This document shows positions 1-64,000 of a stretch of DNA of 64,000 nt, one piece after another. Under the pieces are notes generated by a model. That model made no database searches. It was not told where the DNA came from and worked only from the letters and a program-made list of their open reading frames with translations. Every line of letters begins with the position of its first letter. The stretch's first letter is position 1. A program made the position numbers and the translations under genes. Origin of the DNA: an uncultured Ignavibacterium sp. (GTDB lineage Bacteria; Bacteroidota; Ignavibacteria; Ignavibacteriales; Ignavibacteriaceae); the NCBI GenBank assembly GCA_937942875.1, contig CALEBT010000047.1:27134-91133 (forward strand). The letters are read 5' to 3'.

Positions 1-22
1 GGTGGAAATAAAGAGGATATGT

Positions 23-661
23 ATGTCTGAGAAAATTGTTCTAAAGAGTTCATCAAGTAGAATTAAGGGAGTTAAACTTAATGAGATTTTTGACCTGACT
101 GAGGTTGTTAATGAGTCAGAGGATCAGAATAAAAAAATTGAAATCGAGCTTCATAATCATTTTATTAAAGGATTTAATGAAGGGCAGAAAGAAGCATTGA
201 ATCGCCTTCAAAAAGAATATTCAGAAAAATTAAGAGAAGCATATTCTGTTATTGATTCTGTTACCTCAAAAATTGATACACAGATTAAAGAACAAGTCCA
301 AAAGATTAATGAATTTGTCCTCCAATTATCTTTTCAAATAGCTGAAAAAATTATTCGTCGGGAAATTGATAAAGATTCTCCGGTGTTAAAAATTGTTGGC
401 GAATCATTAAAAAAGCTGACTTCAGCAAATGAAGTCACTATTAAGTTAAATCCAACTGATCTCAAATTAGTAGAATCTCATTTATCTATTATAAACAGAA
501 AAATTAATTCTGGAAATATTCGATTAGAAGCTGATGAGAGAATTGAAAAGGGCGGATGTCTTATAGAAACTGAAATTGGTAATTCAGATGGAAGAATTTC
601 ATCACAAATTGAAAATATAAAACGTCAGATAGAAACTTATTTTGAGGATAATAATGCTTGA
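23..661 (+). CDS. fliH: Flagellar assembly protein FliH
   Basis: Coiled N-terminus and FliH-type C-terminus (LQLSFQIAEKIIRREI...VTIKLNPTDLKLVE...IEKGGCLIETEIGNSDGRISSQIENI); immediately before fliI. ATG at 23 preceded by an AG-rich RBS is preferred over GTG at 2. Confidence 0.88.
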   Translation: MSEKIVLKSSSSRIKGVKLNEIFDLTEVVNESEDQNKKIEIELHNHFIKGFNEGQKEALNRLQKEYSEKLREAYSVIDSVTSKIDTQIKEQVQKINEFVLQLSFQIAEKIIRREIDKDSPVLKIVGESLKKLTSANEVTIKLNPTDLKLVESHLSIINRKINSGNIRLEADERIEKGGCLIETEIGNSDGRISSQIENIKRQIETYFEDNNA

Positions 662-1970
662 TAATCTTTTCCCAAAATATGTTTCAATAATTCAAAATGC
701 TGATACAATAAAACTTAGCGGTAAAGTTACCGATGTAATTGGATTGATTATCGTTTCAGTAGGTCCGAACGTGTCTTTGGGAGAGACTTGCAAAATAATT
801 GATAAAGATGGCAACCTTGTTTGCAGAACTGAAGTAGTTGGTTTTAAGGATGGAAAAGTCTTATCAATTGCTTTGGATGATGTTCATAACATTGCGCCCA
901 AATCTGAAATTATTGCAGAAGGCAAACCTTTTTCAATTGGAGTAGGAAAAGAACTATTAGGAAGAGTAATTGATGGATTAGGATTGCCAATAGATGGAAA
1001 AGGAGACATTAAGTATAGTTCCTTCCGTTCTATTCACAGACAGCCTCCTTCGCCTCTGCAAAGAAAGAGAATTGATACTCCGCTTCAAACAGGGGTAAGA
1101 TCTATTGATGGTCTATTGACGATTGGTAAAGGACAAAGAGTTGGAATTTTTGCAGGCAGTGGAATTGGCAAAAGTGTCTTACTGGGAATGATAGCAAGAA
1201 ACACTAATGCAGATGTAAATGTTATTGCTCTTGTTGGTGAAAGAGGCAGAGAAGTTAGAGAATTTATTGAAAGAGATTTAGGTGAAGAAGGATTAAAAAG
1301 ATCTATTGTAATTGTTGCAACAAGTGATAAATCCGCTTTGTTGAGAATAAAAGGAGCGTTTCTTGCTACAACTATTGCTGAATATTTCCGTGATCTTGGA
1401 ATGGATGTATTATTGATGATGGATTCAGTAACCCGTTTTGCTATGGCTCAAAGGGAAATCGGTCTTGCAATCGGTGAACCGCCAACTACAAAAGGTTATA
1501 CTCCAAGTGTTTTCGCTCTTCTTCCAAAATTATTAGAAAGGGCTGGAACTTCTAAACTTGGATCAATCACAGGTTTATATACAGTACTTGTAGATGGTGA
1601 TGATATGACTGAGCCTATAGCGGATTCTGTCAGGTCTATTTTAGATGGACATATTGTTTTATCAAGAAAATTAGCTAACAGTGGTATTTATCCCGCAATT
1701 GATTCATTACAAAGTATCAGCAGGGTGATGCCAGATATTGTTTCAAAAGAGCATAGAGACCGGGTAAGAATTTTTAATGAAATTTTAGCAACATATAAAG
1801 AAGCAGAAGATCTAATTAATATTGGAGCTTATGTAAAAGGCAGTAATCCTCAGATTGATCATTCATTATCAAAAATCGGTCAGCTTAAATCTTTCATTAA
1901 GCAGGATATGTTTGAGAAAACAGATTTAAGATCAACAATAGAAAGACTAAATAACATAATTCAATTGTGA
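654..1970 (+). CDS. fliI: Flagellum-specific ATPase FliI
   Basis: Walker A GIFAGSGIGKS, Walker B DVLLMMDSVTRFAMAQREIGLAIGEPPTTKGYTPSVF. Start set at ATG 654. Confidence 0.97.
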   Translation: MLDNLFPKYVSIIQNADTIKLSGKVTDVIGLIIVSVGPNVSLGETCKIIDKDGNLVCRTEVVGFKDGKVLSIALDDVHNIAPKSEIIAEGKPFSIGVGKELLGRVIDGLGLPIDGKGDIKYSSFRSIHRQPPSPLQRKRIDTPLQTGVRSIDGLLTIGKGQRVGIFAGSGIGKSVLLGMIARNTNADVNVIALVGERGREVREFIERDLGEEGLKRSIVIVATSDKSALLRIKGAFLATTIAEYFRDLGMDVLLMMDSVTRFAMAQREIGLAIGEPPTTKGYTPSVFALLPKLLERAGTSKLGSITGLYTVLVDGDDMTEPIADSVRSILDGHIVLSRKLANSGIYPAIDSLQSISRVMPDIVSKEHRDRVRIFNEILATYKEAEDLINIGAYVKGSNPQIDHSLSKIGQLKSFIKQDMFEKTDLRSTIERLNNIIQL

Positions 1971-1978
1971 GTTTTAAT

Positions 1979-2413
1979 ATGTCAAAATTCAAATTCAAAT
2001 TAGAACCGATTAAAAAAGTAAAAGAAAATCTCGAGTCGAAAGTGAAAAGAGAAATTGCTCAGTTCAATTCAAAGATTAATGATAAAAATTCTGAAAGAGA
2101 AAAATTAATCCAGGAACTGGATTCAATCAGAAATTATAATCTCCAAAGAATAAGCTCTTTTGAAATGCAGTTTATACAGAATTATAAAATCACTTTAATA
2201 TCCAAGATAAAAGATATCGAAAAAGAAATGATTGAACTTGAAAAACAGAAAGAAAATAAAATTAAACAACTTCAGATATACGCTAAAGAAAGAAAAATAA
2301 TAGAACAATACGAAGAACTAAAAAAAACTGAATTCGAAAAAGAATTGAACAAACTTGAAATGAAAGTATTTGACGAATTAGCTATTCAAAACTTTATGAG
2401 AGAACGATTATGA
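1979..2413 (+). CDS. fliJ: Flagellar export chaperone FliJ
   Basis: Small coiled-coil protein directly after fliI (FKFKLEPIKKVKENLE...). Confidence 0.8.
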   Translation: MSKFKFKLEPIKKVKENLESKVKREIAQFNSKINDKNSEREKLIQELDSIRNYNLQRISSFEMQFIQNYKITLISKIKDIEKEMIELEKQKENKIKQLQIYAKERKIIEQYEELKKTEFEKELNKLEMKVFDELAIQNFMRERL

Positions 2414-2967
2414 AAAAAGTAATGCTGATAATACCATTTGTATTCACTTTTCTTTTTGTCACGGGGATATTGGTTTATTTGAATACTATTTATAACAACA
2501 TATTCCATTTCGATTTTTCTCCAAAATCAGAAAATCAGATAGACTCTGTAATGGATTCACTTTTGGTCAAAGATGCAACAAAAACCGATAATACCAAATC
2601 AGAAATTGAATTGGCTTCTAATCAAGAAAAAAAAATTGATACAATCAATATCACTAATAATTCTGATCAATTAAAGCAGTCAATTACTGATTCTAAGAAT
2701 GAGAACTCATCAAATTTTGATGAGCAAAAATCATTACCGAAAAATTTTGTTGAAAAAACAAATAAAGATTCAGCTTACACTGCTTGGTTAAAAAAGACTG
2801 TTAAATTAATTGAAAATTTATCTCCTGCTCAGGCTTCTAAACTATTGAAAAATTATTCCGATAATCAAGCGAGAGATATTATTTACACAATGAAACAGAA
2901 ACAAGCAGCTAAAATCATTTCGTACTTAGAACCAGAGTATGTACACAAATTAACAAGGTTTCAATAA
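2410..2967 (+). CDS. MotE/MgtE N-terminal-like flagellar protein with one N-terminal TM
   Basis: N-terminal TM, linker, then C-terminal LSPAQASKLLKNYSDNQARDIIYTMKQKQAAKIISYLEPEYVHKL, typical of the MgtE_N-like domain; sits between fliJ and fliK. Confidence 0.65.
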   Translation: MKKVMLIIPFVFTFLFVTGILVYLNTIYNNIFHFDFSPKSENQIDSVMDSLLVKDATKTDNTKSEIELASNQEKKIDTINITNNSDQLKQSITDSKNENSSNFDEQKSLPKNFVEKTNKDSAYTAWLKKTVKLIENLSPAQASKLLKNYSDNQARDIIYTMKQKQAAKIISYLEPEYVHKLTRFQ

Positions 2968-5900
2968 TGTTAATCAATACACTTTTTTTGTCAAAACCAT
3001 TGCCTGAATCTGATTATCTGAGTAAATCAGAAAGTTCAGATAAAATGTTTGGATTCCTTTTTTCAGAAATTATGAATGTCGATAAACAATCTGAAAAACT
3101 GAAATTAGTTCCGGAACATATAGGAGGAAATCTTATTGACTATAAAAGTGTTTTCATTAATTACAATTTCGAATCAAATGTTATCATATCGCCCCCAGAG
3201 AACAAAGAAACCAAAGATCCCATTATCTGTCTTTCAAAATTGTTTTTAGAAGAAAACCTTGATAATCAAAAAATAAATGAAGCTGAAAAGATAATCTATT
3301 CTCCACAGCAATTTGTAAGCAGTTTTACCCAGTTAATAAAATCCCTCGTTGAAAACAATCCATTATCTGAAAATGTAGAATTAAAACTTTTCTCAAAGAA
3401 TTTCATCTTATCTCAAAATGTAGATAATAATGTACAGAATATTGAAAAATTCCTCTCTGAAATAATTGAAAATGAATCATCTTTCTCATTGACATTAAGT
3501 GCTTCTGGTAAACAGATATTATTTGAAGTTTTTTCTCAGGTAGTTCCATCAATATTAACTAAAGAAACTTTGGATGTTCATAATACAGATTATATTGAAA
3601 CCGAAATTACTTCTTTGAAAGACAAACCGCTTAATCAAATATTATCTAATAATAACAGCCATATGAATGAGCCTTTATCAGATAGCATATTTGCATCCAC
3701 CGGAGAAAAATTAAACACTGAATCAGAGAAGGAATCTTTATTGCACAAAGATGATCAGATTATATCAGTTAAAGAGGATTCGAGCGTCTTTCGAAATAAA
3801 AAATCAATTGAAGCATTCACTTCTGAAAAAACAAATGGAAATTTAGAAATAGATTGGCAACTGAGAAGTAACTTTAATAAAGTCCATAATACAGAGATTA
3901 CTAATTCTTTATTAGAAGGAAATCAGGAAGAAAAATTAAATAATACAGACTTAAACAAGAGCCTATTTTCAGAAAACTCAGCAATAAAGAATAACGATGA
4001 AAAAAACTCATTTAATATTTTACCTTCCGTCAACAAAAATGGTCAGAGATCCACTATTGAACTAATTGATAACTCACAGAAGCAACCAAATTCATTATTA
4101 AATGTCACAACAAAGAATGAAGGTTTAATTTCAAATAATTCTTCTGAAAATCCTCAAATAAAAATTATTATTCAAAGCGATAACCAGAATCAAGTTTCAT
4201 CAAATACTAATGTTAATTCTGAAACAATATCAAAGATTTCGGCAATTCTTGAAGAAAATAAAGGACAAAAGCAGTCCGTTTTGAGTGCAAAAATAACAAC
4301 TAACTCACAGTCTCCACAGAATAAAAATAATGGCGTTAATAGTGAGCAATTCTTTCAGGATAATCTAATTTCTGACAGGCAAGTTCAAAATCTATTTAGG
4401 TCAATTTCATTAAACAAGCAGACTGTTCAAAGGGAATTATCTTCGGTTAATAGTGTAAAATCGCAAATAATCAATGAACAAAGTCCAGCATTAAATCTCA
4501 CAGATGAAAATGTTCAGATAATTACTCAAAATAATTCAGTCAAAAATTTTAATAAGGATTTGTCGGTAAAACTAAATCAATTTCCAGAAAATGAAGTGGA
4601 CTTAAATTCTGAATTAAAGGTATCAAATGGAGTTGTTTCTGAAAAATCGATCTCAGATAACTTAAAAACTATGACACCAACTAATGTTGAAAATCCTGTA
4701 CATAACACTGGTGTAAAAAAGTCTGATAATATTTTAATAAATAGAGAACAAGATTATTCGATAAATACAAATCCTTCATTTCGTGAGAATAATAAAGTAT
4801 TTACAAAAGATTTTACAGACATTAAAATCGATATTCCAGATGACGAAAGCCAAATCATTAATAACAATTCAATTAATAAAAATATTGTATTAAATACTTC
4901 ATCAAGCAGCACAGAAATTAGAAAAGAAATAGCTAATGAACCTTCGATTGGGAAAGTTACCTTTGCAGAGGGAAAGAATCCTGAATTTTTCAGTTTTAAT
5001 AAACAAGGGAAAGACATAAAAGTAGTTGATAGTAAGGAAATTAATTCTAATAACTCAATTGAAACACTTGAAAACGAAGAAGTTTCAAAAATCAACTTAG
5101 ATGTTCGAGATTCTCAGAACGACGTTAAGTCTGAACAAAAAACTAATAATGAATTAGCTTCATTAAGTAATAAATCAGAAAATCAAAAGTCAAATTCGAT
5201 TTCAGCAAACAACAATAAGCAAACTGTTTCAAACAATTCACTTGAAACATTTAATAATGAAGGAAAATCGGCAAGTAGCTTAAGTGTCAAAGAATCTCAG
5301 AAACATTCTGAATCAGAATTGAAATTAGTAAATAATAATAGCCTGAAAGCTGAAGTAAATTCCGCTGAAGAAAAGGTATCTTCCAATACTGTTCATCAAG
5401 TTCAAAATTCATTCATAAAAAAATCTAAAAATATTTCATCATCTGAACCAGTATTAGATTCACATCAAAGTAACTCTTCAGATAAATCAAATGAAAACAG
5501 AGAAATCAAACCATACAGTTTAACAAATTTACAAGAAGAAGTATCAGAAAGATCGGATGTCAATCTTAAAAAAATTCAAAAAGATTATTCTTCACCGAAT
5601 AATGTTTTTAGAGTTGTGATTGAAAAACCTGCAAAGGGTATTGTGGGAAGAAGCTCTGAATTTGTACAGGAAGAAAAGTCAAATACAGAAAATCCAAAAT
5701 TTAATTCTGAAGTTCCAAAGGAAGTTAAAATAAATGAAGAAATTGTAAGGACTTCAGATAAAGAAACTCCTCACATTGAAACTAAAACTGATTTTAATAG
5801 TCATCAGGAAGATAGCACGAAGAACACAAACCAGAACATTACAAATATGACGTATAAGGAAAGTAATTTCTCTAAACATTATGAAGAATCTTCTATTGAT

Positions 5901-6440
5901 TTTAGAAATATTATCCCTGGATTTGAAAAGAAAGTTTCACCTGCATCTTCAAGAAATATTAATGAGGTGCATATAAATTCAAACAAATTTGATTTTAACA
6001 AATTTTTTGAATCCAAATCGTTAGAAAACTTTGTCCGAATAATTAATGAAAATAATCTGAATTATCGTGCAGAATTAAACAATTTAGGTAGGAATAGTAA
6101 CTTTATCGAACTGAAACTTTATCCGGAGGAATTGGGTCGAGTTAAAATTCTGATTGATAACTCTGATAATATAGTTTCCGCCAAAATTGAAGTTCAATCG
6201 GAACAAGCTAAGAATATTATAATTTCAAATTTACCTCAGTTAAAAGAGTCTCTTAAACAAGAGGGATTGAATAGCCAGAATATTAATGTTTACCTTGGAA
6301 CCGAAGATCAGAAAGGTCAGCATAGTGCTAATCAAAAACGCCAGAACGGAAATAGCAAAGTAATGTATGATGCTGAAGAAAAATCTGAAGAAGTTAAAAT
6401 TAAAAATTTAGGTTATAACACAATAGAATATTTAGCATAG
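2967..6440 (+). CDS. fliK: Flagellar hook-length control protein FliK, very long
   Basis: C-terminal FliK domain (FIELKLYPEELGRVKILIDNSDNIVSAKIEVQSEQAKNIIISNLPQLKESLKQEGLNSQNINVYL); position before flgD; long Ser/Asn-rich N-terminus. Confidence 0.88.
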   Translation: MLINTLFLSKPLPESDYLSKSESSDKMFGFLFSEIMNVDKQSEKLKLVPEHIGGNLIDYKSVFINYNFESNVIISPPENKETKDPIICLSKLFLEENLDNQKINEAEKIIYSPQQFVSSFTQLIKSLVENNPLSENVELKLFSKNFILSQNVDNNVQNIEKFLSEIIENESSFSLTLSASGKQILFEVFSQVVPSILTKETLDVHNTDYIETEITSLKDKPLNQILSNNNSHMNEPLSDSIFASTGEKLNTESEKESLLHKDDQIISVKEDSSVFRNKKSIEAFTSEKTNGNLEIDWQLRSNFNKVHNTEITNSLLEGNQEEKLNNTDLNKSLFSENSAIKNNDEKNSFNILPSVNKNGQRSTIELIDNSQKQPNSLLNVTTKNEGLISNNSSENPQIKIIIQSDNQNQVSSNTNVNSETISKISAILEENKGQKQSVLSAKITTNSQSPQNKNNGVNSEQFFQDNLISDRQVQNLFRSISLNKQTVQRELSSVNSVKSQIINEQSPALNLTDENVQIITQNNSVKNFNKDLSVKLNQFPENEVDLNSELKVSNGVVSEKSISDNLKTMTPTNVENPVHNTGVKKSDNILINREQDYSINTNPSFRENNKVFTKDFTDIKIDIPDDESQIINNNSINKNIVLNTSSSSTEIRKEIANEPSIGKVTFAEGKNPEFFSFNKQGKDIKVVDSKEINSNNSIETLENEEVSKINLDVRDSQNDVKSEQKTNNELASLSNKSENQKSNSISANNNKQTVSNNSLETFNNEGKSASSLSVKESQKHSESELKLVNNNSLKAEVNSAEEKVSSNTVHQVQNSFIKKSKNISSSEPVLDSHQSNSSDKSNENREIKPYSLTNLQEEVSERSDVNLKKIQKDYSSPNNVFRVVIEKPAKGIVGRSSEFVQEEKSNTENPKFNSEVPKEVKINEEIVRTSDKETPHIETKTDFNSHQEDSTKNTNQNITNMTYKESNFSKHYEESSIDFRNIIPGFEKKVSPASSRNINEVHINSNKFDFNKFFESKSLENFVRIINENNLNYRAELNNLGRNSNFIELKLYPEELGRVKILIDNSDNIVSAKIEVQSEQAKNIIISNLPQLKESLKQEGLNSQNINVYLGTEDQKGQHSANQKRQNGNSKVMYDAEEKSEEVKIKNLGYNTIEYLA

Positions 6441-6449
6441 GAGAAAAAT

Positions 6450-7121
6450 ATGTTAACAGGAAGTTTAAGTGGATATGGTGCAGTAAATGGTAATCCGAAG
6501 AATAAAAACAATGTTATGGGAAAGGATGATTTCCTCAAGTTAATGTTGACTCAAATGAGGAATCAGGATCCAATGAATCCAATGGAATCTTCGGAGTTTG
6601 CAGCACAACTTGCACAATTTACTTCCGTTGAACAATTGATGAACCTGAATGAAGCAATGAAGATAAGCCTTGATGCAAATTATATGCTTTCACAATCCAT
6701 TAATAATACCCTTGCTGCTACTTTAATTGGGAAAGAAGCAAAACTGGATACAGCAGAATTCAGATATACCGGGCAAGATGAACAAACCTTAGGATATAAT
6801 TTAAGTACAAATGCAAAATCTGTAACAATAAAAATATACAATGAAAGTGGTGCATTAGTCAGAACTATAGAAAATGTTTCTGGAAATGCGGGCGACAATA
6901 AACTTTCCTGGGATTTCACCGATAATAATGGTGACAAAGTTTCTAATGGTAAATACAGATTTGAAGTTACAGCGACAGATTATAATGGAAATGCAATCAA
7001 TGTAAATAGCTTCTTATTTGGAAAGATTGATGGTGTGAAATTTACTGATTCAGGCACTAAACTTATTGTAAATGGCGTCGAATATAACTTAGCAGACATA
7101 ACTGAAATATTAAATCCATAA
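6450..7121 (+). CDS. flgD: Flagellar hook assembly protein FlgD
   Basis: MGKDDFLKLMLTQMRNQDPMNPMESSEFAAQLAQFTSVEQL is characteristic of FlgD. Confidence 0.96.
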   Translation: MLTGSLSGYGAVNGNPKNKNNVMGKDDFLKLMLTQMRNQDPMNPMESSEFAAQLAQFTSVEQLMNLNEAMKISLDANYMLSQSINNTLAATLIGKEAKLDTAEFRYTGQDEQTLGYNLSTNAKSVTIKIYNESGALVRTIENVSGNAGDNKLSWDFTDNNGDKVSNGKYRFEVTATDYNGNAINVNSFLFGKIDGVKFTDSGTKLIVNGVEYNLADITEILNP

Positions 7122-7136
7122 AACGGAGGTAAATAA

Positions 7137-7508
7137 ATGTATGAGATAAATGGAATACAAGTACCCTTCCTTCCGATAAATAACTTTGAGGGAAATCGGG
7201 TACATAACCGTGGATCTTCTGAAAGCTTTGAGTCGATCTTTCAACAAGAGCTTGAAAGAGTTAAGTTTTCTCAGCACGCCGTTAGAAGACTTGAAGAGAG
7301 ACAAATCAAACTAAGTGATGAAGACTTGACGAAAATTAACGAAGCAGTTGAAAAAGCTGAACAAAAAGGCTCACGTGATTCTTTAGTAATGATGAACTCA
7401 ACAGCATTTATCGTTAATATCCCAAATCGAACAATAATTACTGCTTTGCCAATTGAAAGCAGCAGTGAAAATGTGTTCACAAATATTGATTCTGTAGTTT
7501 TTGCTTAA
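7137..7508 (+). CDS. Flagellar operon protein (TIGR02530-like)
   Basis: KFSQHAVRRLEERQIKLSDEDLTKINEAVEKAEQKGSRDSLVMMNSTAFIVNIPNRTIITAL; located between flgD and flgE as in other flagellar operons. Confidence 0.75.
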   Translation: MYEINGIQVPFLPINNFEGNRVHNRGSSESFESIFQQELERVKFSQHAVRRLEERQIKLSDEDLTKINEAVEKAEQKGSRDSLVMMNSTAFIVNIPNRTIITALPIESSSENVFTNIDSVVFA

Positions 7509-7527
7509 TAAGTAAATAATTAACAAT

Positions 7528-7578
7528 GGGCGGGACCTTTCGAGGACGCCCGGTCCGACCGACTGACTGAAGTCGGAC
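7528..7578 (+). other. GC-rich structured element in the flgD-operon/flgE intergenic region
   Basis: GGGCG(7528-7532)/CGCCC(7547-7551) stem; GTCCGAC(7553-7559)/GTCGGAC(7572-7578) perfect 7-bp stem; locally very GC-rich in an AT-rich region. Confidence 0.55.
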
Positions 7579-7621
7579 ATAAATTTAACAAATAATAGTA
7601 ATTAAATTTTAGGAGGTCATT

Positions 7622-9256
7622 ATGCCACTATTAAATTCACTCTTTTCGGGTGTCTCTGGTCTTAGAAATCATCAATCAATGATGGATGTTATAAGCAATA
7701 ACATTTCTAACGTTAATACAATTGGTTATAAAAGTTCAAGAGTCACTTTCAGCGATACTTTCAACAGAATTATCAGATACGGTTCAAATCCAACTGAAAC
7801 TTCCGGCGGAATAAATACTTTTCAAGTTGGCTTGGGAATGAGAATAAATACTGTTGACAGAACGTGGAATCAGGGAACTTTTGAAGGTACCGGAATTACC
7901 ACAGATTTAGCTTTGCAAGGTCCTGGATTATTTATTCTTGAAAACAATGGTGAAAGATATTTCACCAGAGCTGGTGCATTTATATTTGATGCTGATGGCA
8001 GATTGGTTAATTCACAAAACGGTGCTATTGTTCAGGGTAAAGTTGCAAATAAAGAAGGAATTATTCCTCCGGGAAACTATCTTGAAGATATTCAGATTGA
8101 TTCTTATATGAGATTGCCCGCTGTAGCTACTTCAAGAATTTCCTGGGGTGGTAACCTGAATAGTGCTTCGTCATTAACTCGTTCTGAAAATTATCTGCAG
8201 ACTGGAAATATCAACTCAGCTCTTGCAGTTGGTGAATCTGTAACCGATCAAAACATTATTTATGATGAAAATGGAAATAAATATACTTTCTCAGTTAAAT
8301 ACACTAAGACTGCTGATAATACTTACGATATGGAATATCAATTAAAAGATTCTGATGGTAATACAGTCGTTGGTCCGACAACTCTACCAGTTGTATTCGA
8401 TCCCGGAACAGGTCAGCTATTAACAGTAAATGGTAATCCACCAGCAGCAATTCAAATTCAGGATGTTAGTTTAGGCATCAATTTCAATTTTGATATGACT
8501 CAGATTACTCAAAATAATTCAACTTCTACAATTGCATCAACAGTTGACTCAAACAGACAACCAACAATTATCACTGGTTCTGTTACTATATTTGATTCAT
8601 TAGGTAATGCTCATATTTTAACTTTAAAGTACACAAAAGTTGATAACAATAGCTGGAAATGGACTGCTTCAGTTCCTGATAGTGCTGGAGGTTTAAGTGG
8701 AAATACAGGAAGCATTTCCTTTAACCCGGATGGTTCTGTGAATACAATTATTCCAAATCCTCCAGTATTGACATTTACTCCAAATGGTGGTGCAAGTGCA
8801 CAAAACATAATCTTAAATTTCGGTGAAAACTTCAGTGGAATTACGCAGACTTCAGCTAATTCAGTTTTGTCTGCATTGAGTCAGGATGGTTCGGCAGCAG
8901 CAACTTTGTCCAATCTTAGTATTGATAAATATGGTTTCATTGTTGGAGTATTCAGCAATGGTCAATCAAGAAAATTAGCACAAATAATGGTTGCAACTTT
9001 CCCAAATCTTAATGGTCTGTTAAGTGTTGGAGAAAATTTATACTCATTGAGTGCAAATACCGGTGATCCTTTAATTGGTGAGCCTGGTGAATCAACAGGA
9101 ACTACTATTCAATCTGGTGCTTTGGAACAATCTAATGTCGATTTGTCGGAAGAATTCACAAGGATGATAGTATCACAACGTGGATTCCAGGCAAGCGCAA
9201 GAGTAGTTACTGTATCTGATAATTTATTGCAGGAAATCACAAACCTTGTAAGATAA
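7622..9256 (+). CDS. flgE: Flagellar hook protein FlgE
   Basis: N-terminus LFSGVSGLRNHQSMMDVISNNISNVNTIGYKSSRVTF and C-terminus SNVDLSEEFTRMIVSQRGFQASARVVTVSDNLLQEI; RBS aggagg upstream. Confidence 0.96.
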   Translation: MPLLNSLFSGVSGLRNHQSMMDVISNNISNVNTIGYKSSRVTFSDTFNRIIRYGSNPTETSGGINTFQVGLGMRINTVDRTWNQGTFEGTGITTDLALQGPGLFILENNGERYFTRAGAFIFDADGRLVNSQNGAIVQGKVANKEGIIPPGNYLEDIQIDSYMRLPAVATSRISWGGNLNSASSLTRSENYLQTGNINSALAVGESVTDQNIIYDENGNKYTFSVKYTKTADNTYDMEYQLKDSDGNTVVGPTTLPVVFDPGTGQLLTVNGNPPAAIQIQDVSLGINFNFDMTQITQNNSTSTIASTVDSNRQPTIITGSVTIFDSLGNAHILTLKYTKVDNNSWKWTASVPDSAGGLSGNTGSISFNPDGSVNTIIPNPPVLTFTPNGGASAQNIILNFGENFSGITQTSANSVLSALSQDGSAAATLSNLSIDKYGFIVGVFSNGQSRKLAQIMVATFPNLNGLLSVGENLYSLSANTGDPLIGEPGESTGTTIQSGALEQSNVDLSEEFTRMIVSQRGFQASARVVTVSDNLLQEITNLVR

Positions 9257-9279
9257 TTCCTTCCTTAGCCCTCAAAATG

Positions 9280-9310
9280 GGGAGTCTCTTAGTTGAGGCT
9301 CCCTTTTTTA
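9280..9310 (+). terminator. Rho-independent terminator after flgE
   Basis: GGGAGtCTC-ttagtt-GAGgCTCCC followed by TTTTTTATTTTT. Confidence 0.88.
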
Positions 9311-9389
9311 TTTTTAACCAACTGTTTAATAATAACCACTTATAATTATTATAATCTGAAATTCGTTACTTATAAATGATAAATTTTGA

Positions 9390-9405
9390 TGGCATAACGA
9401 TTGCA
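9390..9405 (+). promoter_or_regulatory. Putative sigma-54 promoter upstream of fliL
   Basis: TGGCAT-aacga-TTGCA matches the -24/-12 consensus TGGCAY-N5-TTGCW; lies between the flgE terminator and fliL. Confidence 0.78.
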
Positions 9406-9462
9406 AATTATTTATAAAACTCTTTTTAAGGATAATTATAAAAAATTAACATAGAGTCGATA

Positions 9463-9996
9463 ATGAAATCCAAAATTTTAATTATAGGATTACCACTTTA
9501 TATAGTTCAATTGGTTTTGGTTTATTTTATCACTGCTAACATATTACTTTCCCAAAATAACCATTCAGAAAACAAATCAGAACGCAGAGAAGAAGTTAAA
9601 TCCGAAGCATTAAACTCTGATAATAATAATGAAGAAAAGAAAAGCGAACAATCTGAGAAGAAAGAACAAGCAAAATCTTCCGGAAAATCTGTAGGGGAAT
9701 TTCTTTTTACACTTGATGATGTAATTTGTAACCCAGCCGAATCTAATGGTAAAGTATTGGTACTTACAAGTATTGGCTTTGATATGAATAATGCAGAATC
9801 TAAAAAAATTATGGAAGAAAAAACTGTGATATTGAAAGATGTTGTTATTAGCAGCATAGCCAGAAAAACAGTAAGCGAATTAAATAATGTTGCTAAAAGA
9901 GATTCTCTTAAAGCACAAATAGTGCAAAATATCGAATCAAAAATTCCAAATGTTAAAATAAACGATCTTTATTTCAGCAAATTTATCATTCAATAA
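9463..9996 (+). CDS. fliL: Flagellar basal body-associated protein FliL
   Basis: N-terminal TM, charged linker, FliL-like C-terminal domain (FLFTLDDVICNPAESNGKVLVLTSIGFDMNN...VISSIARKTVSEL); next to fliM. Confidence 0.78.
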   Translation: MKSKILIIGLPLYIVQLVLVYFITANILLSQNNHSENKSERREEVKSEALNSDNNNEEKKSEQSEKKEQAKSSGKSVGEFLFTLDDVICNPAESNGKVLVLTSIGFDMNNAESKKIMEEKTVILKDVVISSIARKTVSELNNVAKRDSLKAQIVQNIESKIPNVKINDLYFSKFIIQ

Positions 9997-10014
9997 AAGA
10001 GAGAATTAAAAATT

Positions 10015-10989
10015 ATGGCAGAAGTATTATCACAACAAGATATAGATGATATTCTCAAAGGCGGCGGTAACTTTAATGATGTTAAAACAAATGAAAAAGA
10101 AGTACTACCTTATGATTTTCGTTTGCCGAACAGAATATCTAAATCTCAATTAAGAACTATTAGAAATATTAGTGAAAATTTTGCTGAAAGTTTTGGTTCT
10201 TATTTGATGACAACTCTGCAAACAGTGGTTAATATAAGAGTAAATACTGTAGATCAGATTTATTATTCTGAATACGTGCTATCAGTTCCTGATCCGGCTG
10301 TACTTTATGCTTTTACAATTAAAGGTACAGACATCAGATTAGTGCTTGAACTTAACGTTGACTTTGCTTTAGCTCTTGTGGATAGACTTCTTGGTGGAAA
10401 TGGTAACAGTATGAAACCTCAGAAGGTAATTACTCAGATAGAACAAAAAGTACTATCAAATGTCATCGAAAAAATTATGTTCGATCTTAAGAAAGCTTGG
10501 ATGGTGGTAGATAATTTTGAATTCAAACTTGATAGTTTTGAAACTGATATAGATTTTGTTCAATTATCTTCATCAAACGAATCAGTGCTTCTTATCTCAT
10601 TCGAAATTTCTATCGGAGATCAAGCATATCTAATGAATTTATGCTTTACTACTTTTGCTTTTGATCCGATTCTCTCTAAGCTTTCATCAAAAAAAGTAAG
10701 CAACATTAAAAATTCAAAATATTATGGTATGTCTGCTGCTGAAGTAATCAAACTTCAACTTTCAGAAGTTGAATTACCGGTTGTCGTTGAACTTGGTGAA
10801 ACACAAATTACATTTCAGGAGCTGATTGACTTAAAAATCGGTGATATAATTGTTCTGGACAATAAGATTCACAATGAACTCAAAGTCAGTGTAAATGATA
10901 AACTTTCGTATTATGCTCATCCTGGCATAGTAAATAATCATAAAGCTATAAGAATAACAAAAAATTTATTAACAAATATTTCAATGTGA
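10015..10989 (+). CDS. fliM: Flagellar motor switch protein FliM
   Basis: N-terminal EVLSQQDIDDIL CheY-binding motif; FliM middle and SpoA domains. Confidence 0.96.
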   Translation: MAEVLSQQDIDDILKGGGNFNDVKTNEKEVLPYDFRLPNRISKSQLRTIRNISENFAESFGSYLMTTLQTVVNIRVNTVDQIYYSEYVLSVPDPAVLYAFTIKGTDIRLVLELNVDFALALVDRLLGGNGNSMKPQKVITQIEQKVLSNVIEKIMFDLKKAWMVVDNFEFKLDSFETDIDFVQLSSSNESVLLISFEISIGDQAYLMNLCFTTFAFDPILSKLSSKKVSNIKNSKYYGMSAAEVIKLQLSEVELPVVVELGETQITFQELIDLKIGDIIVLDNKIHNELKVSVNDKLSYYAHPGIVNNHKAIRITKNLLTNISM

Positions 10990-10998
10990 GGAAATACT

Positions 10999-11385
10999 AT
11001 GGATAATCCATTAGATAATCAGAATCTAAATCAATTTCAGTCCCCAGATATGAATAAAAAGTCTGCCTCTACTGCTGATTTTCCGTCTTTCGACGAAAGT
11101 CAGTTCAGTGGAAGTTCAGAAATAGATGAGAAAATAAACTTCTTAAAAGATTTGAAACTGAATGTATATATCGAATTAGGCAGAACATTTATGCAAATTA
11201 AAGACATACTTGAACTGGAAAGAGGTTATGTTATTGAGCTTGATAAATTAGCAAGTGAGCCAGTAGATATTTACGTGAACAATAAAAAAATTGCAGAAGG
11301 CGAAGTTGTGGTAATTGATAAACATTTCGGCGTTAAGATTGTTTCTCTCACAGAGCCAAAAAATACCTTGAAGGGATTGATATAA
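10999..11385 (+). CDS. fliN: Flagellar motor switch protein FliN
   Basis: C-terminal SpoA domain: LNVYIELGRTFMQIKDILELERGYVIELDKLASEPVDIYVNNKKIAEGEVVVIDKHFGVKI. Confidence 0.95.
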   Translation: MDNPLDNQNLNQFQSPDMNKKSASTADFPSFDESQFSGSSEIDEKINFLKDLKLNVYIELGRTFMQIKDILELERGYVIELDKLASEPVDIYVNNKKIAEGEVVVIDKHFGVKIVSLTEPKNTLKGLI

Positions 11386-11714
11386 TGAGTTTGTTTGATA
11401 TAATCAAACTCATCTTTCCGCTTCTTCTTATAATTGGTCTTTTATCTGGACTCCTTCTTTTGGTAAAAAAGATTCAATTTAATGGAAGCAGAATAATTCA
11501 ATCAAATATTAAAGTTGTTCATACTTTAATGCTTATGCCTAAGAAATATATGAGTTTTGTAAAGATTAATGACAGAATAATTGTATTAGGTATTAGCGAT
11601 CATAACATTACTTTAATAAAAGAATTAAATGCCAATGAACTTGAAATAAATGAGTCAAACAATACCTCAGGTTCAAGCTTTAGCGATCATTTAAAGAGTT
11701 TGATTAAAAGATGA
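11385..11714 (+). CDS. fliO: Flagellar biosynthesis protein FliO-like
   Basis: Single N-terminal TM, FliO-like size and position between fliN and fliP. Confidence 0.72.
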   Translation: MSLFDIIKLIFPLLLIIGLLSGLLLLVKKIQFNGSRIIQSNIKVVHTLMLMPKKYMSFVKINDRIIVLGISDHNITLIKELNANELEINESNNTSGSSFSDHLKSLIKR

Positions 11715-12478
11715 AAAAAAATTTTTTGATTTCGGCTTTATCTCTTTTTTTAATTTTTGCTTCGACTAGTTTTGCACAAACAACCCAAAGTTTATCTTTT
11801 CCAGTTCCAAAACTAAATGTTGATATTGGCACTTCTCAGAGCGGTCAGGATGTAGCTGTTACATTACAGATTTTACTTTTAATGACAATCCTTGCTCTTG
11901 CACCATCAATTATTATAATGACAACATCTTATCTGAGAATAATTATTGTTTTTCATTTTCTTAAAAGTGCACTCGGAACTCAGCAAATGCCACCGGGGCA
12001 GTTATTATCCGGTATAGCTTTATTTATTACTTTCTTTGTAATGGCTCCAACCTGGAACGAGGTAAATGAAAAAGCATTAAAACCTTTGATGGATAAAAAC
12101 ATATCCGTTGAAGAAGCTTATGATAAGGGGATTGAACCAATCAGAAATTTTATGTTTAAGCACGTTAGAAATGAAGACCTTGAACTTTTTATTTCTATGG
12201 CTAATATGGAAAGGCCAAACTCAAGAAATGAATTACCAACTTATATTATTGTTCCCGCTTTTGCTCTTAGTGAGTTAAGAACTGGATTTATAATCGGATT
12301 TTTCTTGTTTATTCCTTTTTTAATGGTGGATTTAATTATTTCCAGTATTCTTATGTCAATGGGAATGATGATGCTTCCACCAATGTTAGTTTCATTGCCT
12401 TTCAAAATATTACTTTTTGTACTAGTTGATGGATGGAATTTAATAGTAGGTTCAATAGTAAGGAGTATCATACAATGA
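11711..12478 (+). CDS. fliP: Flagellar type III export protein FliP
   Basis: Signal peptide; LALAPSIIIMTTSYLRIIIVFHFLKSALGTQQMPPGQLLSGIALFITFFVMAP. Confidence 0.97.
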   Translation: MKKNFLISALSLFLIFASTSFAQTTQSLSFPVPKLNVDIGTSQSGQDVAVTLQILLLMTILALAPSIIIMTTSYLRIIIVFHFLKSALGTQQMPPGQLLSGIALFITFFVMAPTWNEVNEKALKPLMDKNISVEEAYDKGIEPIRNFMFKHVRNEDLELFISMANMERPNSRNELPTYIIVPAFALSELRTGFIIGFFLFIPFLMVDLIISSILMSMGMMMLPPMLVSLPFKILLFVLVDGWNLIVGSIVRSIIQ

Positions 12479-12744
12479 CCGAACAAATAGTAATTGACCT
12501 TTTATCAGAAGCATTTTATGGCGCTTTTTATATCTTATTGCCAATTCTGGGAGTAGCTTTAGTGGTTGGTATTTTAGTCTCAATCTTTCAGGCAGCGACT
12601 TCTATTCAAGAAATGACATTAACTTTTATTCCTAAAATTTTAGTTACTGCAATAACAGTAATTCTTATTATACCATTTGCCCTGGACATTATGATTCCAC
12701 TAACTAAAAAATATTTCACAATATTTATCACATTGATTAAGTAA
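12475..12744 (+). CDS. fliQ: Flagellar export protein FliQ
   Basis: Two-TM FliQ: LPILGVALVVGILVSIFQAATSIQEMTLTFIPKI. Start set at ATG 12475. Confidence 0.95.
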   Translation: MTEQIVIDLLSEAFYGAFYILLPILGVALVVGILVSIFQAATSIQEMTLTFIPKILVTAITVILIIPFALDIMIPLTKKYFTIFITLIK

Positions 12745-13515
12745 ATGATAAACATAGCTGATTTCATTTTATTGTTATTAGTATTTCTAAGAATTTCCTC
12801 AGCGATAATTGTTGCACCATTTCTTGGGAGCAGAGGAATTCCGGTTACTATAAAACTTTTTTTATCTTTAGTAATCAGCTATATAATTTACCTTTCTCTT
12901 GATAAAAACCTTATCCCTCCGATTGAAGCAAATTGGACTCTTTTTGTGTTTGCAGTAAAAGAAATAATTGCAGGCTTAATAATAGGCTTTATGCTTCAGT
13001 TTGTGTTTTTTGCGGTGAATTATGCCGGAACACTTATAGGATTTGATATGATGCTAAATATGGCAGAAGTTTTTAATCCAAATGAAGATGTTCAATCAAA
13101 TATTATTGGTGAAATGTTGTATTACGGAGCTTTGATTATTTTTATTCTGATTAATGGACATCACTATCTGATTCAATCATTAAATTACTCTTACAAAGTA
13201 ATTCAGGTTGGAAATTTTATAATTTCTGAGCCATTGCATATATATCTTGTGAAACTAACTGCAAGTGTATTCGTGCTTGCAATAAAAATTGCTTCTCCTG
13301 TGCTGGTTTCATTTTTTCTTGTTCATATCGCAGAAGGAATCATAGCACGAATGATTCCTCAAATGCAGGTATTTTTTGTAACTCAACCACTTAAACTGGG
13401 ACTTGGAATATTTCTAATTCTATTAACATTACCGCTTTACATATATATGATAAAGAATCTGCTTATTGAGTATGAAAAAAGACTTTATATTCTAATAAAT
13501 ACTATGGGTGCATAA
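12745..13515 (+). CDS. fliR: Flagellar export protein FliR
   Basis: Polytopic FliR-type membrane protein between fliQ and flhB. Confidence 0.94.
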   Translation: MINIADFILLLLVFLRISSAIIVAPFLGSRGIPVTIKLFLSLVISYIIYLSLDKNLIPPIEANWTLFVFAVKEIIAGLIIGFMLQFVFFAVNYAGTLIGFDMMLNMAEVFNPNEDVQSNIIGEMLYYGALIIFILINGHHYLIQSLNYSYKVIQVGNFIISEPLHIYLVKLTASVFVLAIKIASPVLVSFFLVHIAEGIIARMIPQMQVFFVTQPLKLGLGIFLILLTLPLYIYMIKNLLIEYEKRLYILINTMGA

Positions 13516-14592
13516 ATGGCAGAGCATCAAGGACAGGAAAAAACTGAACAACCGACACAGAAAAAATTAGATGACTCACGTAGAGAAGGAATGGTTGCTA
13601 AAAGTATGGAAGTTAATTCTTTACTTATTGTATTTGCTGGTATTGTTACGATCTTTTTATTTCAGTCTTCTATTGCAAAAAACTTTACTTCCTTTTCGGT
13701 TAATATTTTTGGTGCCCTTGATGTCTTGCCTAAAAGACTTGGAATGATTCAAAGTTATTTTATTGATTGGTATTGGTTTTTTCTTGCTGTGATTGCTCCT
13801 GTTTTAGTGGCAGTTTTTTTTATTTCTTTAGCTTCAAATATTTCACAGGTCGGATTAAAAATCTCTCCAAAAGCTCTTGAGCCAAAGTTTAATAAACTTA
13901 ATCCTTTGAATGGAATAAAAAGAATTCTGTCTACGAGGTCATTGGTTGAACTTGTTAAGACATTACTAAAATTCTTTCTAATATCTTTATTCACATATGT
14001 GGTTCTAAAAGATTTTTTTAATTCAGCTACAATTTTAGAGAACAGCGATATTGCAGATATAATGACTTTTATGATTGATTCTGCATTCTCTCTTATGTGG
14101 AAATTTGCAATACTTTACACACTAATTGCAGCAGCAGATTTTGCTTATCAGAAATTTAAATTCAAAAAAGATATGATGATGACCAAAGAAGAAGTGAAAG
14201 AAGAAATGAAGCAAACCGAAGGTGATCCGATAGTCAAATCAAGAATTAAAAGAATGCAACTTCAGTCTGCCAAAAATAGAATGATGAAGGAATTACCAAC
14301 TGCCGATGTTGTGATTACTAACCCCACTCACTATGCTGTTGCATTAAGATATGATATGCTAAAAAAGAATGCTCCTGAAGTAATTGCAAAAGGCGTTGAT
14401 GAACTTGCCCAGAGAATAAAAAAAGTAGCTGCTGAACATAATATACCTATTCACGAGGACCGAGAGTTAGCAAGGGCGTTATATAAAATGTGTAATATTG
14501 GCGACACAATTCCGCAACAATTATTTAAAGCTGTTGCACAAGTTCTTGCTTATATCTACAACCTGAAAAAGAATAAAAAGAAAAATTATTAG
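13516..14592 (+). CDS. flhB: Flagellar export switch protein FlhB
   Basis: EKTEQPTQKKLDDSRREGMVAKS N-terminus and NPTH autocleavage motif (VVITNPTHYAVALRY). Confidence 0.97.
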   Translation: MAEHQGQEKTEQPTQKKLDDSRREGMVAKSMEVNSLLIVFAGIVTIFLFQSSIAKNFTSFSVNIFGALDVLPKRLGMIQSYFIDWYWFFLAVIAPVLVAVFFISLASNISQVGLKISPKALEPKFNKLNPLNGIKRILSTRSLVELVKTLLKFFLISLFTYVVLKDFFNSATILENSDIADIMTFMIDSAFSLMWKFAILYTLIAAADFAYQKFKFKKDMMMTKEEVKEEMKQTEGDPIVKSRIKRMQLQSAKNRMMKELPTADVVITNPTHYAVALRYDMLKKNAPEVIAKGVDELAQRIKKVAAEHNIPIHEDRELARALYKMCNIGDTIPQQLFKAVAQVLAYIYNLKKNKKKNY

Positions 14593-14594
14593 CT

Positions 14595-16643
14595 ATGAAA
14601 CTATTTAATCAAAATACTGATATGTTGCTTGCCTTTGGATTACTTTTAATCCTTGGCTTGATGATAATTCCACTACCAGCAGGGCTATTGGATTTTTTTC
14701 TAGCTTTAAGCATTACTTTATCAGTCTTAATCTTAGTTGTTTCTCTTTTTATTAAATCTCCATTAGATTTATCTGTATTTCCGGGATTATTACTTATTTC
14801 AACTTTATTCAGATTATCATTAAACATAAGTTCCACAAGGTTAATCCTGATTGATGGCTATGCCGGAAAAGTAATTGAAACTTTTGGTTCTTTTGTTGTA
14901 AGGGGGGATTATGTAGTTGGATTTATAGTTTTCATTATTCTTGTAATAATTCAATTCATTGTAATTGTAAAAGGTTCTGGTAGAATTTCTGAAGTCGCTG
15001 CTCGTTTTACTTTAGACGCAATGCCTGGAAAACAAATGGCTATAGATGCTGACTTAAATACAGGTTTAATTAATGAAGATGAGGCAAAGAAAAGAAGGGA
15101 AAACATTTCCCGAGAAGCGGAATTTTATGGTGCTATGGATGGAGCAAGTAAATTTGTTAAAGGTGATGCAATTGCTGGTTTAATTATAACAGCAATAAAT
15201 ATTATTGGTGGTTTTATTATCGGAGTCGGACAAAGGGGTCTTCCTGTTGTTGATTCACTTCAGCAATATACAATTCTTACAATTGGTGATGGATTAGTTT
15301 CTCAGATCCCAGCTTTATTAATATCAACAGCAGCGGGATTTGTTGTAACAAGAGATGCCTCGGGAGTTTCTTTAGACTCTAAATTTAAATTACAATTACT
15401 ATCTAATTACAGAGTTTTAGCTATTGTTGCTCTGACGGTTGTTATTTTTGGATTGCTTCCCGGAATGCCAACTTTACCGTTTTTAATTCTTGGTGTTTCT
15501 TTGGGAATAAGCTCACTCTTAAAGAGAAAAGAAGTTCAGGAGGCTGCTCAAGCTATAACTGAAGAAAAGATTTCTCAACCAATTCCTGAAGAAACTGTTG
15601 AACAATATCTTCAGGTTGACCCGATAGAAATTGAGATTGGCTATGGTCTCATCTCTCTTGTTGATGAAAATCAAGGAGGAAATTTATTTCAAAAAATTGC
15701 TTCAATAAGAAAATTTATTGCTTTAGAATATGGAGTTCTAATACCACCAGTAAGAGTAAGGGATAATCTTCAACTTAATCCCAATCAATATGTGTTTAAG
15801 ATTAAAGGTAATATTGTTTCGAATGATGAAATTTTCCCGGACAGATATCTTGCTATGAATCCTGGTGGAATCTCGGAGTCTTTGCAGGGAATACTGACTA
15901 AAGACCCTGCCTTCGGATTAGAAAGTTACTGGATAACAAGCGAAGAAAAAGATAGAGCTGAAATGCTGGGCTATACAGTTGTTGATTCTATTTCTGTTCT
16001 TTCAACAAATTTGCAGGAAACATTAAAGAAAAATTTTGACAAAATATTAACTCGTCAGGCAGTAAAACAGTTACTGGATAACTTAAAGAAAGAATATCCT
16101 GCAGTTGTAGAAGAAATTCAACCTGATAATCTGCCTCTCGGTACTATACAGAAAATTTTACAGAATCTGCTGAAGGAATTTATCCCGATTAAAGATCTGG
16201 TTCAGATAATTGAGTCATTGATTGACTATTCCAAGGTAACTAAAAATATTGATGTTTTAACTGAATATGTCAGACACTCATTGGGCAATACGATTGCAAA
16301 TATTTATAAAGATTCAAACGGAATTATCCACGCTGCATCAATCGGGCAAGGCTTAGAACAATTTATTACAAGATCTTTACAAAATCAGAAAGAGTCTGTT
16401 CAGACTTTAGGCCTTACTCCTCAGATGCTTGCTGACATTAAGTCTTCTCTAGAAAGCATTTATGAGAAATTTAATTCTTTGGGATATCAGCCGGTTCTGA
16501 TTACCTCTGCTACCATCAGACCATATTTTTATAGACTGATAAACAGTTCATTCCCTGATTTTGCTGTATTATCCTTTACTGAATTACCTTCAAATATTGA
16601 AATTGAATTTATTGATAATCTGGAGCTGACAAATGCAAATTAA
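14595..16643 (+). CDS. flhA: Flagellar export gate protein FlhA
   Basis: FHIPEP-type signature region (RFTLDAMPGKQMAIDADLNTGLINEDEAKKRRENISREAEFYGAMDGASKFVKGDAIAGLIIT). Confidence 0.97.
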   Translation: MKLFNQNTDMLLAFGLLLILGLMIIPLPAGLLDFFLALSITLSVLILVVSLFIKSPLDLSVFPGLLLISTLFRLSLNISSTRLILIDGYAGKVIETFGSFVVRGDYVVGFIVFIILVIIQFIVIVKGSGRISEVAARFTLDAMPGKQMAIDADLNTGLINEDEAKKRRENISREAEFYGAMDGASKFVKGDAIAGLIITAINIIGGFIIGVGQRGLPVVDSLQQYTILTIGDGLVSQIPALLISTAAGFVVTRDASGVSLDSKFKLQLLSNYRVLAIVALTVVIFGLLPGMPTLPFLILGVSLGISSLLKRKEVQEAAQAITEEKISQPIPEETVEQYLQVDPIEIEIGYGLISLVDENQGGNLFQKIASIRKFIALEYGVLIPPVRVRDNLQLNPNQYVFKIKGNIVSNDEIFPDRYLAMNPGGISESLQGILTKDPAFGLESYWITSEEKDRAEMLGYTVVDSISVLSTNLQETLKKNFDKILTRQAVKQLLDNLKKEYPAVVEEIQPDNLPLGTIQKILQNLLKEFIPIKDLVQIIESLIDYSKVTKNIDVLTEYVRHSLGNTIANIYKDSNGIIHAASIGQGLEQFITRSLQNQKESVQTLGLTPQMLADIKSSLESIYEKFNSLGYQPVLITSATIRPYFYRLINSSFPDFAVLSFTELPSNIEIEFIDNLELTNAN

Positions 16644-17736
16644 AAAATATACTGCTGCTACTCTGCGCGAAGCTACAAATATGATGAAAGAAGAATTAGG
16701 TTCTGATGCAGTAATTTTAAGTACCAGAGTCATTGAAAAAAATCAGAAAAAATTTTACGAGCTAACAGCCGGTATAGAAAAGTTTATTGAGCCGAAACAA
16801 CCTATCGAACCTAATAAATTATCTTTTCTTGAAGAATTAGCTAAAGTTTCTAAAGAACTTTCAATTGAGAAGAATGAAAAAGTCAATCAAAGAAAATTAA
16901 AGGAAACTTACAAACAACCAGAAACATTAAAAACTAAAAAGTCACCTTCAAAATCAATAGATGAAGCATTAAAAAAAGTCGTTTATAACTTAAAGGATAA
17001 AGAAGTTCAAAAAAATGTTATTGTTTCAATTATGGAACAAATGAAGAAATATAAAAACTTCCTTCAATATGACAATGTAGATAATTATGCCAAGATGTGT
17101 TTAAGTAGCATGATTCTTACAAAGAATTTTGATATTAAACCTTCTCAAAAGAAAATAGTTGCATTGATCGGCTCTACAGGTGTTGGAAAAACTACAACGA
17201 TTGCAAAACTGGCATTAATAGCCAAAATGATTCATAAACTTAATGTTGGATTAATTTCCATTGATACATTCAGACTTGGTGCTATAGACCAGCTTCAAAG
17301 TTTTGCTGATGTAAGTCAGATAGATTTACTTGTTGCTTACACTCCTGATGAAATGCCGTCCCTGATAAAAAGGTTTTCTAAAAAAGATATTATTTTTATT
17401 GATACTGTTGGAAGATCTCAAAACAGGACTGAACAGCTGAAACAAAACTTGGAATTTCTTAACCAGGTTAATATTGATGAAACATTACTGGTTATTAGCT
17501 CAACATCGTCCTATAGAACTATTCTTGATACGGTTAATAAGTTCAGAGTTTTTAATTATAATGGACTTATTTTCACAAAAACAGATGAAGCGCCGGTTTT
17601 AGGAAATATAATAAATATAATAACCAAAACTGGTGTTCCGGTTTCTTTTATAACCAATGGTCAGGTTATACCTGATGATATTGTAGCAGCGGATTCGGAA
17701 AATCTTTCGGATTTGATTTATAATGGTAATTTATGA
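16633..17736 (+). CDS. flhF: SRP-type GTPase FlhF
   Basis: VALIGSTGVGKTTTIAKLA, DTFRLGAIDQLQSFAD, FIDTVGRSQ; follows flhA. Confidence 0.94.
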   Translation: MQIKKYTAATLREATNMMKEELGSDAVILSTRVIEKNQKKFYELTAGIEKFIEPKQPIEPNKLSFLEELAKVSKELSIEKNEKVNQRKLKETYKQPETLKTKKSPSKSIDEALKKVVYNLKDKEVQKNVIVSIMEQMKKYKNFLQYDNVDNYAKMCLSSMILTKNFDIKPSQKKIVALIGSTGVGKTTTIAKLALIAKMIHKLNVGLISIDTFRLGAIDQLQSFADVSQIDLLVAYTPDEMPSLIKRFSKKDIIFIDTVGRSQNRTEQLKQNLEFLNQVNIDETLLVISSTSSYRTILDTVNKFRVFNYNGLIFTKTDEAPVLGNIINIITKTGVPVSFITNGQVIPDDIVAADSENLSDLIYNGNL

Positions 17737-18572
17737 TCTCAGGTCAGTTAAGAAGAGTAATCGAGTTTCAGGATAATCTTACACCTAATGACATTTCAGA
17801 CAAGTCCAATATCTTATCTTTTATTTCAGGTAAGGGTGGGACTGGTAAAACAGTTTTATCTTTGCTTACAGCTATAACTCTTGCTAAGAATAATAAAGTT
17901 TTATTGATTGATCTGGACATAGGCTTCCCAAACCTTAATATTCTATTGAATGAAAATTCTAAAAAATCACTCGATGACTTTTGTTTCAGGAATGAAGATC
18001 TAAGCAGCGCAATAACTGAGTTTGATAAAAATCTTCACATAATTTTTGGGTTATCAGAAAATCCTATCAGACTCAACTCCACAAAACATATCCTAAAAAG
18101 TCTAATATCAGAAATAAAAAAACTAAGTAACCAATATGATTATGTTATTTTAGATACTGGCGCCGGCATCGATGAATTCAAATTATGGATATTAAAGAAT
18201 TCCAAAATGAAAATGATTGTTACTAATGATGATCCTGCTTCAATTATGGATGCTTATGCGCTTATTAAAATTTATGAGCATTCGGAAGAGCCATCCCGTT
18301 TCTTCTTAATAATTAATAAGTGTCAAAATCAACAAGAGGGATTGGAAAGCTTCCTTAAACTGAACAAAGCTGTAAATAGCTTCCTAAAGAGTAAAGTAGA
18401 GTTATTAGTTGTAATTCCTGAAAAAACCGAATTAAAAACAGCAGTTAATAATCAGAATATTTTTGAATTCCTAGACTTTACATCAGATTTCTTTTCATTG
18501 CTTCAGGCATCTTTAATAAAATTAAATAAATTTATTCAATTGCGTAATATTAACCACTCTTCCGGATTGTAG
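17733..18572 (+). CDS. flhG: MinD-like ATPase FlhG/FleN
   Basis: SFISGKGGTGKTVLSL deviant Walker A; YDYVILDTGAGID; follows flhF. Confidence 0.92.
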   Translation: MISGQLRRVIEFQDNLTPNDISDKSNILSFISGKGGTGKTVLSLLTAITLAKNNKVLLIDLDIGFPNLNILLNENSKKSLDDFCFRNEDLSSAITEFDKNLHIIFGLSENPIRLNSTKHILKSLISEIKKLSNQYDYVILDTGAGIDEFKLWILKNSKMKMIVTNDDPASIMDAYALIKIYEHSEEPSRFFLIINKCQNQQEGLESFLKLNKAVNSFLKSKVELLVVIPEKTELKTAVNNQNIFEFLDFTSDFFSLLQASLIKLNKFIQLRNINHSSGL

Positions 18573-18672
18573 TTCTTAAAAAGCCCCTAAAAAGTTTCAA
18601 AATTCTTCAAAATCAGCCTTTTAATTATAACTTCTTTGGTATGTCATTTGAAAAAATAAAGCAGGAGGAAAT

Positions 18673-18903
18673 ATGAATAAATTAGTATTAAATATCGGTC
18701 TGTTAGTCTTCTGCTTCTCAATTATATTTTTTAGTCAGAGACAATTACCTGTAACAGAAATTCTTCTTAAATCATTAGTCATTTTCATTATTACTACTGT
18801 AGTGCTGTCAATAGGTGCATATATTCTTGTTAAGTCCGTTGAAAGTAATGATGATAAAAAACAAAACGAGAATACAACAATATTGGGAAATAATAATGAG
18901 TAA
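18673..18903 (+). CDS. Small two-TM membrane protein of unknown function
   Basis: 76 aa ORF with RBS (aggaggaaat) and two hydrophobic segments, overlapping the start of the sigma factor gene. Confidence 0.6.
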   Translation: MNKLVLNIGLLVFCFSIIFFSQRQLPVTEILLKSLVIFIITTVVLSIGAYILVKSVESNDDKKQNENTTILGNNNE

Positions 18904-19528
18904 CTCAGAATTGTGGAGGGAATATAAATTAGCTCCTACTCCCGCATTAAAAAGGGAAATAATCATAAGGTACATAAACCTTGTACATTATGTGATTAGA
19001 AAATCCCATTTATCTAAAAATAATATTTTGGATGAAAGAGACTTCTTCCAGTTTGGAATTGAAGGGCTAAGTGAAGCTGTGGACAGATTCGATCCGGATT
19101 ATGGAACCAAATTCGAAACCTATGCAATACAGAGAATTAAAGGAAAGATTATTGATGAGCTAAGAAAAATTCAATCTAAACTTAAATTAAATGAAGAAGA
19201 AAATAAAGCTTCTCATTATCCACAAAATGTTTCAATAAATAACCAGATTGAAGATGAAGATGGAGGTTATCAACTCTCAGAAGTTATTGCAGATGAACAA
19301 AATACTCAGTTAGACGAAGTTGAAAATAATGAAATGAAAGAATTATTAGTTAAAGCATTAAAACAATTGAATGAAAGAGACAGATTGATTATTTCACTTT
19401 ATTACTATGAAAATCTCAGTTATCAGGAAATTGCTGAATTGATGAAAATTACTGTTTCCCGCGTTTCGCAAATTCATACTAAAATAATTAACAATCTTAA
19501 ATCAAAACTTTTAGTTTACAATGAATGA
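18896..19528 (+). CDS. fliA: Flagellar RNA polymerase sigma factor (FliA/WhiG/SigD type)
   Basis: Sigma region 2 (DERDFFQFGIEGLSEAVDRFDPDYGTKFETYAIQRIKGKIIDELR) and region 4 (LNERDRLIISLYYYENLSYQEIAELMKITVSRVSQIHTKI). Start set at ATG 18896. Confidence 0.93.
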   Translation: MSNSELWREYKLAPTPALKREIIIRYINLVHYVIRKSHLSKNNILDERDFFQFGIEGLSEAVDRFDPDYGTKFETYAIQRIKGKIIDELRKIQSKLKLNEEENKASHYPQNVSINNQIEDEDGGYQLSEVIADEQNTQLDEVENNEMKELLVKALKQLNERDRLIISLYYYENLSYQEIAELMKITVSRVSQIHTKIINNLKSKLLVYNE

Positions 19529-20399
19529 TTTAGTTACAGATTTAACTGCCAAAAGAGAACTTGGAAATAAACTCCTTTCAGGAATAAGAAACCTTCCGCC
19601 AGTTCCTTTCTTAATGTTAGAAGTATCCAAAATGCTTGAAAATCCACGCGTAGGTGCATCAGATTTAAGTAAAGTGGTAAGTAAAGATCAGGCAATGGTT
19701 GCAAAAATATTAACAGTAGCAAATTCGCCTCTTTATGGTTTACCAAGAAGAGTTTCGACTTTGGAGTTTGCAATTGTTATACTTGGTTTTGACCAGATAA
19801 AAAATATAATCGTTGCTTTTTCTATGATGGATGCTTTCAGAACAATTGATGAACGCAACTGGAATAAGAGAGCTTATTGGTTCCATTCAATTATGACTGC
19901 GGTTGCAGCAAAAAGAATAGCTGATGACCTTGGTTACAGAAAATCAGGGGAAGCTTTTACCGTTGGTTTACTTCACGATTTAGGTATAACTGTAATTCAT
20001 AAATACTTTAATAATAAATTCCACGAGATTGTTGCTCTTGTGGAGAATCAGAAAATGAGCTACTTATCTGCAGAAGAAAAAGTGATGAAGTTATCTCATC
20101 AGGAAATTGGAAAATTTCTTATTGAGAAATGGAATTTACCTGAAAGTATCGGAGATGGAATTTTATATCATCATACTCCTTCATTAGCAACGGACAACAG
20201 GGAATTAGCTGCTATTGTTCATCTCGCTGATTGTATGACTCAAAGATTTTTAATCGGAGATTTTGAATGGGATGAAAATTTAATGCTGGATATTGGAGTG
20301 ATAAACATTCTTAATCTCGGAGATTTACAATACCTGGAAAATTTTATAGATAGTTACAAAGATCTTTTTCAGGCACAATTTGATTCACTTATTTTTTAG
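19521..20399 (+). CDS. HDOD domain protein 1
   Basis: SKVVSKDQAMVAKILTVANSPLYGLPRRVSTLEFAIVILGF plus GLLHDLG; HDOD-type. Confidence 0.88.
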   Translation: MNDLVTDLTAKRELGNKLLSGIRNLPPVPFLMLEVSKMLENPRVGASDLSKVVSKDQAMVAKILTVANSPLYGLPRRVSTLEFAIVILGFDQIKNIIVAFSMMDAFRTIDERNWNKRAYWFHSIMTAVAAKRIADDLGYRKSGEAFTVGLLHDLGITVIHKYFNNKFHEIVALVENQKMSYLSAEEKVMKLSHQEIGKFLIEKWNLPESIGDGILYHHTPSLATDNRELAAIVHLADCMTQRFLIGDFEWDENLMLDIGVINILNLGDLQYLENFIDSYKDLFQAQFDSLIF

Positions 20400-20407
20400 G
20401 GATATAT

Positions 20408-21292
20408 ATGTTAAATACAGAACTTACATTACAGCAAAAAAGAGAAAGAACACTTAAAATCATTAACAATGTTTTTAACTTAAATGTGATTCCAAAAGTT
20501 GTATTTGAGTTAATAAAAGCTTTGGATAATCCGAGAACTAATGCAATGGAATTAAATAAGCTTGTAAGTCACGATCAGGCCTTGATAACTAAAATCTTAA
20601 CTGTTGCAAATTCTCCGATGTATGGTTTGCAGAGAAAAGTAACCACCATTGACTTTGCAATTTTGGTAATTGGATTTAAGGAATTAAAAAACATTGTCGC
20701 TGCTATCTCTATTTCAGATGCCTTAAGAAATAAAACTGATAAATATTTATCTCAAAAAGACTTTTTGTTGCATTGCTATCTTGTAGGATCTGCAGCAAAA
20801 AAAATCGCTAAAGATATTGGGCTTCAAAACAGTGGTGAAGCATTTATATGTGGATTTTTGCACGATATCGGACTTTCAATCATTCACAGATATATGCACT
20901 CAAGTTTTGTAAGGGTTGTTGACCTGATCCAAACACAAAGACTAACTCTCAGAGAAGCTGAATTAGAAGTCAATGGAATTACTCACGAAGAAGTTGGAAG
21001 TATTCTCTTAGAAAAATGGAATTTCCCAAACGAAATCTCTGAGCCGATTCTGTATCATCATTATCCATCTCAATCTCAGTCAAGTCCTACAATGTCTTCA
21101 ATTATAAACTTAGCAGATTTTATGACGGAGTCATTGAAAATTGGTGAATTATACATTGACAGAGGTGTAAGATTAGATGAATTGACTTTAAGCAAATTTA
21201 AGTTCGACAAAGAACTTGATGCAGAAAAATTCTCAAGTAATTACAAAGATTTATTCTGGGAACAAATGGATTTCGTGAGGTTTTTAAGTTGA
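20408..21292 (+). CDS. HDOD domain protein 2 (tandem paralog)
   Basis: NKLVSHDQALITKILTVANSPMYGLQRKVTTIDFAILVIGF plus GFLHDIG; collinear with the preceding ORF. Confidence 0.88.
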   Translation: MLNTELTLQQKRERTLKIINNVFNLNVIPKVVFELIKALDNPRTNAMELNKLVSHDQALITKILTVANSPMYGLQRKVTTIDFAILVIGFKELKNIVAAISISDALRNKTDKYLSQKDFLLHCYLVGSAAKKIAKDIGLQNSGEAFICGFLHDIGLSIIHRYMHSSFVRVVDLIQTQRLTLREAELEVNGITHEEVGSILLEKWNFPNEISEPILYHHYPSQSQSSPTMSSIINLADFMTESLKIGELYIDRGVRLDELTLSKFKFDKELDAEKFSSNYKDLFWEQMDFVRFLS

Positions 21293-22575
21293 GAGTAATT
21301 AAACAAAATAAAAAGCAATATTATCCTTTTACTCTTTCATTACCGATTTTAGATCGTGATGAATTAGTAAAACAAACTGGCAAAACTCTTAAGGATAATG
21401 CGAAGAATATGTTTTCCGATGATTACAACACAGTTATTTCCTTAGAAAATATTTTAAACTATTCGGAAAAAATTCTTTCGCTTAAAAATTCTTTCGACGT
21501 TTTAAAGGAATTTAATAACTCAGTTGCATCATTAAAGTATTTCTTTTCTCCGGAAATATTTATCCTAAATGAAAAAACTTCAAATTTATTAGCTATAAAT
21601 TCTAACTGCGATCCCGTTATTTCGCTGTTTATAAAGAAAAGTGTAAATAGTGGAATAATTGAATGGATAGCAGAATCAAAACAACCACAAATAATTCTTA
21701 ATGAAATTGACTCAGGTTATGAAAACTGCTTAATTATTCCTTTATATAGTCAGTCAAAGTTTAAAGCTGTTTTCTTTTCTTATACAAGATTATCTCAGAA
21801 TGATGTGAACCGAAAAGAAGTAAGATATCTTCTTGCAATGCTAAATTTTACTTTTCAGAGAATACAAAATGATCTTAATAGATTAGAATTAAATAACGCA
21901 TATTCGCATTTACAAACACTCCAATCAAAATTAGAAAATGATTTCAGATTTGCTGCTCTGGGTGAACTTACATATAGAAGTTTGGAAGAAATTGCCTCGC
22001 CGATTCAGGTAATTTTAACTTACACCGACTTAATTAGACAAGAGATTCCAAACTCACAGGATGCAAATCTGGATATTATTAAAAATAAAATTTACGATAT
22101 CAAACAAATTCTGGATAGATTGGTAAAATTTATAAATCTTAACAACTCAAACCCGAAAATCAGTCCTTGTTCGGTAAATGAAAGCATAATTGAGTTTAAT
22201 AAATTAATTGAACCAGCTCTTCTCGCTGAAAACTGCGAAATGGTTCTTGATCTTGAAGAAAATATTCCGTCTGTACTTAGTTGTACAAACTACCTAAATC
22301 AAATTCTGATAAATGGATTTAGTTTGATAAATCCTCTTACAGAAAATAATGGAGGAATAATAATTCAGTCCAGATATTCAAAACAAAGTATTACTGTCAA
22401 AATGATTTTCACAAAATCAATTGATATTGATGATATAAAAGAAAATCAAATCGGCATAAATATTCTGAAATCACTGATGGAAAAACACGAAGGAGAATTT
22501 CTTATTGACTCAAAAAATTCTTCAGGCAGTACTTTAATATTTTCTTTCCCATTGATAAGAAAGGTCAGAGCATGA
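21289..22575 (+). CDS. Histidine kinase-like protein with GAF-like region and degenerate kinase core
   Basis: FAALGELTYRSLEEIASPIQVILTYTDLIRQ aligns with a DHp H-box but lacks His; C-terminal region ends GGIIIQSRY...GINILKSLMEKHEGEFLIDSKNSSGSTLIFSFPL as in HATPase_c, without canonical N/G boxes. Confidence 0.7.
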   Translation: MRVIKQNKKQYYPFTLSLPILDRDELVKQTGKTLKDNAKNMFSDDYNTVISLENILNYSEKILSLKNSFDVLKEFNNSVASLKYFFSPEIFILNEKTSNLLAINSNCDPVISLFIKKSVNSGIIEWIAESKQPQIILNEIDSGYENCLIIPLYSQSKFKAVFFSYTRLSQNDVNRKEVRYLLAMLNFTFQRIQNDLNRLELNNAYSHLQTLQSKLENDFRFAALGELTYRSLEEIASPIQVILTYTDLIRQEIPNSQDANLDIIKNKIYDIKQILDRLVKFINLNNSNPKISPCSVNESIIEFNKLIEPALLAENCEMVLDLEENIPSVLSCTNYLNQILINGFSLINPLTENNGGIIIQSRYSKQSITVKMIFTKSIDIDDIKENQIGINILKSLMEKHEGEFLIDSKNSSGSTLIFSFPLIRKVRA

Positions 22576-22871
22576 TTGATATTATTTTAATTATTATCGG
22601 TTCTCTGTCAATGCTATTAGCAATAATAGGTTCGGTTTATCTCAACAAATCAAATTCTGAATTATCAGAAAAGGAAGTAAAAGCAATTCAGATGTTGCGG
22701 GAGGAAAAGTTATTATCAAATAGGAAATCTTTCAGAAAGAAAAAATCTTTCCCCTCAAACATTGGATGTTTAAATAATCAGGATCAGAATTTCATTTGTA
22801 AGACTGCCAGGGAAAAGAAATTATCAGTCGGAGAATTATTACTGGCAGCCAGAATTAATTCTTTAAAGTAA
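22572..22871 (+). CDS. Small N-terminally membrane-anchored protein of unknown function
   Basis: 99 aa, single N-terminal TM, overlaps the preceding stop codon; within the flagellar operon. Confidence 0.55.
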   Translation: MIDIILIIIGSLSMLLAIIGSVYLNKSNSELSEKEVKAIQMLREEKLLSNRKSFRKKKSFPSNIGCLNNQDQNFICKTAREKKLSVGELLLAARINSLK

Positions 22872-22880
22872 GGTAGAAAA

Positions 22881-23588
22881 ATGATAAAAGGTATCTATCA
22901 GGCAGCAAGAAGTTTGAATAATCATACCAGAAATCTTGAAAGAATTTCAAATAATCTTGCAAACATTAATACAGTCGGATTTAAAAGAGAAGGAATGTTC
23001 GTTGAAGTTCTTAATCAGTATGGAAACTCAGAAATAAGAACTCCAATTGATTTAAGACAAGGTAACCTATCCCAAACAGGAAATCCACTGAATCTTGCAA
23101 TTGCTGGTGAAGGATATTTTGTTTGTCAATCAAATGAGCAATATGAATTAACAAGAAATGGTAGTTTTCTGATTTCTGATGATGGATTCCTGATTGATCA
23201 GGCAGGGCGAAGAGTTTTAGGAAAAAATGGAGAAATCAATCTGCTCAATTATACTATAAATAAGGATCAAGCTCTTACTATAAATGAAAATGGTGAAATA
23301 AGAATAGGTGAAGAAATTGTTGATACACTATTGATTGCCCGAAATGATGAAAAACTAAATCAATTAGGAAATATGGGTTTGAAATATGATGATTTATCAG
23401 AGATACAGACCGATAATTCAGAAAATGGGTACAGAATTATGCAAGGTTATCTGGAAGAATCAAACGTTAATCCTATCGAAGAAATGGAACTTATGATAAG
23501 AATTTCTAAAGATTATGAAGCTTCTTACAGGATCGTTCAATCGTTGGATGATTCAATTCAAAAAGCAAATGAAATTGGAAAAGTTTAG
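22881..23588 (+). CDS. flgF: Flagellar basal-body rod protein FlgF
   Basis: IYQAARSLNNHTRNLERISNNLANINTVGFKREG; C-terminal LEESNVNPIEEMELMIRISKDYEASYRIVQSLDDSIQKA. Confidence 0.9.
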   Translation: MIKGIYQAARSLNNHTRNLERISNNLANINTVGFKREGMFVEVLNQYGNSEIRTPIDLRQGNLSQTGNPLNLAIAGEGYFVCQSNEQYELTRNGSFLISDDGFLIDQAGRRVLGKNGEINLLNYTINKDQALTINENGEIRIGEEIVDTLLIARNDEKLNQLGNMGLKYDDLSEIQTDNSENGYRIMQGYLEESNVNPIEEMELMIRISKDYEASYRIVQSLDDSIQKANEIGKV

Positions 23589-23598
23589 GAGTAAAATT

Positions 23599-24399
23599 AT
23601 GAGTACAAGAGCCTTAAGAACAGCAGCCTCAGGTATGTACGCACAGCAATTAAATATTGAAGTAATTGCTAATAACATTGCCAATATGAACACCACAGGC
23701 TTTAAGCGTAATAAACCTGAATTTCAGGATCTTATGTATCAGCGTGTTTCGGTTAATCCGATAAATTCATCCGCTCCCGGAATAAGAGAAGTAGGAACTG
23801 AAAATGTAAGTATTGGAAATGGTGTAAAACCTAGTTCATCTCAGAAAATATTTGAACAGGGAAGTTTAGTCCAGACAAATAACTTATTTGATATTGCCAT
23901 TAATGGTGAAGGTTTCTTCCAGGTGAGAAGACCTGATGGAACTTTTGCATATACAAGAGATGGTTCGTTTAAGCTTAATGCTGACGGTGTTCTTGTTAAC
24001 AGCAGTGGATTAGCTCTCTATCCTGATATTCAATTAACTGATGGAGCAATTGGGTTAAACATCTCTCCTGATGGAGTTATTGATATTATTCAGGGTGATG
24101 GTTCCAGTATTGGAACTGTAAATATTCAGTTGGTAAAATTTGTTAATCCTGCTGGATTAAACCCAATAGGAAATAATTTATATACTGAAACCGCGGCTAG
24201 TGGTGCTCCGATTTTCGGAAATCCCGGAACAGATGGTTTTGGAGAAATCCAACAAGGATATCTTGAGTCTTCTAATGTTGATGTGGTAGAGGAAATGATT
24301 AGTATGATTACAGCTCAGCGTGCTTATGAAATAAATAGTAAGACAGTTAAAACAGTAGAAGAAATGATGACAATGGCTAATAATTTAAAACGTGGTTAA
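23599..24399 (+). CDS. flgG: Flagellar distal rod protein FlgG
   Basis: MSTRALRTAASGMYAQQLNIEVIANNIANMNTTGFKRNKPEFQDLMYQ. Start set at ATG 23599. Confidence 0.97.
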   Translation: MSTRALRTAASGMYAQQLNIEVIANNIANMNTTGFKRNKPEFQDLMYQRVSVNPINSSAPGIREVGTENVSIGNGVKPSSSQKIFEQGSLVQTNNLFDIAINGEGFFQVRRPDGTFAYTRDGSFKLNADGVLVNSSGLALYPDIQLTDGAIGLNISPDGVIDIIQGDGSSIGTVNIQLVKFVNPAGLNPIGNNLYTETAASGAPIFGNPGTDGFGEIQQGYLESSNVDVVEEMISMITAQRAYEINSKTVKTVEEMMTMANNLKRG

Positions 24400-24403
24400 T
24401 TAA

Positions 24404-25042
24404 ATGATAATTCTTTTATTAACGCTAATTTTTAATACTTTCATATTCTCACAGAATAATGAAGATCAGATTCAGAAATATCTGAATTCGCATTTTTCTG
24501 GGTATGATAAAGTTGAGTATCAGTTGATTAGTAAAATGAATATTAACGATATCAAAATTGATGCTTCCAGAACTCTTATTCAAAAATCTGATATAGTCTA
24601 TTTGCCTGTGATAATAAAAGATGATAGAAATAGTAATTCGGTTATTCGCCTGAAGATAAAATTATTAAAAAATGTTTTGACTGCTAAAACAGATATACCA
24701 TTTAATAAATCATTAGGTGAAAATGACTTTAATTATCAGTTGAAAGATGTAACTAAGCTCAGAGGAACTTTGGTAGATAAAGAAATAGAATTAACTAATT
24801 ATAAAACCAAATTCAGCTTAAGAAAAGATGATGTTCTGGTTTTGGAAAGTATTGAAGAAATACCGGCAGTAAAGTCTGGAGAAAAATTGGTGTTAGAAGT
24901 TCAGAAAGGCTCTGTAAAAATTACTTATGAATGTGTTGCCAGACAGAATGGAAGAATTGGAGAAATTATTGATGTTCTGGCTGCAAATAATGAACTAATA
25001 AAAGCAAAAGTAATAAGTTCACAAAAAGTATTAGTCGAGTAG
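24404..25042 (+). CDS. flgA: Flagellar P-ring formation chaperone FlgA
   Basis: SAF-like C-terminal region (VKSGEKLVLEVQKGSVKITYECVARQNGRIGEIIDVLAANNELIKAKVISSQKVLVE); between flgG and flgH. Confidence 0.85.
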   Translation: MIILLLTLIFNTFIFSQNNEDQIQKYLNSHFSGYDKVEYQLISKMNINDIKIDASRTLIQKSDIVYLPVIIKDDRNSNSVIRLKIKLLKNVLTAKTDIPFNKSLGENDFNYQLKDVTKLRGTLVDKEIELTNYKTKFSLRKDDVLVLESIEEIPAVKSGEKLVLEVQKGSVKITYECVARQNGRIGEIIDVLAANNELIKAKVISSQKVLVE

Positions 25043-25045
25043 ATT

Positions 25046-25615
25046 ATGAAAAAAGTATTTTTAATCATTGCAATATTATCAATATCAATCTGGTCACAGG
25101 AAATGAGGAAAAATGCTAATTATTCTCTCTTTTCAGACCAGAAAGCAACAAGGGTTGGAGATGCAATTACAATAATTGTTGTGGAATCTTCTATTGCAAC
25201 AAATAATGCAGAAACAAAAAGCGGCAGGCAAACAGATATGTCGCTTAATTTCTCAGGTTCACTAAAAGGAACACCAATTCCCGGTGGTGACGCAAGCGTT
25301 GGAAATGGAAATGACTTCAAAGGCTCTGGTTCAACTAAGACTTCTGGTGTAATTCAAACTAAGATAAGTGCAACGATTGATTCTGTATTAGCTAATGGTA
25401 ATCTACTAATAAGCGGAAGTAAAAAAATTGTAATCAACGATGAAGAACAGTTGATATCAATAAGAGGAATCGTGCGAACTTCAGATGTTCGCTCAGACAA
25501 TTCAGTTCTTTCATATAATATTTCAAATGCAGAAATCACTTTTGAAGGTAGTGGAATTGTCAGCGGAGCTCAAACTCCGGGCTTATTAACCCGCTTTTTT
25601 AGATTTTTATTCTAG
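25046..25615 (+). CDS. flgH: Flagellar L-ring protein FlgH
   Basis: GDAITIIVVESSIATNNAETKSGRQTDMSLN...NGNLLISGSKKIVINDEEQLISIRGIVRTSDV. Confidence 0.94.
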   Translation: MKKVFLIIAILSISIWSQEMRKNANYSLFSDQKATRVGDAITIIVVESSIATNNAETKSGRQTDMSLNFSGSLKGTPIPGGDASVGNGNDFKGSGSTKTSGVIQTKISATIDSVLANGNLLISGSKKIVINDEEQLISIRGIVRTSDVRSDNSVLSYNISNAEITFEGSGIVSGAQTPGLLTRFFRFLF

Positions 25616-25623
25616 GTGTCAAA

Positions 25624-26718
25624 ATGAAAAAAATATTTTTAACACTGGTAATTGTTTTTGGTCTTAGCAATCTCAGTTTTTCGCAAAGAATAAAAGACAT
25701 TGCTTACTTGAATAGTGAGCATACTGAACAGGTAATTGGTTATGGAATTGTAGTCGGATTAGCCGGGACAGGTGATAGTTATAGAACGCAGTTTACAATG
25801 CAATCAATCACCAGTATGTTAAAACGATTTGGTATTACTGTCCCACAAACTGATGTAAGAACAAGAAATGTTGCTGCTGTTATGGTTACTGCAAATCTGC
25901 AGCACAACTTTAAGCCAGGTTTCAAATTTGATGTAATAGTTTCTTCTTTAGGAGACGCATCAAGTTTGTTAGGTGGAACATTACTAATGACTCCACTTTC
26001 AGCAATGGATGGAGAAGTTTACGCTTTTGCTCAAGGGCCTATTTCAATAGGTGGATATGACTTTAATACCTATACGGGAAACAGAATAGCAAAAAATCAC
26101 GCATTGACTGGAAGAGTACCTTTGGGTGGTGTCCTTAAAAATGAAATTCCTCAAAATACTGTTACAAACAATCAACTTAGTTTATTCTTGAAGATGCCGG
26201 ATATAACAACATCCAATAATATTATGAAAACAATCAATACACGATTTGGTGATAATATAGCTACTGCTGTTGATGCATCTGAAATTAAGGTCAGAGTTCC
26301 CGGAGATAGGAGTAATGATGTAATTGGATTTTTGTCTGAATTGGAATCTCTGCCGGTTGAGACTGACTATGTTGCCAAAGTTATTCTTAATGAAAGAACT
26401 GGTACAATTGTCTCAGGTAATAATGTTCAGATTAAACCAGTAAGTATTACTCACGGCAGTTTGAATATAACAATAAGAAATTATCCAATTGTTTCTCAAC
26501 CGGGAGCATTCTCCAGTGGAACAACTGCAATCGTAAATAATGCTATTCCTTATGTAAGTCAGGATTCAACCAATTCTGTAGCAATTCAGGGAGCAACGAA
26601 TGTTCAGGAAGTTGCTGCAGCACTTAATTCGCTTAAAGTTTCTCCAAAAGATATAATTGCAATATTCCAGGCACTTAAAGAAGCTGGTGCTCTGGTAGCT
26701 GAACTAGTAATTATGTGA
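25624..26718 (+). CDS. flgI: Flagellar P-ring protein FlgI
   Basis: RIKDIAYLNSEHTEQVIGYGIVVGLAGTGDS...FKFDVIVSSLGDASSLLGGTLLMTPL. Confidence 0.97.
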   Translation: MKKIFLTLVIVFGLSNLSFSQRIKDIAYLNSEHTEQVIGYGIVVGLAGTGDSYRTQFTMQSITSMLKRFGITVPQTDVRTRNVAAVMVTANLQHNFKPGFKFDVIVSSLGDASSLLGGTLLMTPLSAMDGEVYAFAQGPISIGGYDFNTYTGNRIAKNHALTGRVPLGGVLKNEIPQNTVTNNQLSLFLKMPDITTSNNIMKTINTRFGDNIATAVDASEIKVRVPGDRSNDVIGFLSELESLPVETDYVAKVILNERTGTIVSGNNVQIKPVSITHGSLNITIRNYPIVSQPGAFSSGTTAIVNNAIPYVSQDSTNSVAIQGATNVQEVAAALNSLKVSPKDIIAIFQALKEAGALVAELVIM

Positions 26719-27539
26719 TTATTATGAACGGAATTGAATTAAAAATATCTAATCCTCAAAAACACTTTACTGAAGTAAGTGTTAACTCAGTTAAAACTGA
26801 AGCCGAAAAGAAAAAATTAGCTGAAGCTTCAAAACAATTTGAGAGTTTACTTACTTCTATGATGCTTAAAAGTATGAGTCAGACAACAGAAGGTATGTTC
26901 GGAAGTGAGGGTTACGGCGGGGATTCTTTTGAATCAATCTTCCAGTTTGAAATAGCAAACAAAATGGCTGAAGGCAAAGGATTGGGTATTGCAAATATGA
27001 TTTACAAAAAACTAACTGGTGAAGATTTGCCTAATGATTTGAGCTTGCGAGAGATTAGAATAAGACCAACAAGTCAAAGATTTAACTTTAAAGATCAGAT
27101 CTCTGATATGAATGCCATTGCACCGAGTAATGAATCAATTAACCGAATTAGAAGATTTGAATCAATAATTGAAGATGCTGCAAACAGATTTGGGGTTAAT
27201 AAAAATTTAATAAAATCAGTAATACTTGCTGAATCTGCGGGTAAAGAGGATGCTTTATCCTCGGCAAATGCTAAAGGACTAATGCAGATTATTGATTCAA
27301 CAGCAGAGTATTTAGGTGTCAGAAATGTTTGGAACCCTAAAGAAAATATTTTGGGTGGAACAAAATATCTCGCAGAATTACTTCAGAAATATAATGGAAA
27401 TCTTAAATTAGCATTAGCCGGTTATAATGCCGGACCTGGAAATGTAGATAAATACAATGGTATTCCTCCTTTTTCAGAAACCAGAGCTTATGTAAGCAGA
27501 GTAATTGGTTACTTAAATCACTTTGAGAGAAATTTATGA
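26715..27539 (+). CDS. flgJ: FlgJ: rod-binding domain fused to a lytic transglycosylase (SLT) domain
   Basis: N-terminal EASKQFESLLTSMMLKSMSQTT; C-terminal SLT motifs VILAESAGKEDALSSANAKGLMQIIDSTAEYLGV...ALAGYNAGPGNVDKYNGIPPFSETRAYV. Confidence 0.92.
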   Translation: MIIMNGIELKISNPQKHFTEVSVNSVKTEAEKKKLAEASKQFESLLTSMMLKSMSQTTEGMFGSEGYGGDSFESIFQFEIANKMAEGKGLGIANMIYKKLTGEDLPNDLSLREIRIRPTSQRFNFKDQISDMNAIAPSNESINRIRRFESIIEDAANRFGVNKNLIKSVILAESAGKEDALSSANAKGLMQIIDSTAEYLGVRNVWNPKENILGGTKYLAELLQKYNGNLKLALAGYNAGPGNVDKYNGIPPFSETRAYVSRVIGYLNHFERNL

Positions 27540-27988
27540 GCTACAATAAATTAATTGATTTAATGAATGCACAAAAGAATAAGCTTACCGAGCTTCTTGA
27601 AAGTTTGAAACTTATGCAGCAGGCTATTGTAAATCAGGAATATGATAATTACCAGCAGACAATCGATATGCATCAGAAAATACTTTCTGATATCAGAAAT
27701 ATTGAAAAAGACAGAACAAAAATAGTTAAGTCTTTATTAGGTGTTAATCAGACTTACTCAAAAAGTAATCTTCCTGATTTAATTTTTAATACATTGAATA
27801 TAAAAGACAATAAGGAAAAACAGAGTTATTTAAATCTTAGAACTGAAATAGCTGAACTGATTAAAGATGTTACCAAATATAATTTTCAAAATATGTATTT
27901 AATTGAGCATTCAAGAAAATTTATTAAAGACCTTATTGTTACTCTGTATGGTTCTAAAAATCAAAGAATATTGGATAAAAAAGCATAA
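27536..27988 (+). CDS. flgN: FlgN-like flagellar export chaperone
   Basis: 150 aa helical protein directly before flgK, overlapping flgJ. Confidence 0.65.
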   Translation: MSYNKLIDLMNAQKNKLTELLESLKLMQQAIVNQEYDNYQQTIDMHQKILSDIRNIEKDRTKIVKSLLGVNQTYSKSNLPDLIFNTLNIKDNKEKQSYLNLRTEIAELIKDVTKYNFQNMYLIEHSRKFIKDLIVTLYGSKNQRILDKKA

Positions 27989-29346
27989 TGGCAATCACAA
28001 AAGTATTTGACATAGCAAATAGAAGTTTGGCAGTTTATCGCAGAGCGATGGACATCACAAGCCATAATATTGCTAATATCAATAATCCCAATTTCTCAAG
28101 GCAAAAAATAATCTTTGCTTCTGACTTTACTGATTTAAGTTCTGGAATTGTTTGGGGAAATGGTGTTAAAATCGGCGATGTTTTAAGATATCGTGATAAC
28201 TTTATTGAATCTCAATCTCGTATTATGAATGCTAAGTATAATGATAGTCGGAGACAAAGTGAATTGATTACAAATATTGAAAAATTTTTTTCCGAGCCAT
28301 CTGATTTAGGTCTGGGAAATATGATAGGTAAATTCTTTAATAGTTTCAGTGAACTTGCAGCTTCTCCTGCGTCCAATCCTTTAAGAACAAGTGTTTTGAA
28401 TGCTGCAACAAATCTATCATCTAAGATTAATACACTTAATAAGTCTCTTAATGATGTAAAAGATAATATTAAACTTGAATTTAACGATAAAGTAAAATCA
28501 ATAAATCATCTTTTAGTTCAAATTAATCAAATCAATAAGGATATTAAAAGTCAGCAAGTAAAAAAAATCTCCACAAATGACTTAATGGATCATCGTGATG
28601 GCTTACTAAAAGATTTGAGTAAATTAGTTAATATTAATGTTACTACTGCTTCAGACAATACAGTCAGTGTATCAATTGGTGGCTCTTTTGCAGTTGATTC
28701 ATATCACATTACAGAATTTGAAATGGTAGATGATAATGGCTATTTATCAATGAAGATGAAAGGTGGAACTAATTCAGTGATTTTAACCGACGGTGAAATG
28801 AATGCTTTATCTAGTGTTTATTCATCAAAAGTTACTTCTTATCAGCAAAAACTTGATAAGATTGTCAATACCATTGTAAACGAAGTAAATAAAATTCATA
28901 AAACCGGTTATTCAAAAACAACCCCACCCCAGACTGGACTCAATTTCTTTGAAGAATATAAGGATGGAGTTTTAAGAATAAATCAGTTATTGGTTAAAGA
29001 TCCTAATCTGATTGCTATTTCTTCCGATGGCACTTTAGGTAATGGTGATTTAGCTCTTAGAATAAGTGAGATTATTGATAAAAAACTTATCGATAATTCA
29101 ACTATTATGGAATATTATACGACTTTGATTAACGAAATAGGAAATGATGGTTTATTGAATAAAAATCTCTCTGAGGCAAATCAGCTCGTCCTTGATCAAC
29201 TTGAACAACAAAAGCAAATTAGTTCCGGGGTCTCTTTAGATGAAGAAATGACTAACGTTTTACAATTTCAGAGATCTTATGAAGCATCTGCAAAGTTGAT
29301 AAAAGTGTCTGATGAGTTACTTAGAACAATATTGGAGTTAGTATGA
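27988..29346 (+). CDS. flgK: Flagellar hook-associated protein FlgK
   Basis: FDIANRSLAVYRRAMDITSHNIANINNPNFSRQK...EEMTNVLQFQRSYEASAKLIKVSDELLRTILEL. Confidence 0.96.
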   Translation: MAITKVFDIANRSLAVYRRAMDITSHNIANINNPNFSRQKIIFASDFTDLSSGIVWGNGVKIGDVLRYRDNFIESQSRIMNAKYNDSRRQSELITNIEKFFSEPSDLGLGNMIGKFFNSFSELAASPASNPLRTSVLNAATNLSSKINTLNKSLNDVKDNIKLEFNDKVKSINHLLVQINQINKDIKSQQVKKISTNDLMDHRDGLLKDLSKLVNINVTTASDNTVSVSIGGSFAVDSYHITEFEMVDDNGYLSMKMKGGTNSVILTDGEMNALSSVYSSKVTSYQQKLDKIVNTIVNEVNKIHKTGYSKTTPPQTGLNFFEEYKDGVLRINQLLVKDPNLIAISSDGTLGNGDLALRISEIIDKKLIDNSTIMEYYTTLINEIGNDGLLNKNLSEANQLVLDQLEQQKQISSGVSLDEEMTNVLQFQRSYEASAKLIKVSDELLRTILELV

Positions 29347-30593
29347 CAAGAATTACAGACGCCGCAATGTCAAACCATTATTTAAACAGTATTAACAGAT
29401 TAAAAAGCTCAATAAGTCTTTTGCAAAGACAAATTGCAAGTGGCAATACAGTGGAAAAACCATCTGATTCTCCAAGCAAATCTGTTATTTTAATAAGGAA
29501 TAATGATATTTTGAATCAGATTAATTCCAATCTTAACAATATTAAAACTGGTTTGTCATTTCTCAATCAGACAATATTTTCTTTGGAAGTAATTCAGTCA
29601 GAAATGTTGAATTTAATTGGTAAACTAACAGATATTGAAGATCCATTAAAGCAAAAAAATCTAAATAATTATGCAGACCAGATAGAGCAGTCTCTAAAAA
29701 TAATTATGGATGTTGCAAATGCTAAGGCAGATGGAAAATATGTTTTTGGAGGAACTGATTTATCTGGTGATCCCTTTAAATTTTCTTCAGATAATCAGAC
29801 TATCGAGCAAAATGCAAATTCAAAAGGTAGAATAAATGCAAAAGTATCAAGTGGAGTTACTCAGAAAATTAATCTGACTGGTGTGGAAGTTTTCGGTACT
29901 ATTTTAAATGGTAATGGTTCATTGGACAAAAATGCTGCTGTTGGTTCTGTTAAGAATATTGAGCAGGCAGTTTATGATAGTTTCGGCAATCAGTATAAAT
30001 TTCAAATGCAATTCGAAAAAGCTGATCAACAGAAATATGAGTTTACTTATACCTTATTAGATTCAGATAATAATATAATTCATTCATCTACAGAACCGCA
30101 GGTTTTGGAATTCGATCCAATTACCGGATATCTCATTTCAGTTGATGGTAAAGCACCTTCTGAAACAAATATTTCTGTACCTGACAAAAGGATTAATTTC
30201 TTCGTTGATTTTCAGAATATGATTGAAAGCAATTCAGATTCAGTTTATTTCGACCTCAATCAACAGACAGATATCTTTAATTTATTGAAAAACATTAGTC
30301 GGAATTTAAGAAATGGCATTTTGCCCACTGCAGAACAAAAAGCCCAAGTTGAAAAATTTAATTTAAGAGTTCTGGATAAGTTAGCTGAAATCGGTAATAT
30401 CATAAATCAGTTTAACTCTTTTGAAAATATGCTGAATCAGCAATCAATGGATTTACATACCATAAATCAGGAAGTTGATGGAGTAGATATTGTTAAATCT
30501 ATAATTGATTTACAGAATAAGGATTATCTGCTTCAGATTACTCAGAAAATTGCTGCATCAATTCTTCCGAAATCATTATTGGATTACTTATGA
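29343..30593 (+). CDS. flgL: Flagellar hook-associated protein FlgL with internal insertion
   Basis: RITDAAMSNHYLNSINRLKSSISLLQRQIASGNTVEKPSDSPSKSVILIRNN...ADGKYVFGGTDLSGDPF; C-terminal FlgL helix; insertion in the middle. Confidence 0.92.
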   Translation: MTRITDAAMSNHYLNSINRLKSSISLLQRQIASGNTVEKPSDSPSKSVILIRNNDILNQINSNLNNIKTGLSFLNQTIFSLEVIQSEMLNLIGKLTDIEDPLKQKNLNNYADQIEQSLKIIMDVANAKADGKYVFGGTDLSGDPFKFSSDNQTIEQNANSKGRINAKVSSGVTQKINLTGVEVFGTILNGNGSLDKNAAVGSVKNIEQAVYDSFGNQYKFQMQFEKADQQKYEFTYTLLDSDNNIIHSSTEPQVLEFDPITGYLISVDGKAPSETNISVPDKRINFFVDFQNMIESNSDSVYFDLNQQTDIFNLLKNISRNLRNGILPTAEQKAQVEKFNLRVLDKLAEIGNIINQFNSFENMLNQQSMDLHTINQEVDGVDIVKSIIDLQNKDYLLQITQKIAASILPKSLLDYL

Positions 30594-31366
30594 TTAAAAA
30601 ATTAGGAAACATAAATGGATTTATTTTAGGAGTGATGTCGGTGTTCGGCGCATTCATTTGGGAAGGTGGTTCATTAAATGCTCTTTTCCTCGTTCCTCCA
30701 ATAATCATTGTATTCGGTGGTACATTCGCAGCAGTAATTATAGGATTTGGCTTTGAGAATTTTCTGAAAATATTTCATTTAATAAAAATTGCATACTTTC
30801 CTAAAACATATAACCATCAGGAAATAATAGACACTCTTGTGAAATTATCCTTCAAGGCTCGAAAAGAAGGTTTATTGTCAATCGAAAGTGAGATAAATAA
30901 TATCGATTTTTTCTTTTGTAAAAAGCTGTTAAGAAATGCAATTGATGGAACTGACCCCGAGATGTTAATGGATTTGGCAGAAGTCGAAATGAAAGCAATA
31001 CAGGACAGGCATAATCAAAATATTTTTATCTTTACAAAAATGGGAGGTTATGCACCAACGATGGGTATTTTAGGCACCGTTATGGGCTTGATTATGGCTC
31101 TGTCTCAGGCAGGAAGTGAACCAACAGTGCTTATTAAAAGTATTGCAACTGCTTTTATAGCAACTCTTTGGGGTGTTTTTTCAGCTAATTTAATTTGGTT
31201 ACCAATAGCGGATAGATTAAGAAAATGTCATCAGGACGAGAAACAACTGATGTTGTTGTCTCTTCAGGGAGTGATAGCAATTCAAAGTGGAGATATTCCG
31301 ATTCTGGTGAAATCTCGTTTGATAAGCATGTTACCCCAAAGAGAACAAGAACTAGTTTACAGTTAG
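30590..31366 (+). CDS. motA: Flagellar motor stator protein MotA (pair 1)
   Basis: MotA/TolQ/ExbB motifs: KMGGYAPTMGILGTVMGLIMALSQAGSEPTVLIKSIATAFIATLWGVFSANLIWLPIADRLR. Confidence 0.94.
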   Translation: MIKKLGNINGFILGVMSVFGAFIWEGGSLNALFLVPPIIIVFGGTFAAVIIGFGFENFLKIFHLIKIAYFPKTYNHQEIIDTLVKLSFKARKEGLLSIESEINNIDFFFCKKLLRNAIDGTDPEMLMDLAEVEMKAIQDRHNQNIFIFTKMGGYAPTMGILGTVMGLIMALSQAGSEPTVLIKSIATAFIATLWGVFSANLIWLPIADRLRKCHQDEKQLMLLSLQGVIAIQSGDIPILVKSRLISMLPQREQELVYS

Positions 31367-32040
31367 AAGATTCAGAAGATAATCCTTTTCAGGAATCATC
31401 TGAAAAGGATAGATATTTGATAACCTATGCAGATTTAATTACTCTGTTATTGGGATTGTTTATACTTTTGTACACTGCATCAAATCTTGATATTCAGAAA
31501 TACGAAAAAATGTTGGGTGCTTTTGGTGATGTTTTTGGCGGTCAGACACCTAAATTGAAAATTCAGGATTTGCCGGAACCGATGATTATTACCCCTATTG
31601 ACAGATTGAAGATTGAAATGAATCAATTAATTTCGGATAGTGAATTTTCGAATTCAATCAGAATGGAAGAAAACGAGAGAGGAATTGTTATTCACATTTT
31701 GGAAAATATTGTTTTTACTCCCGGTTCCGCCGAATTAAAAAGTACTTCTAAAATTGTTCTTAATAGAATAGCTGATATAATAAAGAAATTGCCGAATGAT
31801 ATCAGGGTTGAAGGGCATACAGATAATATTCCAATAAGTTCAGCTTTATATCCTTCTAACTGGCATCTTTCAGTTGCAAGAGCTTTAAGCACTGCTTATT
31901 ATTTAATTAATGTTGAGGGTGTTCCACCGGATAGAGTTTCAATAGTTGGAAATGCAGAGTATAAGCCAATTGAATCTAATGAAACTGCTTATGGAAGGGC
32001 ACTTAATAGAAGAGTTGACATTGTAATTATCAAAAAATAA
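31225..32040 (+). CDS. motB: Flagellar motor stator protein MotB (pair 1)
   Basis: RYLITYADLITLLLGLFILLYTASNLD plus OmpA-like IRVEGHTDNIPISSALYPSNWHLSVARAL. No other ATG/GTG start was seen in frame before the TM; an in-frame TTG lies at the TM. Confidence 0.92.
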   Translation: MSSGRETTDVVVSSGSDSNSKWRYSDSGEISFDKHVTPKRTRTSLQLEDSEDNPFQESSEKDRYLITYADLITLLLGLFILLYTASNLDIQKYEKMLGAFGDVFGGQTPKLKIQDLPEPMIITPIDRLKIEMNQLISDSEFSNSIRMEENERGIVIHILENIVFTPGSAELKSTSKIVLNRIADIIKKLPNDIRVEGHTDNIPISSALYPSNWHLSVARALSTAYYLINVEGVPPDRVSIVGNAEYKPIESNETAYGRALNRRVDIVIIKK

Positions 32041-32050
32041 ATGTGAAAAA

Positions 32051-32434
32051 ATGAAAATCAAATTTGAACATATTGGTGAGATTGAATTTGACGATGATTT
32101 GATTTTAACCTTTGAAAATGGTTTAATCGGTTTTGAAGATCTAAAAAAATTTGTTTTGATTAAAACCGATGATGACTTGTTTTACTGGTTAAATTCAATT
32201 GAAAAGCCCGAATTCTGTTTACCTCTTATTGGTATAAGAGTTATTGACGAAAACTTCCCTTTCGAAGAAAATTTTGAAGCTTTTGCGGTCGTAATTCTTA
32301 ATAAAGATCCCTTAAAGATTATTACTAATCTTGCGGCTCCAATCTACATTAATCAGGATAGTAAGATCGGATATCAGAAAATTCTTGATAATGAGAAGTA
32401 TCCTGTTGACTATAAACTTTTTGTGGAGTCGTGA
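32051..32434 (+). CDS. fliW: Flagellar assembly factor FliW
   Basis: ILTFENGLIGFEDLKKFVLI...FYWLNSIEKPEFCLPLI. Confidence 0.94.
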   Translation: MKIKFEHIGEIEFDDDLILTFENGLIGFEDLKKFVLIKTDDDLFYWLNSIEKPEFCLPLIGIRVIDENFPFEENFEAFAVVILNKDPLKIITNLAAPIYINQDSKIGYQKILDNEKYPVDYKLFVES

Positions 32435-32670
32435 AGATGCTGATATTAACAAGAAAATTAAACGAAGAAATTGTTATTGATGGTGAAATTACCATAAAAA
32501 TTATATCAATATCTGAAAATCAGGTTAAACTTGGATTTGATGCTCCCAAAAATATTGAGATAAACAGGAAAGAAGTTTTTGAGAAAGTTAAGGAATCCTT
32601 ACTAATGGCAGCAGAAATGAAAAAGGAAATTCCAAATAATCTTGAAGGACTTAAACCAAATAAACTATAA
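32431..32670 (+). CDS. csrA: Carbon storage regulator CsrA
   Basis: MLILTRKLNEEIVIDGEITIKIISISENQVKLGFDAPKNIEINRKEVFE. Confidence 0.97.
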   Translation: MKMLILTRKLNEEIVIDGEITIKIISISENQVKLGFDAPKNIEINRKEVFEKVKESLLMAAEMKKEIPNNLEGLKPNKL

Positions 32671-32674
32671 CATT

Positions 32675-33376
32675 ATGAACAACGATCCACTTAAAATATT
32701 AATAGTTGATGATTCTGATTTAACAAGAACAAGTTTACTAGATTTATTCTCAAAATATATTTGTACTATTTATACAAGCATTGATGGTCTGGATGGAATA
32801 CAAAAGGCAGTAAATCATAAACCCGACTTAATTCTTCTTGATATTTTAATGCCTAATCTGGATGGAATAAAAAGTCTTCAGGTTATTAAAATAATTAACG
32901 AAATCAAGAACATTCCTGTTATAGTTATTAGTGGAAATAGTAATCGTAGCAATATGTTCGCTTGTCTGGAATCAGGTGCTGACAAAGTTATCACCAAGCC
33001 GATTGATGAAACCAAATTAATCTCATCAATTGAAGAATTAACAAACAGAAAACTTGAACTCATACAAAATACAAACAAAGAATTGCTTGAAACTGATTAT
33101 AGTGAATTAAAGAAAATTTATATTAAAGCCTTTCCTAAAAAAGAAGAACAAATTATTAAGGCAATTTCGTTAAAAGATAAAGACACTTTGGCTACAATTT
33201 TTCACGAATTAAAAGGTGTATCAGCTTCTATGGGCTTTCCTGAAATTACTGAAATAAGTAAGGAGATTGAATTAGCTGTAAATTCCCAGACTATAGACTG
33301 GAATTTTATCAGATATCAGGCTGATGAAATAATATCAATTATAGAAAGAAACTCGTTCTCGCTTAATCTGGAGTAA
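32675..33376 (+). CDS. Response regulator with C-terminal HPt domain
   Basis: REC: KILIVDDSDLT...DLILLDILMPNLDG...ITKPID; HPt: LATIFHELKGVSASMGFPEITEISKEIE. Confidence 0.88.
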   Translation: MNNDPLKILIVDDSDLTRTSLLDLFSKYICTIYTSIDGLDGIQKAVNHKPDLILLDILMPNLDGIKSLQVIKIINEIKNIPVIVISGNSNRSNMFACLESGADKVITKPIDETKLISSIEELTNRKLELIQNTNKELLETDYSELKKIYIKAFPKKEEQIIKAISLKDKDTLATIFHELKGVSASMGFPEITEISKEIELAVNSQTIDWNFIRYQADEIISIIERNSFSLNLE

Positions 33377-33382
33377 AAGAAT

Positions 33383-34258
33383 ATGTTTGTTATAATTGGA
33401 ATAGCAGTAGTAATTATAGCAGTTATCGGTGGATTTATGTTTGCAGGAGGTAATGTAATGCTTCTAATCCAGCCTGCCGAATTCATAATAATTGTTGGTG
33501 CAGCTACTGGTAGCATGCTAATATCCTCTCCTCCAAACTTGTTAAAAAAAATAGTTAGCTCGATTCCTTTATTGATCAAAGGATTCAAAATTACAAAGCA
33601 AGATTATCTGGAATTGCTGAAATCATTAAATGATCTCTTCTTACTTGCTCAAAGAGATGGATTGTTAGCTATTGAAAAGCATATAGAAAACCCTAAAGAA
33701 AGTGAAATACTATCACAGGCAAAAAACTTTGTTGATAATCATCATGTAATTACATTCTTTTCAGATACGATGAAAGTTATGTTATCAGGTGGAGTACCAC
33801 CGCACGAACTCGAAACTTTAATTGATGCAGAAATAGAAACTTTTGAAATAGAAGGTAAACCTGTTACTGCAACAATTTCAAAAGTTGGTGATGCTTTCCC
33901 TGGTTTAGGAATTGTCGCTGCTGTTTTGGGTATCATCGTGACAATGAGTTCTATTGATAAAGGACCTGAATATGTAGGATTACACGTTGCAGCAGCTCTT
34001 GTAGGTACATTCCTGGGAGTTCTTTTGTCTTATGGATTTGTTGGTCCTATGGCTACAAATCTTGAACTAATTCACGAGAGTGAGAAAAGATATTTAGAAA
34101 CTATAAAGGCTTGTATTGTTGCTTACGCAAAAGGTAATCCACCAATTGTTTCAGTTGAATTTGCCCGAAGGACTATATTCAGTGATTACAGACCATCATT
34201 TTCTGAGCTTGAAAACTTTATAAGAGGTAAAGGAGAAATTAGCAGTGAAGGTAAGTGA
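33383..34258 (+). CDS. motA: Flagellar motor stator protein MotA (pair 2)
   Basis: MotA: MFVIIGIAVVIIAVIGGFMFAGGNVMLLIQPAEFIIIVGAATGSML...TISKVGDAFPGLGIVAAVLGIIVTMSSIDKGPEYVGLHVAAALVGTFLGVLLSYGFVGPMA. Confidence 0.96.
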   Translation: MFVIIGIAVVIIAVIGGFMFAGGNVMLLIQPAEFIIIVGAATGSMLISSPPNLLKKIVSSIPLLIKGFKITKQDYLELLKSLNDLFLLAQRDGLLAIEKHIENPKESEILSQAKNFVDNHHVITFFSDTMKVMLSGGVPPHELETLIDAEIETFEIEGKPVTATISKVGDAFPGLGIVAAVLGIIVTMSSIDKGPEYVGLHVAAALVGTFLGVLLSYGFVGPMATNLELIHESEKRYLETIKACIVAYAKGNPPIVSVEFARRTIFSDYRPSFSELENFIRGKGEISSEGK

Positions 34259-35027
34259 ACAACAAGCTCCCATAATAATTAAAAAGGGTAAGCACGGTCA
34301 CGGCCATCACGGCGGAGCTTGGAAAGTTGCTTATGCGGATTTTGTTACTGCTATGATGGCTTTGTTCATTGTTTTATGGGTTTTAGGGCAGGATCAAAAA
34401 GTTATTGAAAGTGTTGCAGGTTACTTTAAAGATCCCATAGGCTTTACTGAAAAAATTAGAGCAATTTCAGCTGGTAATGTCGAGAGTCTTCATTTTCAGG
34501 TTGATTCTGTAATTATCAAAGAGCAGCTTCGCGAATTGGAAATTCAAAGATTAGAGAATTTAGGTGAATCATTAAAAGAGGAACTCAAGCAAAATCCTGA
34601 ATTTCAGGAACTTGCCGATCAGATCAATATTGAAATCGCTAATGAGGGCTTGAGAATAGAATTAACAGAATCAATGGAAAATGTTTTTTTTGAAGTTGGA
34701 ACAGCCAACTTAAAACCTAATGCAACCAGAATTATTCAACAGATTGCCGTAAATCTTCAAAAACTTCCAAACAAAATAATTATTGAAGGACATACAGACT
34801 CAAGACAATATATTAACGGGGCAAAAGGTTATTCCAATTTTGAATTAAGCTCTGAGAGAGCAAATGCTACCAGAAGAACTTTGGTAAGTGCTGGGTTAGA
34901 GCCGAATAAAATTGATGAAGTCAGGGGATATGCTGATACGAGATTGCGTGATCCAAATGATCCATTTTCTGCTGTAAATAGAAGAACTAGTCTTATCATA
35001 AAATTTGCAACGGAAGCTCCTGAATGA
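34245..35027 (+). CDS. motB: Flagellar motor stator protein MotB (pair 2)
   Basis: GGAWKVAYADFVTAMMALFIVLWVLGQDQKV...IIIEGHTDSRQYINGAKGYSNFELSSERANATRR. Confidence 0.96.
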   Translation: MKVSEQQAPIIIKKGKHGHGHHGGAWKVAYADFVTAMMALFIVLWVLGQDQKVIESVAGYFKDPIGFTEKIRAISAGNVESLHFQVDSVIIKEQLRELEIQRLENLGESLKEELKQNPEFQELADQINIEIANEGLRIELTESMENVFFEVGTANLKPNATRIIQQIAVNLQKLPNKIIIEGHTDSRQYINGAKGYSNFELSSERANATRRTLVSAGLEPNKIDEVRGYADTRLRDPNDPFSAVNRRTSLIIKFATEAPE

Positions 35028-35419
35028 AAAAACTTGTTGTTGTAGTTGAAGATGACCAATTAGCCAGTCAGCTTTATCAATTCTATTTTAATAGATATGG
35101 TATAAAGTCTTTTATTTCTGATAATGCCTCTGAAATAATTGATTTTGTTCATAGAGAAAAGGTTGGTCTGCTTATTATGGATATCAACCTTACAAATACT
35201 TTTATTGATGGTAAAAAGGTTGATGGACTGGAATTCACGAAGTATTTGAAAAACAATGAAACAACTAAAAATATTCCTATTATGTATGTTACCGGTACAA
35301 CATTAAATTATGATAAAGAAACAGAATCAATATATAATGATTCTGTTGATGTCATAACAAAACCAATTATCAATTTTAAGTTGTTCATTCAAAAAATTAA
35401 TAGATATCTTGATATATGA
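35024..35419 (+). CDS. Single-domain response regulator (CheY-like)
   Basis: KKLVVVVEDDQLASQLY...LLIMDINL...PIMYVTGT...DVITKPI. Confidence 0.9.
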   Translation: MKKLVVVVEDDQLASQLYQFYFNRYGIKSFISDNASEIIDFVHREKVGLLIMDINLTNTFIDGKKVDGLEFTKYLKNNETTKNIPIMYVTGTTLNYDKETESIYNDSVDVITKPIINFKLFIQKINRYLDI

Positions 35420-36075
35420 CATTAGCAAATAATGTATTATTAGTTGAAGATGAAAAGGATACTAGATTTATCCTCGAAAAGCTATTAAGTAAAAATGATT
35501 TCATTGTTGAAACAGCAACAAACGGTCAGGAAGCTTTGGAAAAACTGAAATCATTTTTTCCAAAAGTAATTTTAGCAGATTGGACAATGCCTGTTATGGA
35601 TGGGCTACGCCTATGCTCAATATTAAAGAACGATCCGAATTATAAAATGATTTATTTTATAATTCTAACTGCCCGTACTTCTTTGAATGACAGAGTAACA
35701 GGTTTGGATATCGGTGCAGATGACTTTCTGGTTAAACCTATTGAAAATCAGGAATTAATTGCCCGAATCAGGTCAGGTATTAGGATTTTTGATTTACAGA
35801 ATGAGCTTAAATTAGTAGAGCACTCCAAAGCTATTATCGAAATGGCTTGTACCATTGGTCACAATCTTAATAATCCTCTGAGTAGCCTGAGTATGGCCAT
35901 CGAAAACCTCAAGGCGGAAATAGATCAAAAAACTAAATCAAATCACGAAGATGACTTGAAAATAATTCAACTGTCTATAGAAAAAATAAAAACTTTGGCA
36001 GCTCAATTAATCAATATTCAAAATCCGGAATTGGTTGATTATTCAGATAATCAGAAAATGATTAAACTGGAGTAA
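35416..36075 (+). CDS. Response regulator with C-terminal DHp-like domain and no ATPase domain
   Basis: REC (VLLVEDEKDTRFILEKLL...VILADWTMPVMDGL...DFLVKPI) followed by ACTIGHNLNNPLSSLSMAIENL and only about 60 further residues. Confidence 0.85.
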   Translation: MTLANNVLLVEDEKDTRFILEKLLSKNDFIVETATNGQEALEKLKSFFPKVILADWTMPVMDGLRLCSILKNDPNYKMIYFIILTARTSLNDRVTGLDIGADDFLVKPIENQELIARIRSGIRIFDLQNELKLVEHSKAIIEMACTIGHNLNNPLSSLSMAIENLKAEIDQKTKSNHEDDLKIIQLSIEKIKTLAAQLINIQNPELVDYSDNQKMIKLE

Positions 36076-36080
36076 ATTTC

Positions 36081-36107
36081 TAAACTTAGCCTCATTTAAT
36101 CCGATAA
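36081..36107 (+). promoter_or_regulatory. Putative FliA (sigma-28) promoter
   Basis: TAAA(36081-36084)-N15-TCCGATAA(36100-36107), against TAAA-N15-GCCGATAA. Confidence 0.7.
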
Positions 36108-36124
36108 TAATAATGAGGTGGAAT

Positions 36125-36763
36125 ATGTTAAATAAAATTGAAAATATTAATCTTAAACCAGAGATGCGAAATGAGATTAAATCGTCCAGAAAAGAATCTG
36201 GTTTTAACAAAGTTTATAAAAAAGAAAACTTTGCTGACACTTTAACATACTCTTCTGCTTTAATTTATATTTCTCATCTTAACTGGAAATTAAAAAAGTT
36301 CAGTGTATCATCTGAAGAACTTATTGATGTGGAATTTCAATATGAAAACTACGCTTTTAATTTTCTTGTTAATACAAAATCTCCTTCAGTAAAAGATATT
36401 CCTGTCAAAATATCGGATTTTAGTACTGACAGTTATTCAAAAGTCAATAGGTTCATTCTTGATGTTTCATTTAATCACAGAACAGTAAATTATGAATATA
36501 TTAGCTATGAAGTTTTGAATAACATTTTTTCTAAGATAAAAACTTTCTTTATTCCGGGGGAATCAGAAGTGAACTCGACTTATTATTTTAGTATCTTAAA
36601 TGGATTTGAAGAAAAGCTTTGTAATTTGCTTTCTCAGATATACATCAACATCATAAATTTTATTGAAAAACTAAATAACAAAAAAATTATTTTGGGTTCT
36701 GAAGATTTGTCTGTTTATTCGGGTAATAATCTATCAATAAAAGGAATTTACATTGAATATTAA
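36125..36763 (+). CDS. Hypothetical protein in the flagellar cluster
   Basis: ORF with RBS gaggtgga before ATG 36125; no recognisable domain. Confidence 0.65.
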   Translation: MLNKIENINLKPEMRNEIKSSRKESGFNKVYKKENFADTLTYSSALIYISHLNWKLKKFSVSSEELIDVEFQYENYAFNFLVNTKSPSVKDIPVKISDFSTDSYSKVNRFILDVSFNHRTVNYEYISYEVLNNIFSKIKTFFIPGESEVNSTYYFSILNGFEEKLCNLLSQIYINIINFIEKLNNKKIILGSEDLSVYSGNNLSIKGIYIEY

Positions 36764-38612
36764 AAACTCTGAAATATTGGCAGGTCAATTTGGACCAATG
36801 ATTGTAAATTCAGCAATGGATTTATTCCTTAATGATATTCCATTTCTTATCCTTGATTCAAATTTTAATGTTGTCTTTTACAATGATACTTTTAAGTATT
36901 CAGCTTTGTATAATCATTATTTAAGTAATGATGATAAGCACTTAAATAGTTTAAAAGAAAATTTACAATTATTCTCTGTATCTTCTTTTAACTTTTCAAC
37001 CTTAAATATTCAGTTGAAAGAAAATGAATCCGGTCAGAATGTTGATTATCTGATTAACATTAACAGGATAAGATTACCACAGGGTGAACTTTTCTTCTTA
37101 AAGTTCTCTGATACCACAAAGCTGTTAGAAAGAGAAAACAGAGTTGCTTCTATCCAAACAGCACTTGAGATGATGAAAATACCTGTGTTGATAACTTCAT
37201 CTAAAGGAAACATTATTTATGTCTCTGAAGAGTTTGAGAACATTCTGAATTTAAGTATTGAATCAATTCATAACAAATTTTTCTGTTTGGCTTTTGATAA
37301 ACTATTAAGCAAAGAAGAATCTCTTTCCTTAGAGAATGCATTCCTCAATAATCAGCCGTGGAGTAAGACAATTCAGTTTCAATCAAAAGATGGGAAAAAG
37401 AATCATAAAGAAATCAGATTTATACCCTCAGCCAGATTGATAAATGGTGAGAAACTTAGCCTGGTAATTATTTATGACATTACTATTCATATAGAGAAAA
37501 AATTAGAAGCAGAAGAAACCGTTGAAAAAATTAAATCGATTCTTGATAGTATCTCTGACCCGGTATTGATTATAAAGGATACAAAAAACTATCTTGCCTT
37601 GGAGAGAGCTAATAAAAGTTTCTATGAATTATTTAATTGCAATCAAACTAAAATTGGCAGTAATATAGAAATTCTTATTGATAAGGACTTATTTAATCTT
37701 ATCAAAACACAGGTCGGATTAATTCAAAATTCTAATATCAAATCAAAAGATTTTGAGTACAGCATAAATAATAATTTCTTTAAAGCTAAAATTGCCTCGA
37801 TGCTATCTGCCAATCAGGAATCAATTTTCATTATAACCTTAAATAATATTACTTCTGAAATTGAATATCAGAATAAAATAAAAGCTGCTTACAAAAAAGA
37901 GATGGACTTAAACAGATTAAAAGGTGCATTTATACAAAATATTTCTCACGAAATCAGAACTCCATTTCACGCAATATCAGGCTATTCAGAAATTATAGAC
38001 GAATCTTTGAATAAGGAAGATTACGGTACAGTTCAGGAAATAACAGCTCTACTTAAAGATGTATTAGGCAGAGTTACCAGACTTTTTGATAATCTTATCG
38101 AACTATCTCAGCTTGAATCCAGAGAAATGGTTCTGGATTTCAGTAATGTTAATCCAAATAAAATTGTCAAAAATGTCTATGATAATCTGATTAAAAGAGC
38201 AATTGAAAAAGGCATTCAACTTCTTTTGGATTTATGTGATACTGAAAGACAAATCAGAGTTGATAAGAACAAATTAGAAAAAATTATTCTTTCTCTGGTT
38301 GATAATTCAATTAAGTACACTCATTACGGAAATGTGGTAATCAGGACTTATCTTAAAGATAATAAACTTTTTATCGCTGTTACTGATACTGGCGAAGGGA
38401 TGAACCAGCATGAAGTTGATGATTTACTTCAACCTTTTAATCAGGAAGAAGATACATTTACCAGAAAATATCAGGGTATGGGACTGGGCTTAACTATTGC
38501 AAATAGATTAACTAAACTTATGGGCGGTCAGTTTGAAATTATCACTCAAAAGAGTGTTGGAACCAAAGTTATATTATCTTTCAATATTGTTGAAAGCAAT
38601 AATAATGATTGA
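36753..38612 (+). CDS. PAS-domain sensor histidine kinase
   Basis: H-box FIQNISHEIRTPFHAISGYSEI; N-box LVDNSIKYT; G boxes DTGEGM, GMGLGLTIANRL. TTG start. Confidence 0.92.
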   Translation: MNIKNSEILAGQFGPMIVNSAMDLFLNDIPFLILDSNFNVVFYNDTFKYSALYNHYLSNDDKHLNSLKENLQLFSVSSFNFSTLNIQLKENESGQNVDYLININRIRLPQGELFFLKFSDTTKLLERENRVASIQTALEMMKIPVLITSSKGNIIYVSEEFENILNLSIESIHNKFFCLAFDKLLSKEESLSLENAFLNNQPWSKTIQFQSKDGKKNHKEIRFIPSARLINGEKLSLVIIYDITIHIEKKLEAEETVEKIKSILDSISDPVLIIKDTKNYLALERANKSFYELFNCNQTKIGSNIEILIDKDLFNLIKTQVGLIQNSNIKSKDFEYSINNNFFKAKIASMLSANQESIFIITLNNITSEIEYQNKIKAAYKKEMDLNRLKGAFIQNISHEIRTPFHAISGYSEIIDESLNKEDYGTVQEITALLKDVLGRVTRLFDNLIELSQLESREMVLDFSNVNPNKIVKNVYDNLIKRAIEKGIQLLLDLCDTERQIRVDKNKLEKIILSLVDNSIKYTHYGNVVIRTYLKDNKLFIAVTDTGEGMNQHEVDDLLQPFNQEEDTFTRKYQGMGLGLTIANRLTKLMGGQFEIITQKSVGTKVILSFNIVESNNND

Positions 38613-40092
38613 GCAACCTAAAAAAATAAGAGAAACTTTGTCTATAGAACATTCACTTTTTAACCAGAAAAATCTTGGAGTTATTAGAATTGATCACAAA
38701 GGCTATCCGGTTTCCATAAATGAACATCTATTAAATCTTCTATCGTTCGAAAGTGCTGATGATTTTTATGGATTTATATCTTCAGATGACCAATTCCAAA
38801 AAAATTTTGATCCGAATAAATACATTAATTATCTGAATCGTGCGATTAAATCTAATTATCTTGAAAGTAAATGGCTTAATAAAAATGGGAAAATTTTATT
38901 CTTTAAAGAATTTGTAAATCCTGTTTATAATGAAAACAATGAAATAGTTTTTTTCGATTGCATAATTGAAGATATTACAAATATTAAACTGGTTGATGAG
39001 CTTATTAAAAATTATCAATTAAGAGACTTGTCTATATTAAAAGCTCTTCCTGACTTTTTATTCCTTATTTCTTATGATGGTATTTTCCTTGACTACAAAT
39101 ACAGCAACAGAAATAATTTTAATCTCTTTATAAATCCACTCGATATTATTGGCAAACGTGTTGAAGACATCTTTCCTAATGAAGTTGCAGATTTAATAAT
39201 TACTGCAGTTAAAAAAACCTTATCTGATGAAGAACTTCAGACTGTGGAATTTTCATTAGACAATTCCGATAAATTCGCTTTTTTTGAAGCAAGAATAATT
39301 TTTAATTCTTCAGACCAGGCATTGATTTTATTAAGAGATATTACCACTCAGAAACAAGCTGAAATTGAATTAAGAAGAGTTACTGAAGACCTTGAAGTAG
39401 CAAACAGAGAAAAAGATAAATTCTTTTCCCTAATTGCTCACGACTTAAGAACTCCATTAGTGGGCTTAACCGGATATGCCGAAATTCTTTCTCAGGATAT
39501 AGATGAATTAACAAAAGATGAGATTAAAGAATATTCAAAAAGTATTGTGGAAATTTCCAGACAAACTATAAAATTTCTATCTAATCTTTTGGAATGGTCA
39601 CGTTTGCAAACAGGAAAAATTCAATACCTTCCAAATGACCTGAGTATTAATCTTACAGTTCAAAGCATTTTTCAACTGCTTAAATCAAATGCCGCAAGAA
39701 AAAATATTAATCTTGTAAACAATACAAATCCAGAACATATTGCTTATGCTGATGAGAATATGATTTATTCCGTACTGAACAACTTGATTTCTAATGCAAT
39801 TAAGTTTACAAATCCTGGAGGAGAAATAATTGTTGCCAGCAGGGAAGAAGGTGATAAAATAATAACCTCTGTTAAAGATAATGGCGTTGGAATGGATGAT
39901 GAACAGCTTAAAAATTTATTTGCGTTAAATAAATCTTTTACAACTATTGGTACAGCCAAAGAAAAAGGAACTGGTTTGGGAATAATTCTCTGCAGAGATT
40001 TTGTTAATAGAAATTTTGGAAAACTTTGGGTGGAAAGCAAAGTAGGAGAAGGTAGCGAATTTTCCTTCTCCTTACCTAAATTTAAAGATTAA
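38605..40092 (+). CDS. PAS-domain sensor histidine kinase
   Basis: H-box FFSLIAHDLRTPLVGLTGYAEIL; NNLISNAIKFTNPGG; DNGVGM; GTGLGIILC. Start set at ATG 38605. Confidence 0.92.
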   Translation: MIEQPKKIRETLSIEHSLFNQKNLGVIRIDHKGYPVSINEHLLNLLSFESADDFYGFISSDDQFQKNFDPNKYINYLNRAIKSNYLESKWLNKNGKILFFKEFVNPVYNENNEIVFFDCIIEDITNIKLVDELIKNYQLRDLSILKALPDFLFLISYDGIFLDYKYSNRNNFNLFINPLDIIGKRVEDIFPNEVADLIITAVKKTLSDEELQTVEFSLDNSDKFAFFEARIIFNSSDQALILLRDITTQKQAEIELRRVTEDLEVANREKDKFFSLIAHDLRTPLVGLTGYAEILSQDIDELTKDEIKEYSKSIVEISRQTIKFLSNLLEWSRLQTGKIQYLPNDLSINLTVQSIFQLLKSNAARKNINLVNNTNPEHIAYADENMIYSVLNNLISNAIKFTNPGGEIIVASREEGDKIITSVKDNGVGMDDEQLKNLFALNKSFTTIGTAKEKGTGLGIILCRDFVNRNFGKLWVESKVGEGSEFSFSLPKFKD

Positions 40093-41252
40093 CCCATAAA
40101 GAAACTTAACATAATTCCTGCTGCAACTGCACTTCCGATAACTCCTGCAACATTCGGTCCCATTGCGTGCATTAATAAATGATTGGTCTGATCATATTGC
40201 AATCCAATCATTTGAGAAACTCTGGCACTGTCCGGTACTGCTGATACTCCGGCATTACCAATTAACGGATTTATTTTCTTTCCTTCGGGCAGAAATAAGT
40301 TCATTACTTTAACAAATATTACTCCGCCTGCAGTAGCAATTACAAATGATGCAGCTCCTAAAGCAAATATGCCAATTGATTTTGGAGTTAAAAAAGTTGT
40401 TGCCTGTGTTGATGCACCTACTGTTAATCCAATTAAAATTGTTACAATATCAATCAATGAACCTTTAGCAGTATCAGCTAATCTTTTTGTAACACCACTT
40501 TCTTTCAATAGATTTCCGAAAAATAGCATTCCCAATAAAGGCAAAGCACTTGGTGTAATAAAAGTAGTAAGAATCAGACCAACAATCGGGAACATAATCT
40601 TTTCAGTTTTTGATACAGATCTGGGGGGCTTCATTCTTATTCTTCGCTCTTTGTCATTAGTCAGTAGTTTCATTATTGGAGGTTGAATTACCGGCACCAA
40701 AGCCATATAGGAATATGCTGAAATCGCAATTGCACCAATTAAATCAGGAGCTAATTTTGATGATAAGAATATTGCTGTTGGTCCATCTGCTCCTCCGATT
40801 ATTGCAATAGCCGCAGCTTGCTCAGGAATAAATCCAATAAGAAGCGCTAACATATATGCACCAAAAATTCCTACTTGTGCAGCTGCTCCAAGTAGCATAA
40901 GTTTTGGGTTAGATAAAAGAGCAGAGAAATCTGTCATTGCTCCAATGCCAAGGAAAATTAAGGGTGGATAAATACCTTTCATTACACCGAAATAAAGATA
41001 ATTCAATACACTTCCCGGTTCATAAATGCCGATTTGCAATTTTGCACTTTCAAGAAATGGAATGTTCCCAATAAGAATTCCAAATCCTATTGGTACTAGT
41101 AAAAGAGGTTCGTATTCTTTTTTTATTGCCAGATAAATAAAAATTAATCCAACTGTAATCATTATAATATGACCAACTGTCATATTAGGGAATGCAGTAT
41201 AAGATATAAACTGTTCAATTCCGTGGGCTATAAATTCAAAAAATTTTGCCAT
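40089..41252 (-). CDS. Na+-translocating decarboxylase beta subunit (OadB/MmdB family)
   Basis: Polytopic; GAMTDFSALLSNPKLMLLGAAAQVGIFGAYMLALLIGF...AIIGGADGPTAIFLSSKLAPDLIGAIAISAYSYMALVPVIQPPIMKLLT. Confidence 0.96.
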   Translation of the reverse strand: MAKFFEFIAHGIEQFISYTAFPNMTVGHIIMITVGLIFIYLAIKKEYEPLLLVPIGFGILIGNIPFLESAKLQIGIYEPGSVLNYLYFGVMKGIYPPLIFLGIGAMTDFSALLSNPKLMLLGAAAQVGIFGAYMLALLIGFIPEQAAAIAIIGGADGPTAIFLSSKLAPDLIGAIAISAYSYMALVPVIQPPIMKLLTNDKERRIRMKPPRSVSKTEKIMFPIVGLILTTFITPSALPLLGMLFFGNLLKESGVTKRLADTAKGSLIDIVTILIGLTVGASTQATTFLTPKSIGIFALGAASFVIATAGGVIFVKVMNLFLPEGKKINPLIGNAGVSAVPDSARVSQMIGLQYDQTNHLLMHAMGPNVAGVIGSAVAAGIMLSFFMG

Positions 41253-41257
41253 TTTGT

Positions 41258-41698
41258 TTACCCGATTTCAATTAATGTATCGCCTTCAAGCACACTATCA
41301 CCTTTGCTGACTTTTATTGATTTTATCGTACCTTCCTTGTCAGCATTTATGTTGTTCTCCATTTTCATAGCTTCAAGAGTAATTAGTTTTTGTCCAATTG
41401 AAACTTTATCTCCTTCTTTAACATAAATGTCAAGAATTACTCCCGGCAATGGTGATTTTATAAAACCTGCTCCCTTAGGTGCTGAAGGTGCAGATGTTTT
41501 CAATTGTGATGGTGCAGTTTCAGTTGAAGGAACTGCGTATGATCTTACAAGTTTTGGTGTTTTAGGTTTTGCTATCTTTTTCTCTAATTCAACTTTGTAA
41601 ACAGTTCCGTTTACTTCGATCTCAGCGATTTCATCCTCAATATTTAGAACATTAACATCGTATTTGTTTCCCTGAATTGTGAATTTGAAGCTTTTCAT
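41258..41698 (-). CDS. Biotin carboxyl carrier subunit of the decarboxylase
   Basis: C-terminal biotinyl domain with EAMKMEN; Pro/Ala-rich linker. Confidence 0.93.
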   Translation of the reverse strand: MKSFKFTIQGNKYDVNVLNIEDEIAEIEVNGTVYKVELEKKIAKPKTPKLVRSYAVPSTETAPSQLKTSAPSAPKGAGFIKSPLPGVILDIYVKEGDKVSIGQKLITLEAMKMENNINADKEGTIKSIKVSKGDSVLEGDTLIEIG

Positions 41699-41708
41699 TT
41701 TTATTCCT

Positions 41709-42116
41709 TTATCTTGGATATTGTCTTAAACCATAAATTTTTGAACTCCACGGGGAATAGGCTTTTGATACTCTGTTTATTGTAATAATCGGATTTTCCT
41801 GATCGTGCAGTTCATTGTAATATAAATAAATTGCGTATGCTATTGCTGCATTTACTTCTCCACTGATCTCTTCAACCTTGCTGGCTTCATCAGATTTTCC
41901 TTCTTTTTTCAGTAGTCTTTTAACATTTAAAGTCATTGCTTTAGACAGATTATAAAAAATTATATAAAGTAAAAGTAAAGCTATAAAAACAACACTGTAA
42001 CCAATTACCGTCATCCCAATTCCAAAGGGATCAATTTTCATAAACAAATCTGAATTACGGTGCACAAGCACAGCAGTTGAATCATTAGCAGTTTGTAGAA
42101 CTTGAGCTATAAACAT
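41709..42116 (-). CDS. Decarboxylase small membrane subunit (OadG/MmdD-like)
   Basis: Single TM and charged tail, located between carboxyltransferase and biotin carrier genes. Confidence 0.75.
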   Translation of the reverse strand: MFIAQVLQTANDSTAVLVHRNSDLFMKIDPFGIGMTVIGYSVVFIALLLLYIIFYNLSKAMTLNVKRLLKKEGKSDEASKVEEISGEVNAAIAYAIYLYYNELHDQENPIITINRVSKAYSPWSSKIYGLRQYPR

Positions 42117-42132
42117 TTTCTTAGTCCTTCAT

Positions 42133-43692
42133 TTACAAAGGTAAATTTGAGTGTTTTTTAGGAGGATTTATATCCTTTTTAGTACGCAACGATTCTAATG
42201 CTCTGATTATTCTGAATCTTGTATTTCTTGGTTCAATCACGTCATCAATAAATCCGTATTTTGCCGCTTCATAAGGTGTGGTAAACTTTCTCCTGTATTC
42301 TTCTTCTTTCTGCTGAAGGAATTTCATTCTCTCTTCTAAATCAGTAATTTCTTTGTACTGTTTGCTATATAAAATCTCGATAGCACCTTTAGGTCCCATA
42401 ACGGCAATTTCTGCTCCCGGCCAGGCATAATTTATATCTCCTCGTAGGTGTTTGGAACTCATAACATCATAAGCACCGCCATATGCTTTTCTTAGAATAA
42501 TTGTAACTTTAGGAACAGTGGCCTCTCCGTATGCATATAAAAGTTTTGCGCCGTGAATAATAATTCCACCATATTCTTGAGTTGTACCGGGAAGAAATCC
42601 TGGAACATCAACAAAAGTAACAACAGGTATATTAAAGGCATCACAGAATCTGACAAATCTGGCTGCCTTACGGGATGAATTTATATCTAATACTCCTGCT
42701 AAATAATTAGGTTGATTTGCTACGATTCCCACAGATATTCCGTTAAATCGAGCAAACCCAATTACAATGTTTGGTGCATAATGGCGCTGAACTTCAACAA
42801 ATTCATTATAATCTACAACTGCGTGAATTACATCTTTGACATCATAAGGTTTGCTTGGGTTATCAGGAATAATTTCATTGAGAGAATCCTCTAATCTATC
42901 AATTGGATCATCACAAGGCATAATAGGTGGATCTTCCAAATTATTCTGAGGCATATAACTTAAAAGTTTTCGAATTAATGCAATGCCTTCCTGCTCAGTG
43001 TCTGCTACAAAATGAGTAACACCAGACTTTGCGCCGTGAATCATTGCACCGCCCAACTGATCCTCAGTGACTGTTTCACCAGTAACTGTTTTTACGACTT
43101 TAGGTCCTGTAACAAACATATAACTGGTATCTTTCGACATCAAAATAAAATCTGTAAGAGCGGGAGAATAAACAGCACCACCAGCACAGGGACCAAATAC
43201 TGCTGATATCTGTGGAACTACTCCCGAAGCCATTATATTTCTCTGAAATATTTCAGCATATCCCCCCAGACTTTTAACTCCTTCCTGAATCCTTGCACCA
43301 CCACTATCGTTAATTCCTATTATTGGAGCTCCAACTTTCATAGCTTTATCCATAATTTTGCAGATTTTAGCAGCATACATTTCTGAAAGTGAGCCACCAA
43401 ATACAGTAAAATCCTGTGAGAAGACATAAACAATTCGTCCGTCGATAGTTCCATAACCTGTCACAACACCATCTGATAAATAAGTTTCTTCAGCTAACCC
43501 GAAGTCAATACATCTGTGAGAAACAAACATATCGAATTCTTCAAAACTGCCTTCATCTAAAAGTAATTCTATTCTTTCGCGTGCGGTTAATTTACCTTTT
43601 TTATGTTGTGCCTCTATTCTTTTAGGTCCACCACCGATTCTGGCTTTTTCTCTTAATTCCAGTAATTCTTTGATTTTTTCTTGCTGATTCAT
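42133..43692 (-). CDS. mmdA: Methylmalonyl-CoA carboxyltransferase/decarboxylase alpha subunit (MmdA/PccB family)
   Basis: [38 protein letters not shown]...[19 protein letters not shown]...[34 protein letters not shown]. Confidence 0.95.
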
Positions 43693-43703
43693 TTTAATTC
43701 TTT

Positions 43704-44114
43704 CTATTGTTTCGGCTTTTCACAAAATTCTGTTAATACTCCGAAAGTTGATTTCGGATGAAGAAATGCAATATTTAAACCTTCTGCTCCCTCTCTTGGT
43801 TTTGAGTCAATCAACTGAACTCCTTTCGAACTAACGGATTCGAGAGATTCCTGCAATCCATCAACCGCAAAAGCTATATGATGAATACCCTCGCCTTTCT
43901 TTTCAATAAATTTTCCGATTGGTCCATCAGGTGAAGTTGATTCCAATAATTCGATTTTAGTCTGACCAACCTGAAAAAATGCTGTTTTAACTTTTTGGTC
44001 TGCTACTTCTTCAATTTTGTAACATTTAAGGTTTAAAATCTTTTCGAAGAAGTCGATGCTTTCTTGCAGATTTTTGACAGCAATACCTATATGTTCAATA
44101 TGTGTTATATTCAT
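43704..44114 (-). CDS. mce: Methylmalonyl-CoA epimerase
   Basis: [22 protein letters not shown]...[43 protein letters not shown]. Confidence 0.94.
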
Positions 44115-44149
44115 TAGAATTCCATTTATTAAAAAAGATAACTAACGTT

Positions 44150-44165
44150 TGCAAAGTAAATGCCA
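44150..44165 (-). promoter_or_regulatory. Putative sigma-54 promoter of the epimerase/decarboxylase operon
   Basis: Minus strand reads TGGCAT-ttact-TTGCA, about 36 nt upstream of the epimerase start; same core as the fliL promoter candidate. Confidence 0.75.
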
Positions 44166-44404
44166 CAAAGTAGTTTATTATAAATCGTTATTAAACATTT
44201 AAATAACTACTAATAATGTGAGTAATTTAAAAATTCTAATCTATGAGAAACCAATTTTTAGAATTAGGATTGAAACTTTAATAATGATTAGAGTATTTAT
44301 GTTTTCGCCATTTGCTTAAGTTTTAAGATTAAATGAAGAATCCAATCAAATTCTGAATAAATTTTATAATAAAAAACAGGTTTGAAAGAATCTAATTAAA
44401 CCAT

Positions 44405-45163
44405 TCACTCAATTACAAAATCAAAATATGTGTCAGGGTAAGGTTCGTTTTTGAGAGTATAGTGCCACCATTCAAATGGATAATTTTTGAAGCCATATTT
44501 TTCCATCAGTGTTTTTAATAATAATCTATTGATTCGTTGATTTAATTCTAAATCATTATTAATCGTATTTGAAACAGGATGGAAACAATCAAAACCAGAT
44601 CCCATATCAATTGAATTATCCCTGAATCTTTTATGGAGTGGTAAGTAACATTCACATAATGCTGTGGAGTCAGTAAAATCTTCTTGCTCGGGTACAGGTA
44701 TAGGTACTATCGTTAAATCAACAGTGCTTCCTCTGGAGTGAGATGATTTGTCAGCGATATAACCATCCTTGAATAAATTTCTTTTATCCACTGTTGGATA
44801 AAATTCTTTTTTCATAAGTGTGTCAGATAAATCTTTTGCCCACTCAACAAAATGATTTACTGCTCTCTGGGGACGATAGGCATCATAAATTTTTATTGTG
44901 AGATTAAATTTCCTTAATTCCTCCTGAACTTTTGCAAGTGAATCAGCAGCAGTTTTGGTTATATAGCAGATCTCTGCGTTGTATCCATTAATTCTTTTCC
45001 CAATAAAATTATGACTACCAAAATATCTTAATTCAACAATAACATCGGGAATGACTTCTTTAATATTTACAAAATCATCAGGCTTTGTTTGGATTGAGAT
45101 TTGAGCTTCTGTAGAATAGAAAAAAAATAATAATAATAGAAAAATTTTAAGACACAATTTCAT
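44405..45163 (-). CDS. D-alanyl-D-alanine dipeptidase (VanX/DdpX family), exported
   Basis: Signal peptide; IYDAYRPQRAV; SSHSRGSTVDLT; EWWHYTL. Confidence 0.93.
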   Translation of the reverse strand: MKLCLKIFLLLLFFFYSTEAQISIQTKPDDFVNIKEVIPDVIVELRYFGSHNFIGKRINGYNAEICYITKTAADSLAKVQEELRKFNLTIKIYDAYRPQRAVNHFVEWAKDLSDTLMKKEFYPTVDKRNLFKDGYIADKSSHSRGSTVDLTIVPIPVPEQEDFTDSTALCECYLPLHKRFRDNSIDMGSGFDCFHPVSNTINNDLELNQRINRLLLKTLMEKYGFKNYPFEWWHYTLKNEPYPDTYFDFVIE

Positions 45164-45168
45164 TTTGT

Positions 45169-45822
45169 TTAATACATTATTCCAAGATTTAAGGTAATAA
45201 ATAGTCCCTGAAGATTTTTTTGATATCTTCCAACTAAACTCTCAACACCTTCGCCAAATAATTTTATGTAATAGTATCTTAAGTTGATTCCAACAAGACT
45301 GGATTTATCAAGCCCAAAGTTTGCACCTAATCCGATATATCCTCCATAAGCCCATTGAGAATTTGCACTGCCGAAAGCACTGAAAAATTCTTCATCATAT
45401 GGAGTTGTTATTATTAGACTTGGTCCTGTACCAAAATTAAGATAGGGTCGTAAATTTTCTGCAATTGAATTTTCAAACATTCTGTATTGCAAGCCAAAGA
45501 ACATTGGTATCTGAAAGATTCTGTTCTTTTTCCCAACCACGAAAGAATTACCCCAGTAATCAAAATATTCTATTTCACGTTCGTCTTTTGCTTCAGAAAA
45601 TGAAACATCAAAATAACCAGTTAGTTTTTGGTTTAGCTGATGTCGAATAAAAGTGCCAAGTCCAAAACCTGATTCACCAAACATAATATCTATTCCCCAC
45701 GCACCATTAGGAAATTTTTCTAAAGGTTTCTCTGGTTCAATCTCTCCAAGTCTCTGACCAAAAGAATCAGGGACTTGACCAAATAGCAGTAATATTATTG
45801 TAATTATTAAAAAGTTTTTCAT
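45169..45822 (-). CDS. Outer-membrane beta-barrel-like protein
   Basis: Signal peptide; GFGLGTFIRHQLNQKLTGYFDVSFSEA...GGYIGLGANFGLDKSSLVGINLRYYYIKLFG. Confidence 0.7.
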   Translation of the reverse strand: MKNFLIITIILLLFGQVPDSFGQRLGEIEPEKPLEKFPNGAWGIDIMFGESGFGLGTFIRHQLNQKLTGYFDVSFSEAKDEREIEYFDYWGNSFVVGKKNRIFQIPMFFGLQYRMFENSIAENLRPYLNFGTGPSLIITTPYDEEFFSAFGSANSQWAYGGYIGLGANFGLDKSSLVGINLRYYYIKLFGEGVESLVGRYQKNLQGLFITLNLGIMY

Positions 45823-45839
45823 ATTCTTGAATAATTATT

Positions 45840-47948
45840 TTACATTTCTTTTTCAGCAATCAGTTTTTGACCTTTAACGAATTGCCCCTGCTCAAAGTGT
45901 TCTTTACTTATGTAAACAATACCATCCTCATCGTGCGGCTCACCATAAACTGAATGACAGGATTTTAATCCGCCCAAGTATTTTCTTGAGTCAGAAATAT
46001 AAACAAGATCACCGACTTCAGCAGCCATTTTCTTCATATCATTCTTTGAAAAATGAATTGTATCATCCTCACCATCTTTAAGTTTCCAATCTACTTTAAT
46101 CTTTTCACCTTCACGATCATTGATTTTAGAACCCTTGAAGTATTCTTTTGCTTTATTGATTGACCAGACGGTTAAACCATTAGTTTTTTCTTCTTCATTA
46201 TATTCGATATAATAATTAGCAACAAGCACAACAATGAAAACCATAACGAAAGTCAAAATAATCAATGCCATCATAGGTAATAGATTAAATGCAACTAAAA
46301 TGAATATTGCTATAGAAGCAATAACCATTGAAGCCATTATCAGCTTATGATTAGGATTCTTCTTAATTATTTCGACTATTTTAATCTGCTGCTTAATCGT
46401 AAAAGTTGTCAATACTGCAAAGAGCACACAAACGAATAAATTGTATAAAGCACCAATGTATGTGTAAGGATGTTTTGGATCAAAAGCAGTTCCGTGATCA
46501 AAAAACTCAATTAATGGTCTTGGATAATACATTCCTAAGATCATTAACGCTACTCCGCCAACAAGAGTTCCTATAACCGAGGAATTGCTAAATCTTTTCC
46601 AGAAAACTCCAAGAAAGATTGCCACTACCAATGGTGGGGTTAAAGTTGAATGAAAATATCCGTGTGCTTCATATACTGTTGGAAATTTACTAAATGGAAT
46701 AACAGTAAGCACACCAAGAAATGTGAACACAGCAGTTGCGATTCTTGCTGAGAATAATTCTTCTCGGTCTTCTTCTTTCCAGGACTGAATCTTTTTTGTT
46801 AACCATTTCTTTACAGGTCTGTGTATATCATTTATATAAACTGCTGCGGTAGCATTTAACAAAGTATCAACCGTTGACATAAGAGCGGCTGTTAATGCTG
46901 CCATTATAAAACCAAAAACTCCCGGATGAGAAATAATATTTGCTACCACTACGAAAATTGCATCGGGGTTAGTATCAGGTGGAACAACAGATGGATTAGC
47001 TACTGAAATTGCTTTTCCGATCCATCCTGCATTTCCAACCACTATTGCGGAAATTGGAAGCATAAAAAGAATATTAAAAGTAGCTGCTTTTCTTCCTTCA
47101 TCAACACTCTTGCAAGCCATAAATCTCATTACTAATCCCATATTCATAAATAAAAATCCAACCGAGCCAGCAACCCCATCCTGCCAAAATATTCCAACGA
47201 AGTTAAACCCAGGTGGATCATTAAAATGAGCAAAAGGTAATTTCCATTCTGTAGGTAGCAAGTTCCAGAACATACCGAAACCACCTATGTAATCAATTCC
47301 AAGTAAAAATACTAAAGCTCCTGTAAAGATTAGTATAAATCCTTGCAGCAAATCTGTAAATATTACTGCTGTTTGACCACCATAAGTAATATATATTCCA
47401 ATTATTAGTGCTATTACGATTACTAAACCCATCAGGGTTACATTGAAATGAAATCCAAAAATTGTAAATTCAGGAGGTAACAGTGGCAGTATTGCTTTTC
47501 CCATTGTCAAAAAACCGATTCCCACATATCCAATCATATAAAGCAATAACAAAAACGTCGCAAAAAATCGGGTGATTGGAGAAAATCTTTTTTCAAAATA
47601 TTCGGGGATTGACCTAATCTTGGTATAGACTATAATTGGCAGCCAACCAAAGATAAAAAAAGGAACGAAAAACCAATCGTTTATATAAGTCATTGTAGAT
47701 GAGAATCCTGCTTCGAAACCTTTGGCAGAATATTTAATAAAACTATGACTTCCAACACCGGTTGCGACAATACTCATTGCAATTAACCACCATGCAAATC
47801 TTCTTCCTCCGAAAAAGAAATCTGTGGTTGTTCTGTTGTATTTACTGAAATAAGCTCCAAATGCTAAAATTGCAATGAAGTAAACTAACATTACAATCCA
47901 GTCGCTTGAAGTACCTAAACTGTGATGTGATTCCATATTCCCTGTCAA
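45840..47948 (-). CDS. Sodium:solute symporter family protein
   Basis: About 13 or more TMs; FFFGGRRFAWWLIAMSIVATGVGSHSFI...TYGGQTAVIFTDLLQGFILI; cytoplasmic C-terminal tail. Confidence 0.92.
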   Translation of the reverse strand: MTGNMESHHSLGTSSDWIVMLVYFIAILAFGAYFSKYNRTTTDFFFGGRRFAWWLIAMSIVATGVGSHSFIKYSAKGFEAGFSSTMTYINDWFFVPFFIFGWLPIIVYTKIRSIPEYFEKRFSPITRFFATFLLLLYMIGYVGIGFLTMGKAILPLLPPEFTIFGFHFNVTLMGLVIVIALIIGIYITYGGQTAVIFTDLLQGFILIFTGALVFLLGIDYIGGFGMFWNLLPTEWKLPFAHFNDPPGFNFVGIFWQDGVAGSVGFLFMNMGLVMRFMACKSVDEGRKAATFNILFMLPISAIVVGNAGWIGKAISVANPSVVPPDTNPDAIFVVVANIISHPGVFGFIMAALTAALMSTVDTLLNATAAVYINDIHRPVKKWLTKKIQSWKEEDREELFSARIATAVFTFLGVLTVIPFSKFPTVYEAHGYFHSTLTPPLVVAIFLGVFWKRFSNSSVIGTLVGGVALMILGMYYPRPLIEFFDHGTAFDPKHPYTYIGALYNLFVCVLFAVLTTFTIKQQIKIVEIIKKNPNHKLIMASMVIASIAIFILVAFNLLPMMALIILTFVMVFIVVLVANYYIEYNEEEKTNGLTVWSINKAKEYFKGSKINDREGEKIKVDWKLKDGEDDTIHFSKNDMKKMAAEVGDLVYISDSRKYLGGLKSCHSVYGEPHDEDGIVYISKEHFEQGQFVKGQKLIAEKEM

Positions 47949-47952
47949 TTAA

Positions 47953-48165
47953 TTAAAGATATAGTGCTGCTAAAATTATAAGTGCGTGAAGTACCATAAA
48001 ATAAAAAAAACCAAATATTGTTATTCTCCACCAAAATCGGTGCCGCTTATTTGCTGGGTTATAACCCCCGGCTTTTTTAACAATTATCAATCCACTTAAA
48101 AAGAATAATCCACCCACACCATATAGGTAAATGTAAGGTAACCAAGTATAATAAATTGAAGGCAT
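47953..48165 (-). CDS. Small two-TM protein, paralog of the adjacent ORF
   Basis: TWLPYIYLYGVGGLFFLSGLIIVKKAGGYNPANKRHRFWWRITIFGFFYFMVLHALIILAALYL. Confidence 0.75.
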   Translation of the reverse strand: MPSIYYTWLPYIYLYGVGGLFFLSGLIIVKKAGGYNPANKRHRFWWRITIFGFFYFMVLHALIILAALYL

Positions 48166-48184
48166 ATAAATTCTTTCTGAATAA

Positions 48185-48403
48185 TCAAAAATATAAAGCT
48201 GCTATTATTAAAAAAGCGTGCATAAACATAAAAAAGAAAAATCCACCGAATAAGATTCTCAACCAAAAGCGATGTTGTTTTTTCTTTAAATTTAATGAAC
48301 CGCTTTTAACGATTATATACATACCACTGAGGAAAAATAATCCGCCAACGCCGTATAAATATATGTATGGTAGCCAGGATTGGAAAAATGTTTGTAATAT
48401 CAT
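48185..48403 (-). CDS. Small two-TM protein, paralog of the adjacent ORF
   Basis: SWLPYIYLYGVGGLFFLSGMYIIVKSGSLNLKKKQHRFWLRILFGGFFFFMFMHAFLIIAALYF. Confidence 0.75.
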   Translation of the reverse strand: MILQTFFQSWLPYIYLYGVGGLFFLSGMYIIVKSGSLNLKKKQHRFWLRILFGGFFFFMFMHAFLIIAALYF

Positions 48404-48601
48404 ATTACTAAATAATTATTTCTTAAAGATATATATACTAAAACATTTGATCAATTAACTTAATCTACACCTTAAATTTCCTAATATTTCTGTTAAAACC
48501 AATTCTTTTTGTTGAAATTAATAATTTATTAATATGAATTTTAAGTTTTGAGAATTATTTTTTTTTATTTTTAGAATCAATAATAAAATAAGGAGAGAAA
48601 A

Positions 48602-49663
48602 ATGGTCAGAATTTTAAAGCTCATAGTTTTTGTAGCTCTTGTAACTTTCTTTTATTCCTGTGGAGAAAAATCAGAAAATCAATCAAATGTAGAGGAATCT
48701 AAGAAACAAGATGAAACCTCTTTACAAAATACCAATCAAAACGAAGTCAGCGATGCAACTGCTGTAAAAGTTGATGAAAATATCCCTCATTATGAAAAAA
48801 CTTCTGGTGTATCGGGTAATCTTTCAAGTATAGGCTCTGATACAATGAACAATCTTTTAACTCTTTGGTTAGAGGGTTTTAAGAGATATTATCCGAATGT
48901 AAATATTCAGGTTGAAGGAAAAGGGTCGAGCACTGCCCCGCCAGCATTAATCAGTGGTACAGCTCAGTTAGGTCCAATGTCAAGAGATATGAAGCAGGAA
49001 GAAATTGATGCTTTTGAAAAAAAATTCGGTTATAAACCTACAGAATTACGAGTTGCTATAGATGCTCTTGCTGTTTATGTAAACAAAGATAATCCATTGG
49101 AAGGATTAACACTTCCTCAGGTTGACGCTATTTTCTCTAAAACCAGAAGGGGAGGATATAAGTCAGATATTACAACCTGGGGAGCATTAGGTTTAACAGG
49201 AGACTGGGCTAACAGACCAATAAGTCTCTATGGCAGAAATTCAGCATCAGGGACTTATGGATATTTCAAAGAACACGCACTATTTAAAGGTGATTTTAAG
49301 GATAATGTAAAAGAACAGCCTGGCAGTGCTTCAGTTGTTCAGGGAGTAACTGAAGACAGATTTGGAATTGGTTATTCCGGTATTGGTTATAGAACTTCAG
49401 GAGTCAAACCCTTACCGATTGCCTTTACCGATAAAGATGTATTCCATTTGCCAGATTATGAAAACTGTTTGAACAAAACTTATCCGCTTGCAAGAACATT
49501 AAACATTTATATTAACAAAGTTCCAAATAAACCATTAGATCCTCTGTTAAGAGAATTCCTAAAGTTCGTTCTTTCTTATGAAGGTCAGGAGGTTGTAGTA
49601 AAAGATGGATATCTCCCTCTTACAAAAGAATTAATTGAAAAAGAGCTTAAGAAACTTAACTAA
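48602..49663 (+). CDS. pstS: Phosphate-binding lipoprotein PstS
   Basis: Lipobox [62 protein letters not shown]. Confidence 0.93.
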
Positions 49664-49669
49664 CACTTG

Positions 49670-51901
49670 ATGAATAAACAGCATAGAAAATCTTTATTCT
49701 ATGATAAACTTTCCAGAGTAGTTATCTACTTTGGTGGAATCGCTACAATTATATCGGTTATTGCGATCTTAATTTTTATTTTCTCTGAGGCTTTACCTTT
49801 ATGGTTTGGTGCTGATTCTGAAAAATCTTTAGAAATTAATTATGATGACTTTTCTAAATCTAATGTGCCAATTTTGATTGGTATTGATGAATATAAAGAA
49901 ATTATTTATGCTGTTACTGACTCGGGAAGAATTGATTTTCTAAACTTAGAACAAGATTCAATTATAAAATCAATTTCACTTGAACAAATAAAGAGTGAGA
50001 AAGTTACTGCATTTTCAAAAACCCTTGCCAATAACTTTATTGCTTTGGGAACAGATAAAGGTAAAGCCGTTTTATTTCAAATAGACTTCAAATCTGAATT
50101 TATGGAAAATGGTTTACGAACTATAAATCCTGTGTTCAGATTTATTGATCTTATACAACTTGATTCTCTTGAGAATTCAATCTCACATATATCATTCAGA
50201 TTAAAAGATAGTGAATCATATACAGTGATAGCTGTAAATTCTGATAATAATCTTCTACAATACAGCTACAATAAGAAATCAGACTTTACGGGCGAAGAGC
50301 AAGTAAAGATTTTCAGAAGCAGATTAGATCAATTTATTGATACAAAAATTACTTCTGTAGAGTTGGATAATTTTTGTGAAAAACTGATGGTTGGAACTTC
50401 TGATGGACAATTGCTTTATCTATCCATTAAAGATGAGGATAATCCTCAACTGATTCAAACAATAAAACCCTTTGGTGATGAACAGGCAGCTATTACCAAA
50501 CTTGGATTTGTTATTGGAGATCAATCAGTAATTGTTGCGAATTCTAATGGTAAGCTTGCATCTTATATGAGGATATTAGACGAGAAAACAGATTATGGCT
50601 GGAAATTAGTAAATCCCCACACTTTCAAGTCTCACAATAACAGTATAAATAGTTTTTCTGCTTCCTCCAGAAATAAAACCTTCATCACAGGAGATGTTAA
50701 AGGATATTCTTATTTACATCATCTTACAAGTGAAAGAACTTTATTAGAATTTGTAGGAGACAGTGCTGGAATAAAGGATATTTCATATGCTCCAAAAGGT
50801 GATGCTGTGGTTCTCTTATACAATAATTCAAGAATTGCACTTTTTGAAATTGATAATCCACATCCAGAAACTTCATTCAAAACACTGTTTGGAAAAGTAT
50901 GGTATGAAGGTTACTCTCAGCCGGCTTTTGTCTGGCAATCAACTGGCGGTACAGATGATTTTGAGCCGAAGTTTAGTTTAATCCCGTTAATTATAGGAAC
51001 CTTAAAGGGCACATTATATGCAATGTTATTTGCTATCCCTTTAGCTTTAATGGGAGCCTTATATACTTCGCAGTTTTCACATCCCAGCATAAAAAATGTA
51101 ATAAAACCAACTGTAGAAATAATGGCTGCTCTTCCCAGTGTTGTGATTGGTTTTATTGCCGGTCTATGGCTTGCTCCGTTGCTTGAAAAGATATTTGTTG
51201 GAGTTATGCTGATATTTATCATTGTTCCTATTATGATTTATATAGGTTTGCAGCTTTGGAACAAACTACCGACAAAAATTTTAGCAAAACTTAAGGCTGG
51301 AACAGAACTGATATTTATTATCTTTTTGATAATAATTGGATTTTTTATCTCTCAATGGTTAGGTCCGATAGTGGAAATCTATCTTTTAGGGGGCGATTAC
51401 AGAATCTGGATTTCAGAGTTCTTTAATCAACAATACGATCAAAGAAATAGCATTGTAGTAGGCTTTGCTATGGGCTTTGCAGTTATACCGATTATCTTTA
51501 CAATCTGTGAGGATGCTCTTTCAAGTGTTCCATCAAGTTTAACATCCGCCTCTCTTGCATTAGGAGCTACAAAATGGCAAACAGCAACAAGAATAGTTTT
51601 ACCTACAGCAAGCCCTGGAATTTTTTCTGCTGTTATGATTGGTTTTGGAAGAGCTGTAGGTGAAACAATGATCGTTCTTATGGCTACTGGTAATACTCCT
51701 ATTTTATCTTTCAGCCCTTTTAACGGTATGCGAACGCTTTCTGCTAACATTGCTGTTGAAATACCTGAAGCTCCTTACGGCGGAACTCTCTACAGAGTTT
51801 TATTCCTCGCAGCTACTTTGCTTTTTATTTTTACTTTTATCATTAACACTGTTGCTGAAATTGTCAGACAAAGATTAAGAAAAAAATACGCAGAGCTTTA
51901 A
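49670..51901 (+). CDS. pstC: Phosphate ABC permease PstC with large beta-propeller-like insertion
   Basis: C-terminal permease (LIIGTLKGTLYAMLFAIPLALMGALYTSQF...[48 protein letters not shown]); WD40-like repeats before it. Confidence 0.92.
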   Translation: MNKQHRKSLFYDKLSRVVIYFGGIATIISVIAILIFIFSEALPLWFGADSEKSLEINYDDFSKSNVPILIGIDEYKEIIYAVTDSGRIDFLNLEQDSIIKSISLEQIKSEKVTAFSKTLANNFIALGTDKGKAVLFQIDFKSEFMENGLRTINPVFRFIDLIQLDSLENSISHISFRLKDSESYTVIAVNSDNNLLQYSYNKKSDFTGEEQVKIFRSRLDQFIDTKITSVELDNFCEKLMVGTSDGQLLYLSIKDEDNPQLIQTIKPFGDEQAAITKLGFVIGDQSVIVANSNGKLASYMRILDEKTDYGWKLVNPHTFKSHNNSINSFSASSRNKTFITGDVKGYSYLHHLTSERTLLEFVGDSAGIKDISYAPKGDAVVLLYNNSRIALFEIDNPHPETSFKTLFGKVWYEGYSQPAFVWQSTGGTDDFEPKFSLIPLIIGTLKGTLYAMLFAIPLALMGALYTSQFSHPSIKNVIKPTVEIMAALPSVVIGFIAGLWLAPLLEKIFVGVMLIFIIVPIMIYIGLQLWNKLPTKILAKLKAGTELIFIIFLIIIGFFISQWLGPIVEIYLLGGDYRIWISEFFNQQYDQRNSIVVGFAMGFAVIPIIFTICEDALSSVPSSLTSASLALGATKWQTATRIVLPTASPGIFSAVMIGFGRAVGETMIVLMATGNTPILSFSPFNGMRTLSANIAVEIPEAPYGGTLYRVLFLAATLLFIFTFIINTVAEIVRQRLRKKYAEL

Positions 51902-51906
51902 TCTCT

Positions 51907-53544
51907 ATGAAAAATAACATTAAATCTGGTGAGATTTTTATTTGGTTTACGGGTATGGGACTTGCCGTTAGTCTTATTATGATCTCAGGTTTATTATTGC
52001 TTATTCTTCTTAATGGTAAAGATTATTTCTGGCCTTTTCAATTAAATGAGATAAGACTTAATGATGGAAGAAAGGTTTTGGGAGAAGTTGTTAAAGAAGA
52101 ATTGATTCCTATTCACAATTTGCCGGATTCACTTAAAAATAAAGGTCTAAAGAGAACTCAGCTTAAAATCGGAAACAGAGATATTTATGGATTTGATTTT
52201 CAGTGGATTGATGAGAGAAATATTGAATCAATTAACTATCCATCAGATGCTGTTAGAATTGAAAGAACTGAATTTGGTAATTTTTATGGCTTTATTAAAG
52301 AACTTCAAATAGATGATAAAATAATAAAACCTGACAATCCTGATTTTTTTGATAAAGTAAAACAATCTGTTGATAAAATATCATCATACAGGAATGAAAT
52401 AAAAAAGATTGAAAAATCTGATATAGGTGAAGTAAATTATAACATTGAAAAATTAAGATTAGAAATTAAGAAAATTGAATACAAGCATAAGAAAAATGAA
52501 AAGTCCCAAAAGTTAATCGCAGATTTAGAGAGATCTATTGAAACAGAAAATGAAAAATATGACGCGCTTAAACACAAAGTTGATTCTATCAGAGAAAAAG
52601 CAAATTCATATTCTATTTATTGCGAAGATATCAGCGGAAGACCCAAAACAATCTCTCTTTTGAATGTTATTAGATTTTATAAACCTAACGAAATGAATTT
52701 CAGTGATAAGATTGGATTTATGTTTACAAAAATTATTGAATTCATATTTGATGAACCGAGAGAATCAAATACAGAAGGTGGAGTCTTCCCAGCGATTTTC
52801 GGTACAGTTATGATGGTGCTTATTATGAGTTTATTTACAGTTCCTTTTGGAGTTCTCGCTGCTCTTTATCTGAGAGAATATGCAAAACAAGGAACATTAG
52901 TTCGCCTGGTTAGAATTGCAGTAAATAACCTTGCTGGAGTTCCATCAATAGTATTTGGTGTATTCGGACTTGGCTTTTTTATCTATTTTATCGGAGGGAC
53001 AATTGATAATATTTTCTATCCTGAAAGATTGCCTTCACCGACTTGGGGAACAGGCGGAATTCTGTGGGCTTCATTAACATTATCTTTACTTACAATGCCG
53101 GTTGTAATTGTTGCTACTGAAGAGGCTTTAACACAAATACCACGCGGAATGCGTGAAGCTGCTTTAGCTCTTGGCGCTACAAAATGGCAGGTTACAAGAA
53201 GAATAATTATTCCAGCTGCTATGCCCGGGATATTGACAGGATTGATTTTAGCTATGGCACGTGCAGCAGGCGAGGTCGCACCTTTAATGATTACGGGTGT
53301 TGTTAAACTTGCACCAACTCTTCCTTTTGATTCTTATTTCCCATTCTTTCATCTCGATAGAAAATTTATGCATCTGGGCTTCCATATCTATGATGTAGGT
53401 TTTCAATCTCCTAATATTGAAGCTGCATTACCTATGGTTTTCACTACAACTTTGCTTCTTATTATTATTGTTGTACTCTTAAATATTACTGCTATGATTA
53501 TTCGAGCAAGATTAAGAAAAAAATATAAAACCTCTGCATTTTAG
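51907..53544 (+). CDS. pstA: Phosphate ABC permease PstA with N-terminal insertion
   Basis: Permease region [31 protein letters not shown]...[47 protein letters not shown]; coiled-coil-like insertion. Confidence 0.93.
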
Positions 53545-53557
53545 AACTGGAGTTAAT

Positions 53558-54376
53558 ATGGAATTAGTCAATAAAGATATTGTAGAAAAACAAATTGGAA
53601 ATTCAGAGAAAAGCTCTAAGTTAAAAGTAAAAGTGAAAGATCTTGATTTTTACTACAGTGATGTTCTTGCTTTGGAAAAAATTTCAATGAATATCCCCTC
53701 TAATCAGGTTACTGCTCTTATAGGTCCGTCTGGTTGTGGTAAATCTACTTTCTTAAGAACTTTGAACAGAATGAATGATTTAATAGATGGTGTAAGAGTT
53801 GAAGGTGAAATTATAATTGATGGTAAGGATATTTATAAATCAGGAATAGATGTAGTTGAATTAAGAAAAAAAGTCGGAATGATTTTTCAAAAATCAAATC
53901 CTTTCCCGAAATCAATTTATGAGAATGTAGCTTTCGGTTTGAGAATCGGTGGTTTGGGTAATAAATCCAAATCCGAATTGGATGAAATAGTTGAATTGAG
54001 TCTGAAACAAGCTGCCCTTTGGGATGAGGTTAAAGACAGATTAGAAGAATCTGCACTTGGTCTCTCAGGTGGACAACAGCAAAGACTATGTATTGCGCGT
54101 GCTCTTGCCATTAAACCCGAAATTCTGCTGATGGACGAACCTGCCAGTGCGTTAGATCCGATTTCAACTGCTAAAATTGAAGAGTTAATTCACGAACTAA
54201 GAAAAAATTACACTATTGTAATAGTTACTCATAATCTTCAACAGGCAGCTCGTGTTAGTAACTATACAGCCTTTTTCTATCTGGGTCGTTTGATTGAGTT
54301 TGATAAAACCTCAAAAATCTTTACTAATCCATCAAATAAGCAAACCGAAGATTATATTACAGGCAGATTCGGTTAA
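53558..54376 (+). CDS. pstB: Phosphate ABC ATPase PstB
   Basis: [55 protein letters not shown]. Confidence 0.97.
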
Positions 54377-54399
54377 AATTTATTTAAAAGGAGAGAAAA

Positions 54400-55089
54400 A
54401 TGGAACGTTTATTAGATGAACATTTAGAAAAACTAAAGACCAGAGTAATTAAAATGTGTAGTCTGGTTGATGAACAGGTTCAGCTTGTAAGTAAAGCACT
54501 TGATGAAGATAATCTTGAATTGGCAAAATATGTTATCGAGCAGGATAAAAAAGTTGATAAATTCGATTTGAAAATCGATAAAATATGTCAAAAAATTTTT
54601 GCACTTACTCAACCAGTTGCAATGGATTTAAGACTGATTATGTCTTCTATGACACTTAATACTGATCTGGAAAGAATTGGGGATATTGCAGTAAATATTG
54701 CTGAGAATCTTATATTGATCGAAAAGAAACCGGATTTTTATTTTCAGACAAAACTTCCTGAAATGTTTTCAAGTGCCAAGAAAATGTTAAAGAATGCTAT
54801 TGATGCTTACATAAATGGCAATCCTGAACTTGCAAAATCTGTTATACACGATGATGGAGAAGTTGATAAATTAAATTCTGAAAATCATTCTATCCTTAAA
54901 ACTATAATGAAACAAAGTCCGGATAATATAGAAGGGGCTGTTGCTTTATTGGTTATTTCAAGAGAATTGGAAAGAATTGCGGATCACTCAACAAACATTG
55001 CAGAAGATGTTTTCTTTATTTACGAAGCTCAACTAATCAAACATAAATACGAGAAATTCTTTTTTGAAGATTCTTCTGATGAAGATTAA
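54400..55089 (+). CDS. phoU: Phosphate signalling protein PhoU
   Basis: DLRLIMSSMTLNTDLERIGDIAVNIAEN; SRELERIADHSTNIAEDVFFI. Confidence 0.95.
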   Translation: MERLLDEHLEKLKTRVIKMCSLVDEQVQLVSKALDEDNLELAKYVIEQDKKVDKFDLKIDKICQKIFALTQPVAMDLRLIMSSMTLNTDLERIGDIAVNIAENLILIEKKPDFYFQTKLPEMFSSAKKMLKNAIDAYINGNPELAKSVIHDDGEVDKLNSENHSILKTIMKQSPDNIEGAVALLVISRELERIADHSTNIAEDVFFIYEAQLIKHKYEKFFFEDSSDED

Positions 55090-55664
55090 GGCAGAAAAGA
55101 TTTTATAATTGATTTTATCCGCGAATCACTGAAAAGATTTTTTTCTGTTCCGTCTTTGATTAGTTTGTTGTTTATAACTGATATCATCCAGCTGAGATAA
55201 ACAAGCTCTTTTGGTATTTTATCATCATATTTTTCAATTTGCTCCCGATTAAGAAAACTCATAACAAGACCAATAATTTTAGATTCATCTGCTATTAATC
55301 TCTCTAATAATTCTGATTCTTTTTCATTCAATTCTGATGAAATTTTTCTTATAAATAAAAGTGAAATAATCTTATTATCTGAAAGAATATTATTCTTTAA
55401 TTCAAAATACTTTATGAATCTTTCTGATATATCTATTGTTTCGTCATTAAATATTGATTTGATTTTTTCAATTATATCATTCGATTCCCATTCAAGTACA
55501 GCATTATATAATTCATCTTTTGAAGTGAAATAATGATATATAGTAGCTTTCCCAATTCTGATATCTCTTGCAACTTCTTCTAAGGTAGTTTTATAATATC
55601 CGAGTTTAGAAAATCTTTTAGAAGCCGCTTTAATTAACTGATTTTTTCTTTCGTTGTTTTTCAT
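55086..55664 (-). CDS. TetR/AcrR-family transcriptional regulator
   Basis: LIKAASKRFSKLGYYKTTLEEVARDIRIGKATIYHYFTSKDELYNAVLEWE. Confidence 0.93.
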   Translation of the reverse strand: MKNNERKNQLIKAASKRFSKLGYYKTTLEEVARDIRIGKATIYHYFTSKDELYNAVLEWESNDIIEKIKSIFNDETIDISERFIKYFELKNNILSDNKIISLLFIRKISSELNEKESELLERLIADESKIIGLVMSFLNREQIEKYDDKIPKELVYLSWMISVINNKLIKDGTEKNLFSDSRIKSIIKSFLP

Positions 55665-55885
55665 AGCGTTAAAATAAAAATAATTCGTATAAAAAATTAA
55701 ATTTATGGAATTAACATTTCACATAGTTTTTTTGCTTTAACTAATTTCTGTTGTATAATTTTTAATATTATAATTTATATTCAGTAATCCTGTCTTAAAC
55801 AAAAAATGCTGTCTGTGCCTTTTTAAGATTGCTTCTTAAACAGTCAAAAAATTTTTATTTTAAGCCATAATTATTAAAAAATATT

Positions 55886-56704
55886 ATGATCGAATTAGGA
55901 AATATTAAAATTGGTGCTAATAAACCATTGGTTCTGATTGCTGGTCCTTGTGTAGTAGAATCAAAAGAAATCATTTTCCAGACTGCAGAAGAAATAAAAA
56001 GAATCACTGATAAACTTGAAATTCCTTTTATTTTCAAGTCCAGCTTTAAAAAAGCTAACAGAACGAATATTAATTCATTTGTTGGACTTGGAGACAGAGA
56101 GGCAGTTAAAATTTTAAGTGAACTTCGTCAAAATCTTAGTATCCCAGTATTAACTGACATTCATAAAGAAACGGACATTGACTTAGTATCAGGTTCAGTT
56201 GATATTATACAAATTCCTGCTTTCTTATGCAGACAAACAGATTTACTTTTAGCCGCTGGTCAGTCGGGATTAGTGGTAAACATCAAGAAAGGGCAATTTC
56301 TTGCACCAGGGGATATCAGACACGCCGCAGAAAAGGTTGCTTCAACCGGAAATAAAAAAATAATGCTTACTGAAAGAGGGACAACATTTGGATATCATAA
56401 TCTTGTCGTTGATATGAGGTCACTTGTGATAATGAAAGAATTAGGTTATCCTGTTGTAATGGATGCAACCCACTCCGTTCAACTACCAAGTAAAGAAAAT
56501 GTTAGTGGTGGAGAACCAAAATTTATAAAACCACTTGCAAAAGCTGCTGCTGCGGTTGGAATTGATGCATTGTTTTTAGAGGTTCATCCCAATCCAGAAA
56601 AAGCCTTGAGTGATGCTTCAAGCCAGTTGCCTTTAAATGAATTGGAATCACTTCTTACAGAAATTAAAGCAATAGATTCATTAATAAAATCTTTCAGTAA
56701 ATAA
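55886..56704 (+). CDS. kdsA: 3-deoxy-8-phosphooctulonate synthase
   Basis: IAGPCVVESKEIIFQTAEEIKRI...FKSSFKKANRTNINSFVG...VMDATHSVQLPS. Confidence 0.97.
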   Translation: MIELGNIKIGANKPLVLIAGPCVVESKEIIFQTAEEIKRITDKLEIPFIFKSSFKKANRTNINSFVGLGDREAVKILSELRQNLSIPVLTDIHKETDIDLVSGSVDIIQIPAFLCRQTDLLLAAGQSGLVVNIKKGQFLAPGDIRHAAEKVASTGNKKIMLTERGTTFGYHNLVVDMRSLVIMKELGYPVVMDATHSVQLPSKENVSGGEPKFIKPLAKAAAAVGIDALFLEVHPNPEKALSDASSQLPLNELESLLTEIKAIDSLIKSFSK

Positions 56705-56714
56705 AAAAAATTAA

Positions 56715-57716
56715 ATGAACAATCATCAGAAACTAACTCTTACTAACGATCAGATTATAGATCACGCAAAAGAAGTAATTCGTATTGAAGGAGAAGCTGT
56801 CTTAAATCTTATAAACTCTATTGATAACGAATTTGTAAAAGCAGTTGAAATAATTTATAAATCAAAAGGGCGAGTGGTGTTAACCGGGCTTGGAAAAAGT
56901 GGCCTTATTGCCAGAAAAATTGTGGCAACTTTAAACTCAACGGGCACACCCGCAATTTTTCTTCATCCTACTGATGCATTGCACGGAGATTTAGGAATGG
57001 TTAGAGGTGAAGATGTTGCCATTGTAATTTCCAAAAGCGGTGCAAATGAAGAAATTTTGAATCTGCTTCCTATATTTAAACGGATTGGCGTTAAAATAAT
57101 TTCAATGACGGCAAATAAAAACTCTAAGTTGGCTCAGCAATCGGATGTATTTTTAAACATTTATGTTAAAGAAGAAGCCTGCCCATACGATCTGGCACCA
57201 ACTGCATCTACCACTGCAACATTGGCTTTAGGTGACGCAATTTCAGTTACTCTTTTGCATCTTAGAAATTTTACAGTGGAAGATTTCGCTTTACTTCACC
57301 CTGCCGGTAGTCTTGGTAAAAGATTGTCTTTGAAGATAAAAGAGATTATGATTACCGGAGATAAAATTCCTATCGTTAAAGAAAATGATTTAATGACGAA
57401 AGTTATTTATGAAATTTCCAGTAAGAGACTCGGAACTACTTGCGTGGTTAATGATGATGGCACTCTTACAGGAATTATTACAGATGGAGATTTAAGAAGA
57501 CTTCTTGAAAAAACTTTGGATATTAAAAATCTTTGTGCTGCGGACGTAATGACCAAAAATCCAAAAGTAATTAAATCTGATACTCTTGCTTCTTTTGCTT
57601 TGCAGATGATGGAAAACTTTAAAATCACTTCACTGATTATTATAGATGATAATCTAAAACCAATAGGTATCATTCATTTACACGAGTTAATTAATCTTGG
57701 ACTTCAATCCAGATGA
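56715..57716 (+). CDS. kdsD: Arabinose-5-phosphate isomerase (SIS + CBS domains)
   Basis: VVLTGLGKSGLIARKIVATLNSTGTPAIFLHPTDALHGDLGMV; CBS pair at the C-terminus. Confidence 0.95.
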   Translation: MNNHQKLTLTNDQIIDHAKEVIRIEGEAVLNLINSIDNEFVKAVEIIYKSKGRVVLTGLGKSGLIARKIVATLNSTGTPAIFLHPTDALHGDLGMVRGEDVAIVISKSGANEEILNLLPIFKRIGVKIISMTANKNSKLAQQSDVFLNIYVKEEACPYDLAPTASTTATLALGDAISVTLLHLRNFTVEDFALLHPAGSLGKRLSLKIKEIMITGDKIPIVKENDLMTKVIYEISSKRLGTTCVVNDDGTLTGIITDGDLRRLLEKTLDIKNLCAADVMTKNPKVIKSDTLASFALQMMENFKITSLIIIDDNLKPIGIIHLHELINLGLQSR

Positions 57717-58246
57717 AATATCTTTTGTCTCTTCTGATGATGTTATCATTTTTTAGTTGCAAAAGTGAAAGACTAAAACCGCCCATCGATTATACTTTTA
57801 AGGATGAAGATATTCCTTTGCAGGAATCCTGGAATTCTGAAGTAACTTTTTCTGACTCAGGAAAAATTAAAGCAATTTTATTTGCTGGTCATATTCAGGT
57901 ATTTCCTCAGAGAAATGAAACAATTATCAACGATGGAGTTAAAGTTGATTTTTATGATGAAGATCAAATTAAAACTACAACTCTTACTTCAAAACGAGGC
58001 AGAGTAGATGATTTAACAAGTGATCTTTATGCAATTGACAGTGTTGTGGTATTTAGTGACAGTCTCACAGTTTATACGGAATTGATAAAGTGGAAAAATG
58101 ATGACAGAAAAATTGTTTCTGATAAATTTGTTACTATTATCTCTCCAACAGAAAAAATTCAAGGTTATGGTTTTGAATCTGATCAATCACTAAAGAACTA
58201 TGTAATTTATAATATCACTTATGTGACAAGAAGAGATACGATTTAA
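57713..58246 (+). CDS. lptC: LPS export protein LptC
   Basis: Lipobox FFSCK; VDFYDEDQIKTTTLTSKRGRVDDLTSDLYAIDSVVVFS; next to OstA-like and lptB. Confidence 0.87.
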   Translation: MKYLLSLLMMLSFFSCKSERLKPPIDYTFKDEDIPLQESWNSEVTFSDSGKIKAILFAGHIQVFPQRNETIINDGVKVDFYDEDQIKTTTLTSKRGRVDDLTSDLYAIDSVVVFSDSLTVYTELIKWKNDDRKIVSDKFVTIISPTEKIQGYGFESDQSLKNYVIYNITYVTRRDTI

Positions 58247-59631
58247 TGAAAATATTAACACTTATCTTTTTTCTCTCAGTTAACCTTTTTGCTCAAAGTG
58301 AGTTGATTACTATTGTTGGAGATAGTCTTAAAGGAATGGTAATTAATGGAGAGTCAGTAAGAGAGGTTTCCGGAAATGTAGTTCTTACTCAAGGAAATGT
58401 CAGAATTACTTGTAATCAGGCTATTCAATACCTTGCGAGAAATGATGCTGAACTAATCGGCAATGTAATTGTTACTCAGGACACCTTGACAATCAGAACT
58501 GAAAGAGGATTTTATTTTGGTAATCTTAGAAAGACTACAAGCAACTCCAAAGTAACACTTGATGATAAAAAAATAATCCTTTCGGCAAATCAAGGCGAAT
58601 ATTTTTTTGATGAACAGAGAGCATTTTTCAAAAATGATGTTAGGTTATATGATACTGTCTCAACTCTAACATCAGAAACTTTGACTTATTACAGAAATGA
58701 GGATAAGGCTATCGCAGTTGGTCTGGTTAAAATTGTTGATATTGAAAATACAATATATGCTGATAGTCTGGAGCATTACCGAAATCTGCAAAAGTCTTAT
58801 GCCTTCAGAAATGTTCTAATAAAAAATAATAACAATAATGTACTGGTCTTCGGTAATTATCTCGAAGATAACAGATTAACCAAATATACTCTTATCGATA
58901 AAATGCCTTTGTTAATTCAGATAGATACAGTAATCGTGAAAAAAGATGATGATACCGAAGATATAACCTTCGACACTCTTTTCATTTCCTCCGAAAAAAT
59001 GGAGGTCTTCAGAAATGCAGAAGATATATTTATTGCAACTGATTCAGTAAAAATTATACGAGGATTATTTAGCTCATTAAATGATATTACATTTTTCTTC
59101 AGGGACTCTTCAAAAATCATTACTCATAAAAAAGCAGACGAACTAAAGCAACCTGTAATCTGGTACGGCTATTCTCAATTAACAGGAGATTCAATTACAA
59201 TCTGTCTCGTAGATAATAAAATCAATCAACTTGATGTTGATGGCACTTCATTTATGTTGACGCAAAATGAAAATTTTCCTGAAAGATTTGACCAATCTTC
59301 CAGCTCTGCAGCAAAGATTTTTTTTGATAATAATAAAGTAAAACGTGTTGAGTATTTTGAAAATGTATTTTCCATTTATTTTATGTATGATGAAAATCAG
59401 CCGAATGGTTTAATTAAAGCAAATTCAAAAGATGCTGTTATTTATTTTGATGATGATGAAGTTAGTGATGTAAAATTAATTGGCAATCCGGGAACTGAAT
59501 ATTATCCTGAAAATCTTGTTGAAGGCAGAGAAAGAAATTTTCTGCTGCCCAAGTTCAATTTAATTCAGGCAAGACCATCTAAAGATCAAATGTATGAAAA
59601 ATTAAAGAATTTTAAATGGCACACACATTAA
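58246..59631 (+). CDS. OstA/LptA-like LPS transport protein
   Basis: Signal peptide; [51 protein letters not shown]. Confidence 0.87.
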
Positions 59632-60353
59632 GAAGCGAAAATCTTGTTAAAATTTATAAGAAGCGAAAAGTTGTAAATGATGCCTCTGTAAAAGTTTCAA
59701 AAGGGGAAATTGTCGGTTTATTGGGTCCTAACGGAGCGGGAAAGACAACTACTTTTTATATGATTACCGGAATGATAAAACCTGACAGCGGGAAAGTTTT
59801 CCTCGACGAAAAAGAGATTACAAAAATTCCTATGTATCAACGAGCAAGACTTGGAATAGGTTACTTACCTCAGGAAGCTTCTATTTTTAGGAGACTAACT
59901 GTGGAAGAAAATCTTTTAGCTGTTTTGGAAATGACAAAATTGAATGCAAAGGAACGTAAAGAAAAATGTGAAAAATTGTTGGAAGAACTTTCAATCACCA
60001 GAATAAGAAAAAGTATTGGTTTTCAGCTTAGCGGAGGCGAAAGAAGACGTACTGAAATAGCTCGTGCTCTGGCTACTGATCCAAGTTTTATCCTTCTCGA
60101 TGAACCTTTTGCCGGTGTTGATCCTATCGCTGTTGAAGATATTATGAATATTGTGGCTAATCTTAAAAATCGTGGTATTGGAGTTCTGATTACCGACCAT
60201 AACGTTCACGAAACTTTAAGCATTGTTGATAATGCCTATATTCTAATAAACGGAGTAATTTTCAAGCAGGGGACTGCACAAGATCTTGCTGAAGATGAAG
60301 AAGTACGAAAACTTTATTTAGGAGAAAAATTCCGTTTGGACAGATATAGTTAG
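59616..60353 (+). CDS. lptB: LPS export ABC ATPase LptB
   Basis: [64 protein letters not shown]. Confidence 0.96.
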
Positions 60354-60680
60354 ATTTAGAGAGAATTACCTATTATCCTATCTACTTGTAAGTGAACCTG
60401 TATTATTTTGTAATGCAGGAAAACGCATCCCTGAAGTCTTCGTTATCATACTTAATACATTAAGAGATTATCAGATGCCTTTGGAATTTTATTTTAAGTT
60501 CTTATAGCACACATAAAACCAAGACTATTTCAAAATGATTTTCAGTAACAAACTCACAGACAAATATACTTTAAGGATTGTTTGTTAATAAAAATCAGAT
60601 TTATCTGTCAAATAATTGAGAATATAGAACCTTTTTGTTTATTTTTATCATAAATTAGATTATAATTTTTTGGGTTTTTT

Positions 60681-61337
60681 ATGAAATGTAGAAATTGCAA
60701 AAAAGAAAATCCTGAAGGTACCAAATACTGTAAATATTGCGGAGAATTACTGTATGAAATGATATCTTGTCCAAATGGCCATCATTACAATTCTTCTGAA
60801 AAATACTGCCCCTACTGCCCGCCTCCCGACACTGAAAAAACAGTCATTTTAGATGATATGAAAACTATTGCTGAAAAAGCTGTAAAATCTGTGGATTCTT
60901 ACGATAAAACAGTTATTGATAATTCAAAGACAGAACTTGAAAAACTTGAAGGTAACTTCAGCGATAAAACAGTAATCGCATCAGCAGAACAATCCAAACC
61001 TCAGTTAGAGAAAATCTCTCCCCAGAATTCAAGAAAATTAATAGGATGGTTAGTCACTTTTGATATTGATTCCAACGGCAAAGATTTTAGATTATTTGAG
61101 GGCAAAACTACTATCGGAAAAAATAATAAAAATGATATAATAATTCTGGACCCTTCTGTTTCAAATAATCACGCTATTATTCTCTACAGACCTCTTGATA
61201 AAAAATTATATATTCAGGATAATCTCTCTACAAATGGTACCTTTGTTAATGATAAACTTATAGATGACAAGCAAATTCTTTCAGATAATGATATAATTAA
61301 AATAGGTAAAATCAATCTTAAAGTTAAATTGATATAA
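60681..61337 (+). CDS. Zinc-ribbon protein with C-terminal FHA domain
   Basis: CRNCKKENPEGTKYCKYCG and CPNGHHYNSSEKYCPYC zinc ribbons; FHA: GKTTIGKNNKNDIIILDPSVSNNHAIILYRPLDKKLYIQDNLSTNGTFVND. Confidence 0.9.
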   Translation: MKCRNCKKENPEGTKYCKYCGELLYEMISCPNGHHYNSSEKYCPYCPPPDTEKTVILDDMKTIAEKAVKSVDSYDKTVIDNSKTELEKLEGNFSDKTVIASAEQSKPQLEKISPQNSRKLIGWLVTFDIDSNGKDFRLFEGKTTIGKNNKNDIIILDPSVSNNHAIILYRPLDKKLYIQDNLSTNGTFVNDKLIDDKQILSDNDIIKIGKINLKVKLI

Positions 61338-61354
61338 TAATTTCAGGGGTTTTT

Positions 61355-62872
61355 ATGAAAGTATTTTATTTATTCATCCTTTTAACAAGTTCATTCTTAT
61401 TTGCTCAGAATATAAATCTCAAACTTATTAAAACAGAAACAGAGAGATTCCCAAACGTATCTTCTGGTTTGCAGGTTTATGATAATTACGATGAACCAAT
61501 TACAGATTTAAAGCCTGAAAACTTTAAAGTAACATTATCCGGTAAATACGCCGATTCAATCAAAATTACCACTTATAAACAAAGCGGAGCAGGTATCAAA
61601 ATAGTTCTTTGTATTGATGTATCAAAAACTATGGTTGGTGAACCATTTAATGCTTTGAAAAAAGCAGTTAATAAGTATATTGATGAGTTAAGAAATACTG
61701 ATAGAGTTGCCGTTTATACTTTTGGAGATGATGTAACTATGCTTTCAGACTTTAGCGGCGATAAACAGTACCTTAAAGATATTATCAATAAAATTAAACC
61801 CGATGGAAACTATACAGAACTTTATTCAGGATTGTATAAAGCTGTAAAAAAATTAGCTGATGATAAAGATAAAGAAGGAAAAATCGTCGTTGTAATCAGC
61901 GATGGTAAGGATGAAAGTAAAACTAATACTTATTCAGATAAGGATGTTATAGAGCTCGCAAAAGAAAACGGAATTCCTGTCTTTGCAATTGGTTACACCA
62001 AAATTGATAAAATTTATCTTCAGTCCCTTGAAAAAATTTCTGATAATACAAACGGCAGATATTATTACTCGCCGGATGAAGAAAATCTCGAAAAACAATA
62101 TAAAAAAATGAACAATCAGATACAGAATATTTACCTGCTTAACTATACTTTTTTTGATTTTGCAGGAGATGGAAATGAACATACTCATACTGTAACTGTA
62201 ACTAAAAATGGCAGTGCTAAATCGGTCTCAAATAAAGTACTTATTCCAGGTGGTATTGCTCCTGTAAAGAAACAAGAAATTCTTATCAAAGCTGATGAAA
62301 ATTATATAATTTATTATGTTATTGGCGGTGTTGGTTTGGTTGCTGTTGTTTTTCTATTCATTGTTTTATCAAAGAAAAAGAAAAAGGCAGTTGAAGAGAT
62401 TTCTCAGCCTCAAGCCGGCATTTCAGAACCTGTTAAAGATTCTTCTGAGAGTGAAACTGTAGTCGTAAAACAGGAGGTCGAAGAATATGCGGGTGACAAA
62501 ACAGCTATAGATTTAGATAAAACTGAAATTTCAGGAATTTCGGATTTATCAGGTGAGCGAACTGTTATTTTAGGTCAGGAACCTGCAGCTGCTAAGTTAG
62601 ATTTTAAAATTGGAACACTTGCCGGGCAGTCTTTTTCTCTAAACAAAAAAGTCTTTAAGATTGGAAGACGGCAGGATAATGATCTGATTATAGACGATAA
62701 AACTGTTTCAGGTTATCATAGCGAAATTCATTTTGATGGCAGGACTTATTCGATTATTGATAAAGGCAGCACCAACGGTACTTATGTTAATGGTACTAAA
62801 ATTTCTCAACAGCGTTTGTTTAGTGGTGATACTATTAAAATTGGAAGCAATGAAGCATATTTTATAGGCTGA
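61355..62872 (+). CDS. VWA-domain membrane protein with C-terminal FHA domain
   Basis: VWA MIDAS KIVLCIDVSKTM; TM YYVIGGVGLVAVVFLFIVL; FHA KIGRRQDNDLIIDDKTVSGYHSEIHFDGRTYSIIDKGSTNGTYVNGTKI. Confidence 0.92.
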   Translation: MKVFYLFILLTSSFLFAQNINLKLIKTETERFPNVSSGLQVYDNYDEPITDLKPENFKVTLSGKYADSIKITTYKQSGAGIKIVLCIDVSKTMVGEPFNALKKAVNKYIDELRNTDRVAVYTFGDDVTMLSDFSGDKQYLKDIINKIKPDGNYTELYSGLYKAVKKLADDKDKEGKIVVVISDGKDESKTNTYSDKDVIELAKENGIPVFAIGYTKIDKIYLQSLEKISDNTNGRYYYSPDEENLEKQYKKMNNQIQNIYLLNYTFFDFAGDGNEHTHTVTVTKNGSAKSVSNKVLIPGGIAPVKKQEILIKADENYIIYYVIGGVGLVAVVFLFIVLSKKKKKAVEEISQPQAGISEPVKDSSESETVVVKQEVEEYAGDKTAIDLDKTEISGISDLSGERTVILGQEPAAAKLDFKIGTLAGQSFSLNKKVFKIGRRQDNDLIIDDKTVSGYHSEIHFDGRTYSIIDKGSTNGTYVNGTKISQQRLFSGDTIKIGSNEAYFIG

Positions 62873-62879
62873 TCAATCC

Positions 62880-62910
62880 TGTTTTCGATTAACCTGTAAA
62901 TCAGAAAACA
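62880..62910 (+). terminator. Inverted repeat, possible terminator/hairpin after the VWA-FHA gene
   Basis: TGTTTTCGATT-aacctgta-AATC(a)GAAAACA; no good T-tract follows. Confidence 0.35.
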
Positions 62911-63078
62911 ATATTATTCAGACTATTCTTAATGGTGTATTTTATTTATGAAAGTTAATTGTGCCTGTGAATGTTGCTATTTGAAAATTTTATTATTTAA
63001 AATTCTTAAAATGAAATCAATATTAAATAAAATTGTAATTGATAATTAAAAATTTTAACAAATAATAATTGGTGATTT

Positions 63079-64000
63079 ATGAAAGTAAAAATTCAACAAG
63101 CCAATTTGAGCGATGTAGGAAAGAATAGAAAAGAAAATGAAGATTATTACGGCTCATTTAATATTCAGGATTTAGAGATTTTTATTGTAAGTGATGGGAT
63201 GGGCGGATATAAAGGAGGATTGGCTGCATCTCATATCGTAGTTGATACTGTAAGAGAATATTTCGAGCAAAAATACAAAAAAGATGAAAACATAATTCAG
63301 CATATTAAATTAGCTTTGGAGCAGGCTGACCTGAGAGTAAAACAAAAAGCTGATGAAGACATTGAATTAAAAAATATGGGAGCTACTGTAGTTTTACTTA
63401 TCATCAGAGATGATAAAGCTTATATAGCACACATCGGAGACAGCCGTGCATACATAATAAGAGATAAAAAAATAAATAAGATTACTAAAGATCATTCTCT
63501 TGTTCAGCAAATGGTGGATGGAGGTATAATAACTGAAGAACAGGCAAAAAATCACCCCAAAAGAAATATTATAACGCATTCACTTGGACACGGTGGGAAA
63601 TCTGATGTAGAAATTCAAGAACCTTTACAACTCTTTAAGGATGATATTTTAATCCTCTGCACCGATGGTCTTACCGGTCACGTTGAGGATTTTGAAATTC
63701 AAAATATTGCTCTTGAAAATGAGCCTATCACTGCCGTTCATAAACTGATTGATCTTGCAAATGATAGAGGTGGTAAGGATAATATAACTGTTCAGATAGT
63801 TAAAATATTAAATGGTAAAAGGAAACCACTTGATGAAAAAATTAAAAAGAAAATCATACATTATTTTCTTTATTCGATTTTTGGTTTGGCATCAGTAGCA
63901 TTTTTTATCATTGCCAGTCTTTTGACAGGAATTTTCGACCAAAATGGCAGTATCAAAAAAATTAGTAATACTGATACAGACTCAATTGCCAATACTAAGA
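63079..64000 (+). CDS. PP2C-type Ser/Thr protein phosphatase with C-terminal TM (truncated at window end)
   Basis: Read from sequence (not in the ORF track): QANLSDVGKNRKENEDYYGSF...IFIVSDGMGGYKGG...AYIAHIGDSRAYIIRDKKINKITKDHSLVQQMV...LCTDGLTGHV...RGGKDNITVQIV. Confidence 0.92.
   Translation, partial: MKVKIQQANLSDVGKNRKENEDYYGSFNIQDLEIFIVSDGMGGYKGGLAASHIVVDTVREYFEQKYKKDENIIQHIKLALEQADLRVKQKADEDIELKNMGATVVLLIIRDDKAYIAHIGDSRAYIIRDKKINKITKDHSLVQQMVDGGIITEEQAKNHPKRNIITHSLGHGGKSDVEIQEPLQLFKDDILILCTDGLTGHVEDFEIQNIALENEPITAVHKLIDLANDRGGKDNITVQIVKILNGKRKPLDEKIKKKIIHYFLYSIFGLASVAFFIIASLLTGIFDQNGSIKKISNTDTDSIANTK

Follow-up and report, generated by a model that had tools for sequence, protein, structure and literature searches.

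The window, that is the whole stretch of 64,000 nucleotides analysed here, carries a flagellar gene cluster in which profile matches identified FlgD upstream, and FliL and FliM downstream, of a two-hairpin element (HP1 and HP2) placed before the hook protein gene flgE. The features are collected in Table 1. The GC content was 0.64 across positions 7525-7574, against about 0.2-0.4 in the flanks. This GC-rich island had been described in the initial annotation, and all the inverted repeats named there were found in place. It was also correct that no T-tract follows and that about 43 nt lead to the flgE start: HP2 ends at 7578, 43 nt before the ATG at 7622, and what comes after it is ATAAATTTAAC, which is not the U-run that follows the GC-rich hairpin of an intrinsic terminator. 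The folding energy of a 71-nt segment of this region was -22.2 kcal/mol, compared with -15.6 kcal/mol for dinucleotide shuffles (z -2.4), and 2 out of 200 shuffles folded equally well. By itself the fold energy is modest evidence; the decisive evidence against chance is conservation together with covariation.

Table 1 Features of the flgE leader region in the window
Feature	Position	Strand	Evidence
Whole element, member of the two-hairpin RNA family	7527-7580	+	R1 70.2 bits, R2 63 bits (covariance models)
Hairpin HP1	7528-7551	+	At least 97% of cells paired in each stem, compensatory changes
HP1 outer stem, GGGCG / CGCCC	7528-7532 / 7547-7551	+	97.8-99.7% of cells paired
HP1 inner stem, CCT / AGG	7536-7538 / 7543-7545	+	97-99% of cells paired
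GGA, 5' side of the HP1 internal loop, facing A7546	7533-7535	+	Near-invariant in aligned copies
Hairpin HP2, stem GTCCGAC (7553-7559) / GTCGGAC (7572-7578)	7553-7578	+	Compensatory changes in all eight aligned pair columns
HP2 loop, GACTGACTGA (family consensus GAMYGACNGA)	7561-7570	+	Near-invariant positions
GGACC and GGTCC	7533-7537 and 7552-7556	+	Read from sequence
CCGACT / AGTCGG	7559-7564 / 7571-7576	+	Read from sequence
Shine-Dalgarno sequence of flgE, AGGAGGTC	7611-7618	+	Read from sequence
flgE, hook protein, gene led by the element	7622-9256	+	PF07559, PF06429, PF00460 and NCBIfam FlgE models
TIGR02530 (flg_new) flagellar protein gene	7137-7508	+	TIGR02530 profile, 113.6 bits

The element was single-copy in its own genome (a draft of 2.02 Mb, 71% complete) and in the 64-kb window, where it was the sole match of both covariance models, R1 and R2. 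When the 71-nt segment was searched as DNA against 59 relatives, a match just before flgE was obtained in about 30 genomes, belonging to the same genus, family and order as the window. Loci were also fetched by FlgE protein and the 150 nt upstream of flgE were read. The element was present in essentially all correctly oriented Ignavibacteria flgE loci and, unexpectedly, upstream of flgE in Thermovorax, Fervidicola and one Tepidanaerobacteraceae genome; it was not found in the alphaproteobacterial flgE loci examined. In the window's phylum 396 genomes were sampled; R1 had matches in 38 of them, usually a single copy at flgE, and two genomes of this phylum displayed a further copy before flagellin. 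In the Thermovorax phylum, which contains Clostridia, R1 matched 179 of 399 sampled genomes, and R2, the better model, 111 of 150. Matches in Proteobacteria were 0/299 genomes in a search with strict filters and no positive control. The family spans Ignavibacteria, other Bacteroidota and the Clostridia-containing phylum.

The conserved fold consists of two adjacent hairpins, HP1 with the pattern GRGCN-GGA-CCU...AGG-R-NGCYC and HP2 with a variable stem and the loop GAMYGACNGA. In a MAFFT alignment of 62 distinct copies, 97% of the cells were paired and double changes occurred at 11 pairs, with 122 double-change cells versus 30 after shuffling; in slid controls the pairing fell to 27-47%. The RNAalifold consensus was HP1 plus HP2, minus the outermost HP2 pair. 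For a further set, drawn largely from other taxa and holding 100 copies of which 98 are distinct, the count was 380 double-change cells versus 103 when shuffled, in a model-fitted alignment that is biased towards the model. G.U pairs outnumbered A.C mismatches in both sets (47 vs 4 in the first and 82 vs 36 in the second), which argues that selection acts on the RNA and not on a DNA palindrome. The GG of the HP1 internal loop was invariant in 162 aligned copies, the next base being A in 154 and T or C in eight, and the near-invariant positions of the HP2 loop were G, A, G, A, C, G and A.

The perfect GTCCGAC/GTCGGAC hairpin pointed out in the initial annotation is HP2, and compensatory changes were found in each of its eight aligned pair columns. 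The other pairings proposed there fared differently. The H-type pseudoknot GGACC/GGTCC showed 0 double changes and was 76.1% paired in the 62-sequence alignment, the same as after shuffling (76.2%), with 40 of the 62 sequences unpaired at one pair, and the CCGACT/AGTCGG alternative was 61% paired and not conserved. The idea of two competing folds is therefore lost for the pairs as proposed, but it may hold with a different competitor, the GGACCU arm with the Shine-Dalgarno (SD) sequence of flgE. Some copies carry additions to the common fold. An additional hairpin was observed between HP1 and HP2 from L093:2897 onward, and the HP1 apex of loci L179, L180 and L183 bears long extensions. In the clostridial loci L108-L111 the element is preceded by GGTGCC and followed by GGCACC; these could form a third helix enclosing both hairpins, which is not evident in Ignavibacteria.

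Beyond the seed set, 113 copies were collected, part of them flgE copies from genomes already in that set; two were cut by contig ends, leaving 111 readable. Among these, 86 lie before flgE, 22 before flgG, two before flagellin and one before another ORF, so that in 110 of the 111 the gene that follows on the strand of the element is flgE, flgG or flagellin. Nine flagellar genes that had been automatically labelled 'other' were reassigned by their N-termini (seven flgG and two flgE). The median distance from the upstream stop codon to the element was 2 nt, against 21 nt in Ignavibacteria, and about 31 nt separated the element from the start codon. The conserved leader has the same strand as the led gene and sits downstream of the preceding stop codon, ahead of the SD sequence of the led gene. 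Compensatory changes, and a fixed position and strand before related genes, are the general marks of a structured cis-regulatory RNA, and both were observed. The element is securely a member of a conserved structured RNA family under selection. The cis-regulatory reading of the initial annotation is strongly supported, as the element is kept upstream of flgE with strong covariation and always on the strand of the gene.

The sole copy without a recognisable flagellar gene downstream was L171:2512-2566 (- strand, genome G375); the ORF that follows it resembles a secreted protein of Bacteroidota, with an odd extension at the N-terminus. Copies L169:1905-1961 and L170:2147-2200 lie directly before flagellin in two Ignavibacteriales genomes, each of which has a second, stronger copy elsewhere (in G049 before flgE). 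The weaker copy at L104:199-260 (33 bits) is followed, after about 80 nt, by a fliK-like ORF (341-1792), which suggests that genes for hook-length control are led by the family too. In the window, the fliK position (2967-6440) is occupied by a 1157-aa Ser/Asn/Lys-rich ORF with no NCBIfam match, which has the C-terminal tail LGYNTIEYLA, similar to the tail LGYNTIELVF in the L104 ORF.

In the window, GAGGTC (7613-7618) of the flgE SD is complementary to GACCTT (7534-7539) of HP1, with one G.U pair. The SD-sequestered fold was computed at -23.5 kcal/mol and the native-constrained fold at -22.6 kcal/mol; being about 1 kcal/mol apart, they are nearly equal. With kinship ignored, 86 of 95 element-led genes had a pyrimidine right after GGAGGT, versus 15 of 50 other genes of the same loci. 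Among the control genes of the Thermovorax-phylum loci the commonest form was GGAGGTG, which has a longer match to 16S rRNA. GGTC in the SD accompanied the arm CCTC in 31 of 44 copies versus 4 of 55 with other arms (kinship again ignored). Of 156 leaders, only 22 had substantial computed SD pairing, with an expectation of at least 3 pairs. Copies before flgG have both hairpins and lack the SD complementarity. SD sequestration was therefore rejected as a universal mechanism, and the general function must reside in the two conserved loops.

In order to relate the RNA to the flagellar gene content, 150 Thermovorax-phylum genomes were compared, with TIGR02530 present in 114, FlhA in 127 and the element in 111. 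Within the 127 FlhA-positive genomes, the RNA was found in 108 of the 111 with TIGR02530 and in none of the 16 without it, the latter scanned for the RNA with strict filters only (Fisher p 1.2e-17, kinship ignored). The three TIGR02530-positive exceptions have diverged copies at the expected place, with 22.6-37.4 bits in an unfiltered scan. TIGR02530 was not found in any of the 14 control genomes, four of them with FlhA. The co-occurrence may come from both simply belonging to one operon type, but this fails for the flgG and flagellin copies because they lie away from the TIGR02530 gene. Co-occurrence of the RNA with one protein family points to a protein partner.

A literature search retrieved no paper mentioning TIGR02530. 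PF12611 was matched by all 42 aligned members of the family, and DUF4258 (PF14076) weakly by 31 of the 42, with a best E of 0.002, below the Pfam cutoff. In the window protein the DUF4258 match covers residues 44-61, where S45, H47, A48 and R51 are invariant. AlphaFold models (mean pLDDT 80 and 73) displayed three helices followed by three or four strands. With these models Foldseek gave no PDB match at E<=0.001; the PDB matches were all at E>=0.2, some of them to nucleases or toxins of the BECR type, and they included a ParDE complex, a CdiA toxin and the domain of a sequence-specific ribonuclease (3ao9). The viral matches included DUF4258 proteins, one at E 0.03, and nothing significant was found against PDB sequences. 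DUF4258 belongs to the RelE/ParE BECR superfamily (PMC11980606). The weak, recurrent DUF4258 matches constitute the likeness to that superfamily; its context there is toxin-antitoxin, whereas TIGR02530 is found in a flagellar operon. The likeness of TIGR02530 to the DUF4258/RelE-BECR fold is a lead, not an identification.

From these comparisons we infer that the element controls the translation of the gene that it leads. The best reading, to which we give even chances, is a switch in the leaders of genes for axial flagellar proteins, namely hook flgE, distal rod flgG and occasionally flagellin, that would act on translation and is possibly bound by TIGR02530. With HP1 folded, GGACCU would be sequestered in the hairpin and the ribosome site would be accessible. 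With HP1 opened, GACCU(C/U) would pair with the SD GAGGU(C/U) and the gene would be shut, a step limited to the flgE copies. The balance would be set by a trans factor reading GGA in the HP1 internal loop and GAMYGACNGA in the HP2 loop, as binding of such a factor would most simply explain the general role of the conserved loops. The best candidate is the TIGR02530 protein, encoded just upstream, because it co-occurs with the RNA and possibly has a RelE/BECR-like, RNA-handling fold. A ribosome ending the upstream gene might be another input, since at the short distance from the stop codon given above it could reach HP1. A more specific proposal, which we hold only tentatively, is a ribonucleoprotein switch dedicated to flagellar assembly and conserved in Bacteroidota and Clostridia-type bacteria. 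In it TIGR02530 would be a domesticated RelE/BECR-fold protein that specifically binds, or cleaves, the two-hairpin RNA where it leads flgE, flgG, flagellin or at times fliK, thereby coupling segment synthesis to assembly.

The hairpins could alternatively serve RNA processing or stability, by marking a cleavage site or by protecting the 5' end newly formed behind the stop codon of TIGR02530 or flgF; the mRNA segments of flgE and flgG would then be enriched over the rest of the operon. The position right behind the upstream stop and before rod, hook and filament genes fits this, as does the possible relation of TIGR02530 to RelE-type RNases. We consider it unlikely, however, as plain stability hairpins do not need loops that are near-invariant across phyla, and the SD complementarity of the flgE copies would be left unexplained. 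A small-molecule riboswitch, with for example a signalling nucleotide as ligand acting on flagellar translation, would account for the compact shape, the near-invariant loops, the coherent set of led genes and the SD-linked alternative fold of some leaders. Yet the element is about 52 nt long with two simple hairpins and no conserved multi-helix junction, no Rfam riboswitch matched it, and the co-occurrence with TIGR02530 favours a protein partner, which makes a riboswitch distinctly improbable.

Control of the CsrA type (CsrA/FliW) through the GGA of HP1, as in the flagellin leaders of Bacillus and Campylobacter, is suggested by the fact that most copies carry GGA near the SD, and CsrA binds GGA in flagellar leaders (PMC4894983). 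CsrA leaders present it in apical hairpin loops near the SD, but here it stands in an internal loop, 8 of 162 copies have T or C in place of its A, and it is absent from the HP2 loop consensus; such control is thus very unlikely. The palindromic, GC-rich nature of the element within an AT-rich background might hint at a DNA-level element (an operator or recombination site) or at the REP-like repeat considered in the initial annotation, but this can be practically discarded given the excess of G.U over A.C, the strand-specific position, an upstream stop that mostly lies too close to the element for a promoter to fit, the single copy in the 71%-complete draft of the host, and extra copies in other genomes that precede other flagellar genes.

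The adjustment of rod, hook and filament protein synthesis to the assembly state is well studied in Salmonella, Bacillus and Campylobacter, and we know of no assembly-coupling mechanism that uses this two-hairpin RNA. The conservation of the RNA in two phyla, the genes that it leads and its co-occurrence with TIGR02530 suggest an undescribed control of flagellum building. This co-occurrence provides a concrete hypothesis for an unstudied flagellar protein family, and a leader RNA found in two phyla provides one for post-transcriptional control in many flagellated bacteria. An incomplete literature search found no description of the two-hairpin RNA, an earlier one under another name being possible. 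When 4227 Rfam families were compared with the window and with loci L104, L107, L108, L168 and L190 (up to E 10), none reached its gathering score over the element; SNORD52, CrcZ and similar weak matches at E<10 were taken as chance. The two-hairpin RNA family is securely new to Rfam, and its association with the led genes is clear.

The Termite-flg motif occurs in the 5' UTRs of flagellar operons. Both Termite-flg (RF01729) and flg-Rhizobiales (RF01736) have been tabulated as candidate structured RNAs (PMC2864571), and they share with the element this status and a flagellar name. The Termite-flg model did not match the element at E<=10, and this motif was tabulated for the termite hindgut only, whereas the element family spans Bacteroidota and the Clostridia-containing phylum. 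Similarly, flg-Rhizobiales gave no model match and was tabulated for Rhizobiales only; under strict filters the element family had no match in 299 Proteobacteria. In Caulobacter, FlbT is a flagellar protein that acts on a flagellin mRNA leader and couples synthesis to assembly. This is the kind of action proposed here for TIGR02530, although FlbT is alphaproteobacterial and, to our knowledge, has no relation to TIGR02530. The closest type of mechanism is the CsrA-FliW control of flagellin leaders at hag and flaA, where a protein-controlled stem-loop leader also lies near the SD of an axial flagellar gene (PMC4894983); the two differ in recognition sequences, in the candidate protein partner and in the genes led, which are mainly flgE and flgG for the element.
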